Assembly (NCBI RefSeq): GCF_016526145.1
Contig: NZ_JADDUE010000001.1
Coordinates: forward strand, 186,001-250,000
Direction: 5' to 3'
Length of the DNA: 64,000 bases
From: Saccharopolyspora galaxeae
GTDB lineage: Bacteria > Actinomycetota > Actinomycetes > Mycobacteriales > Pseudonocardiaceae
Shown: piece by piece, positions 1-64,000 of the stretch
How the letters are laid out: the number at the start of each line of letters is the position of its first letter
How positions within the stretch are numbered: the first letter of the stretch is position 1
Made by a program: the position numbers and the translations under genes
The notes under the pieces: model-generated
The model's database searches: none
The model's input: only the letters and a program-made list of their open reading frames with translations
What the model was told of the DNA's origin: nothing

Positions 1-1
1 G

Positions 2-721
2 GCCGCGGCACGCAGGATCGGCGGCGACCTGACCGCCGAACGCGCGGTCCGCGCCGCCCGCTACCGGCGGCTGCTCACCGAGGCGTTGCGGGGCCTGGAC
101 ATCACCGACGACCCGCTGCGCACCTTGGACAGCGCGCACGCGCGAGCGTCCGAAGTGGACGATTCGGTGGCGCCCGCGCTGGTGTTGTTCCGGGAAATGC
201 TGATGTCGCTGGTGTACTCGGTGCCGCTGCCGGTGCCCTCCGGGATGCGGCGCGGCACCTGGGCGCGGCTGGTGTATTCGGACGTCTACGACCTCGCGGG
301 CAGCGCGGTGCCGCCCGCGGTGCGGCAGGCGCGCGCGGACGTCCTGCGCCGAGCCTGGCACATCGTGATCCGCTACCTGGCCACGCTGCGGGTCGACGAG
401 GAGCTCGGGTACGAGGAGATGTTCCCGAACCGGATCCGCCTCACCGTCAGCGCCGCGCGCCGCGGGCGGTGCGGGTTCACCTACCTCGGCGGTTCCGGCC
501 TGTTGCCGTGGCAGGGGACGGGGGCGGTGGATGCGCGCGGAACGGTGGGTGCGGACTTCGCGGTTTCCTTGCAGGACCAGGGATTCGTGCCGGTCTACTC
601 CGCGCTGCTCGGGCCGCGCCAACCGTGGTTCGCGGTGCCCGCCGGGTGCACCGTTCCCGGGCGCGGGGAGGTGCGGCTCGATCCCGAACTGGTCGCCCGG
701 GCGCGGCTAAGGCGCAAGTAG
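2..721 (+). CDS. Hypothetical protein, C-terminal part (truncated by window start)
   Basis: The reading frame is open from the first bases of the window, so the true start lies upstream; about 239 residues are visible. GC-ending codons and a clean stop followed by two strong hairpins support a real gene. I recognise no family. The visible part has an Arg-rich amphipathic first section, a helical middle with several aromatic residues (motif YEEMFPNRIRLTV) and a Gly/Pro-rich end of beta character (FTYLGGSGLLPW). I see no signal peptide, clear membrane segment or nucleotide-binding motif. It could be an enzyme or regulator; no function is proposed. Confidence 0.6.
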   Translation, partial: AAARRIGGDLTAERAVRAARYRRLLTEALRGLDITDDPLRTLDSAHARASEVDDSVAPALVLFREMLMSLVYSVPLPVPSGMRRGTWARLVYSDVYDLAGSAVPPAVRQARADVLRRAWHIVIRYLATLRVDEELGYEEMFPNRIRLTVSAARRGRCGFTYLGGSGLLPWQGTGAVDARGTVGADFAVSLQDQGFVPVYSALLGPRQPWFAVPAGCTVPGRGEVRLDPELVARARLRRK

Positions 722-744
722 CGCGTGGTCGTGCGAAATAGAAA

Positions 745-782
745 GGCCCCGGCGCCCATCCGGGGAAACGGACGCCGGGGCC
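745..782 (+). terminator. Strong hairpin terminator
   Basis: Perfect 10-bp GC-rich stem (745-754 with 773-782) around an 18-nt loop, 24 bp after the stop of the first gene. It has no U-tract, as is common for actinomycete terminators. Confidence 0.75.
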
Positions 783-791
783 CCTCGTCCA

Positions 792-823
792 CTCCGGTCC
801 CCTTCGGGGATAGGGGACCGGAG
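792..823 (+). terminator. Second hairpin of a tandem terminator
   Basis: Perfect 11-bp stem (792-802 with 813-823) with a 10-nt loop, 9 bp after the first hairpin. Together they separate the first gene from the oppositely oriented pair downstream and may work in both directions. Confidence 0.7.
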
Positions 824-1047
824 CCGTTGGAATCCGCGAACCGGTACCGGTCGGGGGAGGGGAGTTGCTCAGCACCGGCCCGCGGAAGACTGGGATGTCC
901 ACTGTGGAGTTTTTCCTACGTGGTGGCCGGCGACCACGCCGTGGTCGGGGGAGCACGGCGGAGTGCGCCGGCCACCAGGCGGTTGCTCGGCGGCGATCCG
1001 GTTCGGGGAGGGAGTGGTGCTGACCGGACCGCGCCGAGGCCGCCGGC

Positions 1048-1386
1048 CTAGGGCACCGGCGCGGCCGGGCGCAGCTCGTGCGCCGGGCGCTGGTGCCTGG
1101 CGGGACGGGGTGCGAGGGCACCGGCGACCAGGTGCTCGTAGGCCGAGCGCCACACCGAGCACGGTGCGCTGCGGGGGCGCCATCGGGTCGAGCACTCCGT
1201 GCAGTTGCCCTTGTCGTCGGTGTCGTGAGCGGCCAGCAGCGTTCGCCACCCCTCGGTCAGCCGAGGGAGCTCGGAACGCGCCACGGACAGCAGGGACGGG
1301 GCGTCCGCGCGGTTCGCCAGCTCGCTCAGCACGTCGAGCCGCTCCCACACCGCGTTGCGCAGCACCTGACCCAATACCTCGTCCAC
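1048..1386 (-). CDS. Hypothetical protein with Cys cluster
   Basis: A 112-residue protein with a GTG start, 13 bp after the stop of the upstream gene on the same strand, so the two are likely one transcript. The N-terminal 60 residues look alpha-helical. Then comes C-x2-C (NCTECSTRW) followed by another Cys and an aromatic helix (SVWRSAYEHLV), which could be a small metal site with the preceding His. The tail is Pro/Ala/Arg-rich. The pair lies upstream of, and divergent from, an XRE-TPR regulator, which may control it. Function unknown. Confidence 0.65.
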   Translation of the reverse strand: MDEVLGQVLRNAVWERLDVLSELANRADAPSLLSVARSELPRLTEGWRTLLAAHDTDDKGNCTECSTRWRPRSAPCSVWRSAYEHLVAGALAPRPARHQRPAHELRPAAPVP

Positions 1387-1399
1387 CGAAACGTCACCG

Positions 1400-1684
1400 T
1401 CACTCTCTCGCCTGCTCAGCGGCCTTCCGCAGTGCGTTGCTCAACTCGCCGACTCCGTCGGTCGACAGCACCACGGTGCGGCCGGGCGGTCCGACGAGAA
1501 CCACCCTGTCCCGGTTGACCAGCACGGTGAGGTAGCGGCGGATGTGCAGCACGTCGCGGCACAGCACCCGCCACCAACGGCGGCGGCCGGCGGTTCCGGA
1601 CTCCGGTCCGGCCTGCGCGGGCACCGGGACGCTGCCGGTGGGCTCCGCGCCGGACCGCGGGTCCGACTCCTTGATGCCGTCCAC
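1400..1684 (-). CDS. Small hypothetical protein
   Basis: A 94-residue protein with a GTG start and no recognised family. The N-terminal 35 residues are Pro/Gly/Ala-rich and probably unstructured. The rest contains a basic WWRVL patch followed by HIRRYLTVLVNRDRVVLVGP and a helical end, a compact alpha/beta pattern with no membrane segment. It is first in the two-gene minus-strand unit divergent from the XRE-TPR regulator; the 221-bp gap between them should hold both promoters. Confidence 0.6.
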   Translation of the reverse strand: MDGIKESDPRSGAEPTGSVPVPAQAGPESGTAGRRRWWRVLCRDVLHIRRYLTVLVNRDRVVLVGPPGRTVVLSTDGVGELSNALRKAAEQARE

Positions 1685-1905
1685 TGCCGATCGGGTTCCT
1701 CTCCGTACTCGGTTGCTTACCGATGACTAGATTGGAACGGGTCGGCCGCGGGCGGTAGCGGGTAGGCGACGACCGGCCCGACCGCGACGACGAACGGTCG
1801 GCGGAGTTCACCTCGGCCGATCACCTTTGCCGAATCGCACTTCACCGCTTTGTCGAAGTGCCCTTACTCTGCGATCGACGCCCGTGCAGAGCGTGAGGGG
1901 TCTAA

Positions 1906-3273
1906 ATGAACACCATCGGTTCGAACGGCTCGCTCGTTACACCCGACGTGTGGAACGAGCGAAGGATGCGGGACGCGTTGGCGGCCCGGAACGTCAGCGA
2001 GATCTACCGGCAACTGCGCCGGGTCGGCGTTTCGCAGCGCCAGATCGCCGCATCGACGGGCCAGTCGCAGTCCGAGGTGTCCGAGATCCTCAAGGGTCGC
2101 CAGGTCATGGCCTATGACGTGCTGGCCCGCATCGCCGACGGGCTCGGAATACCGAGGGGGTACATGGGCCTCGCCTATGACGGGGCGACGGCGATGAGGG
2201 TCGCGAACTCCAGCGACCCCCAGGCTGAGGAGGACGAGTCGGTGAAGCGTCGGAAATTCCTGTCCCACGCCGCGGCGGTGACCATGGGGGCAGCGGTCTT
2301 CGGTGCCGAGGAGAGCACCTGGGTGCCGAGCAATGTGCAGACGCCGGCCCCGGGGCGCATCGGCATGACCGACGTGCAGCAGATCCAGGCGGCGACCAAG
2401 GCGTTACGCGACCTGGACTACCGCTACGGCGGCGGCACCTGCCGGGACGCCGTGGTCGCCCAGCTTTCCTGGGCGCAGCAGCTGCTGGATGCGAACGCAT
2501 CCGACCAGGTCAAGCAGAAGCTCTACGTGTCGCTGGCGGACATGCACAGCCTCGCCGGGTGGACTTCGTTCGACACCGGGCTGCTGGATCCGGCGCGCGG
2601 GCACTTCGGCAAGGCGCTGGAGTTCGCCAAGCAGGCCGAGGACGACAGCCTGGTGGCCAGCGTGTTGTACCGGATGGGCCGCGTCTACCTGCACTACCAG
2701 GAGCCGAACGAGGCGCTGAAGCTGTTCCAGCTCGGCCAGATCGCCGCGCAGGAGTCCGGTTCGGCGCTGACCGTCGCGGTGCTGTGCGCGAACGAGGCCT
2801 GGGCCTACGGCATGTTGAACAAGCCCGACCAGGTGCAGAAGATGGTCGGCCGCACCAAGGACGAGTTCGCCCGCGCGAACGTCACCGAGGCGCCGGACTG
2901 GGTGCGGTTCTTCAACGAGAACGACCTGCACGGGATGATCGGCTCCGCGCACGACGCGCTGGCCGTGTTCGACCCGGACCGCTACGCACCGCTGGCGGTG
3001 GCCGAGACGATCAAGTGCAACGAGGCGTACGGCGCGGACATGCAGCGCACGCACGTGTTCGGGCTGAGCTTGCAGGCCACCAACCACATCCGGGCCGGCG
3101 ACCTGCAGCAGGGCATCAAGGTCGGGCGGCAGGCGCTGCAGATCGGCGAGCGGGTCAAGTCGGCCCGGGTCGCCGACCGGATCAAGCCGCTGCAGGTGGA
3201 GGCGGGCAAGCACCGGATGAACTCCGATGCCCGGGACCTGTCCGAAGAGATCCGCCGGTTCCGCGAGACGTGA
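1906..3273 (+). CDS. XRE-family HTH transcriptional regulator with TPR-like C-terminal domain
   Basis: A 455-residue protein. Residues about 25-85 form an XRE-type HTH (GVSQRQIAASTGQSQSEVSE), near the N-terminus as in this family. A basic, hydrophobic linker follows (VKRRKFLSHAAAVTMG), characteristic of actinobacterial XRE-TPR regulators. Residues about 150-450 are alpha-helical with tetratricopeptide-like repeats (for example YRMGRVYLHYQEPNEALKLF). Such proteins regulate differentiation or secondary metabolism in related organisms, with the TPR part sensing a peptide or partner. The ATG start suits the HTH position. The divergent small-gene pair and the downstream phosphotransferase are plausible targets or partners. 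Confidence 0.9.
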   Translation: MNTIGSNGSLVTPDVWNERRMRDALAARNVSEIYRQLRRVGVSQRQIAASTGQSQSEVSEILKGRQVMAYDVLARIADGLGIPRGYMGLAYDGATAMRVANSSDPQAEEDESVKRRKFLSHAAAVTMGAAVFGAEESTWVPSNVQTPAPGRIGMTDVQQIQAATKALRDLDYRYGGGTCRDAVVAQLSWAQQLLDANASDQVKQKLYVSLADMHSLAGWTSFDTGLLDPARGHFGKALEFAKQAEDDSLVASVLYRMGRVYLHYQEPNEALKLFQLGQIAAQESGSALTVAVLCANEAWAYGMLNKPDQVQKMVGRTKDEFARANVTEAPDWVRFFNENDLHGMIGSAHDALAVFDPDRYAPLAVAETIKCNEAYGADMQRTHVFGLSLQATNHIRAGDLQQGIKVGRQALQIGERVKSARVADRIKPLQVEAGKHRMNSDARDLSEEIRRFRET

Positions 3274-3352
3274 GTCCGGTGAGCGCGGGGCCGCCGCCCC
3301 GGAAGCAGGCCGCTGCGGCGGCGGTGCGCGGCCGCACTCCGATGGGTTCTCG

Positions 3353-4261
3353 ATGACGTCGCGCACCCGTGCCGCGGAAGGCCGCTACACCCGGCCGAAG
3401 CTGGCGATGGCGCTGGCGGAGATCTGCGCCGCCGCGGGGTTGGACCCGCGCGGGGCGAAGCTGGTGCGGTTCGTCAACAACGGGGTGTTCCTGCTGCGGG
3501 AGCATCCGGTGATCGTGCGGATCGTGCTGGCTCCGTCGTTCTCCTACCGCGCGGTCAACGTCGTGGAGGCCGGTCGCGTGCTGGCCGAGCACCAGGTGCC
3601 CGCGGTGCGGCTGCTGCCGGGAGTTGCGCAGCCGGTGCGCGCGGGAGGGCATCTGGCGACGCTGTGGCAGGCGGTGCCGGAGGTCGGCCCGGCGCCGGGC
3701 GGTAGCGACCTGGGCGGGTTGCTGCGGCAGGTGCACGCGCTGCCGGTGCCGTCCACGTTGCCCGAATGGCGCCCGATGGAAGACGTGCGCAGGCGCATCG
3801 CGGACGCGGAGGAGCTGGACGCCGCCGACTGCGCGTTCCTGCAGCACTACTGCGACGACGTCGAGGAGCGGTTGGGACGGCTGGAGTTCCCGCTGGCCCG
3901 CTCGGTGGTGCACGGCGACGCGCACCTCGGCAACCTGATCGCAGGTCCGGAGGGGCCGCTGCTGTGCGATCTGGACTCGTTGTGCGCTGGGCCGCCGGAG
4001 TGGGACCTCACGCCGATGGCGGTCGGCATGTTGCGGCTCGGCGCACCGCCGGAGCGCTACCGGGAGCTGGCCGCGGTCTACGGCTTCGACGTGACGGCTT
4101 GGCCGGGCTTCCAGGTGTTGCGCGACCTGCGCGAGCTGAAGATCACGGCCAGCGTGCTGCCGATCCTGCGCAGCAATCCGGGTGTGCGGGAGCAGCTGCG
4201 GATCCGGCTGCGTTCGATGCGCGAGGGTGATCGCACGGTGCAGTGGGAGCCGTATCGCTAG
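3353..4261 (+). CDS. Phosphotransferase (APH/choline kinase-like fold)
   Basis: A 302-residue kinase-like protein. Two motifs mark the aminoglycoside-phosphotransferase/choline-kinase superfamily: the catalytic loop VVHGDAHLGNLI (about residues 183-194) and the metal-binding LLCDLDSLCAGPPEWDL that follows. The N-terminal lobe has the expected ATP-site strands (VRFVNNGVFLL, VIVRIVLAPS). The family phosphorylates small hydroxylated molecules; the substrate cannot be told here. The ATG at 3353 is chosen because earlier in-frame starts overlap the regulator's end and carry no homologous sequence. It lies 79 bp behind the XRE-TPR gene and is probably co-transcribed. Confidence 0.85.
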   Translation: MTSRTRAAEGRYTRPKLAMALAEICAAAGLDPRGAKLVRFVNNGVFLLREHPVIVRIVLAPSFSYRAVNVVEAGRVLAEHQVPAVRLLPGVAQPVRAGGHLATLWQAVPEVGPAPGGSDLGGLLRQVHALPVPSTLPEWRPMEDVRRRIADAEELDAADCAFLQHYCDDVEERLGRLEFPLARSVVHGDAHLGNLIAGPEGPLLCDLDSLCAGPPEWDLTPMAVGMLRLGAPPERYRELAAVYGFDVTAWPGFQVLRDLRELKITASVLPILRSNPGVREQLRIRLRSMREGDRTVQWEPYR

Positions 4262-4360
4262 GAAGTTGATACGTACGATCGGGCGAACTTTGTCGACCCA
4301 GGTTGTTCGTGCGGTGATTCTTGGTGAAAGACGTGACCCTGGCGTGGTAGTCAAACGTGG

Positions 4361-4708
4361 ATGTCGGCGGCTGTTGGGGGCCGAGTGGACGGATCGAGCG
4401 GAAGGGCCGCATGGCTGCGGCGGATGGGCCGGAAGGTGACGCTGCGCGGCCGCAAGGCGCTGCACTCCGCGCGAGTGCTGGACGACGTGGTGGACACCGA
4501 GGTCGTGCTGGTGCCCGGGCTGAGCGAGCAGGCGCGGCAGCGCGCCGTGGATCACCTGGCCGAGCTGGTGATGCTCAGCCACGCTTACCGGATCTATGCC
4601 GATGGCCGGATCAGCCGGCGTGAGCTCGCGCGGCGCGGGCGCGGTGCCGTGGGGCGGCTGGAGACGCTGCAGATGCCGACCGCCCAGCAACTCACCGAGC
4701 GCGAATGA
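4361..4708 (+). CDS. Small hypothetical protein
   Basis: A 115-residue protein with an ATG start. The N-terminus is basic (WLRRMGRKVTLRGRK) and the rest helical with acidic and hydrophobic runs (VVLVPGLSEQARQRAVDHL). No family is recognised and there are no Cys residues or membrane segments. Good GC3 bias supports coding. It lies 99 bp after the phosphotransferase and faces the copper gene pair, from which a hairpin separates it. Confidence 0.55.
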   Translation: MSAAVGGRVDGSSGRAAWLRRMGRKVTLRGRKALHSARVLDDVVDTEVVLVPGLSEQARQRAVDHLAELVMLSHAYRIYADGRISRRELARRGRGAVGRLETLQMPTAQQLTERE

Positions 4709-4814
4709 CCGTTCGGCGACAGGGCACGGACTTTCGCATCGCGGAAGAATCGGGTCCGATTCGGCGCGGCTGAAGCTCTGCGCGCCTGCCGGGGCCGCCG
4801 ATGATCGCACGGTT

Positions 4815-4853
4815 CGCGGCGCAGTGCTCGACTCTAGTTCGCGCTGCGCCGCG
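4815..4853. terminator. Bidirectional hairpin between convergent genes
   Basis: A 13-bp stem with one G-U pair (4815-4827 with 4841-4853) and a 13-nt loop, between the stops of two convergent genes (4708 and 4890). Confidence 0.7.
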
Positions 4854-4889
4854 TCATACCGCCGAACGTGCCAGTCGGAGCCCGGCGGA

Positions 4890-5420
4890 TCAGCCCTCGT
4901 CGGTCGGCTTGCCCAGCCGCAGCGCCAGCACCAGCCCGGCGACGACCAGCACGACCGCACCCGCGATCCACGGCCAGATCGGCATCGCGCCGCCGGAGTG
5001 CTGCTGCGACCCGTCCGCGGCGGCCGGTGGCGGGGCCGGGGTGCCGCCGCCGGGTTCGGTGAGCGTGAACGACACCTTGCCGGGCACCGGATGTCCGTCG
5101 TTGGACAGCACCCGGTAGCCGACCGTGTAGACACCTGCCGGACCGAGCGGGCGCACCGGCGCGCTGACCGAGTTGCCGGTCACCCGCACCTGGCCGTCGG
5201 TCCAGTAGCTGCCGTCCGGCCCGACGACGTTGACCGTGTTGTAGCCCTCGCCCGCGCGCACCGGCTGGTCGAAGGTCAGCCGCACCTCGCCGGGGCCGGT
5301 GGTCAGCTGTGCGCCCTCGGCCGGGTCGCTTCCGACCAGCGTGTTGTGCGCGGCCGCCGGGCCGGCAAGGCCGAGCAGTGCGGTGCAGGTCAGGGCCGCG
5401 GTAGCCAGCAGCCGCCTCAT
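4890..5420 (-). CDS. copC: CopC-domain copper resistance-like protein
   Basis: A 176-residue secreted, membrane-tethered protein. A signal peptide (about residues 1-24) ends at AAA|HNTLVGSDP, leaving an N-terminal His as in the CopC family, where that residue helps bind Cu(II). The CopC beta-sandwich runs to about residue 125 (VRLTFDQPV, GVYTVGYRVLSNDGHPVPG). A Pro/Ala linker, a single C-terminal transmembrane helix and a short positive tail follow. The start overlaps the stop of the upstream YcnI-like gene as ATGA, so the two are translationally coupled. Likely role: extracytoplasmic copper binding or delivery to membrane cuproenzymes. No CopD part is fused. Confidence 0.88.
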   Translation of the reverse strand: MRRLLATAALTCTALLGLAGPAAAHNTLVGSDPAEGAQLTTGPGEVRLTFDQPVRAGEGYNTVNVVGPDGSYWTDGQVRVTGNSVSAPVRPLGPAGVYTVGYRVLSNDGHPVPGKVSFTLTEPGGGTPAPPPAAADGSQQHSGGAMPIWPWIAGAVVLVVAGLVLALRLGKPTDEG

Positions 5421-6145
5421 GAGTCGGCCCGCCCGCGCCGGCCGCGCAACAGCGCACCGATGCCCACGCCGAGGCCGAGCGCGCCGACGAGCAGGCCCGC
5501 GCCGCCGAGCACGCGCGCGGTGTCGTCCGATGCGGGCGCGGGCTCGCCGGAACTCGGTGCGGCGCTGTCCGCGGGTGCGCCGTGGGAGTGCTCCTCGGTC
5601 GCGGGCAGCAGTTGCAGGCTGGGGGCCGGGCGCTCGGGCTCGGAACCGTCCGGTCCCTGCGACTGGTCCCAGCGCACCACTTCGCCGCTGTCGTAGGTCT
5701 GCTCGGCGGGAAGCAACACCTCGCCGGTGTCGGTGGGCAGGGTGCCGAGGGTCGCCTCGAACTCCTCGAACTGGTCCGGGGCGATCCTGGTGCCGGGCCG
5801 GGCGGTCCAGGTGATGCCGGAGACGGCCTCGGTGACCTCGGCGCCCGCCACGTTGACCGGCCGGTCCAGCCGCACCTTCTGCACCTGCGCCGTCCAGCCG
5901 GGCAGCGGGCGGGTGCGCACCGAACTCAGCGGGTGCTCCAGCGGCAGCGCCACGTGCACGCGGACGGTGCCCGCGTCCGGTCGTTCGTTCGGCACCCGGA
6001 AGGTGACCTTCGCGGTGCCGCCTTGCTCGGCTTGTTCCGGCTGCACGTGGACGTGCGCGGTGGCGGTGCCCGCGCCGGCGAGGGCGCTGAGCCCGATGGC
6101 TGCGGCGGTGACCGCGAGCCGCGCGGCGGGTCTGGATTCGTTCAT
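5417..6145 (-). CDS. YcnI-like (DUF1775) copper-associated protein
   Basis: A 242-residue protein. The signal peptide (about residues 1-30) ends TATA|HVHVQPEQ; the new N-terminal His is the copper ligand in YcnI family proteins. The DUF1775 beta domain follows (AKVTFRVPNERPDAGTVRVH, ending near TYDSGEVVRWDQ), then a Pro/Ser linker, one transmembrane helix and a basic tail. The ATG at 6145 fits the signal peptide; upstream in-frame sequence has no domain character. It is the first gene of a pair with the CopC-like gene, a common pairing in actinobacteria for copper handling at the cell surface. Confidence 0.88.
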   Translation of the reverse strand: MNESRPAARLAVTAAAIGLSALAGAGTATAHVHVQPEQAEQGGTAKVTFRVPNERPDAGTVRVHVALPLEHPLSSVRTRPLPGWTAQVQKVRLDRPVNVAGAEVTEAVSGITWTARPGTRIAPDQFEEFEATLGTLPTDTGEVLLPAEQTYDSGEVVRWDQSQGPDGSEPERPAPSLQLLPATEEHSHGAPADSAAPSSGEPAPASDDTARVLGGAGLLVGALGLGVGIGALLRGRRGRADS

Positions 6146-6949
6146 GGTCTTCGGGACTCCTTGCACTGCGCGAGTGCGTTCGCGCGGATATCGCGCTGAG
6201 GACACATGTCGGAAACGATCGGACGACGTTCCTTGATCTTTGTCGGGAATTCCGCCCGCGGGTTCGGAGGGCCGCGCGAAGCGTGAATTCTCGGGTGGAT
6301 CAATTGCCCGAGCAAACGAAAGTTCTCGGTGGGCACGCGGCACGTCCGCCACGATGTCACCGATCGTAACGGCGAGGGCTTTTCTCTCGGACGGGTGAAG
6401 ACTAAGGTTCCATCGGCTACGAAGCGTGCAGGATGATCCGGATGCCTGCGCGCCGTGGCTCGCAGCACCGACGGGGCGTGGATCGAGGACGCGGAGGCCG
6501 TGCCGGGCGCTTCGCGCGTTCCCGGAGGATCCCCCGCTGCCTGGAGAAATACCCGAAATGCGAGCCGCCTGGCTCCCAGTGCACCTACAATGCGAAATAC
6601 CCGTCGCCTGCGACGGGCGAGCGCCGAACCGGCGGCGGCGAACAGAACAGCGATCACGGTGGGGCTCCCGGGGCCGGGAGTTGAGCCACCGGAGGCCGGG
6701 TGCGTTGCTACGGACAGTGACTCCGTGGCGGCGGCCGGGACCGGACTGCGCAGCCGGCGCCGAGCGCCTCGTGCATGGCCGGAATTGGTCGCCACGGCGG
6801 CCGAGTCTAGATGTCGGTTCGGCCACGCTCAGCGCAGGCGTGCTTGCCTTGATCCGCCGAATGGGTCACGGTTTACGGGTTGCAGACGGCCGGAACCAGT
6901 TCCTGTACGAGCAGGTTGTGACAGCTGAATAGGTCCCGGCGGTCGTGAC
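6146..6949. other. Long intergenic region between copper pair and osmoprotectant operon
   Basis: About 800 bp with no gene I can support. It holds the promoters of two divergent operons. A perfect 8-bp stem with a 2-nt loop lies at 6600-6617. Several frames are open but lack consistent codon bias or recognisable domains. I see no known riboswitch. Confidence 0.5.
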
Positions 6950-8734
6950 ATGAGGACGGAGAGGAGGGGGCGTCGCGAGTGGGCGCCGGTACCTGTGTCT
7001 ACTGAAACAGATCAAGGAAGGGGTGGCTCGGCCGCATCGAGCCATCCACCGGAGCTATCCGGACAGTCCCAGTTCATCGAGAAGCCGAGGACCGACTGGG
7101 TCGTCTTCGGCACCACCGCGGCCATCATGTTCATCCTGGTGGCCTGGGGTGCGCTGAGCACCAATTCGCTGAAGGCCTTCGCGGACGCCGCGCTGGACTG
7201 GCTGGTGCTCAACATCGGCTGGGGCTTCGTGCTGGCCGCGACCGGTTTCGTCATCTTCGCGCTGTTCCTGGCGTTCAGCCGGTACGGGCGCATCCCGCTG
7301 GGGGAGGACGGCGAGAAGCCGGAGTTCAGGACGGTGTCCTGGATCGCGATGATGTTCAGCGCCGGCATGGGCATCGGCCTGATGTTCTACGGCGTCAGCG
7401 AGCCGTTGTCGCACTTCACCGAACCACCGCCGGGAACGGTGGCGCCGGAGTCCGACCCCGCGGTGAACACCGCGATGGCGACTTCGCTGTTCCACTGGAC
7501 GTTGCACCCGTGGGCGATCTACGCGGTGGTCGGCCTCGCCATCGCCTACAGCAGCTTCCGCCGCGGCCGCAAGCAGCTGATCAGCGCGGTGTTCCTGCCG
7601 CTGATCGGCAAGCGCAACGCCGAAGGCCCGCTCGGCAGGCTGATCGACATCCTCGCGCTGTTCGCGACGCTGTTCGGCTCCGCGGCATCGCTGGGCCTGG
7701 GCACCCTGCAGATCCAGGCGGGGATGCAGGCCGCCGGGTGGATCGGCGCGACGAGCAAGATCCTGCTCGTGGGGATCATCGTCGTGCTGACGATCTGCTT
7801 CATCCTCTCCGCGGTGTCCGGTGTCGCCAAGGGCATCCAGTGGCTGTCGAACATCAACATGGTGCTCGCCGCGCTGCTGGCGATCTTCGTGTTCGTCGTC
7901 GGCCCGACCGTGCTGATCCTGAACCTGCTGCCGACCTCGCTGGGCGCGTACATCAGCGACTTCGGCGACATGGCCTCCCGCGCCGGAGCGACCGGCGGCG
8001 GCGAGATGCACGAGTGGCTGTCCACTTGGACGATCTTCTACTGGGCGTGGTGGATCTCCTGGACGCCGTTCGTCGGGATGTTCATCGCGCGGATCAGCCG
8101 CGGCCGCACGATCCGGCAGTTCATCGGCGGCGTGATGCTGGTGCCCAGCGTGGTCAGCCTCGTGTGGTTCGCCATCTTCGGTGGCGCGGCCATCGGCAGC
8201 CAGCAGGCCGGGCAGAACCCGGCCGGCAGCGGTGAGGCCGAGGCGCAGACCTTCTCCGTGCTGGAGAACATGCCGTTGTCCGTGATCACTTCGGTGCTGG
8301 TCATGGTGCTGGTGGCGATCTTCTTCGTCTCCGGTGCCGACGCCGCCTCGGTCGTGATGGGCACGCTCTCGCAGCGGGGTTCGATCGAGCCCAGCCGCTG
8401 GGTGGTCATCTTCTGGGGTGCCGCCACCGGTGCGGTCGCCGCGATCATGCTGGTGATCGGCGGGAACAACGCGTTGGAAGGCATCCAGAACCTCACGTTC
8501 ATGGGCGCGCTGCCGTTCGCGATCGTCATGGTGTTCCTGTGCGTCGCCCTCACCAAGGACCTGCGCAGCGACCCGATCACGCTGCGCGACGAGAAGGGCG
8601 CTGAGGTCCTCGAGCAGGCGGTCATCGCGGGCACCGAGGAGCACGAGGGTGACTTCCAGCTGGTCACCACGCCCGCCGAGGACGAGGGCGAGGAAAGCGG
8701 CGACGCCGGGAATTCGGAGAAGAACGGTTCGTGA
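6950..8734 (+). CDS. BCCT-family glycine betaine/choline transporter
   Basis: A 594-residue secondary transporter with about 12 transmembrane helices. Family hallmarks are the Gly-rich GMGIGLMFYGVSEPL motif (the usual Trp replaced by Tyr) and the Trp-rich WAWWISWTPFVGMFIARISRG segment in helix 8. The C-terminal cytoplasmic tail (about 70 residues) is strongly acidic; in BCCT carriers such tails take part in osmosensing. The start is uncertain: ATG 6950 is given, but GTG 6995 is possible. The stop overlaps the start of an ABC permease gene (GTGA), so a secondary carrier and an ABC importer for compatible solutes share one operon. Upregulation by osmotic stress is likely. Confidence 0.93.
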   Translation: MRTERRGRREWAPVPVSTETDQGRGGSAASSHPPELSGQSQFIEKPRTDWVVFGTTAAIMFILVAWGALSTNSLKAFADAALDWLVLNIGWGFVLAATGFVIFALFLAFSRYGRIPLGEDGEKPEFRTVSWIAMMFSAGMGIGLMFYGVSEPLSHFTEPPPGTVAPESDPAVNTAMATSLFHWTLHPWAIYAVVGLAIAYSSFRRGRKQLISAVFLPLIGKRNAEGPLGRLIDILALFATLFGSAASLGLGTLQIQAGMQAAGWIGATSKILLVGIIVVLTICFILSAVSGVAKGIQWLSNINMVLAALLAIFVFVVGPTVLILNLLPTSLGAYISDFGDMASRAGATGGGEMHEWLSTWTIFYWAWWISWTPFVGMFIARISRGRTIRQFIGGVMLVPSVVSLVWFAIFGGAAIGSQQAGQNPAGSGEAEAQTFSVLENMPLSVITSVLVMVLVAIFFVSGADAASVVMGTLSQRGSIEPSRWVVIFWGAATGAVAAIMLVIGGNNALEGIQNLTFMGALPFAIVMVFLCVALTKDLRSDPITLRDEKGAEVLEQAVIAGTEEHEGDFQLVTTPAEDEGEESGDAGNSEKNGS

Positions 8735-9378
8735 GTTTCCTGGACTACGTCGCCTCCAGGTGGCAGCAACTGCTGGTCGATTCCTACCAGCACGCCAGCA
8801 TGGTGGTGCAGTGCATCCTGCTGGCGACCATCGTCGGCGTCCTGGTCGGGGTTGCGGTCTACCGCAGCCCCGCCGGGGCGGCGGTGGCCACCGCCCTTTC
8901 CAGCGCGGTGCTGACCGTGCCGTCGTTCGCCCTGTTCGGGCTGCTCATCCCGGTTCTCGGGCTGGGCGTCGCGCCGTCGGTGGTGACCTTGGTGCTGTAC
9001 GCGCTGCTGCCGATCGTGCGCAACACCATCGTCGGGCTGTCGTCGGTGGACCAGCCCGTGCTGGACGCCGCCCGCGGCATCGGCATGAACCGGCTGCGGG
9101 TGCTGACCAGGGTCGAACTGGCGTTGGCATGGCCGGGGATCCTCGCCGGGATGCGGGTCAGCACGCAGATGCTGATGGGCATCGCGGCCATCGCCGCCTA
9201 CGCCAAGGGACCCGGGCTCGGAAACCTGATCTTCAGCGGGCTGTCCGGGCTGGGCAGCGCCAACGCGCTGAACATGGCGCTCGCGGGCACGCTCGGCGTG
9301 ATCGTGCTGGCGCTGCTGCTGGACGGGGTGTTCGTGCTGCTCGGGCGCCTGACGACTTCGAGAGGTATTCGTGGCTGA
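8731..9378 (+). CDS. opuCB: Osmoprotectant ABC transporter permease
   Basis: A 215-residue inner-membrane permease with about five or six helices. The binding-protein-dependent transport signature is visible as VDQPVLDAARGIGMNRLRVL (EAA-like loop), typical of ProW/OpuCB/OpuCD subunits, which lack the long N-terminal extension of E. coli ProW. The GTG start overlaps the carrier gene, and the end overlaps the ATPase start by 8 bp. It should pair with the second permease of this operon to form the pore for glycine betaine, carnitine or choline. The symbol follows family convention and is not substrate-proven. Confidence 0.88.
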   Translation: MSFLDYVASRWQQLLVDSYQHASMVVQCILLATIVGVLVGVAVYRSPAGAAVATALSSAVLTVPSFALFGLLIPVLGLGVAPSVVTLVLYALLPIVRNTIVGLSSVDQPVLDAARGIGMNRLRVLTRVELALAWPGILAGMRVSTQMLMGIAAIAAYAKGPGLGNLIFSGLSGLGSANALNMALAGTLGVIVLALLLDGVFVLLGRLTTSRGIRG

Positions 9379-10633
9379 CAACGAAGTGCCCGGCTCCGAC
9401 GACTCCGGCAACGGACACGGGGTGGAGATCCGCCTGGAGGAGGTCTCCAAGCGTTATCCGGGTCAGAAGCTCGCCGCGGTCGAATCGGTCACGATGACCA
9501 TTCCGGCTGGCGAGACGGTGGTGCTGGTCGGTCCGTCCGGCAGCGGCAAGACCACCACCATGCGGATGATCAACCGGTTGATCGAGCCCAGCTCCGGGCG
9601 GATCACCATCGGCGGCCAGGACGTGCTGAACCTGGACCCGGACAAGTTGCGCCGCGAGATCGGCTACTCGATCCAGCAGGCCGGGCTGTTCCCGCACATG
9701 ACCGTCGGCGAGAACGTCGGCATGGTGCCGGGCCTGGTCGGGTGGAGCAAGCAGCGGACCGGCGAGCGCGTGGACGAGATGCTGGACCTGGTCGGGCTGG
9801 ACCCGGCGGAGTACCGCAAGCGCTACCCGCGCCAGCTCTCCGGCGGCCAGGCGCAGCGCGTCGGGGTGGCCCGCGCGTTAGCCGCGGATCCGCCGGTGCT
9901 GCTGATGGACGAGCCGTTCGGAGCGGTGGACCCGATCACCCGCGGGGTGCTGCAGGACGAGCTGATGCGGCTGCAGGCCGACCTGGGCAAGACGATCGTG
10001 TTCGTCACGCACGACTTCGACGAGGCCGTGAAGCTGGGCGACCGGATCGCGGTGCTCGGTGACCAGTCCAAGATCCTGCAGTACGACACGCCGGACGCGA
10101 TCCTGGCCAACCCCGCCGACGACACGGTCGCCGGGTTCGTCGGGGCGGGCGCCGCGCTCAAGCAGCTCACGCTGCGCCGGGTCCGCGAGATCGAACTCGG
10201 CCAGGTGCCGACCGCCGCGGTCGACGAGGAACCCGGCGTGCTGCGGGACCGGCTGGGCACCCGGCGCGGCGCGATCGGATTGGTGCTGGACCGCCGGAAG
10301 CGGCCGCTGCGCTGGACCACCGCCCGCGAAGCCGGTGCGGTGTCCACGCTGTCGCGGGCCGGGCGCCCGGTGGAGGACAGCGTCTCGCCCGCCTCCACGT
10401 TGCAGGACGCGCTGGAAGCGATCCTGACCGACGACGACGGGGTCGCGGTGGTCACCGGCTCGCGCGGGGAGTACATCGGCGTGGTCGACATCGACACGGT
10501 GATGACCACGATCAAATCGCTGCGCGAGGAACACGCGGACAGCGGTGCGGACACCGGCGACGCCGCGGCCGCGGACACCGGCGACGCCGGTGCCGCCGAC
10601 GCCGGTGCCGCGGATGCCGAGGCGCGGTCATGA
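9371..10633 (+). CDS. opuCA: Osmoprotectant ABC transporter ATP-binding protein with CBS domain
   Basis: A 420-residue ATPase. Walker A GPSGSGKTTTM (about residue 55), signature LSGGQAQRVGVARAL, Walker B VLLMDEPFGAVDPI and the switch His (VTHDFDEA) are intact. After about residue 270 a regulatory region holds one clear CBS-like unit (SVSPASTLQDALEAILTDDD, GEYIGVVDIDTV), as in ProV/OpuCA, where it senses ionic strength or c-di-AMP. The last 40 residues are a low-complexity Ala/Asp/Gly repeat (ADTGDA and ADAGAA units) that looks added. The start overlaps opuCB by 8 bp; the stop overlaps the next permease as ATGA. Confidence 0.92.
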   Translation: MADNEVPGSDDSGNGHGVEIRLEEVSKRYPGQKLAAVESVTMTIPAGETVVLVGPSGSGKTTTMRMINRLIEPSSGRITIGGQDVLNLDPDKLRREIGYSIQQAGLFPHMTVGENVGMVPGLVGWSKQRTGERVDEMLDLVGLDPAEYRKRYPRQLSGGQAQRVGVARALAADPPVLLMDEPFGAVDPITRGVLQDELMRLQADLGKTIVFVTHDFDEAVKLGDRIAVLGDQSKILQYDTPDAILANPADDTVAGFVGAGAALKQLTLRRVREIELGQVPTAAVDEEPGVLRDRLGTRRGAIGLVLDRRKRPLRWTTAREAGAVSTLSRAGRPVEDSVSPASTLQDALEAILTDDDGVAVVTGSRGEYIGVVDIDTVMTTIKSLREEHADSGADTGDAAAADTGDAGAADAGAADAEARS

Positions 10634-11397
10634 CCAGCGCCTACTCCTCGGACTCCGGATCGCGCGGAGCGGAACGGCTGCGGCTGTTCGCCCAGCCGAT
10701 CGTGGCCGCGGTGCTGGTCGCGGTGGTGCTCGGCGTCGCGTACGCGCACCGGGACAACGTGATCACTTCGCGGAACATCACCGCGTCCGCGTTGCTGACG
10801 CTGACCTGGCAGCACTTCCTGATCAGCCTGGCCGTGGCGCTGATCGTGGTGCTGCTGGCGGTCCCGCTGGGCGTGCTGCTGAGCCGTTCCTGGGCGCGGC
10901 GGCTGAGCCCGATCGTGATCGGCATCGCGAACGTCGGCCAGGCAGCCCCGTCGGTCGGCCTGCTGGTGCTGTTCTTCCTGCTCACCAACGGCACCACCGG
11001 TTTCTGGATCGCCACGTTGCCGATCGCCGTCTACGCCCTGCTGCCGGTGCTGCGCAACACGCTCGTCGGGCTGCAGCAGGTGGATCCGGCGCTGATCGAC
11101 GCGGGCCGGGGCATCGGCATGTCCGGGACGAAGGTGCTGCTGCGGATCGAACTGCCGCTGTCGGTGCCGTTCATCCTCGCCGGGCTGCGCACCGCGCTGG
11201 TGCTGGCCGTCGGGACCGCCTCGCTGGCGTGGTTCGTCGGCGCGGGCGGTGTCGGGGAGCTGATCGACACCGGTTACAAGCTCAGCAACTGGACGGTGCT
11301 GTCGGTCGGCGCGGTGCTCGCGATGGCGCTGGCGCTGCTGGTGGACTGGCTCGGCGGCGTCGCCGAGCAGTACCTGTCTCCGAAGGGACTGCGATGA
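10630..11397 (+). CDS. opuCD: Osmoprotectant ABC transporter permease (second subunit)
   Basis: A 255-residue membrane permease with about six helices. The EAA-like motif appears as VDPALIDAGRGIGMSGTKVL, parallel to the first permease of the operon. An extra N-terminal helix and a periplasmic segment (about residues 20-60) precede the core, as in OpuCD-type subunits. It overlaps both neighbours by ATGA, so all subunits are likely made at a fixed ratio. With the other permease and the ATPase it forms the importer core. Confidence 0.88.
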   Translation: MTSAYSSDSGSRGAERLRLFAQPIVAAVLVAVVLGVAYAHRDNVITSRNITASALLTLTWQHFLISLAVALIVVLLAVPLGVLLSRSWARRLSPIVIGIANVGQAAPSVGLLVLFFLLTNGTTGFWIATLPIAVYALLPVLRNTLVGLQQVDPALIDAGRGIGMSGTKVLLRIELPLSVPFILAGLRTALVLAVGTASLAWFVGAGGVGELIDTGYKLSNWTVLSVGAVLAMALALLVDWLGGVAEQYLSPKGLR

Positions 11398-12401
11398 ACA
11401 CACGGATGTCCCGGCGGAGCGCGTTGAAACTCGCCTCGGCCGCGGCGGCGGGCGCGGCGCTGAGCGGTTGCGGGCTCAGCTCCGGCTCGTCGGTGCCGCT
11501 GCGGGTCGAGCCGGGCTCGATCCGGCCGGTCCCGGAGCTGGAGGGCGTGCGGTTCACGGTCGGCTCGAAGGACTTCACCGAGCAGATCGTGCTCGCCTAC
11601 CTGGCCGAGTTCGCGCTGCTGGCCGCAGGCGCCGAGGTGCGCGACCTGAGCAACATCACCGGCTCGGCCAGCGCCCGCAACGCACTGGTCAGCAACCAGA
11701 TCGACGTGCTGTGGGAGTACACCGGCGCGTCCTGGATCAGCTACAACGGCAACACCGAGCCGATCCCGGATCCGATCGCCCAGTACGAGGCCGTGCGCAA
11801 GATGGACCTCGAGCGCAACGGGGTCGCCTGGTTCGCCTTGGCGTTGCAGGCGGACAACACCTACTCGTTCGCGTTGAACCAGCAGAACGCGCGGCGGCTC
11901 GGGGTGGAGACCTTCTCCGACCTCAAGCGGCTGGGCGCCGAGCGGCCGCAGGAGCTGAGCTTCTGCGTGGAGACCGAGTTCGCCAGCCGCAACGACGGCC
12001 TGCCCGGGGTTTCGCAGACCTACGGTTTCGAGGTGGACCCGTCCCGGGTGGAGACGCTGAACACCGGCACCATCTACGCGGCGACCGCGTCGGGCAACAC
12101 CTGCAACTTCGGCGAGGTGTTCACGACCGACGGGCGGATCCGCTCGCTGGACCTGAAGGTGCTGACCGACGACAAGGGGTTCTTCCCGCGCTACAACCTC
12201 GGGGTCACGGTGCGGGCCGGGATGCTGCAGCGGTATCCGCAGTTGCAGCAGGTGTTCCAGCCGATCTCGGACCGGTTGAACAACGCCGAGCTGATGGAGC
12301 TCAACGCGGGCGTCGACGTCGACGGCCGGGACCCGGCCGACGTGGCCAGGGACTGGATGGTCAAGCACGGTTTCGTGACCTTGCCGAACAACGCCGCCTG
12401 A
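11394..12401 (+). CDS. opuCC: Glycine betaine/choline-type substrate-binding lipoprotein
   Basis: A 335-residue lipoprotein. The N-terminus has paired arginines and a lipobox LSGC, so the mature protein is anchored at Cys24. The binding fold begins with FTVGSKDFTEQIVLAYL, the classic start of OpuAC/OsmX-type proteins, and includes the VLWEYTGASW segment that supplies aromatic cage residues for quaternary ammonium ligands. It ends the operon of BCCT carrier, permease, ATPase, permease and binding protein. The start ATG overlaps the permease stop. Substrate could be glycine betaine, choline or carnitine. Confidence 0.92.
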   Translation: MNTRMSRRSALKLASAAAAGAALSGCGLSSGSSVPLRVEPGSIRPVPELEGVRFTVGSKDFTEQIVLAYLAEFALLAAGAEVRDLSNITGSASARNALVSNQIDVLWEYTGASWISYNGNTEPIPDPIAQYEAVRKMDLERNGVAWFALALQADNTYSFALNQQNARRLGVETFSDLKRLGAERPQELSFCVETEFASRNDGLPGVSQTYGFEVDPSRVETLNTGTIYAATASGNTCNFGEVFTTDGRIRSLDLKVLTDDKGFFPRYNLGVTVRAGMLQRYPQLQQVFQPISDRLNNAELMELNAGVDVDGRDPADVARDWMVKHGFVTLPNNAA

Positions 12402-12686
12402 CCATTCCGGGCGGGGCCGGCGGCCCGTCGTCGCCGCTCGGGCTGGGTAAACGCCCCCGCTGGGCAAAACCGCTTTCGCAATGTCCCTGGACGAGCACGT
12501 CCGGAATCGAGACCGCGATGGCACTCGGCTTTGCTCGGTGGGTGGCGGCGTCGGAGGATCGATGGCCCTTGCGGGCGCATGCCGCGCCCATTCGTGCTCA
12601 AACCTGCGCACGAGGCTTGGGGTGTCGCCCGCATCGTGCTTGGGTCCAGCGCGAGCCAAGTCGGTAATCACACCTGGGAGAACGCG

Positions 12687-12941
12687 ATGCCGGAGAAGCT
12701 GACCGTGGATCTTCACCCGATCTTCCGCAGCGACAGGGACATCGACAACGCAGTGCGCAACGGGATCTTCCGTGCGGCCGGCGAGAACGTGCCGCTCGTC
12801 GAGATCATTCCGGGCAAGGGTGCCGGCAAGCTCAAGAAGCGCGTTCTCGCGATGCTGAAGCAGCCCCACATCAAGAAGCTGTACCGGAGTGTGGAGGTGG
12901 CCCCCGGCAACGACGGGATGGTGCTGGTGCACTTGAGGTAG
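12687..12941 (+). CDS. Smr-domain-like small protein
   Basis: An 84-residue protein that is essentially one Smr-like domain: an N-terminal DLHPIF (the DLH motif), the IIPGKGAGKLKKRVLAML segment matching the HGxGxGxL loop in modified form (Pro in place of His), and a VLVHL end. Smr domains of MutS2 and relatives bind or nick nucleic acids; the altered loop means nuclease activity cannot be assumed. The ATG at 12687 has GGAG at a good distance. It stands alone between the osmoprotectant operon and a minus-strand gene. Confidence 0.7.
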   Translation: MPEKLTVDLHPIFRSDRDIDNAVRNGIFRAAGENVPLVEIIPGKGAGKLKKRVLAMLKQPHIKKLYRSVEVAPGNDGMVLVHLR

Positions 12942-13167
12942 GCGGACACACGGCCACATCCAGGGTGGCATCCGGGAGACGGGCGGAAGATATTCGAGAT
13001 CAGTTCAAGCAGACCGATCCGAACACCTTCGCACCGCGCTCTGCGGCAAAGATCGATGACTATCCAGGCAGGCCTGTGCTAACCGGGAATCCGCCCCGCC
13101 TGACCGACGCCGGAGTGGCATCTGCCCGGAGCTTGTCGCTATTGCCGGTCCGATCCGGCTATGAACA

Positions 13168-13863
13168 CTAGATGCCGAGGCGGTTGAGCAGGTCGTCCTC
13201 GATGCGGTCGAGTTCGCCGGTCACCGCCCGATGCGCCGCCCGGCGGCGTTGCGCGGGCATCCGCTCGGCGGCGCGCACGGCGCCGGCCAGCTGGCCCAGG
13301 CGGGCTTCGGCCCGCTCGGCGAACTGCTCGGTGGTGCTGCCGTCCTCGGCCGACCGGCCGGTGCGCAGCTCGCGCAGCGCGTCGGTGTCGCCTGCGATCC
13401 GGGCTTGCAGCCCGGCGCCTCTGCCGGTGAAGCGGCCGGCATCGGCCGCGTCGATGCCGAGCCTGCGGGCGCGCGCCCGCTCGTAGCCGTCGCGGGCCAT
13501 GCCGAACGCCTGCCGCGCGTACGGTGCGACGGCCGGTCCGAGCACCCGTACGACACCGACCAGCTTCTTCGCGTTGCCCGGGGTGAGCCTGCCGTGCTCG
13601 CCCTTCGCGACGGCCTTCGCCTCCCGCTTGGCCTTCTTCTCCGCGGCCTTCGTCTCGCGTTTGGCCTTCTTGTCAGCGGTTTTGTTGTCGTCGTGCACGG
13701 CCTTGGTGGCCTGCTTCGCGATCTTCGTGTCCTGCTTGGCCGCCCGCTGTTCCCGCTTGCTCGCCTTCGCTTCCAGCTTCGCGGCGCGTTTGGCGTCGTG
13801 GACCACCCAGCGCGTGGTGGCCGGCTCGATGGCTTCCGCTCGGTCCTCGGTCTTTCGGGTCAT
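13168..13863 (-). CDS. Basic coiled-coil protein (DUF6474-like)
   Basis: A 231-residue cytoplasmic protein. Residues about 20-90 are a Lys/Ala/Glu-rich, very basic coiled coil (repeats such as KKAKRETKAAEKKAKREAKA). The C-terminal 130 residues are helical with many Arg and Ala (VVRVLGPAVAPYARQAFGMA, then ALRELRTGR). It resembles an actinobacterial family of unknown function that I believe is DUF6474. The ATG at 13863 has a good GGAGG Shine-Dalgarno; an upstream in-frame start has none. The basic coil suggests nucleic acid or membrane-surface binding, but this is inference. Confidence 0.75.
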   Translation of the reverse strand: MTRKTEDRAEAIEPATTRWVVHDAKRAAKLEAKASKREQRAAKQDTKIAKQATKAVHDDNKTADKKAKRETKAAEKKAKREAKAVAKGEHGRLTPGNAKKLVGVVRVLGPAVAPYARQAFGMARDGYERARARRLGIDAADAGRFTGRGAGLQARIAGDTDALRELRTGRSAEDGSTTEQFAERAEARLGQLAGAVRAAERMPAQRRRAAHRAVTGELDRIEDDLLNRLGI

Positions 13864-14028
13864 CGCCGCCTCCTGCTCTCGCCGGTGGTCCTCGCGTTCG
13901 CGGATCACGGTAAGGAGTGTGTGCGTTCGCCGCCGCCCGCGCAGATTGACCGAGCGGGGGAGCCGGAGCCGGGGTGAACACGCTGCGTACTCGATCGACG
14001 TGCTGCGTCACCGGGGTGATGGGCGCGA

Positions 14029-15693
14029 TTGTCGGGGGCACGGCCTACGCTGCTGGACGTGGATGACGGGGTGCAGCTGGACGCGGGCGTGGTGACTCGC
14101 TGCCGCAGGCGGGTGCACCTGGAGAACGACCCGGCTGCTCGTGACCTGCCGAAAGCCCCGATGGACGCGGGCGTCGAGCAGCGCATCGCGGACGCCGCCG
14201 AGCACCGCCGCGCGGTTGCCGGGCAGCTGGCCGCCTTGCTCGGCGAGCAGTGGGTCGCGGTCTCGCGGGAAGGCACCCGCCGCGAGCGGGAGCGTGCCAC
14301 CGCGGAGGCGATGCGCGCGGGCACCCGGTTCATCTCCGGCGCCCAGCTGCCCGCGGATCCGGACGGCGGTCGTCTCGGCGCCATCGACCTGCTCGTGCGC
14401 AGCGGCGTCGGCTACGTCCCGGTGCTGGTGGTGCGGCACAAGACCGCCGATCCGGGCAACGGCGCGCGCACCGCACCGCTGAGCGATCCGACGCCTGCCG
14501 CGGCGCGTCCCGACCCGGACCGCAAGGTGCGTTCGCAGCCGCGCGACCAGCTCCGGCTGGTGCACGTGCGGCGGTTGCTCGAGGCGTGCGGGATGGCGGC
14601 CGACGATCCTGTCGGCGGCGTCATCGGTGTCGAGGCGGACGTGGTCGTCTGGCACGACCTGCGGGCGCCGAACTGGCCGGGCGGGCGCACCGCGCTCACC
14701 GAGTACGACGCGCGGTTCGCCGACCGGCTCGACGTCGCCACCGCGGCCGCCGCGGGCGCCGAGCCGCTGGCGCAGCCGTCCCGGATCACCGAGTGCAAGG
14801 GCTGCCCCTGGTGGCCCACCTGCGAAACCGAGCTGCGCGAGCGGCGCGACGTGAGCCTCGTCGTGCGCGGCGAAGAAGCGACGGCGATGCGGGATGCCGG
14901 GGTCGGCACCGTCGACGAGCTCGCCGCGCTGCCCGCGGAACGGCTGCCGGAGGTGCAGCTGTCGCCGGGCCGCGGCGCCGACGCGGTGCTGCTGGCCAAG
15001 GCGTGGCTGCGGGAGCTGCCGCTGGTGCGCCGGGTGCGGCGGCTGGCGGTGCCGCGCGCCGACGTCGAGGTCGACGTGGACATGGAGAGCTACGCCGACT
15101 CCGGCGCCTACATGTGGGGCTGCTGGTTGTCCGGCACGGACATCGGCGAAGCACCGGGCTACCGCGCGTTCGTGACCTGGGATCCGCTGCCGTCCGACGA
15201 CGAGGCGCGGTCCTTCGCCGAGTTCTGGACCTGGTTCACCGAGCTGCGCGCGAAGGCGCACGCGCGAGGGCTCACGTTCCGCGCGTACTGCTACAACGAG
15301 CTGGCCGAGAACCGGTGGATGCTGTCCTCGGCGGAACGGTTCGCGGGCAAGCCCGGTATTCCCGAGGTGGCCCGGGTCCGCGAGTTCATCGGTTCGGACG
15401 AGTGGGTCGACCTGTTCGCGGCGGTCCGCGACCAGTTCCTGTGCCCGCACGGCAAGGGCTTGAAGGTGATCGCGCCGAGCGCCGGGTTCCACTGGCGCGA
15501 CGACGAGGCCGGCGGCGAGAACTCGATGCGCTGGTATCGCGACGCGGTGGGCCTGGACGGCTACGCACCGGTGCTGTCGCAGCGCCGTCGCCTGCTGGAG
15601 TACAACGAGGACGACGTGCGGGCCACGTGGACGATCCGGCGCTGGATGACCTCCACCGCCGCGGAGCAGGTCCCGTACGCCGAGGATCTGTGA
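14029..15693 (+). CDS. TM0106-family RecB-like nuclease
   Basis: A 554-residue protein. The N-terminal half is a RecB/Cas4-like nuclease region: early TRCRRRVHL, an acidic GAIDLLVR element, and a Cys cluster CKGCPWWPTC (about residues 263-272) that can bind an iron-sulphur centre. Helix-hairpin-helix-like sequence follows (AGVGTVDELAALP). The C-terminal half is an RNase H-like exonuclease (DEDDh-like) with VDVDMESY and a final YNEDDVRATW. This arrangement is the TM0106 family, thought to act in DNA repair. The start is uncertain: TTG 14029 or GTG 14059 in the same frame. Confidence 0.85.
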   Translation: MSGARPTLLDVDDGVQLDAGVVTRCRRRVHLENDPAARDLPKAPMDAGVEQRIADAAEHRRAVAGQLAALLGEQWVAVSREGTRRERERATAEAMRAGTRFISGAQLPADPDGGRLGAIDLLVRSGVGYVPVLVVRHKTADPGNGARTAPLSDPTPAAARPDPDRKVRSQPRDQLRLVHVRRLLEACGMAADDPVGGVIGVEADVVVWHDLRAPNWPGGRTALTEYDARFADRLDVATAAAAGAEPLAQPSRITECKGCPWWPTCETELRERRDVSLVVRGEEATAMRDAGVGTVDELAALPAERLPEVQLSPGRGADAVLLAKAWLRELPLVRRVRRLAVPRADVEVDVDMESYADSGAYMWGCWLSGTDIGEAPGYRAFVTWDPLPSDDEARSFAEFWTWFTELRAKAHARGLTFRAYCYNELAENRWMLSSAERFAGKPGIPEVARVREFIGSDEWVDLFAAVRDQFLCPHGKGLKVIAPSAGFHWRDDEAGGENSMRWYRDAVGLDGYAPVLSQRRRLLEYNEDDVRATWTIRRWMTSTAAEQVPYAEDL

Positions 15694-15703
15694 GCTGGTT
15701 CGT

Positions 15704-15736
15704 CAGTGCCCGTCTCGGAACCTGCGTTCGGCACTG
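15704..15736. terminator. Possible hairpin between convergent genes
   Basis: A 7-bp perfect stem (15704-15710 with 15730-15736) and a 19-nt loop lie between the nuclease stop and the oppositely directed dehydrogenase stop. Weak on its own; position is the main support. Confidence 0.4.
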
Positions 15737-15766
15737 CCGAGCGACGACCTGGGCAAAACGAGTTGC

Positions 15767-16810
15767 TCAGGGCACGATCACGGCGCGGCCGGTGATCTCC
15801 CCGCGGTGCAGCCGCTCGTACGCCAGCGGCGCCTCGTCGATGCCGTAGGTCTCGGTGTGCACGGTCAGCGCGCCGGAACGCGCCATTTCCAGCACCTCGA
15901 TCAGCTCGTCGCGGGCGCCCCAGTACGGCGCGGCGACCGACACCTCGAACGGCGGCGAACCGAACCCCACCTGCAGCCGCCCGCCTGCGACGCCGACGAT
16001 CGTGACGTCGCCTTCCACTGCGACGCAGCGGCTGGCGATCTGCACGGTGGGTTCGGCACCGACGAAGTCGAGGACGACCTCGGCGCCGAGTCCGCCGGTC
16101 AGCTCCAGCACCTTCGCCGGTGCCGACTCGTCCGAGCGCAATGCGTGGTGCGCGCCGACCTCGCTCGCTAGCTGCAACGCGCTGTCCGCGACGTCCAGTG
16201 CGATGACCTGCGCCGGAGTCATCTCGCGCAGCATCTGCACGCCCAGGTGCCCCAGGCCGCCGGTGCCGATGACGACCGCGGTGCTGCCCGCGACCAGCTT
16301 CGGCAGCGAGCGCTTGATCGCGTGGTACGGGGTGAGCCCTGCGTCGGTCAGCGGCGCCGCAGCCACCGGGTCCAACCCGCGCAGCGGCACGACGTGCCGC
16401 GGGTCGTCGACGAGCATGTACTCGGCCATCGCCCCGGGCGAACCGAGGCCCGGCGGCATGATGCCGAGGTCGGCGGCCCGCGGGCAGTAGTTCTCCTTGC
16501 CCGCGGCGCACTTGTGGCACGCCCCGCAGCCCCACGGGCCGTACACCGCGACCTGGTCGCCCTCGGACAACGTGCGGACCCCGGGCCCGAGCGCGGCGAT
16601 CTCGCCGACGCCTTCGTGGCCCAGCGTCAGCGGCATCGGGTACGGGAGGTCTTCCGCCGGCCAGCTCATCACCGTGATGTCCGAGTGGCACATGCCCGCG
16701 GCGAGCACGCGCAGCAGCACCTGCCCGGGGCCCGGCTGCGGGATCGGAATCTCGACCACCTGCGGCTTTCCGCCGACTTCGGTGTACTGGACGGCATTCA
16801 TCGAGCTCAT
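15767..16810 (-). CDS. Zinc-dependent alcohol dehydrogenase (MDR family)
   Basis: A 347-residue medium-chain dehydrogenase. The catalytic zinc site shows as AAGMCHSD and LGHEGVGE, the structural zinc site as four Cys in GCGACHKCAAGKENYC. The Rossmann motif is VIGTGGLGHLGVQ, followed by an acidic residue (ALDV) suggesting NAD over NADP. Full length for the family. It oxidises an alcohol or reduces an aldehyde; the substrate is not evident. It lies 36 bp downstream of an SDR gene on the same strand, so the two probably act together on an alcohol or hydroxyacyl intermediate. Confidence 0.9.
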   Translation of the reverse strand: MSSMNAVQYTEVGGKPQVVEIPIPQPGPGQVLLRVLAAGMCHSDITVMSWPAEDLPYPMPLTLGHEGVGEIAALGPGVRTLSEGDQVAVYGPWGCGACHKCAAGKENYCPRAADLGIMPPGLGSPGAMAEYMLVDDPRHVVPLRGLDPVAAAPLTDAGLTPYHAIKRSLPKLVAGSTAVVIGTGGLGHLGVQMLREMTPAQVIALDVADSALQLASEVGAHHALRSDESAPAKVLELTGGLGAEVVLDFVGAEPTVQIASRCVAVEGDVTIVGVAGGRLQVGFGSPPFEVSVAAPYWGARDELIEVLEMARSGALTVHTETYGIDEAPLAYERLHRGEITGRAVIVP

Positions 16811-16846
16811 CGCCGAGTCCCTTCAGCGCCGTGACCGCTTTGGCGA

Positions 16847-17605
16847 TCATTTTGGCGCCATTCGCAGCCCTCCGTCCATGCGCACGACCTCGCCGTTGAG
16901 GTAGTCGTGCTCGATGATGTTCGTCGCCAGCAGCGCGTAGTCGCCGGGCACGGCCAGCCGCTTCGGGAACGGCACGCCTTCGGCGAGCCCGCTGCGGTAC
17001 TCCTCGCTGACCGTGGCCAGCATCGGGGTGTCCACGATGCCGGGGGCGATGGTCATCACCCGGATCCCGGAGGAGGCGAGGTCCCGCGCGGCGGGCAGCG
17101 TCAGGCTGGCCACTCCGCCCTTGGACGCTGCGTAGGCGGCTTGGCCGATCTGGCCGTCGTAGGCGGCGACGGAGGCGGTGTTCACCACCACCCCGCGCTG
17201 ACCTTCCTGGTCAGCTTCGGTGGCGCGGATCGCCGGCGCGGCCAGCCGCAGCACGTTGAACGTGCCGAGCAGGTTGACCTCGAGAACCTTGCGGAACATG
17301 TCCAGGTCGTGCGGCCCCTGCTTGCCGCTGATCCGCGCGGACGGCCCGATGCCCGCGCAGTTGACCACGATCCGCAGCGGCACGCTCGCACCGGCGGCCT
17401 GCTCGACCGCGGTCTGCACCTGCTCGGGGTCGGTGACGTCCGCGCCGCTGTAGGTCACGCCGTCCACGAGCGGCGCCTTGCCCACGGTGTCCGGCAGGTC
17501 GATGCCGAACACGCGCGCTCCCCGCTCGGCGAGCGCCCGCGCCGTCGCCGCCCCGAGCCCCGATGCCGCGCCGGTCACGATCGCCGCGGTACCGCTGATC
17601 TGCAT
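16847..17605 (-). CDS. Short-chain dehydrogenase, 3-hydroxyacyl-CoA dehydrogenase-like
   Basis: A 252-residue classical SDR. Cofactor motif TGAASGLG (residues about 10-17), NAG-equivalent NCAG, active-site Ser in NTASVAAYDG and YAASKGG for Tyr and Lys. The segment DMFRKVLEVNLLGTFNVLRL and the final RMDGG are typical of type II 3-hydroxyacyl-CoA dehydrogenases (HSD17B10-like). The ATG at 17605 has AGGAGG six bases upstream. It is first in a two-gene unit with the zinc alcohol dehydrogenase, suggesting a short fatty-acid, sterol or branched-chain degradation step. Confidence 0.88.
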   Translation of the reverse strand: MQISGTAAIVTGAASGLGAATARALAERGARVFGIDLPDTVGKAPLVDGVTYSGADVTDPEQVQTAVEQAAGASVPLRIVVNCAGIGPSARISGKQGPHDLDMFRKVLEVNLLGTFNVLRLAAPAIRATEADQEGQRGVVVNTASVAAYDGQIGQAAYAASKGGVASLTLPAARDLASSGIRVMTIAPGIVDTPMLATVSEEYRSGLAEGVPFPKRLAVPGDYALLATNIIEHDYLNGEVVRMDGGLRMAPK

Positions 17606-17783
17606 GGGAATCCTCCTAGTCGATCGGTGCGCACCGAACGGTACTGCGAGCCTGCTTTCCAGTACTGGTCGCCTTGGGTCGACCCCACCTCGGATAGTTC
17701 CGCAAAGTTGCCATTTCTGCGGGCAGATCCCTGCTAGCGTTCCGCCCGAAGTCGACCAGTCTTGCGGAGGGATGCACCCGACT

Positions 17784-18296
17784 ATGGGGATGTTCGATTG
17801 GCTCACCGGCACGAAGCGACCGGGGACCGGCGTGCAACCGCGTCCCGTGCACGAGGTGCACGAGGCGCTGCTGACGGTGAACGATCCGGCCGCGCCGTAC
17901 CTGGTCCGGGACGGCTCGGCGGAGTCGGTCGACCTGGTAGCGGAGTGGCGCATCGTTGATGCCGACTGGTACACGTTTTTCGCTAAAGTCGGCCTCACCA
18001 GGACGTTCAAGGTGCTGATGCGATACGACCCGCAGCAGTGCGAAGTCCGCTCGGTCGATGAGGAATGGCAGGTCGAGTGGAAATCCGGCGTGCCGGAGCT
18101 GTCCCGCTCTGTGGAGAAGCATCGTGGGCAGAAGCGTGAGGTTTCGTTCCAGAAAACGTTCGCCTTCAATAAGAAAGGCGAATACGACAAGGTCGTGGAC
18201 TACAAGTTTTCCACGGGTGAGCTGAAGAACCCATTGCAGGACGCAGTGATCGGGTGCGGCTGGACCTGGCGTGCGGTCAGCTTTGGAAAGCTCTGA
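17784..18296 (+). CDS. Hypothetical protein beside the T7SS-like cluster
   Basis: A 170-residue protein beginning MGMFDWLTG; no family is recognised. A conserved-looking body mixes aromatic strands (AEWRIVDADWYTFFAKVGL, EEWQVEWKSG) with Lys-rich segments (FQKTFAFNKKGEYDKVVDYK) and ends GCGWTWRAVSFGKL. No signal peptide or membrane helix. GGAGGG at 17766-17771 suits ATG 17784 best, though ATG 17772 and 17790 are also in frame. It precedes the WXG100-like genes by about 180 bp on the same strand and may be a chaperone or immunity-type partner. That role is a guess from position only. Confidence 0.6.
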   Translation: MGMFDWLTGTKRPGTGVQPRPVHEVHEALLTVNDPAAPYLVRDGSAESVDLVAEWRIVDADWYTFFAKVGLTRTFKVLMRYDPQQCEVRSVDEEWQVEWKSGVPELSRSVEKHRGQKREVSFQKTFAFNKKGEYDKVVDYKFSTGELKNPLQDAVIGCGWTWRAVSFGKL

Positions 18297-18478
18297 GGAT
18301 CGACGGGCCCGAAAAGCTCCGCGTTGGTTCCGAAGCAACACGATGGTCAGCGGTAGCGGTAGTCCGCGTCGGGATATTCACGAGCTGCGGGGTCGTTCCC
18401 CGGGGGAAGGTTAGGCGTATCCGGAATCGGTCAATTTGAACGGGGTCCGGGTATGCTCTGAAAGAAGAGGATTTGCGC

Positions 18479-18781
18479 ATGGGGGAAGGCTTCGATGTGG
18501 GCCCCGAAGAATTGCGGAAGCTGGCGTCGAACATATCCGAAGTGGTGAGCGAATCCGATGCTGAAGTATTCGCGCGGATCGGCCGCGACGGAATGGATTT
18601 CGGGCACGGCGCGCTGAGCGCGGCTTTCCGCGACTTTTGCTCGGGTCTGGAGTCCTCGGTGAACGTGCTGAAACAGACCGCGGAATCGGCGGGCGATTCG
18701 CTGCGCGAATCCGCGCGGACTTACGAGGTGGGCGACGACGCGGCACGGCAGTCAATCCAGCAATCCGATGGGGGCGTCTGA
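18479..18781 (+). CDS. WXG100-like / ESX-associated small protein
   Basis: A 100-residue helical protein of the size of type VII secretion substrates and partners. The opening FDVGPEELRKLASNISEV is characteristic of the actinobacterial ESX-1-associated family (DUF2580-like), and the C-terminal half is a second helix (SSVNVLKQTAESAGDSLRES) ending near a YEVGDDAA segment that resembles the YxxxD/E export signal. The ATG at 18479 has AGAAGAGG eight bases upstream. Its stop overlaps the ATG of the next gene by one base. Likely forms a heterodimer with the N-terminal domain of that protein. Confidence 0.8.
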   Translation: MGEGFDVGPEELRKLASNISEVVSESDAEVFARIGRDGMDFGHGALSAAFRDFCSGLESSVNVLKQTAESAGDSLRESARTYEVGDDAARQSIQQSDGGV

Positions 18782-20028
18782 TGGCGGCGGAACTGGGGCA
18801 GACCACCGATCCGAAGGCGCTCGTGCCGGGCGAACCGGACGCGATCGATGGGAAGGCCCGCGAACTGCGCGTCGAGGGACACAAGCTGTCCGGCATCGGC
18901 GATGAGTTGAAGCGGGTCGATGTCGGCAGCTGGAAGGGCGAGGCCAGCGAAGGGTTCACGACTGCTTTCAGCAAGGAACCGCCGAAATGGCTCAAGAGCA
19001 GCGATGCGGTCGAAGACGCTTGCCGTGCCTTGATCGAGTACGCGCACACGTTGCGCTGGGCACAATCTCAGGCGGCTCAAGCCGTTGAACTCTGGGAGCA
19101 GGGCGAAGTGGCGACAGGGCAAGCCACCGCAGCGCACCAGGCGGCGATGGAACGCGCTAACGCGAACGAAGCGGCGGGTGGCCCGTCGAGCGTTCTGGGT
19201 GCCTCCTCGGACCCGGGAGAGAAGCTGCGGCAAGAAGCGCGTGAACAGCTCGACCGGGCTCGCAACCAGGTCGACGAGGTGGGGATGCGTACCGCTGGCG
19301 CCGTCGGCGGTCGGCCGGGTGCAGGACAAGGCGCGCTCGGTGCGCTTGTCGATGCTGTGACCAGTACATGGAAAACGGACGGCAAGGCCGGGGTCAGCGG
19401 GCCGGGCGCCGGGGTCGCAGCCTCCGGAGCAGGACCGAAAGGCCAGCTGGGGCAGATTCGTGCCTATGCCGAACTCGCCAAGGCCAGTGCCGAGGGGTCG
19501 GTGAGCAACGACCTGTTCAAACTCAGCGGCAAGGCAGAAGCGGGCGTGCTGGCCGAAGCCACAGCGTCCGCGTCCTTCAGCAAAGACGGCGTCGCGGGAA
19601 CCGCCGAAGCGATGCTCGGGGCGAAAGCTAGTGCGGAGACCAAGGCCGAGGCTGGTCCGCTGGCGGTCGGCGGCAAGGCCGAAGGGATGGCAGGTGCACG
19701 CGCCGGCGCCAGCACGACGCTGGGCAAGGGCGGGCTTTCCGCGGAGGCCGACGCGTTCGCAGGCGCGAAGGGTAGCGTCGAAGGAAGCGCCGATGTCGGC
19801 GGTATCGGTGTGACCGGCAATGCCGAGGGATGGGCCGGTGCCGGCGCCGAAGCCGGAGTTGATTTCGGCATGAACGAGGACGGGGAATTCGAGATCGGCG
19901 CAAACGCGGGGTTGGCCCCGGGGCTCGGCGGCAAACTGGGGTTCGAAGTCACCGTCGACCCGGCCAAGGTCACCAAAACCGCTGGCGATGCCGCCGGTGC
20001 CGTCGGCGATTTCGTCGGACTCTCCTGA
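18781..20028 (+). CDS. Putative T7SS secreted WXG protein with Ala/Gly-rich repeat C-terminus
   Basis: A 415-residue protein. Residues about 1-130 are a helical WXG-type export domain (WKGEASEGF, then WLKSSDAVEDACRALIEYA). A charged linker follows (EKLRQEAREQLDRARNQV). From about residue 230 to 400 the sequence is a run of degenerate units, rich in Ala, Gly and short side chains, such as AEAMLGAKASAETKAEAG, AEGMAGARAGAS and AEGWAGAGAEAG, ending GGKLGFEVTVDPAKV. The pattern predicts a beta-rich repeat structure rather than a catalytic toxin; I see no nuclease or glycohydrolase motif. It is coupled to the small ESX-like gene and should be secreted by a type VII system encoded elsewhere. Confidence 0.75.
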   Translation: MAAELGQTTDPKALVPGEPDAIDGKARELRVEGHKLSGIGDELKRVDVGSWKGEASEGFTTAFSKEPPKWLKSSDAVEDACRALIEYAHTLRWAQSQAAQAVELWEQGEVATGQATAAHQAAMERANANEAAGGPSSVLGASSDPGEKLRQEAREQLDRARNQVDEVGMRTAGAVGGRPGAGQGALGALVDAVTSTWKTDGKAGVSGPGAGVAASGAGPKGQLGQIRAYAELAKASAEGSVSNDLFKLSGKAEAGVLAEATASASFSKDGVAGTAEAMLGAKASAETKAEAGPLAVGGKAEGMAGARAGASTTLGKGGLSAEADAFAGAKGSVEGSADVGGIGVTGNAEGWAGAGAEAGVDFGMNEDGEFEIGANAGLAPGLGGKLGFEVTVDPAKVTKTAGDAAGAVGDFVGLS

Positions 20029-20077
20029 CCGCCACAGCGCATGGCCGCCCCGCCTGTACCACCGAATGGAGTTCGAA

Positions 20078-20566
20078 ATGGTCACGTCGATGCCGGTGCC
20101 GCTCAACTTCCGGCTGCCGGACGGTTGGACGCCTGCCCGCCCGGACGACGTCGGCGCCCCGGGCGCCGCCTTCGTCGCACTGCGCACGGCCTCGCAAGGT
20201 CCCGGCTTCACCACCAACATCACGATCGACGGCGAACATCGTTCGGATGAAGTGGAGCTGCCGACGATTGCCGACGAGTCGGTGCAGCAGCTGGCGGACG
20301 CCGGTTCCCAGGTTTCCGTGCTGAAGCGGACCGAAGTGGGGGATGCGGAATCCCCCGGGCTCACCCAGTTGCTGAAGATCGTCACGATGACCGGTGACGA
20401 GGTGCAGGACTTGACGCAATGCCAGGTTTACTTGGAAATGCCTGATGTGCACCAGCCGCAGCATCGCGCTGTGGTGCGGCTGGTGCTCACTGCCCCGGCC
20501 GAGGAGATCGACGGGTTGCTGCCACAGTTCCAGCTGTTCGTGGACTCGGTGCGGTCGAAGAACTGA
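20078..20566 (+). CDS. Hypothetical protein, DcrB/DUF1795-like
   Basis: A 162-residue protein that begins with a predicted globular domain without a signal peptide (VPLNFRLPDGWTP). The pattern of strands and two helices (AAFVALRTAS, ADESVQQLADAGSQVSVLK, and a final IDGLLPQFQLFVDSVR) resembles the Mog1/PsbP/DUF1795 fold, also seen in LpqN-type proteins near ESX loci. This is a fold-level resemblance judged by eye. The ATG at 20078 has GGAG seven bases upstream. It follows the WXG protein by 49 bp and likely belongs to the same transcript. Confidence 0.65.
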   Translation: MVTSMPVPLNFRLPDGWTPARPDDVGAPGAAFVALRTASQGPGFTTNITIDGEHRSDEVELPTIADESVQQLADAGSQVSVLKRTEVGDAESPGLTQLLKIVTMTGDEVQDLTQCQVYLEMPDVHQPQHRAVVRLVLTAPAEEIDGLLPQFQLFVDSVRSKN

Positions 20567-20764
20567 TCGGTCGCCTGCTGCACCGGGATTCGGTGCTGGG
20601 GGGTGTTGAACGGCCGGATACCGGGTTGCCACCGTGCGGGCAGCAGTGCGTGAACAGTTTTCAAAAGGGCTTCCCGGTGCGTCGAACTGTGCCACGATCC
20701 GATCGGATCAGCTTTCCGGCCTGGGGTTTCCCGGCCGGGCCGCGTGCTGGGAGGTCGGTGCACC

Positions 20765-22075
20765 GTGTTCGCTCGCCGGATCGTGGTCGTCGGAACCGGT
20801 TACGTCGGGTTGACCACCGGGGCGTGTCTGGCGTCGCTGGGGCATCGGGTGGTGTGCAGCGATGTGGACGCGGCGAAGGTGGCGCGCTTGTCCCGCGGTG
20901 AGGTGGGGATCCTCGAACCCGGGCTCGCCGAGCTTGTCGCCGAGGGGATCGCGGCGGGGCGGCTGGAGTTCGCGGTCGGTTCGGCGGGTGCGGTCGTCGA
21001 TGCCGAGGTGGTGTTCCTGTGCGTGCCGACTCCGATGGGGGCCGACGGCGCGGCGGATCTGGCGGCGGTGGAGTCGGTCGTGTCCGAGGTCGCCTGCGCG
21101 CTGCCTACCGGGTGCGTGCTGGTGTGCAAGTCGACCGTGCCGGTCGGTACCTCGGCGCGGGTGGCCGAGCTGGTCGGGCGACCGGACGTGCCGACCGTGT
21201 CCAACCCGGAGTTCCTGCGCGAAGGTTCCGCGGTGCACGACTTCCTCAACCCCGACCGGATCGTCGTCGGATCCGACTCGCAGGACGCCGCCGAGCGGGT
21301 CGCCGCGCTCTACGCGCGCCTCGGAGCGCCGACCGTGCTGACCGACGCCGCCAGCGCCGAACTGGTCAAGTACGCGGCGAACTGCTTCCTGGCCACCAAG
21401 TTGTCCTACGTGAACGCGGTGGCCGAGCTGTGCGAGCGGCTCGGCGCGAACATCTCCGACGTCACCGAGGGCATGGGCTACGACCGGCGGATCGGGCAGT
21501 CCTTCCTGCAGCCCGGGCCGGGCTGGGGCGGCTCGTGCCTGCCGAAGGACACCGCGGCGATGATGCGGGTCGCCTCGTCGGTGGGATTCGAGTTCGAACT
21601 GCTCGGCGCGGCGATCGACTCGAACGCGCGGCAGCGCGAGCGCGTGGTGGACAAGGTCGCCGACGCGTGCGGGGAAGGCTTGCGGCGCTCGCTGGAGGGG
21701 GTGCGGCTGGGCCTGCTCGGGCTCACTTTCAAGGCGGGCACCGACGACCTGCGGGATTCTCCGGCGCTGGCGGTCGCGGAGCTGCTGGCCGCGCGGGGTG
21801 CGGAGCTGGTGGCCTGCGACCCGGGGTTGTGCGGTGACGAGCCGGGCCTGCAGGGCGTGGTTTCGCTGGTCGACGACCCGTACGAGGCGGCGAAGGGATC
21901 GGCGGGGCTCGTGGTGCTGACCGAGTGGCCGCAATTCCGGGCGCTGGAGTGGCCGCGCGTGGCCGGGCTGCTGGCCGGGCCGGTCGTGGTGGACACCCGC
22001 AACCACCTCGACCCGGACATGCTGCGCCGCGCGGGAATCACCTGCCACGGCGCCGGACGGGTCGCCGTGGGTTGA
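20765..22075 (+). CDS. UDP-glucose 6-dehydrogenase
   Basis: A 436-residue enzyme that oxidises UDP-glucose to UDP-glucuronate with two NAD+. The N-terminal Rossmann motif is VVVGTGYVGLTTGACLA. The catalytic Lys lies in LVKYAANCFLATK, and the catalytic Cys in GWGGSCLPKDTAAM. The C-terminal domain carries LGLTFKAGTDDLRDSP, the second nucleotide-binding element. The GTG at 20765 follows GGGAGG by 11 bases and places the Rossmann strand at the N-terminus. The product feeds glucuronate-containing surface polysaccharides, consistent with the glycosyltransferase fusion about 3 kb downstream. Confidence 0.93.
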   Translation: MFARRIVVVGTGYVGLTTGACLASLGHRVVCSDVDAAKVARLSRGEVGILEPGLAELVAEGIAAGRLEFAVGSAGAVVDAEVVFLCVPTPMGADGAADLAAVESVVSEVACALPTGCVLVCKSTVPVGTSARVAELVGRPDVPTVSNPEFLREGSAVHDFLNPDRIVVGSDSQDAAERVAALYARLGAPTVLTDAASAELVKYAANCFLATKLSYVNAVAELCERLGANISDVTEGMGYDRRIGQSFLQPGPGWGGSCLPKDTAAMMRVASSVGFEFELLGAAIDSNARQRERVVDKVADACGEGLRRSLEGVRLGLLGLTFKAGTDDLRDSPALAVAELLAARGAELVACDPGLCGDEPGLQGVVSLVDDPYEAAKGSAGLVVLTEWPQFRALEWPRVAGLLAGPVVVDTRNHLDPDMLRRAGITCHGAGRVAVG

Positions 22076-22096
22076 GTCCGCTGAGCACTGCTCTGT

Positions 22097-22134
22097 TGAT
22101 CGACCCGGGCGCCGTCGGAGGGCGCCCGCGATCA
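22097..22134 (+). terminator. Hairpin terminator after UDP-glucose dehydrogenase
   Basis: An inner GC stem (22106-22113 with 22121-22128) and an outer TGATCG/CGATCA stem separated by a 3-nt bulge, with a 7-nt loop, 21 bp after the stop. Confidence 0.65.
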
Positions 22135-22281
22135 GCTCGCAACCTGTGGACGGTGCCGTTCCAGACGTCTCCGGACGCTTCCGCGGGAACGGGCGGTGGA
22201 CAGCTCGGCGAAGCGAACGTGAACGGTTGACGAGTCGTCCTTCAGCTTTCCGCACTGTGCGGCTTCGCCAGCGGAAACATG

Positions 22282-22394
22282 CCGTCCACAAGTTGTGGAC
22301 AAATCCCGTTTCCACAGGTCCGGCCTGTGGATGAACGGGGTTGTGGGCCGGGTTGTGCACAGCTGTGGATCGAGTTGTCCACAAGTGTGCACAA
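22282..22394. promoter_or_regulatory. Cluster of DnaA-box-like 9-mers
   Basis: Within 113 bp there are two exact copies of the actinomycete DnaA box TTGTCCACA (minus strand 22294-22302, plus strand 22375-22383). Near-matches of 7-8 of 9 occur at 22282-22290, 22308-22316, 22326-22334, 22353-22361, 22364-22372 and 22386-22394, in both orientations. Two weaker ones lie upstream (22145-22153, 22195-22203). The region sits between convergent genes, so a promoter role is unlikely, and no dnaA or dnaN is adjacent. It could be a DnaA-titration locus (datA-like) or a secondary initiator-binding site. Confidence 0.75.
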
Positions 22395-22429
22395 CTGCGA
22401 TTCGCGCCGCGCCGGCGAGCACCGCAGGC

Positions 22430-23092
22430 TCACGCCCCGAGCCGGTAGCCCATGCCGCGCACCGTCCGAATCCGGTCGCTGCCGATCTTGCGCCGCAGCG
22501 CGCGGACGTAGACGTCCACGACGTTGGAACCGGGATCGAAGTCGTAACCCCACACGTGCGAGAGGATCTGCTCCCGGGACAGCACCTGCCCGGAATGCCG
22601 CAAGAACAGCTCCAGCATCGCGAACTCCCGCGCCGTGAGGTCCACCGTCGAATCCGGCAGCTGCACCCGGCGGGTCCGCAGGTCCAGCGACAGCTCCCCC
22701 TCGCGCAGCACCGTCACGTCCGGCGTGCGCTCCGCCGAGCGCAGCCGCAGCCGCACCCGCGCCAGCAGCTCCTCGAACCGGAACGGCTTGGTCATGTAGT
22801 CGTCCGCGCCGCCTTCCAGCCCGGCGACCGTGTCGCTGACCGAGTCCCGCGCCGTCAGGATGATCACCGGGATGCTCACCTGCCGCGCCCGGACCTGCTG
22901 CAGCACCGCGAAGCCGTCCGGACCCGGCAGCCCCAGGTCGAGCACCGCCAAGTCGAAATCACCACTGATCAGGTGCCGGAACGCGCTGTCCCCGTCGCCG
23001 ACCGAGGTGGTGCTGAACCCGTTCGCGCGCAGCCCCTTCTCCAGGAACGCCGCGATCCGCCCCTCGTCCTCGATGATCAGGATCTTGCTCAT
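22430..23092 (-). CDS. OmpR/PhoB-type response regulator
   Basis: A 220-residue two-domain regulator. The receiver has the acidic pair in IIEDEG, the phospho-acceptor Asp in AVLDLGLPGPDG, Thr in ILTARD and Lys in YMTKPF. The C-terminal winged helix starts near residue 125 and includes DLTAREFAMLELFL and a typical recognition helix region (NVVDVYVRALRRKIG). Its ATG overlaps the stop of the kinase gene (ATGA). It is last in a three-gene operon. The kinase has a large external sensor, so it likely responds to an envelope signal. Confidence 0.93.
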   Translation of the reverse strand: MSKILIIEDEGRIAAFLEKGLRANGFSTTSVGDGDSAFRHLISGDFDLAVLDLGLPGPDGFAVLQQVRARQVSIPVIILTARDSVSDTVAGLEGGADDYMTKPFRFEELLARVRLRLRSAERTPDVTVLREGELSLDLRTRRVQLPDSTVDLTAREFAMLELFLRHSGQVLSREQILSHVWGYDFDPGSNVVDVYVRALRRKIGSDRIRTVRGMGYRLGA

Positions 23093-24543
23093 CAGTGCGC
23101 CTCCTCGGCGGTCGGGGAAGGGGCGGTCGCCGGCGGCCGGGCGGGCAGCTCGAGGGTGAACGTGGCCCCGGACCCGGGTTCGGAGCGCACCCGGACGGCG
23201 CCGTGGTGCGCTTCGGCGATCGCGGCCACGATCGCCAGCCCCAGCCCGGCACCGCCGCGGCGCCCGGAGCTGCCGTGCGCGAACCGGCCGAAGATCCGCT
23301 CCACCTCGGCGGCCTCGACGCCCGGCCCGCGGTCGGTCACCCACAGCGCCAGGCGCCCGCGGTCCAGCGCAGAGCCGAGCCGGATCTCCGATCCGTCCTC
23401 GGTGTGCTGCACCGCGTTCTGCGCTAGCTGCACCATCGCCTGGGTCAGCCGTTGCGGGTCGACCACCACGTCGCCCTCGCCGATGCTCTCCAACACCCAT
23501 CTGCGGTCCCCGAGCGAGCGGACCTTCGCCTCGATGTCGCTGGTCAGCTCCGCCAGCGGGAATTCGGTGGGCGTCACGAAATCCGGCCGGTCGGCCTTGG
23601 CCAGCATCAGCAGTTCCTCGACGATGCGGGTCATCCGGTCCAGCTCGTCGGTGCACAACCGGACCACCTCGTCGCGCTCGGCCGGGTCGTCCCCGAGCAG
23701 TTCGAGGTGTCCGCGCACGATCGTGATCGGGGTGCGCAGCTCGTGGCTGGCGTCGTCGACGAACTGCCGCTGGGTGCGGAACGCGGCCTCCAGCCGGTCC
23801 AGCATCGCGTTGAACTGGTAGGCCAGCGCGGCGATGTCGTCGCGCCCCTCGACCGGGATGCGCCGGGTCAGGTCGTGCTCGCTGATCTCGGCCGCGGTGT
23901 GCCGCACGGTGCGCACCGGCGCCAGGATGGCGCCCGCGACCACCCACGAAGAACCGGCGGCCAGCAGCACGCCGAACGCGCTGACCAGCGTGAGCGTCTG
24001 CGCGGCGCGGCGGACCTCGGCGAGTTCGTGCTCGGTGAAGTGCGCGGTGACGAACCACGCCCGCCCGCCCTGGGCGGTCACCGCCTGCACCTTCACCCAG
24101 CGCACCGGTCCGGCACCGGTCTGCGCGGTGCCGTGCGCGCGGGGGTCGGCGGTGATGCGTTCCAGCAGGCCGGGTTCCTGCACCGCCCGCTTGGTGCCGG
24201 TGTCCTGCGACTGCATCCGCCAGTCCAGGCCGGTCGGGGTCTGCCACGCCCCGATCAGCGCCTCCCAGGCGTCCGGGTACTGGCGGCCGAGGTGGGAGTC
24301 GAACAGCTGCGCCGGGTCGCCGAGCAGCGCGCCGGTGGCGGGGTCGCGCCCGGTGCGGGCGTAGTTGACGAACTCGCCGACTTCCTGCTCCATCGAGCCG
24401 GTGACCTTGTTCATCGCCTCGTTGTGCAGGAACTGCCACACCAGCAGGACCACCGCGGTCAGCACCGCGACCAGCACGAGCAGCATCCACGCCATGATCT
24501 TCGCGCGGGCGGGGAGGCGGATGCCGCGCAGCGGCTCAGTCAT
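23092..24543 (-). CDS. Membrane sensor histidine kinase
   Basis: A 483-residue kinase. A first transmembrane helix (about residues 15-40) and a second near residue 195 enclose an extracytoplasmic sensor of about 150 residues. HAMP follows (VRTVRHTAAEISEHDLTRRI), then the H-box DDASHELRTPITIVRGHLEL with the phospho-acceptor His, N-box AQNAVQHT, and G-boxes DRGPGV and GGAGLGLAIV. The ATG at 24543 overlaps the upstream small gene by 8 bp, suggesting coupling; ATG 24576 is in frame but further inside that gene. Cognate regulator is immediately downstream. Confidence 0.92.
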   Translation of the reverse strand: MTEPLRGIRLPARAKIMAWMLLVLVAVLTAVVLLVWQFLHNEAMNKVTGSMEQEVGEFVNYARTGRDPATGALLGDPAQLFDSHLGRQYPDAWEALIGAWQTPTGLDWRMQSQDTGTKRAVQEPGLLERITADPRAHGTAQTGAGPVRWVKVQAVTAQGGRAWFVTAHFTEHELAEVRRAAQTLTLVSAFGVLLAAGSSWVVAGAILAPVRTVRHTAAEISEHDLTRRIPVEGRDDIAALAYQFNAMLDRLEAAFRTQRQFVDDASHELRTPITIVRGHLELLGDDPAERDEVVRLCTDELDRMTRIVEELLMLAKADRPDFVTPTEFPLAELTSDIEAKVRSLGDRRWVLESIGEGDVVVDPQRLTQAMVQLAQNAVQHTEDGSEIRLGSALDRGRLALWVTDRGPGVEAAEVERIFGRFAHGSSGRRGGAGLGLAIVAAIAEAHHGAVRVRSEPGSGATFTLELPARPPATAPSPTAEEAH

Positions 24544-24799
24544 CGTCGGGGTCGTCCGGTTCGGGCTCGTCGTCATCGTCCGGTTCGGGTGGCGGCAACT
24601 CCGCGGTCGGGGCGGGGCCGGTGCTCGGCGCGGGCGCCGTCGGCACCGGCGTGGACGGACCGGGGGAGATGCCGACGCGCACTTCGGCGGGCACCTGCGG
24701 AGTTCGCGGGCCTTCGGTCAACGCGTAGCTGAGCACGACGACGAGCAGCGGCAGCGCCAGCGCGGCGAGCAGCAAGGACAACCGGGGCACCGACCGCAT
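24536..24799 (-). CDS. Small membrane-anchored acidic-tail protein
   Basis: An 87-residue protein with an N-terminal hydrophobic helix (about residues 8-28, LLLAALALPLLVVVLSYAL), a Pro/Thr/Ser linker, and a very acidic C-terminus (EPDDDDEPEPDDPDDD). GGAGGG upstream of the ATG supports the start. It is the first gene of the kinase/regulator operon and overlaps the kinase start. The family is not recognised. An acidic exported tail could bind cations or basic peptides and modulate the kinase sensor; this is inference from layout. Confidence 0.65.
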   Translation of the reverse strand: MRSVPRLSLLLAALALPLLVVVLSYALTEGPRTPQVPAEVRVGISPGPSTPVPTAPAPSTGPAPTAELPPPEPDDDDEPEPDDPDDD

Positions 24800-24930
24800 G
24801 GCTCCACCCTCCCGGTCGCGTCGGGGGTGCGCGATGAATTGTGGATGAGAACTCCTTCATGCGAACCGGGTCCGGGGCGCCACGGCGAGGCGCTAGCCTG
24901 CTCGGCGAACGGCGCGCGAGGGGTTTGGAC

Positions 24931-27900
24931 ATGGACGAGGACGGCGACCGGTTGCTGGACTGGACCGGGGAGCGCTGCCTGCCCTGGGCAGACGACGTGC
25001 AGGTGATCTACGAGCACTACCACCGCTACGCGCTGGCCGCCCGGTTCGTGCGCGGCAAGCGGGTGCTCGACCTGGCCTGCGGCGAGGGCTACGGCGCTGC
25101 GCTGCTGGCCGCCGAAGGCGCCGAGGTGGTGGGTCTCGACGTCGACCCGGCCGCGGTGCAGCACGCGACGCGGCGCTACGGCGGCCGCGGCGTCTCGTTC
25201 CGCACCGGCTCGATCACCGATCCGGCGGCGCTGGCCGAGGAGAAGCCGTTCGACGTGGTCGTGTGCTTCGAGGCGATCGAGCACGTCGAAGATCACGACG
25301 CGGTGCTCGCACTGGTCCGCTCGAGCCTGCAACAGGGCGGGTTGTTCCTGGTCAGCACACCGGACACGACGATCTACCAGCACGCGCACGGCAACGACAA
25401 CCCGTTCCACGCCAAGGAGCTCTCCGCCGCGGAGTTCGATTCGCTGCTGGAGGGCGCGTTCCGGCACGTGGCGGTGCTCAAGCAGAACACCGCGGTCGGT
25501 TCGGTGCTCGCGCCCGCCGACCACGGCGATCCGGACACCGCGATCGAGGGCGTCCGGTTGCAGACCTTGCACCGCGAGAGCTCCGAGTCGTGGACGGTGC
25601 ACCAGGGCCTGCCGCACACCTACCTGCTCGGCGTCGCGTCGGATCGGCGGTTGCCGAAGCTGCCTGCCGCGGCGGTGCTGCTCGACGACGAGCTGACGCT
25701 GGCCCGCGGTGCGCAGGACGTGCGCCCGGTCGTCGAGCAGCGCGACGAGGCCGTCGCCGACGTGGCCAAGCTCAACGAGCTCTACCGAAGCAGCCGCGCG
25801 GAAGCGGACGAGCTGAAGGGCGCGGTCGCCCGGCTCGAAGAGCTGCGCAAGGCCGAGGAACGGCGCGCCGTGGCGGCCGAGTCCGAACGCGAACGCTTCC
25901 GCGTCGAGTTGGCGCAGGTCAACGAATTGGTCGAAGGCGCTCGCCGGAACGCGGAACGCGACGGGGCCCGCATCGAGTGGTTGCGCGAAACCGTCGCTCG
26001 GCTGGAGGAGCGCGCCGCCGGAGCCGAGCACCGCGCCGGTGAGCTGACCACCCGCAACGCCGAACTGGAAGCGCAGAACTCCGCGCTGGTGCAGCGCGCC
26101 GTGCGCAAGTACCGCACCGTCGTGGAGCGCGTCGCGCCGCGCGGCACCAGCCGCCGCGACGTCTACGAGATCGCCCTGGGCCGCGAGCCCGGTTCGGCGC
26201 GCCCGGCCGTGCAGCAGGAGACCGGCCCGATCGCGGTGCCGCGCAGCGACGAGCCGGTGGTCAGCGTGATCGTGCCGGTGCACGGCAAGTGGCCCTACAC
26301 GCGGCAGTGCCTGCGGTTCCTCGCCGGGCACCTGGTGTCGGTGCCGTTCGAGGTGGTCGTGGTGGACGACGCCTCGCCGGACGACAGCGCGGCCAAGCTC
26401 GCCGCCTGCGACGGGGTGCGGCTGGTGCGCGCGGAGCGCAACCTCGGGTTCATCGGTGCCTGCAACCTCGGGGCCGAGCACGCGCGCGGCAGGGACCTGT
26501 TCTTCCTGAACAACGATGCCGAAGTCACCGAGTCCTGGTTGGACACCCTGATGTCCACGATGGACTCGGACGAGCGGATCGGGCTGGTCGGCGCGAAACT
26601 CGTCTATCCCGACGGCAGGCTGCAGGAGTGCGGCGCCGTCGTGTGGTCCGACGGCACCGGCTGGAACCTCGGCCGCGGCGGGGATCCGGACGCCGCCGAG
26701 TACAACGACGTCCGCGACGTCGACTACTGCTCCGGTGCGGCGATCCTGGTGCGCGCCGGGGTGTTCCGCGAGGTCGGCGGTTTCGACGGCCGGTTCGCGC
26801 CCGCCTACTACGAGGACACCGACCTCGCGTTCGCCGTGCGCGCGGCCGGCTACCGCACCGTGGTGCAGCCGAAAGCCGTGGTGGTGCACCACGAGGGCAT
26901 CTCGAACGGGACCGACGCGTCCACCGGCGTGAAGCGGCACCAGGAGCTCAACCGGCAGGTGTTCGTGGACAAGTGGGCCGACGCGCTCGCCGACCACCTG
27001 CCGGAAGCCTCGCCGCGCAACCTCTGGATGGCCCGCAACCGCGGCACTCGCGGGCATCGCGGGCCGATCGTGCTGGTCAAGGACCACCAGGTACCGCGGC
27101 CGGACTTCGACTCCGGGTCGGTGCGGATCCGCCGGATGCTGGCGCAGCTGGTCGAACTCGGCGCGCGGGTGGTGTTCTTCCCCGGCAACCACGCCCGGCT
27201 GGAGCCCTACACCGGGGACCTCCAGCAGCTCGGCGTGACCGTGCTGCCCGCACCCGAGCTCCAGCAGGCGTTCCTGGCCGAAGCGGGCGCGGAGATCTCG
27301 CTGGCGCTGCTGTCCCGCCCGCAGGTCGCGTGGAGCCTGGTGGAGCAGCTGCGCACCGACGCGCCGCAGGCGCTGATCGCCTACGACACGGTGGACGTGC
27401 ACTTCCTGCGGTTGCAGCGGCAGGCCGCGCTGGCCGCGGAGCAGGCGGAGCCGGAGCTGGCGAAGTCGTTGCGGCGCAAGGCTCTCGCGTCCCGCGAGAT
27501 GGAGCTCGGGCTGACCCGGGCCTGCGACGTGACGCTGGTGGTCTCGGAGGCCGAGCAGGAGCTGCTCGCCGAACTCGTCCCGGACGCCGACGTGCGCGTG
27601 CTGTCCAACGTGCACGACGTGCGCGCGGAGCCCGCGCACCCGTGGGGACGCCGCGACGTGCTGTTCGTCGGCAGCTTCGACCACCCGCCGAACCGGGACG
27701 CGGCCTTGTGGGCGGCGCGCGAGATCATGCCGCTGGTCCGCGAGCAGTGCCCGGACGCGGTGCTGCACGTCGTCGGCTCCAACCCCACCGAGGACGTGCT
27801 GGCGTTGGCCGGGGACGGCGTGCAGGTGCACGGCTGGGTGCCCGACCTGCGGGCGCTCTACGACGGCGCGCGGGTCACGCTCGCCCCCTTGCGGTTCGGC

Positions 27901-28179
27901 GCCGGGGTGAAGGGCAAGGTCGGCGAGAGCGCCGGGTTCGGGGTACCGGTGGCCGGCACGACGCTCGCGCTGGAAGGCATGCACCTGGAACCGGAGCGGG
28001 ACGTGCTGGTCGCCGACGACGCGCCGGGACTGGCCGCGGCCGTGGTGCGGCTGCTCACCGACGACGCCACCTGGTCGCGGCTGTCCGCCGCGGGCATGGC
28101 CGGAGTGTCCGCGCAGTTCGGTCCGGCGGTTTCCGCCGCCGCCCTCGCCGAGCTGCTGGGGACGGTCAGCGCGCCGTGA
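24931..28179 (+). CDS. Three-domain methyltransferase - GT2 - GT4 glycosyltransferase
   Basis: A 1082-residue fusion. Residues about 1-245 are a class I SAM methyltransferase (motif I VLDLACGEGYG at 46-55, VVCFEAIEHVEDHD). Residues 250-395 form a long charged coiled coil. Residues 440-690 are a GT-A family 2 glycosyltransferase (VSVIVPVHGK, VVVDDASPD, FFLNNDAEVT, EDTDLAFAVR). Residues 710-1082 resemble a GT-B family 4 enzyme (VLFVGSFDHPPN, GWVPDLRALYDGARVTLAPL, GVKGKVGESAGFGVP). This would assemble and cap or methylate a surface glycan. The ATG at 24931 is chosen because conserved sequence starts there; an upstream GTG adds 30 Arg-rich residues. UDP-glucose dehydrogenase nearby fits polysaccharide synthesis. 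Confidence 0.87.
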   Translation: MDEDGDRLLDWTGERCLPWADDVQVIYEHYHRYALAARFVRGKRVLDLACGEGYGAALLAAEGAEVVGLDVDPAAVQHATRRYGGRGVSFRTGSITDPAALAEEKPFDVVVCFEAIEHVEDHDAVLALVRSSLQQGGLFLVSTPDTTIYQHAHGNDNPFHAKELSAAEFDSLLEGAFRHVAVLKQNTAVGSVLAPADHGDPDTAIEGVRLQTLHRESSESWTVHQGLPHTYLLGVASDRRLPKLPAAAVLLDDELTLARGAQDVRPVVEQRDEAVADVAKLNELYRSSRAEADELKGAVARLEELRKAEERRAVAAESERERFRVELAQVNELVEGARRNAERDGARIEWLRETVARLEERAAGAEHRAGELTTRNAELEAQNSALVQRAVRKYRTVVERVAPRGTSRRDVYEIALGREPGSARPAVQQETGPIAVPRSDEPVVSVIVPVHGKWPYTRQCLRFLAGHLVSVPFEVVVVDDASPDDSAAKLAACDGVRLVRAERNLGFIGACNLGAEHARGRDLFFLNNDAEVTESWLDTLMSTMDSDERIGLVGAKLVYPDGRLQECGAVVWSDGTGWNLGRGGDPDAAEYNDVRDVDYCSGAAILVRAGVFREVGGFDGRFAPAYYEDTDLAFAVRAAGYRTVVQPKAVVVHHEGISNGTDASTGVKRHQELNRQVFVDKWADALADHLPEASPRNLWMARNRGTRGHRGPIVLVKDHQVPRPDFDSGSVRIRRMLAQLVELGARVVFFPGNHARLEPYTGDLQQLGVTVLPAPELQQAFLAEAGAEISLALLSRPQVAWSLVEQLRTDAPQALIAYDTVDVHFLRLQRQAALAAEQAEPELAKSLRRKALASREMELGLTRACDVTLVVSEAEQELLAELVPDADVRVLSNVHDVRAEPAHPWGRRDVLFVGSFDHPPNRDAALWAAREIMPLVREQCPDAVLHVVGSNPTEDVLALAGDGVQVHGWVPDLRALYDGARVTLAPLRFGAGVKGKVGESAGFGVPVAGTTLALEGMHLEPERDVLVADDAPGLAAAVVRLLTDDATWSRLSAAGMAGVSAQFGPAVSAAALAELLGTVSAP

Positions 28180-28350
28180 TGCGCGCCCGCGCCGAGGAGT
28201 TGTTCACGTAGCCCTTCGGATTCCACAGCTGCGCGGCGCTTTCCGGCTGCACGGCCGCCGAGGTGTCCCACGCGCGAGCGGTGCTCGGCACACCTTCCGC
28301 GCGGTTCCGCCTCGCCGGATACCCGCTGCGGCCGCGTCGAACAGGGGGAG

Positions 28351-29553
28351 TCAGCCGCGCACGGTCGGCGGGGTCTGCGAGAGCTGCTGCGTGAGCAGCT
28401 GCTGGAAGGTGTTCTCCGCGTTCTGCTCGTTCGGGTCGCTGGTCTCCACGATGACCACGAACCCGTGCGCGACGTAGGCGGTGCGGAACACGCCGCCGCC
28501 GGTGGTCACCACCTGCACGCCCTGGTACGACAGGTCCTTGTCCGGGCTGAGTCCCTGCTGGTCGTTCAGGTACGCCTGCGCGACGGCCGAAGCGGCACCG
28601 TCGTTCGGCATCCGCACGGTCAGCAGCACCACCGATGGCGGCCCGTCGGTGCGGTTGATCCAGCCGTCGATCATGCCGCCCTGCAACGCCGCGTTGCGCA
28701 CCGGATCGCGCAGCACACCGGCCTTCGGGCCCTCCAGGGCGGGACGGTCCAGCGGGCCGTTGAACGGGTGCGGCGGCCCGGGCGGGGTCGGCACCAGGAC
28801 GGCCTGCGAAGCCGCGGGAGGGGCCTTCGCGGGAGGCGGCTCGGGCAGCGGTTTCGTGGTCGGAGCCGGTGGCGGTGGCGCCGGCTGCGCGGTGGGGGCC
28901 GGAGCCGGCTGCCCGCCTCCGCCGGAAGTGGTGAAGTAGAAGACGCCCGCGACCACCACGACGACCAGCAGCACCGAACCGATGACCACGCCGGTGATCA
29001 TCTTGCCCTTCGAGGCCCCCTCGGAGACCTCGAAGACCTCCGGGCCCTGGCGCATCCAGCTGGTGTCGCCGTGCTCCGGCGGCTGGCCCCATGCCGTGTT
29101 CGCGTTCCAGCCCTGATTCCACTGCTGCTGGTCCGGCCACTGCTGCTGGGAGCCGACGTTGACGGTCTGCGTGCTGTCCGCCCCGGTGAGCGGGTTCGGC
29201 ACCACGTGCGTGGGTTCGTTCGACGGCTGCGGCTGGTTCTGCTGCTGGGCGGCCTGCGCTCCCTGCGCGGCGGCGGCTCCCCAGCTGAACGCGGGCGGGA
29301 ACGGGCTGGACTGCTCACCCTGCTGACCGCCCGGCTGGGCGAACCCGCCGGAGGGGGTACCGGGACCGGATGCGCCCGGGGACTGGTTGCCCGGGGACTG
29401 GCCACCCGGCTGCTGCGCGGAACTCCCGGCGGAGCCTTCCTGCCCCTGCGCCCGGCCGGCCAAAGCGTCCCGCCGGGACCGGTACTCCTCCGCGGAGATC
29501 CTGCCCGCCGCCAGTTCGGCATCCAGGTTCTGCAGCTCGTCTTGCCAGGTCAC
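28351..29553 (-). CDS. SHOCT-like, proline-rich single-pass membrane protein
   Basis: A 400-residue protein with a GTG start. Residues 1-32 match a SHOCT-type short helical module (LQNLDAELAAGRISAEEYRS). Then comes a long Gln/Gly/Pro-rich cytoplasmic region, one transmembrane helix (about residues 188-210, ITGVVIGSVLLVVVVVAGV), a Pro/Ala-rich spacer and a compact extracytoplasmic domain (about 270-395, GVLRDPVRNAALQGGMIDGW). Several actinobacterial membrane proteins share this plan. Function unknown; it may be a cell-envelope or secretion-associated factor. It is divergent from an acyltransferase gene. Confidence 0.75.
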   Translation of the reverse strand: MTWQDELQNLDAELAAGRISAEEYRSRRDALAGRAQGQEGSAGSSAQQPGGQSPGNQSPGASGPGTPSGGFAQPGGQQGEQSSPFPPAFSWGAAAAQGAQAAQQQNQPQPSNEPTHVVPNPLTGADSTQTVNVGSQQQWPDQQQWNQGWNANTAWGQPPEHGDTSWMRQGPEVFEVSEGASKGKMITGVVIGSVLLVVVVVAGVFYFTTSGGGGQPAPAPTAQPAPPPPAPTTKPLPEPPPAKAPPAASQAVLVPTPPGPPHPFNGPLDRPALEGPKAGVLRDPVRNAALQGGMIDGWINRTDGPPSVVLLTVRMPNDGAASAVAQAYLNDQQGLSPDKDLSYQGVQVVTTGGGVFRTAYVAHGFVVIVETSDPNEQNAENTFQQLLTQQLSQTPPTVRG

Positions 29554-29750
29554 CGATGCGCCCTTTCCGGATTTACCGAGTCGTGATCACCGGCCATTCT
29601 GCACCAGGCAGCGCATCGCGGGAGCCACCTCCCGGATAACGATCCAGCGGGTGTGACCACTCGCTCCCGCCCGCGCGCGACGATCGCACTTCCGATCTCG
29701 ACGGCACCCGATACGCTACCCGGCGTCGCGGATGCGCCGGGCGGCACGTC

Positions 29751-31001
29751 GTGGGGGTGAAACGGGTGGGCACAGCGCGTGTCGAGCACGCTCATCCGGA
29801 GCGTTTCGCCGCCCCCGCGCACGGTTTCGCGTGGATCCGCATGATCGGCGCGCTGCTGGTGATCTACGGGCACAGTTCTCCGCTGGTGGGCAGCGGCGAC
29901 CTGTTCCCGCCGGAATGGCCGCTGCAGCCCGATGAGGCCGTGCTCATGGGATTCTTCGCGATGAGCGGTTTCCAGATCACCGAGAGCTGGATCCGCGATC
30001 CGCACCCGCTGCGCTTCGCCGCCAAGCGGGTGCTGCGGCTGTGGCCGCCGATGCTCACCGTCTCGGTGGGCATGGCGCTGATCGTCGGGCCGTTGGTGAC
30101 GACGTTGTCGGTGGGGGAGTACTTCGCCGCGCACGGCACCTGGGCCTACATCGTCAACAACACCGGGCTGCTGACCCTCAACCACCACTTGCCGGGTGTG
30201 TTCACCGGCAATCCCTGGCCGGGCGCGGTGAACGGTGCGCTGTGGACGTTGCCGATGGAGCTGCTGGCCTATGCCGGCCTGTACGCGTTGCTGCTGGTGG
30301 GCGCTGCCAAGCAGCGGTTGCGGTGGCTCGCGGTGCTCGCGCTGTGCGCGATCGTGGTGTGGGACCGCTACCTGGAGCAGGACCCGGGCGCGGAGTCGGC
30401 CGGTTCGCTGCTGAGCGTCCCGGTCGAGTCGCTGGTGGCGTTCCTGGTCGCGTTCGCCTTCGGCGTGGTGCTGAACCTGTACCGGATGCCGCTGTCGGTG
30501 CTGGCCGCCGGTGCCGGGGTGGCGGTGCTGGGCGCGATGCCGAACAGCATCGCCGCGTCGTTCCTGATGGCGTTCGTGGTCAGCTACGCGGTGGTGGTGG
30601 CGGGTCATTTCTGGCCCGCCCGGCTCACCGTGCCCGGGCACTGGGTCAACGGCAGCTACGGCGTTTACGTCTGGGGCTTTCCGGTGCAGCAGCTGCTGGC
30701 GATGGCCGGAGTCGGCAACCAGTACGTGATGGTGCTGTGCGCGGTGCCGATCTCGTACGTGCTGGGCACGTTGTCGTGGACGTTCGTCGAAGAGCCGGTG
30801 ATGCGGCTGCGCCACTACATCGCTCCGCAACGCCGCAGCCGCCCGGCGGGTGCTGTTCCTCCCGAGGAGCTGTCCGACACCGAGGAACGGGCCGACGCCG
30901 AGGAACGGGCCGACGCCGAGGAACGGGCCGACGCCGAGGAACGGACCCCGGGACCGAACAGACCGCTCGACCCGATTTCCGGGCGGCCGGAGCGGTTTTG
31001 A
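29751..31001 (+). CDS. Acyltransferase 3 family membrane protein
   Basis: A 416-residue integral membrane protein with about ten helices. The N-terminal FAWIRMIGALLVIYGHSSPL and FFAMSGFQITESW are the hallmark of acyltransferase 3 (OafA/NodX-like) enzymes, which O-acylate cell-surface sugars or antibiotics; the His in YGHSSP is the likely catalytic residue. The C-terminal tail is hydrophilic and holds a three-fold exact EERADA repeat. Start uncertain: GTG 29751, 29757 and 29766 are all in frame. A role in acylating glycans made by nearby enzymes is plausible. Confidence 0.85.
   Translation: MGVKRVGTARVEHAHPERFAAPAHGFAWIRMIGALLVIYGHSSPLVGSGDLFPPEWPLQPDEAVLMGFFAMSGFQITESWIRDPHPLRFAAKRVLRLWPPMLTVSVGMALIVGPLVTTLSVGEYFAAHGTWAYIVNNTGLLTLNHHLPGVFTGNPWPGAVNGALWTLPMELLAYAGLYALLLVGAAKQRLRWLAVLALCAIVVWDRYLEQDPGAESAGSLLSVPVESLVAFLVAFAFGVVLNLYRMPLSVLAAGAGVAVLGAMPNSIAASFLMAFVVSYAVVVAGHFWPARLTVPGHWVNGSYGVYVWGFPVQQLLAMAGVGNQYVMVLCAVPISYVLGTLSWTFVEEPVMRLRHYIAPQRRSRPAGAVPPEELSDTEERADAEERADAEERADAEERTPGPNRPLDPISGRPERF
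30883..30945 (+). repeat. 18-bp tandem repeat inside acyltransferase tail
   Basis: Three identical 18-bp units (30883-30900, 30901-30918, 30919-30936) plus a partial fourth, in frame, encoding EERADA repeats. A likely site of length variation between strains. Confidence 0.9.
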
Positions 31002-31022
31002 TGCGGGCGTAGCATCGGGACC

Positions 31023-31679
31023 ATGGTGCTGTTCAAAGCTAGGCGCATGATCACCCCCGATGAGGCGCTGCCGGGCCGCAGCACTCCGCTTTCCGTGCCG
31101 GAGCGGCACGCGGTGTTCGGCGACCGCCCGATCAAGCCACCGTTCCCGGAGACCACCTCGACCCTGGTAGTGGGCATGGGCTGCTTCTGGGGCGCGGAAC
31201 GCATCTTCTGGCGCACCGACGGGGTGTGGACCACCGCGGTCGGCTACGCGGGCGGGTATACCCCCAACCCCACCTACGAAGAGGTCTGCACCGGCCTGAC
31301 CGGGCACACCGAGGCGGTGCTGGTGGTCTTCGACCCCTCCGTGATCACGCTGTCGCAGGTGCTGAAGGTGTTCTGGGAGAACCACGACCCGACGCAGGGC
31401 CTCCGGCAGGGCAACGACGTCGGCAGCCAGTACCGCTCGGCGATCTACTACGCCGACGACGCCCAGCGCGAAGTCGTCGAACGCAGCCGCGAGCAGTTCC
31501 AGGAGGCGCTGAGCGCCGCGGGCCACGGCGAGATCACCACCGAGATCGCGCCGCTCGGCGAGTTCTACTACGCCGAGGGCTACCACCAGCAGTACCTGTC
31601 GGAGTCCAAGAACCCGAACGGCTACTGCGGCATCGACGGCACCGGCGTCTCCTGCCCGATCGGCCTCGGCACGGCCTGA
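31023..31679 (+). CDS. msrA: Peptide methionine sulfoxide reductase MsrA
   Basis: A 218-residue cytoplasmic enzyme reducing methionine-S-sulfoxide. The catalytic motif is [13 protein letters not shown] with the nucleophilic Cys at about residue 57. YGGYT-like [37 protein letters not shown] and the C-terminal [13 protein letters not shown], which carries the recycling Cys residues, complete the family pattern. The N-terminal 45 residues extend beyond the minimal domain, as in many actinobacterial MsrA. The start is ATG. It stands alone, 21 bp behind the acyltransferase. Confidence 0.95.
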
Positions 31680-31796
31680 CCGCCCGGCCACCCGATTCAG
31701 CGAACCTAATTCTGGCAAAGATCTTTTTCCCAGAATTCCTGGACCTCGGAAACCATTTCCGGGCGCCGTGCGATTCCGCTGTCCGGAAGGTTCCGC

Positions 31797-31823
31797 GCCC
31801 GGTGCGCCTCGCGCGCACCGGGC
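31797..31823. terminator. Hairpin between convergent msrA and LPMO genes
   Basis: Perfect 11-bp stem (31797-31807 with 31813-31823) with a 5-nt loop, between convergent gene ends. Confidence 0.75.
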
Positions 31824-31850
31824 CACGGAGCCGGGGGACGAAAACGCGGG

Positions 31851-32450
31851 TCAGCCGAAGTTCACGTCCGCGCAGGAATAGAAGGCGTTGCTGGTGTCCG
31901 CGACGTCCCACACGCCGAGGATCAGGTGCTTGCCGGTCTTGTCCGGCAGTTTCCCGGTGTGCGTGTACACGTCCGGCGGCTGCTGCCCGCCGTAATCGAC
32001 GTTGACGAACGGCGCCGGTTCGAGCTGGTCGCGGGTGAGCGGCTGGCTCGGGTCCCAGCCGTCCTTGGTGATGAAGTACCGCCACGACGACGTCGAGTGG
32101 TTCGCGGTGATCTTCCACTGGAACTGGAAGTCCTGGCCGGCCTGCACGTCGGTCGCTGGCCATTGACCGCCGCGCGGGTCGTCGAGCTCGCTGAACTGCT
32201 CCAGACCGGCCGAGCAGATGCTGCCGTCGACCGGGCCCGCCTCCGGGAAGCCCTTCGGGCCTTCGACGCTCTGCGGTTCCCACTGGATCGCGCCGCAATT
32301 CGTCGCCGCGCCGGTCGAGCAGGCGTCCTGGCGGCTGGAAGGGCTCTGGGTGAATCCGTGCGAACTCGCGACACCGGATGTGAAAATCGGTAATGCCAGG
32401 GTGGCGATGCCGACGGCGGCGATACCGATCTTGCTTTTCACTTTCGACAT
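31851..32450 (-). CDS. Secreted AA10 lytic polysaccharide monooxygenase
   Basis: A 199-residue copper enzyme. The signal peptide (about 1-30) ends VASS|HGFTQSPSSRQ, leaving the N-terminal His that forms the first arm of the histidine brace. The second His lies in WKITANHSTSSWRYFITKDGWDP, and the axial Phe-like position near the C-terminus is in NAFYSCADVNF. Four Cys residues fit two disulphides. The family oxidatively cleaves chitin or cellulose; substrate cannot be fixed, though the short single-domain form without a binding module is common for chitin-active members. No chitinase is nearby. Confidence 0.93.
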   Translation of the reverse strand: MSKVKSKIGIAAVGIATLALPIFTSGVASSHGFTQSPSSRQDACSTGAATNCGAIQWEPQSVEGPKGFPEAGPVDGSICSAGLEQFSELDDPRGGQWPATDVQAGQDFQFQWKITANHSTSSWRYFITKDGWDPSQPLTRDQLEPAPFVNVDYGGQQPPDVYTHTGKLPDKTGKHLILGVWDVADTSNAFYSCADVNFG

Positions 32451-32638
32451 GGAAGTACTCCCTTCCTGGATCGGTGCCGGAGAAATTTACACTCGCGTTA
32501 TTCGCGGCAAATAGCACCGTTCTGCGCAACATCGCGGGGGCCGCGGCTCGGCTAGTGGTCCAGACCTTGAGGCCGTTCGGAGCAGCGCAAGATCGCGTTC
32601 GGCTTGCGGGCGGGTGCGTCCGTACGCACGATGCCGGG

Positions 32639-32848
32639 ATGGGAGACAACATCTACCGCGTAACCGAGATCGTCGGAACGTCCGCGGACGGCGTCGACGA
32701 CGCGATCCGCCGCGGTGTGCACCGCGCGTCGCAGACCCTGCGGGACGTGGACTGGTTCGAAGTCACCGAGGTCCGCGGCCACGTCGAGAACGGCGAGATC
32801 GCGCACTTCCAGGTCGGGCTGAAGGTCGGCTTCAAGCTGGAGGAGTGA
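32639..32848 (+). CDS. Dodecin flavin-binding protein
   Basis: A 69-residue protein matching dodecin along its whole length: an N-terminal YRVTEIVGTSADGVDDAI strand-helix, the WFEVTEVRGHVENGEI strand with the conserved Trp that stacks on the flavin isoalloxazine, and a final FQVGLKVGFKLEE. Dodecins form hollow dodecamers that store riboflavin, FMN or CoA. The ATG at 32639 is the natural start. Upstream in-frame sequence has no matching content. A strong terminator follows before the tRNA gene. Confidence 0.95.
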   Translation: MGDNIYRVTEIVGTSADGVDDAIRRGVHRASQTLRDVDWFEVTEVRGHVENGEIAHFQVGLKVGFKLEE

Positions 32849-32868
32849 ACCGGCCCGGCGAGCACGAG

Positions 32869-32901
32869 GAAGGCCCCCGCCGGATTCCGGCGGGGGCCTT
32901 C
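32869..32901. terminator. Strong hairpin terminator, dodecin/tRNA boundary
   Basis: Perfect 15-bp stem (32869-32883 with 32887-32901) and a 3-nt loop. It separates the dodecin gene from the convergent tRNA and can serve both strands. Confidence 0.9.
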
Positions 32902-32906
32902 TGCGG

Positions 32907-32979
32907 AGCGGATGACGGGACTCGAACCCGCGACCCTCACCTTGGCAAGGTGATGCGCTACCAGCTGCGCTACATCCGC
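32907..32979 (-). tRNA. tRNA-Gly (GCC)
   Basis: On the minus strand the cloverleaf is clear: acceptor arms GCGGATG and CATCCGC, D-arm with GCGCAGCTGGTAGCGC, anticodon loop reading GCC between CACCT and AGGTG arms, T-arm GGGTTCGAGTCCC, discriminator U. CCA is not encoded. Decodes GGC/GGU glycine codons, the major ones in this genome. Confidence 0.97.
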
Positions 32980-33048
32980 AAGCGAACGATCTCTCGATCG
33001 CTGTTGAGCACTACTTTAACCCATCGTTCGCGCACCGTTCCAAGGGGG

Positions 33049-33456
33049 TCAGCGCCGTGCCGGTCCGACCCGCGACGGCTCGATGCGCAGCAGCACGCGG
33101 TCCTCTTCGCGCATCGCGCGCCGGTAGTCCTCCCAGTCGTCGTGCTCGCCGGAGACGCGGCGGAAGTAGTCCTCCAGCAGCGGCATCGCCGCGGGCAGCC
33201 GCACGACCTCCGCGGTGCCGTCGACCTGGATCCAGTCGCCGAAGAACTCGTCCGGCAGCACGCACAGCCAGGCGCGCGGGTCGCGGACCAGGTTGTGCAC
33301 CTTGGCGGTGGCCGCGCGGGTGCTCACCACGATGCGCCCGGCGTCGTCCACGGCCGCCAGCACCGGGCTCAGCTGCGGTGTCCCGTCCCCGCGAAGCGTG
33401 CCCAGCACCGCGCGGTGGTGTTCGCGGACGAACGATCTTGCCTGTTCGAGGTCCAT
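33049..33456 (-). CDS. PPOX-class (F420- or flavin-dependent) oxidoreductase
   Basis: A 135-residue split beta-barrel protein of the pyridoxamine-5'-phosphate-oxidase-like class. ARSFVREHHRAVLGTLRGDG and the following strand pattern (PVLAAVDDAGRIVVSTRA, TAKVHNLVRDPRAWLCV) are typical of the small actinobacterial members, many of which use F420. The C-terminal EEDRVLLRIEPSRV closes the barrel. The ATG at 33456 has GAAGGGCGGGG upstream; a further start would add 12 residues. Substrate unknown. Confidence 0.85.
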   Translation of the reverse strand: MDLEQARSFVREHHRAVLGTLRGDGTPQLSPVLAAVDDAGRIVVSTRAATAKVHNLVRDPRAWLCVLPDEFFGDWIQVDGTAEVVRLPAAMPLLEDYFRRVSGEHDDWEDYRRAMREEDRVLLRIEPSRVGPARR

Positions 33457-33755
33457 GCCCCGCCCTTCGCCGGGTGTCAGGTCGACGGGCACACCTTAGT
33501 CACCGCGCGCGAGGTCGCGAGCGCATTGGCGGGACCGGGGTGGTCCGGCGCGGCGGTGTGATCGACAATGCCTCGGGTGCCGTGCGCTTTCACCCGTGAG
33601 GCCGATGACGGTCGCGATACCGTGTCGGCACGCTCGGTCCCGGTGCGTGGCCGCTCAGGCGGGCTCCGCGGTGCCGGGCGGCGCTCCCGGTGCCGATGGC
33701 GGTACGGCTTGCAACGACCGAACGGAAACGCCCGGCGCCGGGCGAGGAGGCGACG

Positions 33756-34193
33756 ATGAACCGCGTGGTGCGGGGCTCCGACGGCAGGTTGTGGAACGTG
33801 CGCTCCAGCCTGGAGTGGTCGAACCCGATCGCCGGCGACGACTTCGAGCACGACGTCAACGGTGGCCGCGGCCCGGGGATCATGATGTTCGGCATCCTCA
33901 TCCTGCTCGCGCTGCTGTTCGTGCTGTGGACGCCGGAGGGCGTGCACGTGCCGATCTGGCTGGTCCTGGCGCTGATCGTGGCGGCGATGTTCTTCCCGGT
34001 GCGCTGGCTGCTGCACCGGCCGTGGACGATCATCGCGGAAACCCCCGGCGACGAGGAGGAGCACCAGCCGGAGCGCTGGGTCGGGGTGCAGCGCGGCTTC
34101 CTCAACGTCCGGCAGGAGACCGCGAAGGTGGCCCGCCAGATCGAGCTCTACGCCGAACCGGACATGAACGGCTCGCTGCAGCCCACGGAGTGA
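33756..34193 (+). CDS. Hypothetical membrane protein
   Basis: A 145-residue protein with two close transmembrane helices (about residues 43-60 IMMFGILILLALLFVLW and 68-86 IWLVLALIVAAMFFPVRWLL) between a hydrophilic N-terminus with WNVRSSLEWSNP and a C-terminal cytoplasmic segment (GEEEHQPERW-like, IELYAEPD). An excellent GAGGAGG lies six bases before the ATG. Similar small two-helix proteins are common in actinomycetes; no function is recognised. The next gene, for a DNA glycosylase, starts 39 bp downstream. Confidence 0.7.
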   Translation: MNRVVRGSDGRLWNVRSSLEWSNPIAGDDFEHDVNGGRGPGIMMFGILILLALLFVLWTPEGVHVPIWLVLALIVAAMFFPVRWLLHRPWTIIAETPGDEEEHQPERWVGVQRGFLNVRQETAKVARQIELYAEPDMNGSLQPTE

Positions 34194-34232
34194 CGGCCGC
34201 CGCAGGCCGATCGATCTTGGCAGACTGGTGGG

Positions 34233-35084
34233 GTGCCCGAACTGCCCGAAGTCGAGGCGCTGGCCCGGCACCTGCGCGAGCACGCCGTGGGCAGCACCCT
34301 CGCCCGCATCGACGTCGCCTCGCTGAGCGTGCTCAAGACCGCCAGCCCGCCCTACACCGAGCTGCACGGCCGCCCGGTGACCGGCGCGGCACGGCACGGC
34401 AAGTACCTGGACCTGGACTGCGACGGGCTGCACCTGGTGGTGCACCTGGCCCGCGCGGGCTGGCTGCGCTGGTCCGACGAGCTCTCGCCCGCACCGCCGA
34501 AACCCGGCCGCGGGCCGATCGCGCTGCGCGTGCACCTCGGCGGTCCCGGCTTCGACCTGACCGAGGCCGGGACGCAGAAGAAGCTCGCGGTCTGGGTGGT
34601 GGCCGATCCGGCGGAGGTGCCCGGTGTGGCCCGCCTGGGCCCGGACGCGCTGGCGGTGACCGCCGATGAGTTCGCCGGCCTGCTGCGCGGCCGATCGGAA
34701 CGGGTGAAGACGCTGCTGACCGACCAGTCCGCGCTGGCCGGGATCGGCAACGCCTACTCCGACGAGGTCCTGCACCGCGCGCGGCTGTCCCCGTTCGCGA
34801 CCGCGGGCAAGCTCGCGGAGGAGTCGGTGGCCCGGCTGCACGAAGCGATGCGCGAGGTGCTCGGGGACGCGGTGCAACGCTCGCTGCAACAGGACGCAGC
34901 GCGGTTGAAGGCGGAGAAGCGCTCCGGGCTGCGGGTGCACGGGCGCACCGGGCTGCCGTGCCCGGTCTGCGGGGACGCGGTCGGCGAGGTGTCGTTCGCG
35001 GATCGCTCGTTCCAGTACTGCCCGACCTGTCAGACCGGCGGCAAGCGGCTCGCGGACCGGAGGATGTCGAAGCTGCTGAAGTGA
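34233..35084 (+). CDS. Fpg/Nei-family DNA glycosylase
   Basis: A 283-residue base-excision repair enzyme. After Met removal the N-terminus is PELPEVE, giving catalytic Pro and Glu. The H2TH segment is intact (KTLLTDQSALAGIGNAYSDEVLHRARLSP), and a four-Cys zinc finger closes the protein (CPVCGDAV... QYCPTCQT). It removes oxidised bases such as 8-oxoguanine and nicks the strand by beta,delta-elimination. The sequence differs enough from standard MutM in the middle that it may be a Nei-like paralogue. Start GTG is fixed by the Pro2 requirement. Confidence 0.93.
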   Translation: MPELPEVEALARHLREHAVGSTLARIDVASLSVLKTASPPYTELHGRPVTGAARHGKYLDLDCDGLHLVVHLARAGWLRWSDELSPAPPKPGRGPIALRVHLGGPGFDLTEAGTQKKLAVWVVADPAEVPGVARLGPDALAVTADEFAGLLRGRSERVKTLLTDQSALAGIGNAYSDEVLHRARLSPFATAGKLAEESVARLHEAMREVLGDAVQRSLQQDAARLKAEKRSGLRVHGRTGLPCPVCGDAVGEVSFADRSFQYCPTCQTGGKRLADRRMSKLLK

Positions 35085-35271
35085 CTTCCGGGGGAGCCGG
35101 GCGCCCGCCGATTGCAGCTCTGATGCAACCCATGCGATGTCATGCAAACCTGTGCCGTTCGGCGGTGCGGGTTGCGCCATGCGGCCCGCTCATCGACCGC
35201 TCACCGAGGGGTTGTGCACACTGAGCGTAGCGTTCTTGATTCCTTGCGTACCGACATCGAATACTGGTGCG

Positions 35272-36519
35272 GTGCAGGGGTTGTTGACCGAGCGGACCGT
35301 GCTCACGGCGCTCGCCGCGCTCGCCGTGCTCGGCATGTTCGTGCTGTTGTGCCGATCGCGCCGGGTCAGTACCTCGGTGGAAGACGCCATGCTGGCGGCG
35401 TTGCATCGTGTCACCAGCGCTGCGCCGCACCTGCGGTCGGGCATGACGCAGGATTCGGCGGACCGCACGGCGCCGCACCTGCGGGAGCTGCTGGCGTGCG
35501 TGGCGGTCGGCGTCGTCGATGCCGACGGCACGCTGCTGAGCTGGGACGGCGAGGCGAACCAGCACTACGCGGACATGCGCGGCAAGATCGAGGCGGTGCT
35601 GCGCACCGGCAAGCGCGAGTACGTCGACCACACCGACCTGCTCTGCGACGAACGCCCGTGCCTGATGCGGCACGGCGTCGTGGTCCCGCTGGAGGTCTCC
35701 GAGGAGATCAAGGGCGCGCTGGTGATCATCAGCGACGGCGACCGGCGGCGGCTGCTGCGCGCGGCGGGCGAGGTCGCGCACCACGTGTCCACCCAGCTGG
35801 AGCTGGCGCACCTGCAGGAGTCCAAGGAGAAGCTGGCGCGGGCCGAGGTGCGGGCGCTGCGCGCGCAGATCTCCCCGCATTTCATCTACAACGCGCTGAA
35901 CACCATCTCCTCGCAGATCCGCAACGACCCGGAGCAGGCCCGCGACCTGCTGATGGAGTTCGCCGACTTCACCCGCTACTCGTTCCGCTCCTCCGGGCTC
36001 TACACCACGCTGGCCGACGAGATCCGCAACATCGACCGCTACCTGACCCTGGAGCGCGCCCGGTTCGGCCCGGACCGGCTGAAGGTGCAGCTCAAGATCG
36101 CGCCCGAGGTGCTTCCGGTGGTGGTGCCGTTCCTGGCGCTGCAACCGCTGGTGGAGAACGCGGTGCGGCACGGGCTGGCCACCAAGCCCGGTGGCGGCAC
36201 CGTCTCGGTGGTCGCCGAGGACCGCGGCTCGGAGGCGCTGATCAGCGTGGACGACGACGGCATCGGGATGGATCCGGAACGGCTGGACGAGGAGCTGGCC
36301 AACGCGCACCTCAGCGGCGCGCACGTGGGCCTCGGCAACATCAACAACCGGATGCGGGCGACCTTCGGCGACGACTACGGCCTGGTGGTGGAGACCGAGC
36401 AGGGCGAGGGCATGAAGGTGATCATGCGGGTGCCGAAGTTCGCGCCCGGAGTGCTGCCGCTACCAGCCACGTCCCTGGACGAACCCGCGTCGGGGGCCGC
36501 CGCGCAGTCGAGCCGGTAG
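35272..36519 (+). CDS. LytS-type sensor histidine kinase
   Basis: A 415-residue kinase of the His_kinase/LytS type. One N-terminal transmembrane helix (LTALAALAVLGMFVLL), then a PAS/GAF-like domain of about 120 residues (VGVVDADGTLLSWDGEANQ, HGVVVPLEVSEEIKGALVII). The kinase module has ALRAQISPHFIYNALNTISS with the phospho-acceptor His and a GHKL ATPase (LVENAVRHGL, DDDGIGMDPER, HVGLGNINNRM). GTG 35272 is chosen to keep the helix at the N-terminus; TTG 35281 is possible. The partner LytTR regulator lies two genes downstream, beyond an S49 peptidase. Confidence 0.88.
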   Translation: MQGLLTERTVLTALAALAVLGMFVLLCRSRRVSTSVEDAMLAALHRVTSAAPHLRSGMTQDSADRTAPHLRELLACVAVGVVDADGTLLSWDGEANQHYADMRGKIEAVLRTGKREYVDHTDLLCDERPCLMRHGVVVPLEVSEEIKGALVIISDGDRRRLLRAAGEVAHHVSTQLELAHLQESKEKLARAEVRALRAQISPHFIYNALNTISSQIRNDPEQARDLLMEFADFTRYSFRSSGLYTTLADEIRNIDRYLTLERARFGPDRLKVQLKIAPEVLPVVVPFLALQPLVENAVRHGLATKPGGGTVSVVAEDRGSEALISVDDDGIGMDPERLDEELANAHLSGAHVGLGNINNRMRATFGDDYGLVVETEQGEGMKVIMRVPKFAPGVLPLPATSLDEPASGAAAQSSR

Positions 36520-36528
36520 CGTCGAAGC

Positions 36529-37428
36529 ATGAACGACAAAGCGCCGCAGAAGTTCACCGACGTGCTGACCGGCAAGCTGTCCTCGAAGCTGCCGCCCAAG
36601 CTGGCCGAGCGCGCCGAACGCGGGCCGGTGGTCGCCACGGTCAAGCTGCACGGCGCGATCACCGCGAACCCCTCGCCGGTAAACCGCGGCACGATCTCGC
36701 TGCAGGCCGTGGACTCCGCGCTGACCAAGGCGTTCGGCCACGACCGGCTCGCCGCGGTGGCGCTGACGATCAACTCGCCGGGCGGTGCGGCGACGCAGTC
36801 CGCGCTGGTCGCCGACCGGATCCGCGGCCTGGCCGAGGAGAAGAAGGTGCCGGTGCTGGCGTTCTGCGAGGACGTCGCCGCTTCCGGCGGGTACTGGCTG
36901 GCCTGCGCGGCCGACGAGATCTACGCGCACAGCACTTCGATGGTCGGGTCGGTCGGCGTGGTCAGCGCGACGTTCGGGTTGAACGGCCTGCTGGACCGCA
37001 TCGGAGTGGAGCGCCGGGTCTACGCCGCCGGGCAGAACAAGGTGCGGCTGGACCCGTTCAGCCCCGAGAAGGACGACGACGTGCAGTGGCTGCGCGGCTT
37101 GCAGACCGAGCTGCACGAGCAGTTCGCCGACTGGGTGCGCTCCCGGCGCGGGAAGAAGCTCTCCGAGACCGAGGAGCTGTTCACCGGCGAGGTGTGGACC
37201 GGCAAGCGCGCGCAGCAGCTCGGTCTGGTCGACGGTGTCGGCACCTTGCGCGGGATCGTCAAGGAGCGGTTCCCGGAGGCGCACATCGTCGGAGTCGAAC
37301 CGCGCAAGCCGCTGCTGGCTCGGTTGAGCGAGCGCGGATCGGCCGCCGGGCTCGGCGCGGGCGGTTCGGCGTCGTCGCTGCTGGACGCGTTGGAGCAGCG
37401 CGCGCTGTGGTCGCGTTTCGGGTTGTGA
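36529..37428 (+). CDS. S49-family (SppA-like) serine peptidase
   Basis: A 299-residue protease of the SppA/SohB type. The nucleophilic Ser is in EDVAASGGYWLACAADEI (about residue 122), and the general-base Lys in AAGQNKVRLDPFSP (about residue 173). LTINSPGGAATQSALVADRI matches the substrate-binding region. There is no membrane helix, so this is a short soluble form. In bacteria the family degrades signal peptides in the membrane plane. It lies only 9 bp after the LytS-type kinase and may belong to its operon. Confidence 0.9.
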   Translation: MNDKAPQKFTDVLTGKLSSKLPPKLAERAERGPVVATVKLHGAITANPSPVNRGTISLQAVDSALTKAFGHDRLAAVALTINSPGGAATQSALVADRIRGLAEEKKVPVLAFCEDVAASGGYWLACAADEIYAHSTSMVGSVGVVSATFGLNGLLDRIGVERRVYAAGQNKVRLDPFSPEKDDDVQWLRGLQTELHEQFADWVRSRRGKKLSETEELFTGEVWTGKRAQQLGLVDGVGTLRGIVKERFPEAHIVGVEPRKPLLARLSERGSAAGLGAGGSASSLLDALEQRALWSRFGL

Positions 37429-37754
37429 TCGGCTTCGGCGGGCGTGCGTGGTGCGCCGCGCCGTCCGCCTTCGGCCACCCCGCCGTTCACATGCCGGGCC
37501 GAACACCGTACGTTGAAGTCACGGCGTGACACACCTCACTCGCGGGCGCGGCCCGGTGTGCCCTGTGTCGCTGGGCCGGGTGATGTCAGGATGATCTGCG
37601 CAGCGCGCCCGACATGTCACCGTCCGGCGGCACCGCAGGTGCGGGCAGCCGGTCCGCGCCCGGCGCGTGTGACAGCGCTGTCGCGGTGCTCGACGCCGAG
37701 CGGACCCGAAGTCGTGGACAGTGCGCCCCCGGCGCGGCAGGATGTGGCGTTACA
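37429..37754. other. Intergenic region before the LytTR regulator
   Basis: 326 bp without a gene. Two dyads stand out: GTCACGGCGTGAC (37518-37530) and a perfect 12-bp palindrome GACAGCGCTGTC (37672-37683) about 70 bp before the regulator start, either of which could be an operator. Confidence 0.45.
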
Positions 37755-38621
37755 GTGAGTATTCAACCGGACGTGAGCGGTCGACCCGGCGACTCGGGGC
37801 TCGTCGTGCTGGCGGTGGACGACGAGATGGCCGGGCTGGACGAGATGGATTTCCTGCTCCGGAACAACCCGCGGGTCGCGCAGGTGCTCACCGCTTTCGA
37901 CGCAGCCGACGCGCTGCGGCTGCTGCGCAGCGACGACCAGGTGCGCGCCAAGGACGGCGACGAGTCCGTGGTGGACGCGGTGTTCGCCGACGTGTCCATG
38001 CCGGGGCTGAGCGGCATGGAGCTCGCGCGGGTGCTCAACGCTTTCAAGCACCCCCCGTCGCTGGTGTTCATCACCGGCCACGAGGAGAACGCGCTGGAAG
38101 CCTTCGAGGTCGGCGCGCTGGACTACATCATGAAGCCCGCCGACGCCGACCGGGTGGACCGCGCGCTGCGCACCGTCGAACGCGGCAAGGCCGAGCGCGG
38201 CAGCACCGACGGCGCCACCGGCACCGGCGAGCCCGCACCGGAACTCCCCGCGGCCGACGATGACGAGGTGATCCCCGTGGAGCTGGCCGGCACGACGAAG
38301 ATGGTCTCCCGCAAGAACGTGCGCTGGGTGGAAGCCCAGGGCGACTACGCGCGGCTGCACACCACCGACGGCGGGTCGCACCTGGTGCGGATCCCGCTGG
38401 CGCAGCTGGAGGAGCGCTGGGCCGACGCCAACTTCATCCGCATCCACCGCTCCTACCTGGTGTCGATGTCGCTGGTCAGCGAGCTGCGGATGTCGTCGTC
38501 CGGTTATTCGGTGCTGCTCGGCGGCGGGGAGCCGAAGGAGCTGCCGGTCAGCCGCAGGCACACCCGCGAACTCAAGGACCGCCTGGTGCGGGCGCCCAGG
38601 CAGGGCTGGGGCCAGGCATGA
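37755..38621 (+). CDS. LytTR-family response regulator
   Basis: A 288-residue regulator. The receiver domain has acidic VDDEMAG, phospho-acceptor Asp in FADVSMPGLSG, and Lys in YIMKPAD. After a Pro/Ala linker, the LytTR DNA-binding domain starts near residue 175 (VSRKNVRWVEAQGDYARLHT, FIRIHRSYLVSM, LPVSRRHTRELKDRL). The GTG at 37755 places the receiver at the N-terminus. It is the natural partner of the LytS-type kinase upstream and precedes solute symporters, as in pyruvate- or acetate-sensing LytS/LytTR systems that control carboxylate uptake. Target genes are inferred, not shown. Confidence 0.9.
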   Translation: MSIQPDVSGRPGDSGLVVLAVDDEMAGLDEMDFLLRNNPRVAQVLTAFDAADALRLLRSDDQVRAKDGDESVVDAVFADVSMPGLSGMELARVLNAFKHPPSLVFITGHEENALEAFEVGALDYIMKPADADRVDRALRTVERGKAERGSTDGATGTGEPAPELPAADDDEVIPVELAGTTKMVSRKNVRWVEAQGDYARLHTTDGGSHLVRIPLAQLEERWADANFIRIHRSYLVSMSLVSELRMSSSGYSVLLGGGEPKELPVSRRHTRELKDRLVRAPRQGWGQA

Positions 38622-38658
38622 CGCCGCGCGGGCAGCAGCACTCGCCGGCCGGGCGGGC

Positions 38659-39054
38659 ATGACGCCGGAGCAGGGGACCCCGGCGGCCGGGCGCCGCCGT
38701 CCCCGCCGCAAGCGCGTCGTGCTGGCCGACCGGTACCGCACCGCTCCGATGAGCCGTACGATCATGGAGCTGGAGGAGCAGACCAGCGTCGGCGAGATGG
38801 TGGTCGGCCACCTGGTGCGGGCGCAGCTGCGCAGCGCGCTGGTGCTGACCGGGCTGGTCGCGGTGGGCCTGTTCGGACTGCCCTTGTTGTTCTACCTGCT
38901 GCCGTCGCTGGGGGACGCGGTGATCTTCGGAGTCCGGCTGCCGTGGCTGGCGCTGGGGGTGCTGCCCTACCCGTTCATGGTGCTGGTCGGCTACTGGTAT
39001 TCGCGTTCCGCGGCTCGGCACGAACGCGATTTCCTGCACATGATCGAGCGGTAG
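38659..39054 (+). CDS. Small membrane protein preceding SSS symporter
   Basis: A 131-residue protein. A basic N-terminus (RRRPRRKRV) is followed by two transmembrane helices (about 60-82 and 90-112) and a charged C-terminus (YSRSAARHERDFLHMIER). This is the plan of DUF485-type partners of acetate symporters, though sequence similarity is less obvious here than in the second pair. It lies 8 bp before the symporter gene, so the two are likely co-expressed and may form one transporter. Confidence 0.7.
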   Translation: MTPEQGTPAAGRRRPRRKRVVLADRYRTAPMSRTIMELEEQTSVGEMVVGHLVRAQLRSALVLTGLVAVGLFGLPLLFYLLPSLGDAVIFGVRLPWLALGVLPYPFMVLVGYWYSRSAARHERDFLHMIER

Positions 39055-39061
39055 CTCGGCG

Positions 39062-40855
39062 ATGGTCTCCGCTTCCTGGGCGCTGGGCGGCATCGCGCTC
39101 GTCGCCGTGGCCACTTTCGCGATCGGCATCTGGGGTTCGAGCACCGCGCGCACCACTTCGGATCTGCTGGTGGCGCGGCGGCTGGTGCGGGAGGAGCGCA
39201 ACGCCGCAGCCATTTCCGGGGAATACCTCTCGGCCGCCTCGTTCCTCGGCATCGCGGGTTTGATCCTGAAGGACGGCGTGGACGCGCTGTGGTATCCGAT
39301 CGGTTTCGCTTCCGGGTATCTGGCGGTGCTGTTGTTCGTCGCCGCGCCGCTGCGCCGGTCCGGCGCTTACACGATTCCGGATTTCGTCGAGGCCCGGCTG
39401 GATTCGCTGCGGCTGCGCTGGTTCAGCACGGTTTTCGTGGTGCTGATCGGCGTGCTGTACCTGATTCCGCAGTTCCAGGCGGCCGGATTGACGCTGGCCA
39501 CCGTTTCCGGCGTGCCGTTCTGGGCGGGTGTGCTCGCGGTGGCCGTGCTCGTGATGGCAGGCGTGCTCAGCGGCGGGATGCGCGCGGTGACGCTGGTGCA
39601 GGCGTTCCAGTACTGGGTGAAGCTGTTCGCGATCACCGTGCCCGCGTTCGTGCTGTTCGGGGTGTTCTTGACGGGTGGATCCCACGGCGTGCGGCTGGAA
39701 TCGCCCGGGCCGGAGTTCCAGCACGACACGGTCGTCCAGGTGCAGACCCCGGTCCGGCTGCACGTCGCCGAGCCGGTGTGGGTCGACGTGACCGGTTCGC
39801 CCGCGCCGAGCGGGGACGGGCCGTTGCAGCCGCGGGGCCACGCCGAGGTGTTCGTCTCGGCCGGGGACTACCAGGTCGACAAGGGCACCCAGCTGCGGTT
39901 CCCGGCGCACAGCCCGGTGCCGGTGGTCGCCGACGCGGACCCGGACAACGCCTCGTGGCTGCACCCGCAGGACGGCGGGCCGGATTCGCTGGTGGAGACG
40001 TACTCGCTGATCTTGGCGACGTTCCTGGGGACGATGGGTCTGCCGCACGTGCTGATCCGCTTCTACACGAACCCCAGCGGGCACGCCGCCCGCCGCACGG
40101 CGCTGTTCGTGCTGTTGCTGCTGGGCATGTTCTTCCTCTTCCCGACCATCTTCGGGTTGCTGTCCCGGTTGTTCGTGCCGGAGTTGCTGGTCACCGGAAC
40201 CACCGACGCCGCCGTGCTGCTGCTGCCGAACGCGATGCTCAGCGGCTGGCCGGGGACGCTGCTGACGGTGCTGACCGCGGCGGGCGCGTTCGCGGCGTTC
40301 GTGTCGACCTCGTCCGGTCTCGTGGTCAGCATCGCCGGGGTGGTCTCGACCGACCTGCTGCGGGACCGGGGAGTCGACGCGCGGCTGGTGCTGGTGGCCA
40401 CTGCGCTGCTGCCGGTGGCGCTGTCGCTGGTGCTGCCGCAGGACGATCTTCCGCGCGGAGTGGGACTCGCGTTCGCGCTGGCGGCCTCGACGTTCTGCCC
40501 GCTGCTGATCCTCGGCGTGTGGTGGCGCGGGCTGACCGCCGCCGGGGCCGGAGCGGGCCTGACCACCGGGGGAGTCCTGGTGCTCGCGGCCATGGGCGCG
40601 AGCGCGATGTGGCCGGAGACCGACGGCATCGCCGGTGCGCTGCTGCGCCAGCCCGCGCTGGTGACGGTGCCGATCGCGTTCTCGACGGCGGTGCTGGTCA
40701 GCTTCGCCACCCGCGCTCGCCTTCCGGACGGCGTCTCGCGGATCATGCTGCGGATGCACGCCCCGGACCGGCTCGGGTTCCAGGACGGCCCGGCGACCCG
40801 GGCGAGCGGCCGGGGACGCAGGTCGGTCCCGGAAGGACGGCACCGGCGGCGCTGA
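39062..40855 (+). CDS. Sodium:solute symporter (SSS), cation/acetate symporter-like
   Basis: A 597-residue membrane transporter with about 13 helices. Signature segments are ISGEYLSAASFLGIAGLIL at the N-terminus, GAYTIPDFVEARL, and GTMGLPHVLIRFYTNPS, typical of ActP/MctC-like carriers for acetate, propionate or pyruvate. An extra hydrophilic loop of about 100 residues (about 220-320) is inserted between helices 6 and 7, rich in VQTPVRLH and VPVVADADPDN, and likely extracytoplasmic. It may act as a substrate-collecting domain. The C-terminus ends with a basic tail. Confidence 0.88.
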   Translation: MVSASWALGGIALVAVATFAIGIWGSSTARTTSDLLVARRLVREERNAAAISGEYLSAASFLGIAGLILKDGVDALWYPIGFASGYLAVLLFVAAPLRRSGAYTIPDFVEARLDSLRLRWFSTVFVVLIGVLYLIPQFQAAGLTLATVSGVPFWAGVLAVAVLVMAGVLSGGMRAVTLVQAFQYWVKLFAITVPAFVLFGVFLTGGSHGVRLESPGPEFQHDTVVQVQTPVRLHVAEPVWVDVTGSPAPSGDGPLQPRGHAEVFVSAGDYQVDKGTQLRFPAHSPVPVVADADPDNASWLHPQDGGPDSLVETYSLILATFLGTMGLPHVLIRFYTNPSGHAARRTALFVLLLLGMFFLFPTIFGLLSRLFVPELLVTGTTDAAVLLLPNAMLSGWPGTLLTVLTAAGAFAAFVSTSSGLVVSIAGVVSTDLLRDRGVDARLVLVATALLPVALSLVLPQDDLPRGVGLAFALAASTFCPLLILGVWWRGLTAAGAGAGLTTGGVLVLAAMGASAMWPETDGIAGALLRQPALVTVPIAFSTAVLVSFATRARLPDGVSRIMLRMHAPDRLGFQDGPATRASGRGRRSVPEGRHRRR

Positions 40856-41108
40856 GCGTTCCGCAATGTCCGGAATGTCGCCCGATCGTTATTCACCGTC
40901 GGCAGAAGTGCCGGTGACAACCCTCACAGCACGTGCCAAGCTCTGCTTTCGCAAGTCCGCCTGATGGTCATCCACCCGGTTTGGGAAATTCCTCATTCCG
41001 GCGGATTCCGCGAAGATCGTCGGGTGCGTAGCGTTCGCGCGTTCACAGCTCGAGCTCCGCCCGGCGCCGGCGGGCGGGAGCGCACCGATGCAGGAGGAAA
41101 AGACAACC

Positions 41109-41459
41109 GTGAACTCCACGGGCCAAAGCGATCCGAGCCCCGGCACCGATGCCGAAGTCTGGATCGACACCCAGCGCAGTCCCGATTTCCGCACGCTCCG
41201 GCAACGGTTGCGTAAATTCGTCTTCCCGGTATCGGCGATCTTCCTCGCCTGGTACTTGATCTACGTGCTGCTCGCGGACTACGCGCACGGCTTCATGAGC
41301 ATCAAGCTCGCCGGGAACATCAACGTCGGCCTGGTCCTCGGGCTGTTGCAATTCGTGTCCACGTTCGTCATCACGACGCTCTACGTCCGGTTCGCCAACA
41401 AGAACCTGGATCCGGTGGCCGAGCGGATCCGCGAGAGCGTCGAAGGAGAGCAGCGGTGA
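41109..41459 (+). CDS. DUF485 membrane protein
   Basis: A 116-residue protein with two transmembrane helices (about 42-62 and 80-100) separated by HGFMSIKLAGNINVG, the usual DUF485 hairpin. RSPDFRTLRQRLRKFVFP before the first helix is also typical. AGGAGG lies 11 bases before GTG 41109; ATG 41088, which also has a GGGAG, is an alternative. It overlaps the next symporter gene as GTGA, the standard DUF485/symporter arrangement (YjcH-ActP). Confidence 0.88.
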   Translation: MNSTGQSDPSPGTDAEVWIDTQRSPDFRTLRQRLRKFVFPVSAIFLAWYLIYVLLADYAHGFMSIKLAGNINVGLVLGLLQFVSTFVITTLYVRFANKNLDPVAERIRESVEGEQR

Positions 41460-43105
41460 GCGCCACTACGACCGCGCTGGGAATGCACCTGGCGCAGAAC
41501 CCGAACACCGACACGGCGTCCAACCGCTGGCTCAACATCGGCATCTTCGCGGTGTTCGTGCTGGTGACGCTGGTGATCGTGTTCCGGGCGAGCCGGAACA
41601 CCAAGACCGCGTCGGACTACTACGCCGCAGGCCGCTCGTTCAGCGGCCCGCAGAACGGCATCGCGATCTCCGGCGACTACCTGTCCGCGGCGTCGTTCCT
41701 CGGCATCGCGGGCGCGATCGCGGTGTACGGCTACGACGGATTCCTGTACTCGATCGGCTTCCTCGTGGCCTGGCTGGTGGCGTTGCTGCTGGTCGCGGAA
41801 CTGCTGCGGAACACCGGCCGGTACACGATGGCCGACGTGCTCAGCTTCCGGATGCGGGAGCGTCCGGTGCGCACCGCGGCCTCGCTGTCGACGCTGGCGG
41901 TGACGTTCTTCTACCTGCTGGCCCAGATGGCGGGCGCCGGCGGCCTGATCGCGCTGCTGCTGGGCGTGACGGACAAGGGCCAGCAGGCCATCGTGATCGC
42001 CGTCGTCGGCGTGCTGATGATCGTGTACGTGCTGGTCGGCGGCATGAAGGGCACCACATGGGTGCAGATCATCAAGGCGGCGCTGCTGATCGCGGGCACG
42101 TTCGTGATGACGGTGTGGGTGCTGGGCCTGTACGGCTTCAACCTGTCCGGGCTGCTCGGATCGGCCGTGGACACCGCGGGCGCGAACGGCGAGAAGCTGC
42201 TCAACCCGGGTGCGCAGTACGGCAAGACCGAAGCCAGCAGGCTCGACTTCGTGTCCCTGGGGCTGGCGCTGGTGCTCGGCACCGCGGGCCTGCCGCACGT
42301 GCTGATGCGCTTCTACACCGTGCCCACGGCCAAGGAGGCGCGGCGCTCGGTGGTGTGGGCGATCTGGCTGATCGGCCTGTTCTACCTGTTCACGCTGGTT
42401 CTCGGGTACGGCGCCGGGGCCATGGTCGGGCCGGACGCGATCAAGGAGGCCCCTGGCGGGGTCAACTCGGCAGCGCCGCTGCTGGCGCTGCAACTCGGCG
42501 GGCCGTGGTTGCTCGGGTTCATCTCGGCGGTCGCGTTCGCCACGATCCTCGCGGTCGTCGCGGGCCTGACGATCACCGCTTCGGCGTCGTTCGCGCACGA
42601 CATCTACGCGAACGTGATCAAGAACGGGCAGGTGGACGACAAGCAGCAGGAGGTGAAGGTCGCGCGGATCACCGCGGTGGTGATCGGCGTGGTCTCGATC
42701 CTCGGCGGCATCGCGGCCAACGGGCAGAACGTGGCGTTCCTGGTCGCGCTCGCGTTCGCGGTGGCGGCCTCGGCGAACCTGCCGACCCTGCTGTACTCGC
42801 TGTTCTGGAAGCGGTTCAACACCACCGGCGCGCTGTGGAGCATCTACGGCGGGCTCGCGGTGACCATCGTGCTGATCATCTTCTCGCCCGCGGTGACCGG
42901 CGACGAGGAGGCGATGTTCCCGTCGCTGGACATCGCGCTGTTCCCGCTGAAGAACCCGGGCCTGGTGTCCATCCCGATCTCGTTCCTGCTCGGCTACCTG
43001 GGCACGGTGCTGAGCAAGGAGCCGCACAACGCGGAGAAGTACGCCGAGATGGAGGTCCGCTCGCTGACCGGTGCCGGCGCGGAGAAGTCGACCGCGCAGC
43101 ACTGA
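41456..43105 (+). CDS. Cation acetate symporter (SSS family)
   Basis: A 549-residue transporter with about 13 helices. FSGPQNGIAISGDYLSAASFLG, RYTMADVLSFRMRERPVRT, GTAGLPHVLMRFYTVPTAKEARRS and ASASFAHDIYANVI are characteristic of ActP/MctC carriers for acetate and related monocarboxylates. It begins with a GTG overlapping the DUF485 partner and ends inside a 24-bp tandem repeat. It is the second symporter pair behind the LytS/LytTR system; having two suggests different affinities or substrates (acetate, propionate, pyruvate). Confidence 0.93.
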   Translation: MSATTTALGMHLAQNPNTDTASNRWLNIGIFAVFVLVTLVIVFRASRNTKTASDYYAAGRSFSGPQNGIAISGDYLSAASFLGIAGAIAVYGYDGFLYSIGFLVAWLVALLLVAELLRNTGRYTMADVLSFRMRERPVRTAASLSTLAVTFFYLLAQMAGAGGLIALLLGVTDKGQQAIVIAVVGVLMIVYVLVGGMKGTTWVQIIKAALLIAGTFVMTVWVLGLYGFNLSGLLGSAVDTAGANGEKLLNPGAQYGKTEASRLDFVSLGLALVLGTAGLPHVLMRFYTVPTAKEARRSVVWAIWLIGLFYLFTLVLGYGAGAMVGPDAIKEAPGGVNSAAPLLALQLGGPWLLGFISAVAFATILAVVAGLTITASASFAHDIYANVIKNGQVDDKQQEVKVARITAVVIGVVSILGGIAANGQNVAFLVALAFAVAASANLPTLLYSLFWKRFNTTGALWSIYGGLAVTIVLIIFSPAVTGDEEAMFPSLDIALFPLKNPGLVSIPISFLLGYLGTVLSKEPHNAEKYAEMEVRSLTGAGAEKSTAQH

Positions 43106-43142
43106 GAAGTGCTCCGACCGCAGCACTGATGAGTGCTCGGAC
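43095..43142 (+). repeat. 24-bp tandem repeat over symporter stop codon
   Basis: Two adjacent 24-bp units (43095-43118 and 43119-43142), 21 of 24 identical. Each contains a dyad (AGCACT...AGTGCT). The first unit includes the symporter stop codon, so the repeat probably arose by duplication of the gene's end. Confidence 0.9.
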
Positions 43143-43156
43143 AACCGCGCAGTCCA

Positions 43157-43187
43157 GGAACGCCCCGCCCACCCGGCGGGGCGTTCC
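43157..43187. terminator. Terminator of the symporter operon
   Basis: Perfect 13-bp stem (43157-43169 with 43175-43187), 5-nt loop, 51 bp after the stop codon. Confidence 0.85.
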
Positions 43188-43199
43188 GCTGCGCGGTGC

Positions 43200-43247
43200 G
43201 AGTCACGGCACGGGCGAGTCACGGCACGGGCGAGTCACGGCACGGGG
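43200..43247 (+). repeat. 16-bp triple tandem repeat
   Basis: Three tandem 16-bp units beginning GAGTCACGGCACGGG, differing only in the last base of the third, ending 49 bp before the rhodanese start. Could be operator repeats or a slippage product. Confidence 0.9.
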
Positions 43248-43296
43248 ACGTGGGCACCTCACGACATGCCCACGGCCGGCGTGGCAGCATCGTGGC

Positions 43297-43650
43297 GTGA
43301 CTACCCCGATGCAAGTGCCCGGTGTCCCGCCGGAGGAGCTGCCCGCCGAACTGCCCGGTGCGGGCAACGCGCTGCTGGACGTCCGGGAGCACGACGAGTG
43401 GGCCGCAGGGCACGCGCCCGGCGCGGTGCACATCCCGATGAGCGAGATCCCGCAGCGGCTCGACGACCTGCCCGAGGCCGACCAGCTCTACGTGGTGTGC
43501 CGCTCCGGTGGCCGTTCGGCGCGCGTCACGGCGTACCTGAACGCGAACGGCTGGGACGCGGTGAACGTGGAGCGCGGCATGAACGGCTGGCACACCAGCG
43601 GCCGCAGCGTCGTCTCCGACGACCCCGGCACCGAGCCGTACGTGCTGTGA
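43297..43650 (+). CDS. Single-domain rhodanese-like protein
   Basis: A 117-residue sulphurtransferase-fold protein. The domain runs from NALLDVREHDEWAAGHAPGA to GGMNGW-like ERGMNGWHTSG. The active-site loop is VVCRSGGRS, with the catalytic Cys at about residue 68. Single-domain rhodaneses move sulphane sulphur in thiosulphate or persulphide metabolism. The GTG at 43297 matches family length. Its stop overlaps the start of a DUF4328 gene (GTGA). Confidence 0.9.
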   Translation: MTTPMQVPGVPPEELPAELPGAGNALLDVREHDEWAAGHAPGAVHIPMSEIPQRLDDLPEADQLYVVCRSGGRSARVTAYLNANGWDAVNVERGMNGWHTSGRSVVSDDPGTEPYVL

Positions 43651-44564
43651 CTCCTCCCGAGCCGGGTCCGCCGCCGCGGCCGGAGTGGGTGGCCACTCCA
43701 CCGGGCGGACCGCGCACGCGCAGGCGCCCGCGCCCGGCTCGCCCCTACGCCGGACCGCCCGCGTACCCGGCGGTTCCGCGCTGGGGCTTCCCGCCGCTGG
43801 GATGGCGCTGGCCGCTCGCGCTGCCGACGCAGCCGCGGGCCGATCCGGTGCAGCGGGTCGCGTCGTGGTCGGCGACGACGATCTCGGCGCTGCGGCTGAC
43901 CGCGGGCATGGCCGGTGTGGCCGCCGCGGCGGAGCTCTGGCGCTACGTGCTGCTGCTGATGAGCCGGGACACCGCGCTGTCGAAAACCGCGTTGGACGTC
44001 TCGGACGCCCTGGTGCTCGCGGCGGGTTCGCTGAGCTGGCTGCTCGGTTTCTGCAGCGGAGTTTTCGCCGTGCTGTGGCTGCTGTGGGCGCGCGTCGCCT
44101 CCGCGGATCGGATCGGGGTGCTTCCGCGCCGCCCGGATTGGCAGGTCGTGGCGGGGGTGCTGGTGCCCGGCGCGAACCTGGTGCTGCCGGGTTCGGCGCT
44201 GGCCGAGGTCGAACACGCCGTGCTGATCGGTGCGGGCACCCGCGGTTCCGGCGAGCGTCCCCGTCCCTCGCGGCTGGTGCTGGCTTGGTGGGCCGCGTGG
44301 GCGGTGAGCCTCGTGCTCGGCTGGATCGCGTTCCTGTGGGGTTTCCGCAGCGGAGTACAGGCGCTTGCGGACGGCGTGGTGCTGCACTTCTGGACCGATG
44401 TGGCCGTGGTGGCCGTGGCAGTGCTGACGTTGCGCGTCGTGCACTACCTGTCCAGCTTGATCGTGCCGCTGGATCCGGCGGGGCTGGCGCGCTGGCGCGT
44501 CCTCGACGTCCGGGGTGCGCCGACGCCGCAGCGCGCCGAGCGGCCGTCCACCGCCGCGCGCTGA
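43647..44564 (+). CDS. DUF4328-like polytopic membrane protein
   Basis: A 305-residue protein. The Pro/Arg-rich N-terminus (about 60 residues) is cytoplasmic. About six transmembrane helices follow, arranged as in DUF4328 proteins, with FCSGVFAVLWLLWARVASADRIG and the diagnostic VAGVLVPGANLVLPGSALAEVEHA. A final soluble tail follows IVPLDPAGLARWR. The function of the family is unknown; it is often seen near signalling genes in actinomycetes. The start is coupled to the rhodanese gene. Confidence 0.8.
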   Translation: MTPPEPGPPPRPEWVATPPGGPRTRRRPRPARPYAGPPAYPAVPRWGFPPLGWRWPLALPTQPRADPVQRVASWSATTISALRLTAGMAGVAAAAELWRYVLLLMSRDTALSKTALDVSDALVLAAGSLSWLLGFCSGVFAVLWLLWARVASADRIGVLPRRPDWQVVAGVLVPGANLVLPGSALAEVEHAVLIGAGTRGSGERPRPSRLVLAWWAAWAVSLVLGWIAFLWGFRSGVQALADGVVLHFWTDVAVVAVAVLTLRVVHYLSSLIVPLDPAGLARWRVLDVRGAPTPQRAERPSTAAR

Positions 44565-44685
44565 GCGAGCTTCGCCCAACGGGCGGCTGGCACAGCGCAC
44601 GGCGGTTGCCCCGGGGAATCGCCGGTGTCCGCGGCTCGGTAGCGTCGGTGGGTCCGATCACACGACTCGAGCGAGGAGGCTTCGA

Positions 44686-45627
44686 GTGTCGAAGCGAACG
44701 GCCACCCGGTCCCAGGCCGCAGAGGGCGCTGTCGGCCCGAGGCAGCCTTGCCCGTGCGGGTCCGGCAAGCGCTACAAGAACTGCCACGGCACCGCCCGAG
44801 GTGCCGGCGACGTGATCGTGACCAGGCCGTTCGAGGGCCTGGCCGCGGAGGGCGACCTGGTGGCCCTGCGCGAGTTCGTCCCGTCGGCCACGGCGAAGCT
44901 GCCGTTGCGCGACGGCGCGGACGTGACGGTGGCCTCGGTGCTGCCGATGGCGGCCGCGGCGGTCAAGCGCTCCGACGAGGAGGCGTTCGTCGGGCTGCAG
45001 GTGCAGACCCGCTCCGGCGATCTCAGCCGCGACCTGGCCCGCGCGGTCGAGTGGGTGCGCGAGGCCGAGGCGGGCGAGTCGCTGCCGGTCGTCGGCCCCG
45101 AGACGCCGCAGCCGGACGCGACCCGGTTGCAGGACCTGATCGACCCGGACGCCGAGCTGGACGTCGAGCTGCACGAGGACTTCTCGTGGTGGCTGCCGGA
45201 GGGCACCGAGCCGACCGGTGAGATCAAGCTGTCCCTGGAGCGGGCGAACGCCGCGATCATGCCGACCGCCCGGCTCTCCACCGCCCGCTCGGCGTACTGG
45301 GTGGACACCGGCGAGAAGGCGCATCTGCGCTGGGTGCGCCCGGAGCCGGAGGAGAAGCTGCTGGCCGCCTGCGCGCGCCTGTCCGCGCGCGGTGAGCTGG
45401 CGCTGGACGACGACAGCCGGTTCGCCGGGTCGTTCCGCGCGCACGGCGTGCTGGTGCCGGTGTGGGACCTGGACCGCGACAAGCACCCGCGGGAGTGGGA
45501 CGAACCCGCTGCTGCGCTGGGCGAACGGCTCACCGAGGCGTTGCAGTCGCTGGAGAGCACTCCGCTGGACGCGACCGAGCGGCGTTCCCGCGACGGGTTG
45601 CGCGGTCGCCAAGTCACGCTGCGCTGA
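44686..45627 (+). CDS. DUF5926 family protein with N-terminal SEC-C motif
   Basis: A 313-residue cytoplasmic protein. The N-terminus carries a SEC-C zinc motif (QPCPCGSGKRYKNCHG, about residues 21-36), which in SecA-like proteins binds zinc and contacts partner proteins. The rest, with FEGLAAEGDLVALREFVPSA and YWVDTGEKAHLRWVRPEPEE, matches the actinobacterial DUF5926 family of unknown function. GAGGAGG sits seven bases before the GTG start. It is followed five bases downstream by a cupin gene in the same orientation. Confidence 0.87.
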   Translation: MSKRTATRSQAAEGAVGPRQPCPCGSGKRYKNCHGTARGAGDVIVTRPFEGLAAEGDLVALREFVPSATAKLPLRDGADVTVASVLPMAAAAVKRSDEEAFVGLQVQTRSGDLSRDLARAVEWVREAEAGESLPVVGPETPQPDATRLQDLIDPDAELDVELHEDFSWWLPEGTEPTGEIKLSLERANAAIMPTARLSTARSAYWVDTGEKAHLRWVRPEPEEKLLAACARLSARGELALDDDSRFAGSFRAHGVLVPVWDLDRDKHPREWDEPAAALGERLTEALQSLESTPLDATERRSRDGLRGRQVTLR

Positions 45628-45631
45628 GGCG

Positions 45632-46003
45632 ATGCCGGAGCGCGAAGTGCCCGAGGAGCTCCCGCGCGTCCTCGCCGACGTGGGGGAGCTCGCCGCGGAC
45701 GAATCATCCGGTGTGCGGTGGAAGCTCGCTGAAGCCGGGCGGCAGTTGGACGCCAACGTCGTCCGGTTGGCCCCGCACCAGCGTGTGGACGCGCACGCCG
45801 AACCGGACCTGGACGTGCTGCTGCTCGTGCTCGGCGGGAACGGCGTGCTCGAAGCCGCGGACGGCTCGCACCCGATGACCGGGGGCGCGCTGCTGTGGCT
45901 CCCGCACGGCTCGCGCCGCGCCTTCACGGCCGGGGAAGCCGGGCTCACTTACCTGACCACGCACCGACGGCGTCCCGGGATGTGGATCGGCTCCGCGCCC
46001 TGA
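45632..46003 (+). CDS. Small cupin-fold protein
   Basis: A 123-residue protein with a single cupin barrel: ANVVRLAPHQRVDAHAEPDLD gives the first cupin motif with two His and an Asp/Glu, and GGALLWLPHGSRRAF the second motif. Metal-binding positions are partly conserved, so a metal site is possible. A short helix precedes the barrel. The family is broad (regulatory and enzymatic). It follows DUF5926 by five bases, likely in one transcript. Confidence 0.8.
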   Translation: MPEREVPEELPRVLADVGELAADESSGVRWKLAEAGRQLDANVVRLAPHQRVDAHAEPDLDVLLLVLGGNGVLEAADGSHPMTGGALLWLPHGSRRAFTAGEAGLTYLTTHRRRPGMWIGSAP

Positions 46004-46106
46004 TCTCCGCTGGGCCGTTCGGGTGGTCAGGAGCCGGAACGGCAACCCTGCCGACCGCGGGCGCGTACCTCCGTAAAGCGACAGTGCTGCGGAGGGGAGT
46101 GGTGGC

Positions 46107-46685
46107 GTGACCGCTCGATCGCCTGCTGTGCCACCCGCCGCGGAGTCGGCGGTGAGCTGGTCGCGCCCGGTGCGAGCGCGGGACGTGGCCGAGGTGGAGG
46201 ACGACTTCGCGGAGTTCGTCCGGGCCGCCCTGCCCGGGTTGATGCGCTACGGCCACGCGCTGACCGGCAATCCGCACGACGCGGCGGACCTGGTGCAGAC
46301 GGTGCTGGAGAAGGTCGGCGCCCGCTGGTCGAAGATCAGCCAGAGCTGCCAGGAACCCCGCGCCTACGTGCGCAAGGCGATGGCCAACGCGCACGTCAGC
46401 CGCTGGCGCAGAACTCGCAGGGAAACGCTGCTCGCCGAGTTCCCGGACGTCCCGGCCGCCGATGCCCCGGACCGGCTGGAGAACGAGCCGCTGTGGCAGG
46501 CGCTGCGGGACCTGCCGCCGCGGCAGCGCGCGGTCGTGGTGCTGCGCTACTACGAGGGCTTGTCCGAAGCGGAGATCGCCCGCTCGCTGGGCGTCAGCCC
46601 GGGCACGGTGAAGAGCCAGGCCAGCAAGGCGCTGGCCGCGTTGCGCCGCAAGCTCGGCCCGCTGTTCGAGGGCGGTGAGGTGTGA
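46107..46685 (+). CDS. SigE-family ECF RNA polymerase sigma factor
   Basis: A 192-residue sigma factor. Region 2 covers about residues 35-105 (FVRAALPGLMRYGHALTGNP, DLVQTVLEKV) and region 4 about 130-185 (LPPRQRAVVVLRYYEGLSEA, GTVKSQASKAL). This is the actinobacterial SigE-type branch of ECF factors. The N-terminal 30 residues are an unstructured extension. GGAGGGGAG precedes the GTG start. The downstream membrane protein gene overlaps its stop and may act as the sigma regulator in place of a classic zinc anti-sigma factor. Confidence 0.9.
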   Translation: MTARSPAVPPAAESAVSWSRPVRARDVAEVEDDFAEFVRAALPGLMRYGHALTGNPHDAADLVQTVLEKVGARWSKISQSCQEPRAYVRKAMANAHVSRWRRTRRETLLAEFPDVPAADAPDRLENEPLWQALRDLPPRQRAVVVLRYYEGLSEAEIARSLGVSPGTVKSQASKALAALRRKLGPLFEGGEV

Positions 46686-47170
46686 TGGGGCTCGACGACG
46701 AGCTGCACCGCTTGTTCGCCGACGACCGGCTGGAAGTGCCGGTGCGCACGGGCGCCGAATGGGCGTTGGTGGCGTCCGCGCGCCGTCGCCGCAGGCGGCA
46801 GACGGCCCTCGCCGCGGTGGGCAGTGCGATGGCGTTGACGGCGCTGGTCGGTGGCGGTGCCACGCTGGTCGCCCGGTCGCCGCAGGAGCCCGTGCGCCCG
46901 GCGGCGCCGGTGGTCGTCACGCCCAGCTCGACGCAGCAGCGGACGCATCCGCACGTGGTCCCCACGTCGCCGCCGCCGGACCGGCCGAGCCGGATCGAGC
47001 AGCCGGGAGCACCGCCCGAGGTGCCGCGCGGCAGTTCGACGCACGAGATCCCGTCGATCCTGCGCGATTCGGAGTCCTCCCGGCCGGAGCCGACGACGTC
47101 CAGTCCGTCGAGCTCGGAATCATCGACCTCGCAGTCGACGTCCTCGGCCCCCAGCGGCGACGCGGACTAG
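46685..47170 (+). CDS. Membrane partner of the ECF sigma factor (putative)
   Basis: A 161-residue protein: a short N-terminal cytoplasmic segment (LDDELHRLFADDRLEVPV), a cluster of Arg (ARRRRRRQTA), one transmembrane helix (about 40-62, ALAAVGSAMALTALVGGGAT), and a long Pro/Ser/Thr-rich extracytoplasmic tail. This topology is common among proteins coded next to SigE-type sigma factors; they are candidate anti-sigma or sensor proteins, though I see no HxxxCxxC zinc motif. The ATG overlaps the sigma stop by one base; GTG 46682 would also do. Confidence 0.75.
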   Translation: MGLDDELHRLFADDRLEVPVRTGAEWALVASARRRRRRQTALAAVGSAMALTALVGGGATLVARSPQEPVRPAAPVVVTPSSTQQRTHPHVVPTSPPPDRPSRIEQPGAPPEVPRGSSTHEIPSILRDSESSRPEPTTSSPSSSESSTSQSTSSAPSGDAD

Positions 47171-47191
47171 ACCAGCGGCGAACCGCGCGAA

Positions 47192-47220
47192 AAGGGCGGC
47201 CGGACAATCCGGCCGCCCTT
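47192..47220. terminator. Hairpin between sigma operon and ferritin
   Basis: Perfect 13-bp stem (47192-47204 with 47208-47220), 3-nt loop, between convergent gene ends. Confidence 0.9.
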
Positions 47221-47236
47221 CGTAATCGCGCCTCGG

Positions 47237-47797
47237 TCACACGGCGCCGCCCGCCACGGGCGGAGCGGTGGCGTCGAGGCCTTCGTCGCCCACGTTCTCG
47301 CGGGCGAGGAAGTTCTCCACGTCGAACAGGTTGCCGTTGGAACGGTCCACCACGGCCAGCAGCGTGGACATCTGCGAGACCTCTTCGACCTGTTCCTTCA
47401 GGAACCACTGCAGGAACTGCTCACCGAGGAAGTCGCCTTCGTTGCGGGCCTCCTTGGCCAGCGTGAAGAACTCCTGGGTGACTTCGCGCTCCTGTTCCAG
47501 CGCCAGCGCGACGAGTTCGCGGGTTTCGGTGAAGTCGTTGCGGACCTCGTCGATGGCCGGGATGGCCACCTTGATGTCGTTGTCCATCAGGTACTGCACG
47601 ATCATCATGCCGTGGTTGCGCTCTTCCAGCGCCTGCCGGTAGAAGTGCGCGGCCAAGCGGGGCAGGTCCTCGTTGTCGAACCACACCGCTGCCGCGAGGT
47701 ACTGCTGCGATGCGTTCAGCTCGTTGCGCACCTGGTCCTGCAGCAGCTGGTGGAATCGGGATTCGCGGGGCTGGAGCTTCTTTGCGGTGACGTTCAT
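47237..47797 (-). CDS. Ferritin
   Basis: A 186-residue iron-storage protein with a four-helix bundle. Ferroxidase residues are visible: Glu in VRNELNASQQYLAAAVWF, ExxH in LEERNHGMMIVQYLMDN, and Glu residues in LALEQEREVTQEFFTLA and WFLKEQVEEVSQM. The absence of a Met heme ligand pattern argues for ferritin (BfrB/Ftn-like) over bacterioferritin. The ATG at 47797 matches the family N-terminus. Two imperfect IdeR-like boxes lie 77-115 bp upstream, which in mycobacterial bfrB mediate activation by iron-loaded IdeR. Confidence 0.93.
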   Translation of the reverse strand: MNVTAKKLQPRESRFHQLLQDQVRNELNASQQYLAAAVWFDNEDLPRLAAHFYRQALEERNHGMMIVQYLMDNDIKVAIPAIDEVRNDFTETRELVALALEQEREVTQEFFTLAKEARNEGDFLGEQFLQWFLKEQVEEVSQMSTLLAVVDRSNGNLFDVENFLARENVGDEGLDATAPPVAGGAV

Positions 47798-47873
47798 GCT
47801 GCCGATGGTACGCCGAATTCGCGCCCTCACAATTTGGCGAGGAATGCCTGGAGGAACCTTCGCCTCGCCTTTC

Positions 47874-47912
47874 CCAGGTTCCCTTCACCTAATTTCGGCA
47901 AGGCGATCCTTA
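47874..47912 (-). promoter_or_regulatory. Two imperfect IdeR/DtxR-box-like sites upstream of ferritin
   Basis: By eye, 47874-47892 and 47894-47912 (minus strand) each match about 13 of 19 positions of the DtxR/IdeR consensus TTAGGTTAGSCTAACCTAA. They are one base apart and 77 bp upstream of the ferritin start. Each is weak alone; the tandem placement resembles iron-activated ferritin promoters in mycobacteria. Confidence 0.4.
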
Positions 47913-48042
47913 CCGGTGTTCGTGGTGGTTATCCGGCTGCGGCCCGACTTCGCGCGGGATTTTGCTCCGGCAGCTTCGCGATGACTTCCGGGAGGCCGCC
48001 CGGCACAACGTGGATCGGGTGAGCGAAATCATTTCGCAGCCG

Positions 48043-49239
48043 TCAAAGCGCCTCGCGGACGAGCGGGCAGGACATGCACCGCGGGCCGCCGCGGCCGGAG
48101 CCGAGTTCGGTGCCGCTGACGCGCAGCACCTCGACGCCGGCGGCTTCCAGGCGGGAGTTCGTCTCGACGTTGCGCTCGTAGGCGACGACGACGCCGGGGG
48201 ACAGCGCGAGCGTGTTGTTGCCGTCCTCCCACTGCTCGCGTTCCGCGGTGACCGGGTCCAGGCCGGTGTCGATGACGCGGAGGCGGTCGATGCCCATCGC
48301 GCGCGCCGCCGCGTCGAGGAACGGCTCCGGGTCGGCGACGTCCAGGTCGCCGTCCTTGGGGCGCAGCGCGTACGCGGTCAGCGAATGCTGCACCGCCGGG
48401 TACATCACCACGGCGTCCACATCGACCATCGTGCACACCGTGTCCAGGTGCATCGACGCACGCTGCTGCTCGATCGGCACGGCCAGCACGGTGTGCGCGA
48501 GGTCGTCGGCGAACATCGAGCGGGCGAAGGACTCCGCGCCCGCCGGGGTGGTGCGTTCGCCGACGCCGATAGCGACCACGCCCGGCGCCAGCAGCAGCAC
48601 GTCGCCGCCCTCGACGGGGGCGGAGTGCGCGCCGTACGCGCGGGCCGAGTGCGAGAAGCGCGGGTGGTAGGCGTAGATCAGGTCGGTGAGCGCGGACTCG
48701 CGGCGGCGGGCGGGCATCGCCAGCGCGGCGATCGCCGCGCGGTCGCCGACCCACACCGAGGAGTCGCGGGTGAACAGCAGGTTCGGCAGCGGCGTGAGCG
48801 CGAAGTCGTGCGAGTGGTGCATCCGGCGCACCAGCGAACGGCCTTCCGAACCGGGTAGTTCCTCGAAGGTCATGCCCGCGGTCAGCGCCTCCGCGAGCAC
48901 CTGTTCGGGCACTGTGGACAGGTAGGAGCGGAGGGTGTCGGCGACGTCCTGGCCCAGCCGCAGCTCGTCGACGCCGGAATGCACCGCCGCGGCCCGCGCC
49001 CGCGCGTCGCCGAGGGTCTGCACCAGCAGGTCGCGCAGCAGCACGACCTCGATGCCGCGGCCGCGCAGCACATCGGCGAAGGCGTCGTGCTCGGCCTGCG
49101 CGCGGTCCACCCACGGGATCGCGTCGAACAGCAGCTGGTCGCTGTTGCGCGGCGTGAGGCGTTTGAGCTCGTTGCCCGGGCGGTGCAGCAGAACGCTGTG
49201 CAGGCCGCCGACCTCGCTGCGCACGTGCGGTTCACTCAC
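48043..49239 (-). CDS. arcA: Arginine deiminase
   Basis: A 398-residue enzyme converting arginine to citrulline and ammonia. Motifs are [13 protein letters not shown], a second acidic/His region [14 protein letters not shown] preceded by SMHLDT, and the C-terminal [14 protein letters not shown] containing the catalytic Cys (about 391). Full family length. The start is GTG at 49239. No arcB, arcC or arcD is nearby, so it is an orphan that may serve acid resistance, nitrogen supply or citrulline production. Confidence 0.95.
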
Positions 49240-49340
49240 GTCGCGAAAGCCTAGTCGGCGTAGCCGAAATCGGAACCGTCCCGGCTTCGGGAAGATCGAT
49301 CCTTGCGCAGAAAAGTCGATCTACGGCGGGATCGTTGCGC

Positions 49341-50150
49341 TCAGGGCAGCCAACCGACGTGCCCGCGCAGCGCCGCGTAGCCGACGAACGCGACCACGTC
49401 GATCAGCGCGTGCCCGGCCACCAGCGGCCACAGCCGGTTCGTCCGCTGCCACACCCGGCCGTAGACCAGACCCATCACCAGGTTGCCCACGAACCCGCCG
49501 AACCCCTGGTACAGGTGGTAGCTGCCGCGCAGCACCGCGGACAGCCACAACGACCTGTTCTCCGACCAGCCGAGCTGCCGCAGCCGGGTCAGCAGGTAGG
49601 CGACCACCAGCGCTTCCTCGGCGAAGGAGTTGCCGAACGCGGAAAGCACCAGCACCGGCGCCCGCCACCACGCGTCGTCCAAAGTGGACGGCTGCACGGT
49701 GAGGCTCAGGCCCAGCGCGTGCGCGACCAGGTACAGCCCGAGTCCGGGAACGCCGATCAGCGCCGCCAAGCCCGCGCCGCCCGCGAGGTCGCGCCACGGG
49801 CGCGAACGGTCCATGCCGATCCGGGCCAGCGCGATCCCACCGCGCCACAGCAGGAAAATCCCCAGCGCGCCCCAGGACAGCAGCCGCAGCACGTTCGCCA
49901 GCTGCTCCAGCAGGTTCAGCAGGCCCAGCTGCGCCTGCGGCCGATTGATCGCTACCGACTGGTCGGCCAGCGGCGCCTGCTGCGAAAGTGCGTCCAGCAG
50001 CGAGAGCAGGCTCTGCAGACCCGACATGCCCAGCGTCACGGTGAACACCACGACCAGCTCGACACCGATCATCCGGCGCTGGGCCGGGTCGGTGAGCTCG
50101 CCGGGTTCGGCCGGCCGGGCCGGGAACGACCAGGTGCGCACGATGCTCAC
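49341..50150 (-). CDS. CPBP-family intramembrane protease-like protein
   Basis: A 269-residue membrane protein with about eight helices. The CPBP (ABI) motifs are present in altered form: FAEEALVVAYLLTRL (Glu-Glu kept, the usual following Arg absent), SAVLRGSYHLYQGF (motif with His) and VAGHALIDVVAF. These are the presumed metal-binding residues of intramembrane glutamic proteases, so activity is likely but unproven. The start is unclear: GTG 50150, GTG 50159 and ATG 50249 are in frame; 50150 keeps the natural N-terminus. It is divergent from an uncharacterised gene. Confidence 0.8.
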   Translation of the reverse strand: MSIVRTWSFPARPAEPGELTDPAQRRMIGVELVVVFTVTLGMSGLQSLLSLLDALSQQAPLADQSVAINRPQAQLGLLNLLEQLANVLRLLSWGALGIFLLWRGGIALARIGMDRSRPWRDLAGGAGLAALIGVPGLGLYLVAHALGLSLTVQPSTLDDAWWRAPVLVLSAFGNSFAEEALVVAYLLTRLRQLGWSENRSLWLSAVLRGSYHLYQGFGGFVGNLVMGLVYGRVWQRTNRLWPLVAGHALIDVVAFVGYAALRGHVGWLP

Positions 50151-50346
50151 CCGGTGCACCGTACCGGCCCGCGATTCGCGGAAGATTCCCCGGACGATAC
50201 GGGGAAAATCGGCGGCGGTCCGGCGGAACCGCACGCGGACGTGAGACATCCGAGCGGGGGGCCGCCGATCTGCGGTCCGGCAGGACACGGGCCGACGAAG
50301 CGCGGCCGACGAAGCACGGGGGGCCGAGACACGAGGGGGACGGGCG

Positions 50347-50736
50347 ATGACCGGCTACCGGGTTTTCCTGCGCGGAGAGCCCTCCACCGAGCACGTGCTG
50401 GCCGCATTGGAGCTGGTGCACCCGTTGCTGGCGCTGGACGGGCCGATCGGTCCTGCGGACCTCGTCGGGGTGCGCGGATCGCTGCTGATCGAGCTGCGCG
50501 AGGACCACGAGGAGACCGATCACGCCGGGCTGGCGCGCTATCCGCTGCTGGTGCGGTTCGTGCCCACCGCGAACGAGATGTCGGCGTGGATCGCCGCGCA
50601 CGCGTTCCTGTGGCGGGTCACCCGCGGCGGACACGTGGACGAGGCGCTGCTGCTGGGAGGCGACGCGGAGCCGCTGCGCTACAAGCGCGGCCGCATCGAG
50701 CCGTTGCACGGCAGCCGTTCGCGGACCGAGGACTGA
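50347..50736 (+). CDS. Hypothetical protein
   Basis: A 129-residue protein with ATG start; no recognised family. A regular alpha/beta pattern (YRVFLRGEPSTEHVLAALELV, SLLIELREDHEE, YPLLVRFVPTANEMSAWIAA) and a basic, polar end without membrane helices suggest a small soluble globular protein. Coding bias is consistent. It is divergent from the CPBP gene and convergent with the DUF2470 gene, from which a small hairpin separates it. Confidence 0.65.
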   Translation: MTGYRVFLRGEPSTEHVLAALELVHPLLALDGPIGPADLVGVRGSLLIELREDHEETDHAGLARYPLLVRFVPTANEMSAWIAAHAFLWRVTRGGHVDEALLLGGDAEPLRYKRGRIEPLHGSRSRTED

Positions 50737-50740
50737 CCGA

Positions 50741-50758
50741 CAGCGCCGGTGAGCGCTG
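50741..50758. terminator. Short hairpin between convergent genes
   Basis: 6-bp stem (50741-50746 with 50753-50758), 6-nt loop, filling the 22-bp gap between two stop codons. Confidence 0.55.
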
Positions 50759-51538
50759 CTACCCGGCCTGCTGAGCGGCCAGGAACGGGCAGCCGACCAA
50801 CCGGCGCAGCTCCAGGCCCAGCGCCTTGGCGTCGGCGACCGGGCCGGAGAACGCCAGCCGGACGTCGTGATCGCCGTCCGCGGACTCCACCCGCAACCGC
50901 AGGCCGAAGCGGTCCAGCCCGAGCGGGCGGATGTGCCCGCCGCGCAACTCCTCCGGCAGGTGCCGGGCCAGCAGGCCCACCACGTCCCGGTGCGAGCTCT
51001 CCAAGTGCCGCAGCCAGCCGTCCTCCAGCAGGCAGAACGGGTCCGGGCGGGCCGCGCTGAAGTCCGCGGCGGGCACCGAGCAGGTGCCTTCGGCGTCCGC
51101 GAGCACCAGCGAGGCCGGGTCCAGCTTGAGCACCGAAGCGCCGTGCCCGGCGTCCAGCAGCCTGCTGTCCGGGCGTTGCTCGGCCACCGCGAGCACGTCC
51201 TCGCGGGCCTGCTCGCCGCTGAGCAGCCGGATCGTGCCGGTCAGCCACAACAGGCCGCGCACCGGTTCGCGCAGTTGCACCGGAGTGGGATCGGCGAGCT
51301 CGAGCACCGCGGTCAGCTCCGCACGCGGCGACTGCCACGCGGTCCCGACCAGCGGGTGCTCGTCGGCGAGCAGCACCGTCGCGGAGCCGTCCGGGTGCAC
51401 GTGGTGCAGCAACGGGGAGATCCGCGCGGCGGTCTCGCCGGAGGGCATCAGCGCGGCCCGCCCACCGCGCCGGGCAATCGTCCTGGCCCGCTCCGCCGGG
51501 TTCGGCTTCGCCGGGCGACGTGTCGTCCTCTCGCGCAC
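50759..51538 (-). CDS. DUF2470 heme/iron-utilisation-like protein
   Basis: A 259-residue cytoplasmic protein. The C-terminal 80 residues match DUF2470 (RDVVGLLARHL, FGLRLRVESADGDHDVRLAF, ALGLELRRLVGCPF). The middle is a split-barrel-like region similar to HugZ-type heme-utilisation proteins. The basic N-terminus is likely disordered. AGGAGGTG lies before the GTG start. The promoter region carries a 17/19 IdeR box, so it should be repressed by iron, matching a role in iron or heme acquisition or release. Confidence 0.85.
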   Translation of the reverse strand: MRERTTRRPAKPNPAERARTIARRGGRAALMPSGETAARISPLLHHVHPDGSATVLLADEHPLVGTAWQSPRAELTAVLELADPTPVQLREPVRGLLWLTGTIRLLSGEQAREDVLAVAEQRPDSRLLDAGHGASVLKLDPASLVLADAEGTCSVPAADFSAARPDPFCLLEDGWLRHLESSHRDVVGLLARHLPEELRGGHIRPLGLDRFGLRLRVESADGDHDVRLAFSGPVADAKALGLELRRLVGCPFLAAQQAG

Positions 51539-51552
51539 CGCTCACCTCCTAC

Positions 51553-51571
51553 TTAGGTAAGCCTAACCCAA
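51553..51571 (-). promoter_or_regulatory. IdeR/DtxR iron box upstream of DUF2470 gene
   Basis: TTAGGTAAGCCTAACCCAA on the plus strand matches the DtxR/IdeR consensus TTAGGTTAGSCTAACCTAA at 17 of 19 positions and is nearly palindromic. Located 15 bp upstream of the DUF2470 start. Iron-loaded IdeR binding here would block transcription when iron is plentiful. Confidence 0.85.
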
Positions 51572-51900
51572 TCGCTCCGGTGGGGGAAAGTCGTTTCCGT
51601 CTTACCAGGTGATCGGTTCCTGCTGCGCGCATCCGACGGGTGAATCCCGGGTGCTGAGCACGCTCCGTCCCTTCCCCCGGGGGGAACCGCCGTACGAGTG
51701 ATCGGCGCTCGAAGCCGGTTCGGCAGCGGCCGCCCGCGCGATCAGCTCCGAGCGGAGTCCGCGCGGCCTGTCGCCCGCCCGGATGAGGCGGCTTCGCAAC
51801 GCGCACACCAGGGCCGATGATCGGCCGGTGGGAGGCTGGTCAAGTCCGCCGAACGTTCGTATATCGGCCACCTTTGTTCACTGAACGGCGCGGCATTAGC
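51572..51900. other. Divergent promoter region between DUF2470 gene and FAH operon
   Basis: About 330 bp. It holds the IdeR box edge on its left and should hold the promoter of the plus-strand fumarylacetoacetase operon on its right. No ORF with coding bias is seen. A lower-GC stretch around 51860-51900 is consistent with a promoter. Confidence 0.4.
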
Positions 51901-52779
51901 GTGTTCGCCGTGTCAAGCGCTGTTGAGCTTCGCGCGCCGGGTCCGCGCGGCATACCGCCCCTGTTCTCCCGACTGGTCGACGACGCCGCGCTGTTCCCAC
52001 CGGGCAGCGCGCCGGCCCCGGAGGCGGTGTCCGCCCACCTCGCCGCCCGCGGCGGGCAATACAGCGGGCTGCTCGGTCCGATGCTGTGCCAGGCGTCCCG
52101 GCTCGCCGAGCTGATCACCGAGCTCGCCAAGGCCAAGCCCGCCGAACCGGTGCCGCTGTCGCTGGTGTGCGACACCGGCCTCGGCGGCGTGCCGAAATCG
52201 CTGTCGATCATCGAGGGCCGCCAGGAGCTGCTGGCGCTGCGGATGGTGGAGATGCCCGCGCCCTCGGACGTCGACGACATCTGGCTCGAGCGGGTCTCCG
52301 AGTTCGTTCCCGAGGACGTGGTGCGCGTCGTGGAACCCCGCCGCAGCACCGAGGACGGCTGGCTGGACGGGGTCAAGCGGGTCGCCGAGCACGGCTGCTG
52401 GCCGAAGCTGCGCTGCGGCGGGCCGACCTCCGAGTCGGTGCCGCCGGTCGACGTCGTGGCCGACTTCCTGGCCACCATCAGCACCCTGTCCGTGCCGTTC
52501 AAGACCACCGCGGGCATCCGCTCGGCGGTCCGCGGCGAAGACCCCGACAACGGGTACGTGCGGCACGGGTTCCTGAACATGCTGGTCGCCACCGCGCGCT
52601 GCCTGTCCGGCAAGGACGTGCGAGATGCGCTGGCCAGCACCGACGCGGAGGCGCTCGCGGAGGAGGCGAACTCGCTGTCCGACGAGGCCGCCACCGCGGT
52701 GCGCGACGTGTTCTCCTCCTACGGCTCCGACTCGCTGACCGACCCGGCGACCGACCTGGAAGGGCTGGGGCTGTTGTGA
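51901..52779 (+). CDS. Conserved hypothetical protein of the FAH operon
   Basis: A 292-residue protein with no family I can name. A TIM-barrel-like alternation of strands and helices is visible (VPLSLVCDTGLGG, LALRMVEMPAP, WPKLRCGGPTSE, VPFKTTAGIRSAVRGEDP). The motif RCGGPTSESVPPVDVV and the following FKTTAG look catalytic or ligand-binding. Start could be GTG 51901 or 51910. The stop overlaps the fumarylacetoacetase start (GTGA), so it probably works in the same catabolic route (tyrosine/homogentisate or a related aromatic). Confidence 0.7.
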   Translation: MFAVSSAVELRAPGPRGIPPLFSRLVDDAALFPPGSAPAPEAVSAHLAARGGQYSGLLGPMLCQASRLAELITELAKAKPAEPVPLSLVCDTGLGGVPKSLSIIEGRQELLALRMVEMPAPSDVDDIWLERVSEFVPEDVVRVVEPRRSTEDGWLDGVKRVAEHGCWPKLRCGGPTSESVPPVDVVADFLATISTLSVPFKTTAGIRSAVRGEDPDNGYVRHGFLNMLVATARCLSGKDVRDALASTDAEALAEEANSLSDEAATAVRDVFSSYGSDSLTDPATDLEGLGLL

Positions 52780-53981
52780 CCTGGATCGAGGATCCCGAGT
52801 TCGCCGCGGACAAGCCGTTCGGGCCGCAGACGCTGCCCTACGGCGTGCTGGTCACCTCCAGCGGTCCGGTGATCTGCGCGCGCGTCGGCAAGCACGCCTT
52901 GCCGCTGCGCGGGATCGCCGACTCGCTCGGACCGCGGCTGGCCGAGCTGGTCAGCGCGAACTCGCTGGATCCGCTGCTGGCCGCGGGCCACCAGCGGTGG
53001 CGGGAGCTGCGGGAACGGCTCACCGAGCTGGTCACCGCGGATTCCGCGCCTGCCGGCGCCGGGCTGCTGCGCACCGACTGGCACACGCTGGTGCTGCCGT
53101 TCCGCGTCGGCGACTACGTCGACTTCTACTCGTCGCGGCACCACGCCGAGAACGTCGGGCGCATCTTGCGGCGGGGTTCGCCGGTCCTGCCGGAGAACTG
53201 GACGCACCTGCCGATCGGCTACCACGGCCGCTCCGGCACCGTGCAGGTCTCCGGCACCGACGTGCCGCGGCCCAGCGGGCAGCGGCGCACCAGCGGCGAC
53301 CTGCATCCCGCGTTCGGCCCGACGCGGCGGCTGGACTTCGAAGCCGAGGTCGGGTTCGTCTGCGGCGGGGAACCGGCCGCGCAGGTGGCCACCGCCGACT
53401 TCCCGGCGCACTGCTTCGGGGTGGCGCTGGTCAACGACTGGTCCGCGCGGGACCTGCAAGCTTGGGAGGCGCAGCCGCTCGGGCCGTTCCTGTCGAAGTC
53501 GTTCGCCACCTCCATCGCCGGGTGGATCACGCCGCTGGAGGCCTTCGAGCAGGCCCGCGTTCCGCTGCCGGAACGCGAGCACGGGCTGCACGACTACCTC
53601 CTCGAGATCGACCCGTGGGGCCTGGACCTGGCGCTGGAGGTGCGGTGCAACGACATCCCGCTGTCCCGGCCGCGGTTCGCCGCGATGCACTGGTCGCCCG
53701 CGCAGCAGCTGGCGCACATGACGGTGAACGGCGCGCAGGTGCGGCCGGGCGACCTGTTCGCCTCCGGAACCGTGTCCGGGCCGTCCCGCGAGGAGCGCGG
53801 TTGCCTGCTCGAACTCACCTGGGGCGGGGCGGAACCGATCACCCTCGACGACGGTGAGCAGCGCACCTTCCTGCAGGACGGGGACCGGGTCACGCTCGGC
53901 GGGACCGCGCCGGGGCCGGACGGGTCGGTGGTCGGGCTCAGCGAGGTCACGGGCACCGTGCTGTCCGCGGCCTGGCGGTGA
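52776..53981 (+). CDS. Fumarylacetoacetase
   Basis: A 401-residue enzyme hydrolysing fumarylacetoacetate to fumarate and acetoacetate, the last step of tyrosine breakdown. The N-terminal SH3-like domain (about 1-105) and C-terminal FAH domain are both present. Catalytic His in VDFYSSRHHAENVGRI, metal-binding Asp/Glu in LDFEAEVGFVCG and LVNDWSARDLQAWEAQPLGP, and the conserved FLSKSFATSIAGWITP segment are visible. It lies between the uncharacterised protein above and an IclR regulator below, all overlapping by GTGA. Confidence 0.94.
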   Translation: MTWIEDPEFAADKPFGPQTLPYGVLVTSSGPVICARVGKHALPLRGIADSLGPRLAELVSANSLDPLLAAGHQRWRELRERLTELVTADSAPAGAGLLRTDWHTLVLPFRVGDYVDFYSSRHHAENVGRILRRGSPVLPENWTHLPIGYHGRSGTVQVSGTDVPRPSGQRRTSGDLHPAFGPTRRLDFEAEVGFVCGGEPAAQVATADFPAHCFGVALVNDWSARDLQAWEAQPLGPFLSKSFATSIAGWITPLEAFEQARVPLPEREHGLHDYLLEIDPWGLDLALEVRCNDIPLSRPRFAAMHWSPAQQLAHMTVNGAQVRPGDLFASGTVSGPSREERGCLLELTWGGAEPITLDDGEQRTFLQDGDRVTLGGTAPGPDGSVVGLSEVTGTVLSAAWR

Positions 53982-54688
53982 CGCCGGTGAGCCGCCCGCC
54001 CGTGCCCGAGCCTGCGCGCGCACCCCGCTCGCAGGTGCCGCGCGAAGCCCCGGCCGCGCCGAAGGAGACTTCGCTGACGCTGGAGCGCGGCCTGAACCTG
54101 CTGCAGGCGGTGGCCGACGCGGAAGGTTCGGCACCGACCATCAGCGATCTCGCGCACGCCGCCGGGGTCAGCAGGGCCGCGGTGTACCGGCTGCTCGGGC
54201 CGTTGCAGAGCCGCGGCCTGGTGCGCCGGGAAGGGACCCGGGTGCGGCTCGGGCTCGGCGTGCTGTGGCTGGCCGGGAGGGTGCTGCCGCAGCTGCGGTT
54301 CGCTTCGCTGCCCGCGCTGCGCGGACTGGCCGAGCGGGTCGGCGCGACCGCGCACCTGACCGTCGCCGACGGCGGGGACGCGCAGGCGGTCGCGGTGGTC
54401 GAACCGTCGTGGACGAGTTGCCACGTGTCCTACCGGGTGGGGACGCGGCACCCGGTGCAGCGCGGCGCGGCCGGGCGAGCGGTGGATCTGCCCGCGGGCG
54501 GGCCGCGGTGGGTCGCCGCGAGCGGGGAACCGCACGCCGGGACGTCCGGCGTGGCCGCACCGGTTCGCGGGGTGCCGGGATTGCGGGCGAGCGTCGGCGT
54601 CCTGTCGCTCGAATCGCTGCCCGCCGACGAGGAGATCGGGCCGCTGGTCTTCGACACCGCGCAAGCGGTGGCCGACGCGCTGCGCTGA
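53978..54688 (+). CDS. IclR-family transcriptional regulator
   Basis: A 236-residue regulator. The winged helix-turn-helix occupies about residues 30-90 (LERGLNLLQAVADAEGS, ISDLAHAAGVSRAAVYRLLG, LVRREGTRVRLGLGVLWLAG). The effector domain follows but is shorter than usual, with VTHLT-like AHLTVADGGDAQAVAVVEP. As the last gene of the fumarylacetoacetase operon, it likely controls that operon in response to an aromatic-pathway intermediate. Overlaps the FAH stop by GTGA. Confidence 0.88.
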   Translation: MTPVSRPPVPEPARAPRSQVPREAPAAPKETSLTLERGLNLLQAVADAEGSAPTISDLAHAAGVSRAAVYRLLGPLQSRGLVRREGTRVRLGLGVLWLAGRVLPQLRFASLPALRGLAERVGATAHLTVADGGDAQAVAVVEPSWTSCHVSYRVGTRHPVQRGAAGRAVDLPAGGPRWVAASGEPHAGTSGVAAPVRGVPGLRASVGVLSLESLPADEEIGPLVFDTAQAVADALR

Positions 54689-54805
54689 GCGGCCGCCGAA
54701 TTCGTTCCATTCCGTATTTCGCCTTTTCGTTCCGGCAGGCTCGGCGGAGAAGGGTTCCGCGCGGCGCGGGTTATTGGTAGAAAAGAGTGGCCCGAGCCAC
54801 CTGCC

Positions 54806-54864
54806 AGGACCAAAGTCCCGGGTGGTGCCGGACCAAAAGTCCCTTCGTGCAGGACGCCCGTCCC
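54806..54864 (+). promoter_or_regulatory. Three GGAC-N4/5-GTCC dyads upstream of cydA (DevR/DosR-like)
   Basis: AGGACCAAAGTCCC (54806-54819), GGACCAAAAGTCCC (54830-54843) and AGGACGCCCGTCCC (54851-54864) share a GGAC-spacer-GTCCC dyad. The first matches the DevR/DosR core GGGACTWWAGTCCC at about 12 of 14 positions. All lie 37-95 bp before the cydA start. They suggest hypoxia or redox control of the cytochrome bd oxidase operon. Confidence 0.6.
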
Positions 54865-54900
54865 TGATCGGGCCGATTCCGGCGGCGGCAGACTGGCCGC

Positions 54901-56400
54901 GTGGACCTCCTCGACATCGCCCGCTGGCAATTCGGGATCACGACCGTCTACCACTTCCTGATGGTTCCGCTGACCATCGGGCTTTCGCTGCTGGTCGCCG
55001 GAATGCAGACGGCTTGGGTGCGCACCGGGAAGCAGCGCTACCTGCGGATGACCCGGTTCTGGGGCAAGTTGATGATGATCAACTTCGCGATGGGCGTGGT
55101 CACCGGGATCGTGCAGGAGTTCCAGTTCGGCATGGCCTGGAGCGAGTACTCGCGGTTCGTCGGCGACGTGTTCGGCGCCCCGCTGGCCATGGAGGGCCTG
55201 GTCGCGTTCTTCGTCGAATCCACCTTCCTGGGGCTGTGGATCTTCGGTTGGGACCGGCTGCCGAAGCGCGTGCACCTCGCGTGCGCCTGGGCGTTCTCGC
55301 TGGCCACGGCCGCGTCGGCGTACTTCATCCTGGCGGCGAACTCGTGGATGCAGCACCCGGTCGGCATCGAGTTCGCCGACGGGCGCCCGCGACTGAACTC
55401 GATCTGGGCGGTGCTGGGCAACAACACCGTGCTGGCCGCGTTCCCGCACACCATCTTCGGCTGCTTCGCGGTGGCCGGTTCGTTCCTGATCGGCATCGCC
55501 GCCTACAAGATCGCCAAGCACCACCGGAACTCGGACCCGGACGACGAGGACCGCAAGCTCTGGCACGTCTCGATGCGGCTGGGCGCATGGGTCGGCGTGA
55601 TCGCGTTCGCCGGGCTCGCGCTGTCCGGCGATGTGCAGGGCAAGCTGATGTTCGAGCAGCAGCCGATGAAGATGGCTTCGGCCGAGGCGCTGTGCCACAC
55701 CGAGCAGCCCGCCAGCTTCTCGATCTTCGCCTACGGCGACGTGGGGCAGCCGAACTGCGAGGACGTCAAGAGCTTCACCGTGCCCTACATCCTGTCGTAC
55801 CTGGCCAACGGCGACTTCAGCAGCGAGGTCAAGGGCATCCAGCAGCTGGTGCCGGAATACCAGGCCAAGTACGGCACGCACCTGCCGGACGATCCGCGGA
55901 TGGGGCAGTACGCCGGGGCGCCGATCGACTACGTGCCGAACCTGCCGGCCACTTACTGGGGATTCCGGTTCATGATCGGCTTCGGGGCGATGGCCGCGCT
56001 CGGTTCGGTCGCGGTGCTGTGGCTGACCCGCAAGAACCGGTTCCCGAAGGGACGCTGGTGGGCGCCGCTGGCCGTGGCCAGCATCGCGACGCCGTTCCTG
56101 GGCAACGCGTTCGGCTGGATCTTTACCGAGCTCGGCCGCCAGCCGTTCGTGGTGGCGCCGAACCCCACTCCGTCCGGTGTGGACGGAGTGTGGATGTACA
56201 CCGCGCAGGCGGTCTCCTCCGGGGTGTCGCCGGGCGAGATGCTGACCTCGCTGATCGCGCTGACCAGCATCTACGGCGTGCTGGCCGTGGTGGAGATCTT
56301 CCTGATCGTGCGCTACGTCCGGGCCGGGGTGGACGCCGCGATGCCGCACGAGCCGTCCGAGGACGACAAGTCCGACGACACCCTGTCGTTCGCGTACTGA
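54901..56400 (+). CDS. cydA: Cytochrome bd oxidase subunit I
   Basis: A 499-residue membrane subunit with about nine helices. His18 (in TTVYHFLMVPLTIG) is the heme b595 ligand; His and Met ligands for heme b558 are in later helices. The conserved GRQP motif occurs as ELGRQPFVVAP. The Q loop between helices 6 and 7 is of the short type, as in actinobacteria. Together with CydB it oxidises menaquinol and reduces oxygen at high affinity. The GTG at 54901 matches family N-termini; the region before it carries DevR-like dyads. Confidence 0.96.
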   Translation: MDLLDIARWQFGITTVYHFLMVPLTIGLSLLVAGMQTAWVRTGKQRYLRMTRFWGKLMMINFAMGVVTGIVQEFQFGMAWSEYSRFVGDVFGAPLAMEGLVAFFVESTFLGLWIFGWDRLPKRVHLACAWAFSLATAASAYFILAANSWMQHPVGIEFADGRPRLNSIWAVLGNNTVLAAFPHTIFGCFAVAGSFLIGIAAYKIAKHHRNSDPDDEDRKLWHVSMRLGAWVGVIAFAGLALSGDVQGKLMFEQQPMKMASAEALCHTEQPASFSIFAYGDVGQPNCEDVKSFTVPYILSYLANGDFSSEVKGIQQLVPEYQAKYGTHLPDDPRMGQYAGAPIDYVPNLPATYWGFRFMIGFGAMAALGSVAVLWLTRKNRFPKGRWWAPLAVASIATPFLGNAFGWIFTELGRQPFVVAPNPTPSGVDGVWMYTAQAVSSGVSPGEMLTSLIALTSIYGVLAVVEIFLIVRYVRAGVDAAMPHEPSEDDKSDDTLSFAY

Positions 56401-56416
56401 CCGGAGTGGATGAGTG

Positions 56417-57424
56417 ATGGACCTGCCCACGTTCTGGTTCGCCCTGATCGCCGTGCTGTGGCTGGGCTACCTGTTCCTGGAGGGCTTCGACTTCGGCGTC
56501 GGGATGCTGCTGCCGATCCTGGGCCGCGAGGAGCGGGAACGCCGGGTGCTGATCAACACGATCGGCCCGGTCTGGGACGGCAACGAGGTCTGGCTGATCG
56601 TGGCGGGCGGGGCGACGTTCGCCGCGTTCCCCGGCTGGTACGCCTCGCTGTTCAGCGCCGCATATCTGCCGCTGCTGTTGCTGCTGCTGGCGCTGATCGG
56701 GCGCGGGGTGGCGTTCGAGTACCGCGGCAAGGTGGACACGGCGCGGTGGCGGCGCAGCTGGGACACCGTGATCGTGCTGGCCTCGTGGATCTCGCCGATG
56801 ATGGTCGGGCTGATCTTGTCGGCCAGCGTGTTCGGCCTGCCGCTGGATGCCAACGGCGATCGGGTCGGTGGGCCGCTGGGCATCCTGACCACGTCGAACG
56901 TGCTCGGTGCGCTGGCGGTGTGGGGGTTCTCGTTCCTGCACGGGGCGGCGTTCCTGTCGTTGAAGACCGCCGGTGAGGTGCGGGAGCGGGCGCGGGCCTT
57001 CGCGCTGCGCTTCGGTGTGCCGCTGCTGCTGCCGGTGGTCCTGCTGGTGCTGGTCGCGCAGTTCGCGGCGGGTTCCGCGTGGACGTGGGTTCCGCTGGTC
57101 GTCGCGCTGGTGGCGGCGTTGGCCGGGCTGGTGCGGATGTACTCGTGGCGGGACGGGCAGGCGTTCGCACTGCAGGGCGTCGCGCTCGCGGGCGTGGTGG
57201 TGACGTTGTTCGGTGCGCTGTGGCCCGACGTGCTCCCGTCCACTTTGGACCCGGAGTGGTCGTTGTCGGTCGCGGACACCGCATCGAGCCCGTACACGCT
57301 CACCGTGATGACCTGGGTCGCCGCGTTCGGCACGCCGGCCGTGCTGGTCTACCAGGGCTGGACTTACTGGGTGTTCCGCAAGCGCATCGGCGCCCACCAC
57401 ATCCCGCCGGTGCACGCGCCGTGA
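56417..57424 (+). CDS. cydB: Cytochrome bd oxidase subunit II
   Basis: A 335-residue membrane subunit with eight helices. The start MDLPTFWFALIAVLWLGYLF and the following EGFDFGVGMLLPILGREERE are diagnostic, as is TIGPVWDGNEVWLIVAGG. It supports subunit I structurally and binds no catalytic heme itself. ATG 56417 has GGAG ten bases upstream; GTG 56414 is three bases earlier. It lies 16 bp after cydA and overlaps cydDC as GTGA. Confidence 0.96.
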   Translation: MDLPTFWFALIAVLWLGYLFLEGFDFGVGMLLPILGREERERRVLINTIGPVWDGNEVWLIVAGGATFAAFPGWYASLFSAAYLPLLLLLLALIGRGVAFEYRGKVDTARWRRSWDTVIVLASWISPMMVGLILSASVFGLPLDANGDRVGGPLGILTTSNVLGALAVWGFSFLHGAAFLSLKTAGEVRERARAFALRFGVPLLLPVVLLVLVAQFAAGSAWTWVPLVVALVAALAGLVRMYSWRDGQAFALQGVALAGVVVTLFGALWPDVLPSTLDPEWSLSVADTASSPYTLTVMTWVAAFGTPAVLVYQGWTYWVFRKRIGAHHIPPVHAP

Positions 57425-60400
57425 GCGGGCCGCTGGGCGCGCTGCCCCGGCTGTCCGGTTCCGCCCGGCGAGCCCTGGTGGCGGGCGGTTCGCTGGCGGT
57501 GGGCAACGCCGCCGCGCTGGTGGTGCAAGCCTGGGCGCTCGCGAGTGCGCTGTCCGATGTGGTGGCGCATGGCGTCGGTGGCGCCGCGATCAGCGACCGG
57601 CTCGGTGTGCTGGCAGGCGCGATCGTCGCGCGTGCCGTTCTGGGTTGGGCGACCGAGGCGGTTTCCGCGCGGGCCGCGGCCGGGGCCAAGGAGGAGCTGC
57701 GGGCGCGGCTGGTCGACGTGGCGCTGCGCCGCGGTCCGGAGTGGATCCAGCGGCGCGGTCCCGCGGAGCTGACCGCGCTGGCCACCAAGGGGCTCGACGC
57801 GCTCGACGCCTACTTCACGAAGTACTTGCCCGCGCTGGTCACCGCGTCCGTCGTGCCGCTGCTGGTGGGGGCGTCGATCCTGTACGCCGATCCGCCTTCG
57901 GCGCTGGCGATCGTGATCACGGTGCCGTTGATCCCGCTGTTCGCGTGGCTGGTCGGGCGGTTCACCGAGCAGCGGACCGCGCGGGCCACCGAGTCGATGC
58001 AGCGGCTTTCCGGGCAGTTGCACGAGTTGGTGCGCGCGCTGCCGGTGCTCAGCGCGTTCGGGCGGGCCCGGGCGCAGCGCGAGGTGGTGCGCCGGGTCAG
58101 CGACCGGCATCGCACCAGCACGGTCGCCACGTTGCGGATCGCGTTCCTGTCCGCGCTGGTGCTGGAGCTGGCGTCGTCGCTGTCGGTGGCGCTGGTCGCG
58201 GTCGGCATCGGGTTGCGGCTGGTATCCGGTGAGCTCGACCTGGCCACCGGGCTGCTGGTGCTGGTGCTCGCGCCGGAGTGCTACCTGCCGCTGCGGGCCG
58301 CTGGTGCGGCGCACCACGCCAGCGAGGACGGTGTCGAAGCGGTGCGGCGGGTCGACGAGATCGTCTCCGCGGCCGAGGACGAACGTGCCGGGACGGCGCA
58401 GGTGCCGACCTCCGGGTCGCTGCGGGTGCGCGATCTCGCCGTGGCGCGGCGCGGTGGCCGGGCACCGGACGGGCTCAGCTGCACCGCAGAGCCGGGGCGG
58501 GTGCTGCGGCTGGAAGGGTTCGACGGCATCGGCCCCAGCGGCAGCGGTAAGTCCACGACGTTCTCGGTGCTGCTCGGGTTCATCCGGCCGGAGCGCGGCG
58601 CGGTGACCTACGGGGGCGCGGACATCGCGGAGTTCGATCCCGCGCAATGGCGCAGGAACCTCGCGTGGGTGCCGCAGCGGCCGGTGTTCACCGGCGGAAC
58701 TGTCGCCGACGAGCTCGAGCTCGCGGTGACCGATCAGCCCGCGGGCACCGCTGCGGCGATCCCGGTCGCGCTGCGGGAAGTCGCCGCGGCGCACCTGCAC
58801 GATCGCCGCGTCGACGGACTGTCCACAGGGGAGCGCCAGCGGGTCGCGGTGGCGCGCGCGTTGCTGCGGCTCGAAGGCGATGCGCGCGTGCTGCTGCTGG
58901 ACGAACCCACCGCGCACCTCGATCAGGCCACTGCGCACAAAGTCGACAAAGCCATTAAGCGCGTTGCCGACCGCGGTGTGACGGTGGTGCTCGCCAGCCA
59001 CCGGCCGGACGCGGTACCCGCCGAACCCGAGGCCGCGCACGCCGCGGAACCTGCGGAAGTGCCCGGTTTGGAGCCGGCGCGCGGGCGGCTGCGCGAGCTG
59101 ATCACGCCGCGCACCCTGGCCGGAGTCGTGTTCGGCGCGTTGTCGCTGATGGCGGGGTTGGCGCTGACCGCGGCCTCCGCGTGGCTGATCGCTCGGGCGT
59201 CCCAGCAGCCACCGATCCTCACGCTGTCCGTGGCCGTCGTCGGAGTGCGCACGTTCGCGCTCTCGCGCGCCGCGCTGCGCTACGTCGAGCGCCTCTGCAC
59301 GCACGACGCGGCGTTCCGCCTCTCCGGCGTGCTGCGGCTGCGCCTGTGGGACGCGCTGGTGCGCCTGGGCCCGGCGCGCTCCGCCGCGCTCCGCCGCGGC
59401 GACGGCGCCGCGCGCCTCGTCGACGACGTCGACTCGGTGCGCGACCTGGTGCCGCGGGTCCTCCTCCCACCGCTGATCGCGGTGCTCGTCGCCGCGGCGG
59501 CGGTCGCCGTGCAGTCCGTCGTGTTGCCCGCAGCAGGCGCACTGCTCGCCGCCGCGCTGCTGCTCGCCGCCTTCGGCGGCTGCGCTGCCGCGCTGTTCGC
59601 GGAGCGGCGCGCGAGCGCCGCGGTGGCCGATGGCCGTCGCCGCATCGCGGCTCGGCTGCTGGCGCTGCTGGACGGCGCGGGTGAGCTGATCGCGTTCGGT
59701 GCGCACGCCGATCGGCGTGCGGAGCTGGCGGATGTCGATGCGCGGCTGGCCGCTCGCGCGCGCCGCGCGGCCTTCGGCGCTGGTGCGGCCACGGCGGTGC
59801 AGGTGCTCGCGGTGGGCATCGCGGTGCTGGGTGGCGCGTGGTTCGCGGCTCAGGCGGTGGCCGCCGGACGGCTCGCGCCGGAGCTGGCGCCGTTGCTGGC
59901 GCTGGTGCCGCTCGCCGCGGCGGAGGCGGTGGCGGAGTTGCCCGCCGCGGTGCAGCAGTGGCGGAATCTGCGCTCCGCGCACGATCGAGTCGCTCCGCTG
60001 CTCGGGGCCGCACCGGCATCGAGTCACGAGTCCGAAGTGGACACGGCCGCCGAGCGCGCGGAGAACGGCGACATCGAGCTCCGCGACGTCGATGTCCGCT
60101 GGCCTGGTGCCCCCGCGGCCGCGCTGCACGGCGCCACGGTTCGGATCCCGGCGGGCGCGCACGTCGCGATCCTCGGGCCGTCCGGAAGCGGCAAGTCGAC
60201 ATTTTTGGCTCTGCTGCTGGGGATGCTGCCGGTGGAACGCGGCGAAGCGCGCGTGCCGCAGCGGTTCGCCTGGTGCCCGCAGGAACCTGGCCTGGTGGCC
60301 ACCACGGTCCGGGAGAACCTGCGGATGGCCGCGCCCGAGGCCGATGACCAGCGGCTGGCCGAGGCGCTGCTGCTGGCCGGGTTGCCGGACTGGGGCGAGC

Positions 60401-60699
60401 GGCTGGGCGAGTTCGTCGGCTCCGGAGGCACCGCGCTGTCCGGTGGTGAGGCGCAGCGGCTCGCCCTGGCTCGCGCTTTGCTCGGCGAGGGGCCGCTGCT
60501 GCTGGACGAACCGACCGCGCACCTCGACGTCCCGACCTCGGACGCACTGCTGCGGCGCCTGCACGGCGACGCCGCCGGACGAACCGTGCTGCACGTGACG
60601 CACCGCCCCGCGGAGACCGAGCACGCCGACATGGTCCTGCGCATCCGCGACGGCCTGCTCACCGTTGCCCGCGACGACGCGCTCGAAGTCCGACCGTGA
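57421..60699 (+). CDS. cydDC: CydDC fused thiol-reductant ABC exporter
   Basis: A 1092-residue fusion of the two half-transporters normally encoded as cydD and cydC. The first half has a transmembrane domain (about 1-330) and ATPase with GPSGSGKSTTF, LSTGERQRVAVARAL and VLLLDEPTAHLD; the second repeats this plan (about 560-1090) with GPSGSGKSTFLALLLG, LSGGEAQRLALARAL and LLLDEPTAHLD. CydDC exports cysteine/glutathione-like thiols or heme-related reductant needed for assembly of cytochrome bd. The GTG overlaps the cydB stop. Such fusions are common in actinobacteria. Confidence 0.95.
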   Translation: MSGPLGALPRLSGSARRALVAGGSLAVGNAAALVVQAWALASALSDVVAHGVGGAAISDRLGVLAGAIVARAVLGWATEAVSARAAAGAKEELRARLVDVALRRGPEWIQRRGPAELTALATKGLDALDAYFTKYLPALVTASVVPLLVGASILYADPPSALAIVITVPLIPLFAWLVGRFTEQRTARATESMQRLSGQLHELVRALPVLSAFGRARAQREVVRRVSDRHRTSTVATLRIAFLSALVLELASSLSVALVAVGIGLRLVSGELDLATGLLVLVLAPECYLPLRAAGAAHHASEDGVEAVRRVDEIVSAAEDERAGTAQVPTSGSLRVRDLAVARRGGRAPDGLSCTAEPGRVLRLEGFDGIGPSGSGKSTTFSVLLGFIRPERGAVTYGGADIAEFDPAQWRRNLAWVPQRPVFTGGTVADELELAVTDQPAGTAAAIPVALREVAAAHLHDRRVDGLSTGERQRVAVARALLRLEGDARVLLLDEPTAHLDQATAHKVDKAIKRVADRGVTVVLASHRPDAVPAEPEAAHAAEPAEVPGLEPARGRLRELITPRTLAGVVFGALSLMAGLALTAASAWLIARASQQPPILTLSVAVVGVRTFALSRAALRYVERLCTHDAAFRLSGVLRLRLWDALVRLGPARSAALRRGDGAARLVDDVDSVRDLVPRVLLPPLIAVLVAAAAVAVQSVVLPAAGALLAAALLLAAFGGCAAALFAERRASAAVADGRRRIAARLLALLDGAGELIAFGAHADRRAELADVDARLAARARRAAFGAGAATAVQVLAVGIAVLGGAWFAAQAVAAGRLAPELAPLLALVPLAAAEAVAELPAAVQQWRNLRSAHDRVAPLLGAAPASSHESEVDTAAERAENGDIELRDVDVRWPGAPAAALHGATVRIPAGAHVAILGPSGSGKSTFLALLLGMLPVERGEARVPQRFAWCPQEPGLVATTVRENLRMAAPEADDQRLAEALLLAGLPDWGERLGEFVGSGGTALSGGEAQRLALARALLGEGPLLLDEPTAHLDVPTSDALLRRLHGDAAGRTVLHVTHRPAETEHADMVLRIRDGLLTVARDDALEVRP

Positions 60700-60984
60700 A
60701 CCGCCCCGGCGCGGGTGAACGGCCGGTGCGTCCCGGTAGGCCGGTCGAAAAGTCCGTTCGCTCCAGCACGATTTCGAGTGAACGGCCTGTTCTTCTCACC
60801 GGGGTTCGCTGACGTGTGGCAATGCCGTTCACGGCTGCTCTGACCTGCGCCAATGTTGCTTGTTAGTGCGTATTGGTTTGGGGTGGTTCGTGACGTTTCA
60901 CGGCCTGGTGACGGCCTGGCCGGGGCCCGGCTGAGGGCTGCTTGTAGGGGCGGCCTCGCGCACCCTGACCGAGCGGCGGGGCCA
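60700..60984. other. Intergenic region after cydDC
   Basis: About 285 bp with no gene I can support. Base composition begins to fall near 60840-60890. It marks the boundary between the cyd operon and the atypical right-hand segment. Confidence 0.5.
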
Positions 60985-61005
60985 CCCTCTCCTTAACGGA
61001 GGGGG
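60985..61005 (-). terminator. Hairpin after the zinc-ribbon gene
   Basis: 8-bp stem with one G-U pair (60985-60992 with 60998-61005) and a 5-nt loop, directly after the stop of the minus-strand small gene. Confidence 0.65.
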
Positions 61006-61006
61006 A

Positions 61007-61171
61007 TCAGCCGACGCTGCCCGCGCGTGCCTGGCGGGGCGGGAACAGGGCGAGCTGGCCGAGCGGGCGCGGCGTGGCTCGGCAGGACTCACAGTAGTGG
61101 GCGTGGCGCTGCCAGCAGCGGAATTCGGTTCCGCAGCGGGTGCAGGTGCGGACGGAGTGGGCGAACAGCAT
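61007..61171 (-). CDS. Small zinc-ribbon protein
   Basis: A 54-residue protein with two CxxC knuckles (CTRCGTEFRCWQRHAHYCESC), typical of a small zinc ribbon of the kind found in mobile-element or regulatory proteins. AGGAGG five bases before ATG 61171 and a hairpin after the stop make it convincing despite its size. Further in-frame starts upstream lack a Shine-Dalgarno. It borders a long gene-poor region with inverted repeats. Function unknown; nucleic-acid or protein binding is likely. Confidence 0.7.
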   Translation of the reverse strand: MLFAHSVRTCTRCGTEFRCWQRHAHYCESCRATPRPLGQLALFPPRQARAGSVG

Positions 61172-61573
61172 GGGTGCCTCCTGTAGGTCGTGGCGTGTGG
61201 CGAACTGATGGCGGGACCACACGAGGGGCGTGCAGGGTCCAGCCGCGTTTAGAAGAAGTTTTCGGCCGGACCGCTTCCTCAGAGTTTGGGAAAGCTGTGC
61301 GGTCCGGCCGGAAAGTTTTTCTGCGGCTTGACGCTGTGCGTTCCTCGTGTCGCCATCGGTTCAGTTCGCCGCTCGCTGCGACCGGCTTGGGAGACGCTTC
61401 ACGTTGCCCACGCAACCACGCCTGCACCTGGTGCGGGACTGCTGCCCACCGGCACCGGCGGGGCTGAGACCGCACCGGGGCACTTCACCGGACCACGCGG
61501 GTCGTAAAGGTGCCCTGTTGTGGGTAGCCAGCACTGGCGGGTCATGGAGTCTCCCCACACAATGGGTGCCTCG
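61172..61573. other. Gene-poor region with small dyad
   Basis: About 400 bp. No open frame shows coding bias. The dyad GCCAG-CA-CTGGC lies at 61527-61538. It leads into the long inverted repeat. Confidence 0.45.
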
Positions 61574-61711
61574 GTGTCCCCATCCCGTCGACCGGGCGCA
61601 GCCCGATCAGGACGGGTCAAGGGGTACCCGATGCACCCGGCCGAGTTTGCGCGCAGACTGCCCCTTGACCTGGCCTGATAGCCCTCGTGGCGGTCGACGG
61701 GGTGGGGACAC
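61574..61711. repeat. Long imperfect inverted repeat
   Basis: Left arm 61574-61624 and right arm 61661-61711 are inverted copies, about 40 of 51 positions matching, separated by 36 bp. Perfect blocks include GTGTCCCC, CGTCGACCG, ATCAGG and GGTCAAGGGG. The mismatched centre of each arm can itself form a small hairpin. It lies in a gene-poor stretch between the zinc-ribbon gene and an ABM gene. Confidence 0.85.
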
Positions 61712-61927
61712 ACCAAGCGATCACCCAAACAACCGGACACCACAGCTCCACCCCACCCATCCCGGAGACCGCCGGGGGCTTGGGGGCGGCGAGCGCCCCA
61801 GAACATCATTAAGCGATGTGCCCGGTATGCCACAGGTGAACGTTGGCCCTCCAGCGCCCGAGACACGCTAAAGGATCGGCTCGTAATACGGGTGGATTCT
61901 CCCCGCGCCGACGTGGATCATGGCGGC

Positions 61928-62224
61928 ATGATTCTCGAGCATGCCCTGCTGTACGTGGTACCCGGCCAAGAGAACGATTTCGAATTGGCATTCTCGGAGG
62001 CCAAAGCCATCATCGCGGCGATGCCTGGTTTTCGCAGCCTGCGCCTCTCACGCTGCATCGAACGGCTAAGTACCTACCTGCTGCTTGTCGAGTGGGAACA
62101 GCTTGAGGACCACACGGAGGGCTTCCGCTCCTCGCCCCAGTACCAGCAATGGCGAGCGCTGCTGCACCACTTCTACGACCCGTTCCCGAACGTCGAGCAC
62201 TACGAGCAGCTGCACACGGCCTGA
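61928..62224 (+). CDS. Antibiotic biosynthesis monooxygenase (ABM)-domain protein
   Basis: A 98-residue protein forming one ferredoxin-like ABM domain: LLYVVPGQENDFELAFSEAK, then AMPGFRSLRLSRCIERLSTY, LLLVEWEQLEDHTEGFRSSP, and a C-terminal helix with FYDPFPNVEHYE. ABM proteins oxidise polyketide-like quinones or act as heme-degrading or regulatory dimers. ATG 61928 is the natural start; an upstream in-frame start would add 12 residues. First gene of the atypical right-hand segment. Confidence 0.82.
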   Translation: MILEHALLYVVPGQENDFELAFSEAKAIIAAMPGFRSLRLSRCIERLSTYLLLVEWEQLEDHTEGFRSSPQYQQWRALLHHFYDPFPNVEHYEQLHTA

Positions 62225-62497
62225 CATTCGCTGGATAATCTGAAACGCCAGTACGGCCCGTCCATCTTTATATTGTCAATTGCAGACGGAAACGCAAACC
62301 CACACAATCGCTACCGAAAGTTCGGAACTGGTACTCGACATCTGAAGTCATCCTCACGAGCGCCACCTTCCGTAGGGGTTTGCTACCTGTGGCCCCTTGC
62401 GCCTTGCAAGTAAAGGCGCGAATGTTCTGCTGTGCTTAACGCTCTTGTTCGAGAAAATGTGATAGTAGAGGTGGGATATGCGGCTTATGCTTACTGT

Positions 62498-63409
62498 ATG
62501 CGATCCGGACATGCGGCGGTGGCGGCTACCGTCGCCCTGGTATGGGGTGTTAACTTCGTTGTGATCAATATTGGGCTGAAGCACTACCCGCCCTTGCTTT
62601 TCGCTGCGCTGCGCTTCGCTTTTGTAGCGATACCTGCCATCTTCTTTGTGCGAAAGCCAAGAATTGGATGGGTCCTGATTTTCCTGGTTGGCCTGTTTCT
62701 GGGGGTGGGCAATTTCGGACTATTGTTCTTGGGAATGCATCTGGGTATGCCCGCCGGGCTTTCATCGCTCATTCTGCAGTCACAGGCTGTTTTTACTCTG
62801 GTCTTCGGGAGTGTATTTCTGCGCGAACGCCCACGAGGCGCCGAGGTCACGGGGACTGTGGTGGCAACGGCCGGAGTCGCCATAATCGGAATCGGGACAG
62901 GAGATACTGTTCCTTTCATGGCTCTCCTGCTGGTTTTGGGTGGTGCGGCATCCTGGGCTGCAGCGAATGTCTGCATCCGATACGCCAAGGCAACTTCCAG
63001 CCTCGACCTGCTCATCTGGTCCAGTATCGTTCCGCCCATTCCGCTTGTCGCGCTGTCGGTAGTTGTGGAGAGTCCGGCGACCGTAGTGCATGCGTTGACC
63101 ACTATGGAATTCGCGCCAATCGCCGCGTTGGCCTACCTTGTCGTTCTGGCGACATTGTTCGGTTTCGGCGCCTGGAACTCACTGCTTCTTCGTTATCCGG
63201 CAAGTGTGGTCGCACCGTACTCTCTACTAGTGCCCGTGTTTGGCTTGCTCGCTGCATACGTGGTCCTCGGTGAGCGACCGTCGGCGGCATCGTTGTTGGG
63301 AGCAGCAGTCATTTTTGCCGGGGTATTTCTGGTCACTTGGTCTGGCAAACATCGCGGTATCCGCCAGAAGTGCCTCACTGTCGAGGGCCGAGAGATCGGT
63401 ACGTCATAA
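62498..63409 (+). CDS. EamA-family (DMT) transporter
   Basis: A 303-residue drug/metabolite transporter with ten helices in two EamA repeats. The first repeat opens AAVATVALVWGVNFVVINIG and ends near VAIIGIGTG; the second begins VLGGAASWAAANVCIRYAK and ends at LGERPSAASLLGAAVIFAG. Such carriers often export amino acids or metabolites. Codon use is less GC-rich than elsewhere in the window (many A/T third positions), suggesting recent acquisition. ATG 62498 is chosen; GTG 62471 is possible. Confidence 0.88.
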   Translation: MRSGHAAVAATVALVWGVNFVVINIGLKHYPPLLFAALRFAFVAIPAIFFVRKPRIGWVLIFLVGLFLGVGNFGLLFLGMHLGMPAGLSSLILQSQAVFTLVFGSVFLRERPRGAEVTGTVVATAGVAIIGIGTGDTVPFMALLLVLGGAASWAAANVCIRYAKATSSLDLLIWSSIVPPIPLVALSVVVESPATVVHALTTMEFAPIAALAYLVVLATLFGFGAWNSLLLRYPASVVAPYSLLVPVFGLLAAYVVLGERPSAASLLGAAVIFAGVFLVTWSGKHRGIRQKCLTVEGREIGTS

Positions 63410-63599
63410 CGACTGTGCAGTACGAGCCCCCGGACGGTAATGCACTAACGCCGCATCCGCCTCGTTAACCAGCCGAGCCGTACCTCAGCATCCGGCGTCG
63501 CTGTTCGCTAGCTCGATTTATCCACACCAGCATGGCGAAATCTGACTCGTACCGCGAGCCGCTATTGCTGTTCTGTGGACCCACGGAAAGGAGATGCTT

Positions 63600-63848
63600 A
63601 TGCACGTGCACACACGATTCATAAGAGCTTGGGGAAGGATTCACAAATTTTTCCTATCTAGTATCCAATTGTGGGCGAAGGTACTTCAGCAGCACCGGCC
63701 ATGGGAAGAAGAGTGGCTTAAGTGGACAAGCTCGCCCGAGGGTACGGAACTGCGAGGATCGGTAATCCCACCACTTGGACAGCACGACCGCCAATGGATG
63801 AAAAGACACCACCGAGTCCGGACGGGTCGTGACTGGCCCCTGTGCTAG
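63600..63848 (+). CDS. Small hypothetical protein of the atypical segment
   Basis: An 82-residue protein, rich in Arg, Trp and His, beginning MHVHTRFIRAWGRIHKFF and including WEEEWLKWTSSPEG. No family or membrane helix. AAAGGAG lies six bases before ATG 63600 and supports translation. Codon use is mixed, as in the neighbouring EamA gene. A 7-bp hairpin follows at 63863-63878. Confidence 0.55.
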   Translation: MHVHTRFIRAWGRIHKFFLSSIQLWAKVLQQHRPWEEEWLKWTSSPEGTELRGSVIPPLGQHDRQWMKRHHRVRTGRDWPLC

Positions 63849-63862
63849 GCGTGGTCGGCTGT

Positions 63863-63878
63863 AGCTGGTTCACCAGCT
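63863..63878 (+). terminator. Small hairpin after the last gene
   Basis: 7-bp perfect stem with 2-nt loop, 14 bp after the stop of the 82-residue gene. Loop is very short, so function is uncertain. Confidence 0.35.
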
Positions 63879-64000
63879 CGTCGTGCAACAGAAGCGCACA
63901 ACCAGGCACCCTTATAGTGGATCTACGGAACTTTCGGGAGAATCAAGTCCGGCAGCAAGACGTAAATGCGTGATGGTATGACCAAAAAGTGGAGTCAGGG

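Follow-up and report, generated by a model that had tools for sequence, protein, structure and literature searches.

A conserved cluster of alternating DnaA boxes near the replication origin of Saccharopolyspora, a probable DnaA-binding control locus

The box cluster and its position in the genome

The window, a stretch of 64,000 nucleotides of the Saccharopolyspora galaxeae genome (G000:C11:186001-250000), carries a non-coding cluster of DnaA-box-like 9-mers at 22282-22394, which has no strand of its own. It lies between the gene for a nucleotide-sugar (UDP-glucose) dehydrogenase (20744-22075, + strand) and the gene for an OmpR-family response regulator (22430-23095, - strand). The regulator's partner, a sensor histidine kinase (23092-24576, - strand), served as bait for fetching the corresponding loci of relatives. 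A hairpin just after the UDP-glucose dehydrogenase stop (22097-22134) is likely the terminator of the dehydrogenase gene.

The initial annotation had counted eight box-like 9-mers in both orientations within 113 bp, two of them exact, and all eight were located. Sub-array A consists of box A(+) (22282-22290, +; CCGTCCACA, 2 mismatches) and box A(-) (22294-22302, -; exact TTGTCCACA). Sub-array B consists of B1 (22353-22361, +; exact TTGTGCACA), B2 (22364-22372, -; the degenerate CGATCCACA), B3 (22375-22383, +; exact TTGTCCACA), and B4 (22386-22394, -; exact TTGTGCACA). Between them lie two degenerate boxes, GTTTCCACA (22308-22316, +), close to where other species have their third A box, and the spacer box TCATCCACA (22326-22334, -), which has no counterpart at that place in the aligned relatives. 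Hence, the two exact TTGTCCACA boxes are accompanied by two exact TTGTGCACA boxes, and exact TTGTSCACA makes up four of the eight boxes, the other four being degenerate. The count of eight results from a relaxed criterion, which accepts at most one mismatch to TTGTCCACA, TTGTGCACA, or TTATCCACA and also admits two mismatches if the CCACA/GCACA end is retained.

Such a density is above the background. With a strict set of 39 words, the cluster contains 5 boxes in 113 bp, and none of 100 copies of the window generated by an order-3 Markov model exceeded 2. With the relaxed set, 8 boxes per 113 bp compare with at most 2 in each of 20 same-genome stretches of 20 kb, which were placed at round coordinates rather than drawn at random; a rough Poisson estimate from this background gives ~3e-7 such clusters per genome. 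The possibility that similar densities occur by chance at other loci was thus not borne out in these 20 stretches. The genome contains 47 copies of exact TTGTCCACA (reversed control, 13) and 21 of exact TTGTGCACA (control, 6), and nowhere else among the places listed for the two words do four exact boxes fall within ~100 bp; in the rplI-dnaB gap, three of them lie in 64 bp. Five or six relaxed boxes per 113 bp were found in that gap, in the upstream region of an acetoacetate-CoA ligase gene, and in the 5' part of dciA, all in stretches that had been picked for exact boxes or for dnaA. We conclude that the cluster comprises several DnaA boxes outside the dnaA-dnaN origin at a density above background.

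About six degenerate DnaA-box-like words lie in the 5' part of dciA, between recF and gyrB (L032:13385-13450; G000:C11 ~151.4 kb). A hydrolase gene and an acetoacetate-CoA ligase-like gene also have boxes between them (L033:9974-10018; G000:C11 ~348.5 kb), as does a similar pair of genes in G004 (L142:9758-9801); these hydrolase/ligase-like sites are 150-200 kb from dnaA.

The dnaA gene occupies C11:145422-146501 (+), and the genes after it are dnaN, a recF-like gene, dciA, and gyrB. The earlier remark that dnaA and dnaN are not adjacent is true of the window; dnaA is nevertheless on this contig, at a distance of just ~62 kb. The cluster lies 61.8 kb downstream of the dnaA match, which corresponds to ~2% of half of the 6.4-Mb genome. 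It was rejected as oriC itself, because it is outside dnaA-dnaN and 61.8 kb away. In 20 of 20 genomes the module is located downstream of dnaA, at 59.3-78.9 kb in 19 of them and at 116 kb in G402. These 20 (G000 and G401, which are one species, both counted) are those among 27 dnaA-searched genomes that have dnaA and the module on one contig; the distance table omits G381, G390, and G398, with the two on different contigs, G016, with a weak hit only, and G026, G272, and G280, which represent other genera and other loci. The shared distance may be due in part to conserved synteny rather than to selection on the distance.

On the other side of oriC, outside the window, the rplI-dnaB gap (L034:9767-9920; G000:C11:81766-81919) carries same-orientation DnaA-box-like repeats upstream of dnaB, and this dnaB has an intein-sized insert. 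DNA matching the array was found 57-69 kb upstream of dnaA in eight genomes, and the boxes were checked in six. In seven genomes, the cluster is 59-79 kb and the rplI-dnaB array 63-69 kb from dnaA. A strict symmetry of the two about oriC was rejected, since in G016 a weak module hit lies at ~122 kb and the dnaB array at 57 kb.

Conservation, geometry, and neighboring genes

A DNA search of 60 genomes yielded matches in 32 of them (E <= 1e-3). Scanning the returned loci for boxes revealed the 4-box module in four other genomes of the same GTDB genus, to which both the window's genome and G002 belong, and also in G017 and G029, which are assigned to other GTDB genera. We then used a sequence model of 54 columns, built from seven sequences, which matched 194 of 390 family genomes at E <= 1e-3. 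The listed matches with at least 42 bits belong to g1, g14, g26, and g13 of the Saccharopolyspora lineage, with G067 as the one exception (42.7 bits, partial), and the listed hits outside Saccharopolyspora are mostly weak. In the window's genome, the matches listed are only the cluster, on both strands, and, weakly, the rplI-dnaB array.

The neighboring kinase provided a way to find the locus by alignment, and 34 loci were fetched. The cluster is present in all 15 Saccharopolyspora loci (L080-L092, L096, and L097), while groups of at least three boxes near the kinase were found in 0 of 11 loci from the other Pseudonocardiaceae genera Allokutzneria, Actinophytocola, Saccharothrix, Amycolatopsis, Actinokineospora, and Actinosynnema. 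L093 has two weak model hits ~3 kb away on the other side of the kinase. Eight distant loci (L106, L107, and L108-L113) were left uncounted; L106 and L107, searched with the model only, gave no match. Absence from close relatives, which would have spoken against a functional locus, was therefore not observed: the cluster occurs in the same-genus genomes and in all 15 loci. Among the kinase loci compared (15 versus 11), it is confined to Saccharopolyspora, and the clade is narrow.

Box groups were also noticed at other places. S. endophytica (L082:351-389) and S. aridisoli (L084:289-327) have an extra three-box group ~11.8 kb from the main cluster. In G015, two groups (L043:5093-5145 and 5561-5603) are present on a small contig near TetR-type and PEP carboxykinase genes; the second is a 4-box group, and the locus is unrelated to the regulator locus. 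In the two genomes of genus g8 that were examined (L143:9318-9359 and L144:9769-9810), a 4-box alternating 11-bp array is located between an aminotransferase gene and a sigma-factor gene, ~411 kb from dnaA in G280. Its geometry is that of the main cluster and its locus is unrelated.

The architecture of the cluster is rigid. Box orientation alternates (+ - + -), with steps of 11-13 bp within the sub-arrays. The consensus of sub-array B is TTGTGCACA(+), B2(-), TTGTCCACA or TTATCCACA(+), and TGTGCACAA(-), in 11-bp steps; in sub-array A, a (+) box is followed after 12-13 bp by a (-) box and often after a further 11 bp by a (+) box. At the place of A(+), relatives have TCTTCCACA, TTTTCCACA, TTGTCCACA, or other words. 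Measured on the box lists, A(-) and B3(+) are separated by 80-82 bp in 15 of 21 aligned clusters, by 70-71 bp in 5, and by 78 bp in G402; G017, in which sub-array B is present and the spacing of A is different, is not among the 21. The five short clusters (hirsuta, oryzae, kobensis, indica, and G388) are missing B1 and B2 (5 of 22 sequences), and the long and short registers differ by 10-11 bp, i.e., by one box unit or helical turn.

The spacer between the sub-arrays has ~35 bp and 56-85% G+C; in the five clusters without B1 and B2, the spacer as delimited runs into the B region. Just after sub-array A, ~26-40 bp from the start of box A(-), a sequence similar to TGACCWGSGAAAAC is partly conserved in the 16 clusters from outside the window's genus (e.g., in L081, L085, and L097), and it may mark the binding of a second protein. 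The five clusters of the window's genus lack it and have a different string instead (window 22317-22350). The outer flanks of the 16 clusters are weakly conserved, the majority residue mostly reaching 30-50%. A link of the TGACCWGSGAAAAC-like motif to oriC was considered and rejected: words with at most three mismatches occur in several oriC stretches, and also in other 20-kb stretches.

The genes around the cluster are much less constant. The convergent gap between the UDP-glucose dehydrogenase and response regulator genes, described in the initial annotation, is real in the window but not general across Saccharopolyspora: the dehydrogenase is the direct convergent neighbor in the five clusters examined from the window's GTDB genus, and in 12 of the 15 Saccharopolyspora loci, as well as in G017, G402, and G016, a DASS-type transporter gene is next to the cluster and reads away from it. 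Beyond the DASS gene, a glycerate kinase match follows in 11 of those 12 loci; the sequence of L089 ends earlier. Since gamma-glutamyltransferase and dehydrogenase genes lie further along in L087 and others, the dehydrogenase gene could have come to lie at the cluster through a deletion in the lineage of the window. The regulator gene is at the locus in 15 of 15 cases (the loci having been chosen by its kinase), and 8 of the 15 have an EamA-type gene between it and the cluster; in seven loci with an EamA-type gene between, the cluster is >2 kb from the regulator gene. In eight loci, the cluster starts 2-6 bp past the end of the upstream reading frame.

Importantly, the cluster is retained where neighbors are gone. 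L080 and S. subtropica (L086) have it without a DASS or glycerate kinase match, S. rosea (L092) has it with no DASS match and a partial glycerate kinase, and G388 (L139) has it with no kinase, DASS, or glycerate kinase match and a regulator reduced to a 54-residue match. These gene-loss calls refer to E <= 1e-15 within the fetched stretch. The persistence of the cluster during the turnover of its neighbors points to a function of its own. Because the geometry is kept across Saccharopolyspora while nearby genes come and go, we regard the cluster as a probable site of replication control, not as a piece of a gene.

DnaA as the predicted ligand and alternative explanations

Comparison with the dnaA locus suggested which protein may recognize the boxes. 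Upstream of dnaA, five of seven genomes have the arrangement TCRTGCACA(+), 11 bp, TTRTCCACA(-), and all seven, among them two of one species, have another, 12-bp box pair. This inverted geometry is that of the cluster, and similar boxes are present in the dnaA-dnaN gap. In G003, G004, and G017, the boxes precede the first base of the dnaA record, where such records usually begin. In other bacteria, boxes upstream of dnaA bind DnaA. Furthermore, the box-binding domain of the genome's DnaA closely matches the Mycobacterium tuberculosis DnaA domain 3pvp (E 1.6e-40), with RDHTTVM kept. Together, these sequence data provide strong support for DnaA as the predicted ligand of the cluster. For domain I of actinomycete DnaA, the available part of one study describes head-to-head dimers, proposed to link distant boxes (PMC13270200); such dimers would suit inverted box arrays. 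With moderate confidence, we suggest that several DnaA molecules would form a complex at the cluster and be sequestered there.

We favor the view, with a probability of about 0.6, that the cluster serves Saccharopolyspora as a DnaA-binding control locus, close to oriC and independent of the surrounding genes, which takes up DnaA after its early duplication. DnaA would fill the alternating boxes, about one helical turn (11 bp) apart, cooperatively and form a compact complex, held by the two sub-arrays in their fixed register. Being within ~2% of a replichore from oriC, the site would be duplicated almost at once after initiation, and because it is copied so early, each initiation would quickly double the DnaA sites. 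The doubled sites could draw DnaA off oriC, delay the next start, and help to stop re-initiation.

With at most eight boxes, half of them degenerate, simple stoichiometric titration could be weak, and the fixed register, the alternating orientation, and the spacer stretch of the 16 clusters exceed what a passive sink needs. The loss of B1 and B2 in five of 22 sequences, the narrowness of the clade, and the strong hairpin formed by sub-array B also weigh against the favored view. As the rigid register and the spacer stretch point to a complex of a specific kind, the main alternative is a structured nucleotide switch for DnaA, which would act by datA-like ATP hydrolysis or DARS-like ADP release, the sub-arrays folding over the spacer, perhaps with a second protein. 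The short form, smaller by one 11-bp unit, and the TGACCWGSGAAAAC-like stretch in 16 clusters outside the window's genus would be in line with this, and the Escherichia coli elements are described as depending on the spacing between boxes and IHF/Fis sites (PMC5742627, in the part available). However, the window's genus is without that stretch, and its five close relatives have another string; the spacer is G+C-rich at 56-85%, not A+T-rich; and in DARS cores box I is opposite to boxes II and III, whereas the boxes of the cluster alternate. The switch is accordingly a rather unlikely reading. Its more specific form, a Saccharopolyspora-specific bipartite switch that would change DnaA activity by register-locked arrays, with a spacer protein in most species and in concert with the rplI-dnaB array, is similarly doubtful.

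The remaining explanations tie the cluster to its surroundings. A promoter element for a flanking gene, responsive to DnaA or to another factor, would fit the DASS-type gene that starts after the cluster and reads away from it in 12 of 15 loci and in G017, G402, and G016, and DnaA is described as a transcription factor elsewhere (PMC4447404, available part). Yet matches to DASS and to glycerate kinase are missing from L080, L086, and G388, and L092 has only a partial glycerate kinase, with the cluster kept in all; the neighbors are convergent in the window's genus; and a scan restricted to sigma-70-like promoters found none in 22000-22500. A promoter thus appears improbable, as the initial annotation had supposed, although the case rests on neighbor turnover, the convergence adduced at that time not being general. 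Binding of another protein, e.g., the adjacent OmpR-type response regulator, is suggested by the close linkage to the regulator gene in most relatives and by the 11-bp step; 11-bp repeats are usual for this regulator family. Against it, G388 (L139) keeps the cluster with the 54-residue regulator match and no kinase match, in seven loci it is separated from the regulator by >2 kb and an EamA-type gene, and the very same 9-mers occur upstream of dnaA and between dnaA and dnaN; we consider such a site hardly credible. Both the response-regulator and the flanking-promoter readings lose ground because the cluster is retained where genes have been lost. A transcription terminator that acts in both directions, between convergent genes, is suggested by the start of the cluster 2-6 bp after the upstream reading frame in eight loci and by favorable RNA folding: sub-array B (22347-22400) gives -30.4 kcal/mol (z -4.5) on the + strand and -26.3 kcal/mol (z -5.0) on the - strand, and 22276-22346 also folds well (z -5.1). 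Alternating boxes, however, yield such a hairpin automatically. Among 22 sequences, 82.1% of cells pair, compared to 82.9% in shuffles, covariation is not above that of shuffles, and the lower pairing in slid registers (23-61%) is expected from inverted boxes alone. In addition, the 5' arm is lost in five sequences, a scan found no terminator-like site with a T run, and the dehydrogenase gene has its separate hairpin at ~22097-22134. On the basis of folding, terminator scan, and pair counting together, a terminator was rejected as the conserved function and is, as an explanation of the cluster, very improbable; in the window's genome, the hairpin may add to termination, but this is not what is conserved. 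No Rfam match to a known RNA was found in 20500-23500.

Significance and comparison with known DnaA-box clusters

DnaA-box clusters outside oriC are an established kind of element, already known in a few other bacteria. In titles and abstract openings of the literature, we found no description of this Saccharopolyspora locus. New here is an element that is present at every Saccharopolyspora locus examined, with a fixed alternating geometry that is kept through the loss of neighbors. To our knowledge, the limitation of replication initiation in hyphal actinomycetes with multiple chromosomes is poorly worked out. The compact conserved element offers a small deletion target for studying initiator titration in a second actinomycete lineage, and the alternating 11-bp geometry, common to the dnaA upstream region, could serve as a substrate for analyzing the assembly of actinobacterial DnaA on inverted boxes.

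The initial annotation had proposed a datA-like locus. For a conserved group of DnaA boxes away from oriC that is of the same general kind as datA, the support is good; it does not extend to datA proper, i.e., to IHF-dependent DnaA-ATP hydrolysis. Both datA and the cluster are non-coding groups of DnaA boxes outside oriC. They differ in sequence and context. datA needs an IHF site, which lies between essential boxes, and promotes DnaA-ATP hydrolysis (available parts of PMC5742627, PMC5835720, and PMC5295017). Between the sub-arrays of the cluster is the spacer of ~35 bp, in which 16 clusters carry the partly conserved stretch and those of the window's genus do not; a protein may bind there. 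The copy number of datA after replication is described as important, and moving datA to the terminus led to untimely initiation (PMC5742627, available part). With E. coli DARS1 and DARS2, the cluster shares a small number of DnaA boxes at fixed spacing; the DARS core, with box I opposite to II and III, differs from the + - + - order seen here (same part of PMC5742627).

Streptomyces coelicolor reportedly has DnaA-box clusters outside oriC, namely H24, H69, and D78, in the work of Smulczyk-Krawczyszyn et al. from 2006. The likeness is that of an actinobacterial DnaA-box cluster outside oriC, with the function tested in Streptomyces and predicted from sequence in Saccharopolyspora. In both Bacillus subtilis and S. 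coelicolor, such clusters repress untimely initiation, according to the available part of PMC5742627. Deletion of six clusters in B. subtilis caused early initiation, which was partly relieved by one restored cluster (Okumura et al. 2012, via PMC5295017); the part of PMC5295017 available also states that the B. subtilis clusters with significant roles were not identified. B. subtilis has six loci; here, one locus of this geometry is accompanied by arrays of other geometry at replication genes.
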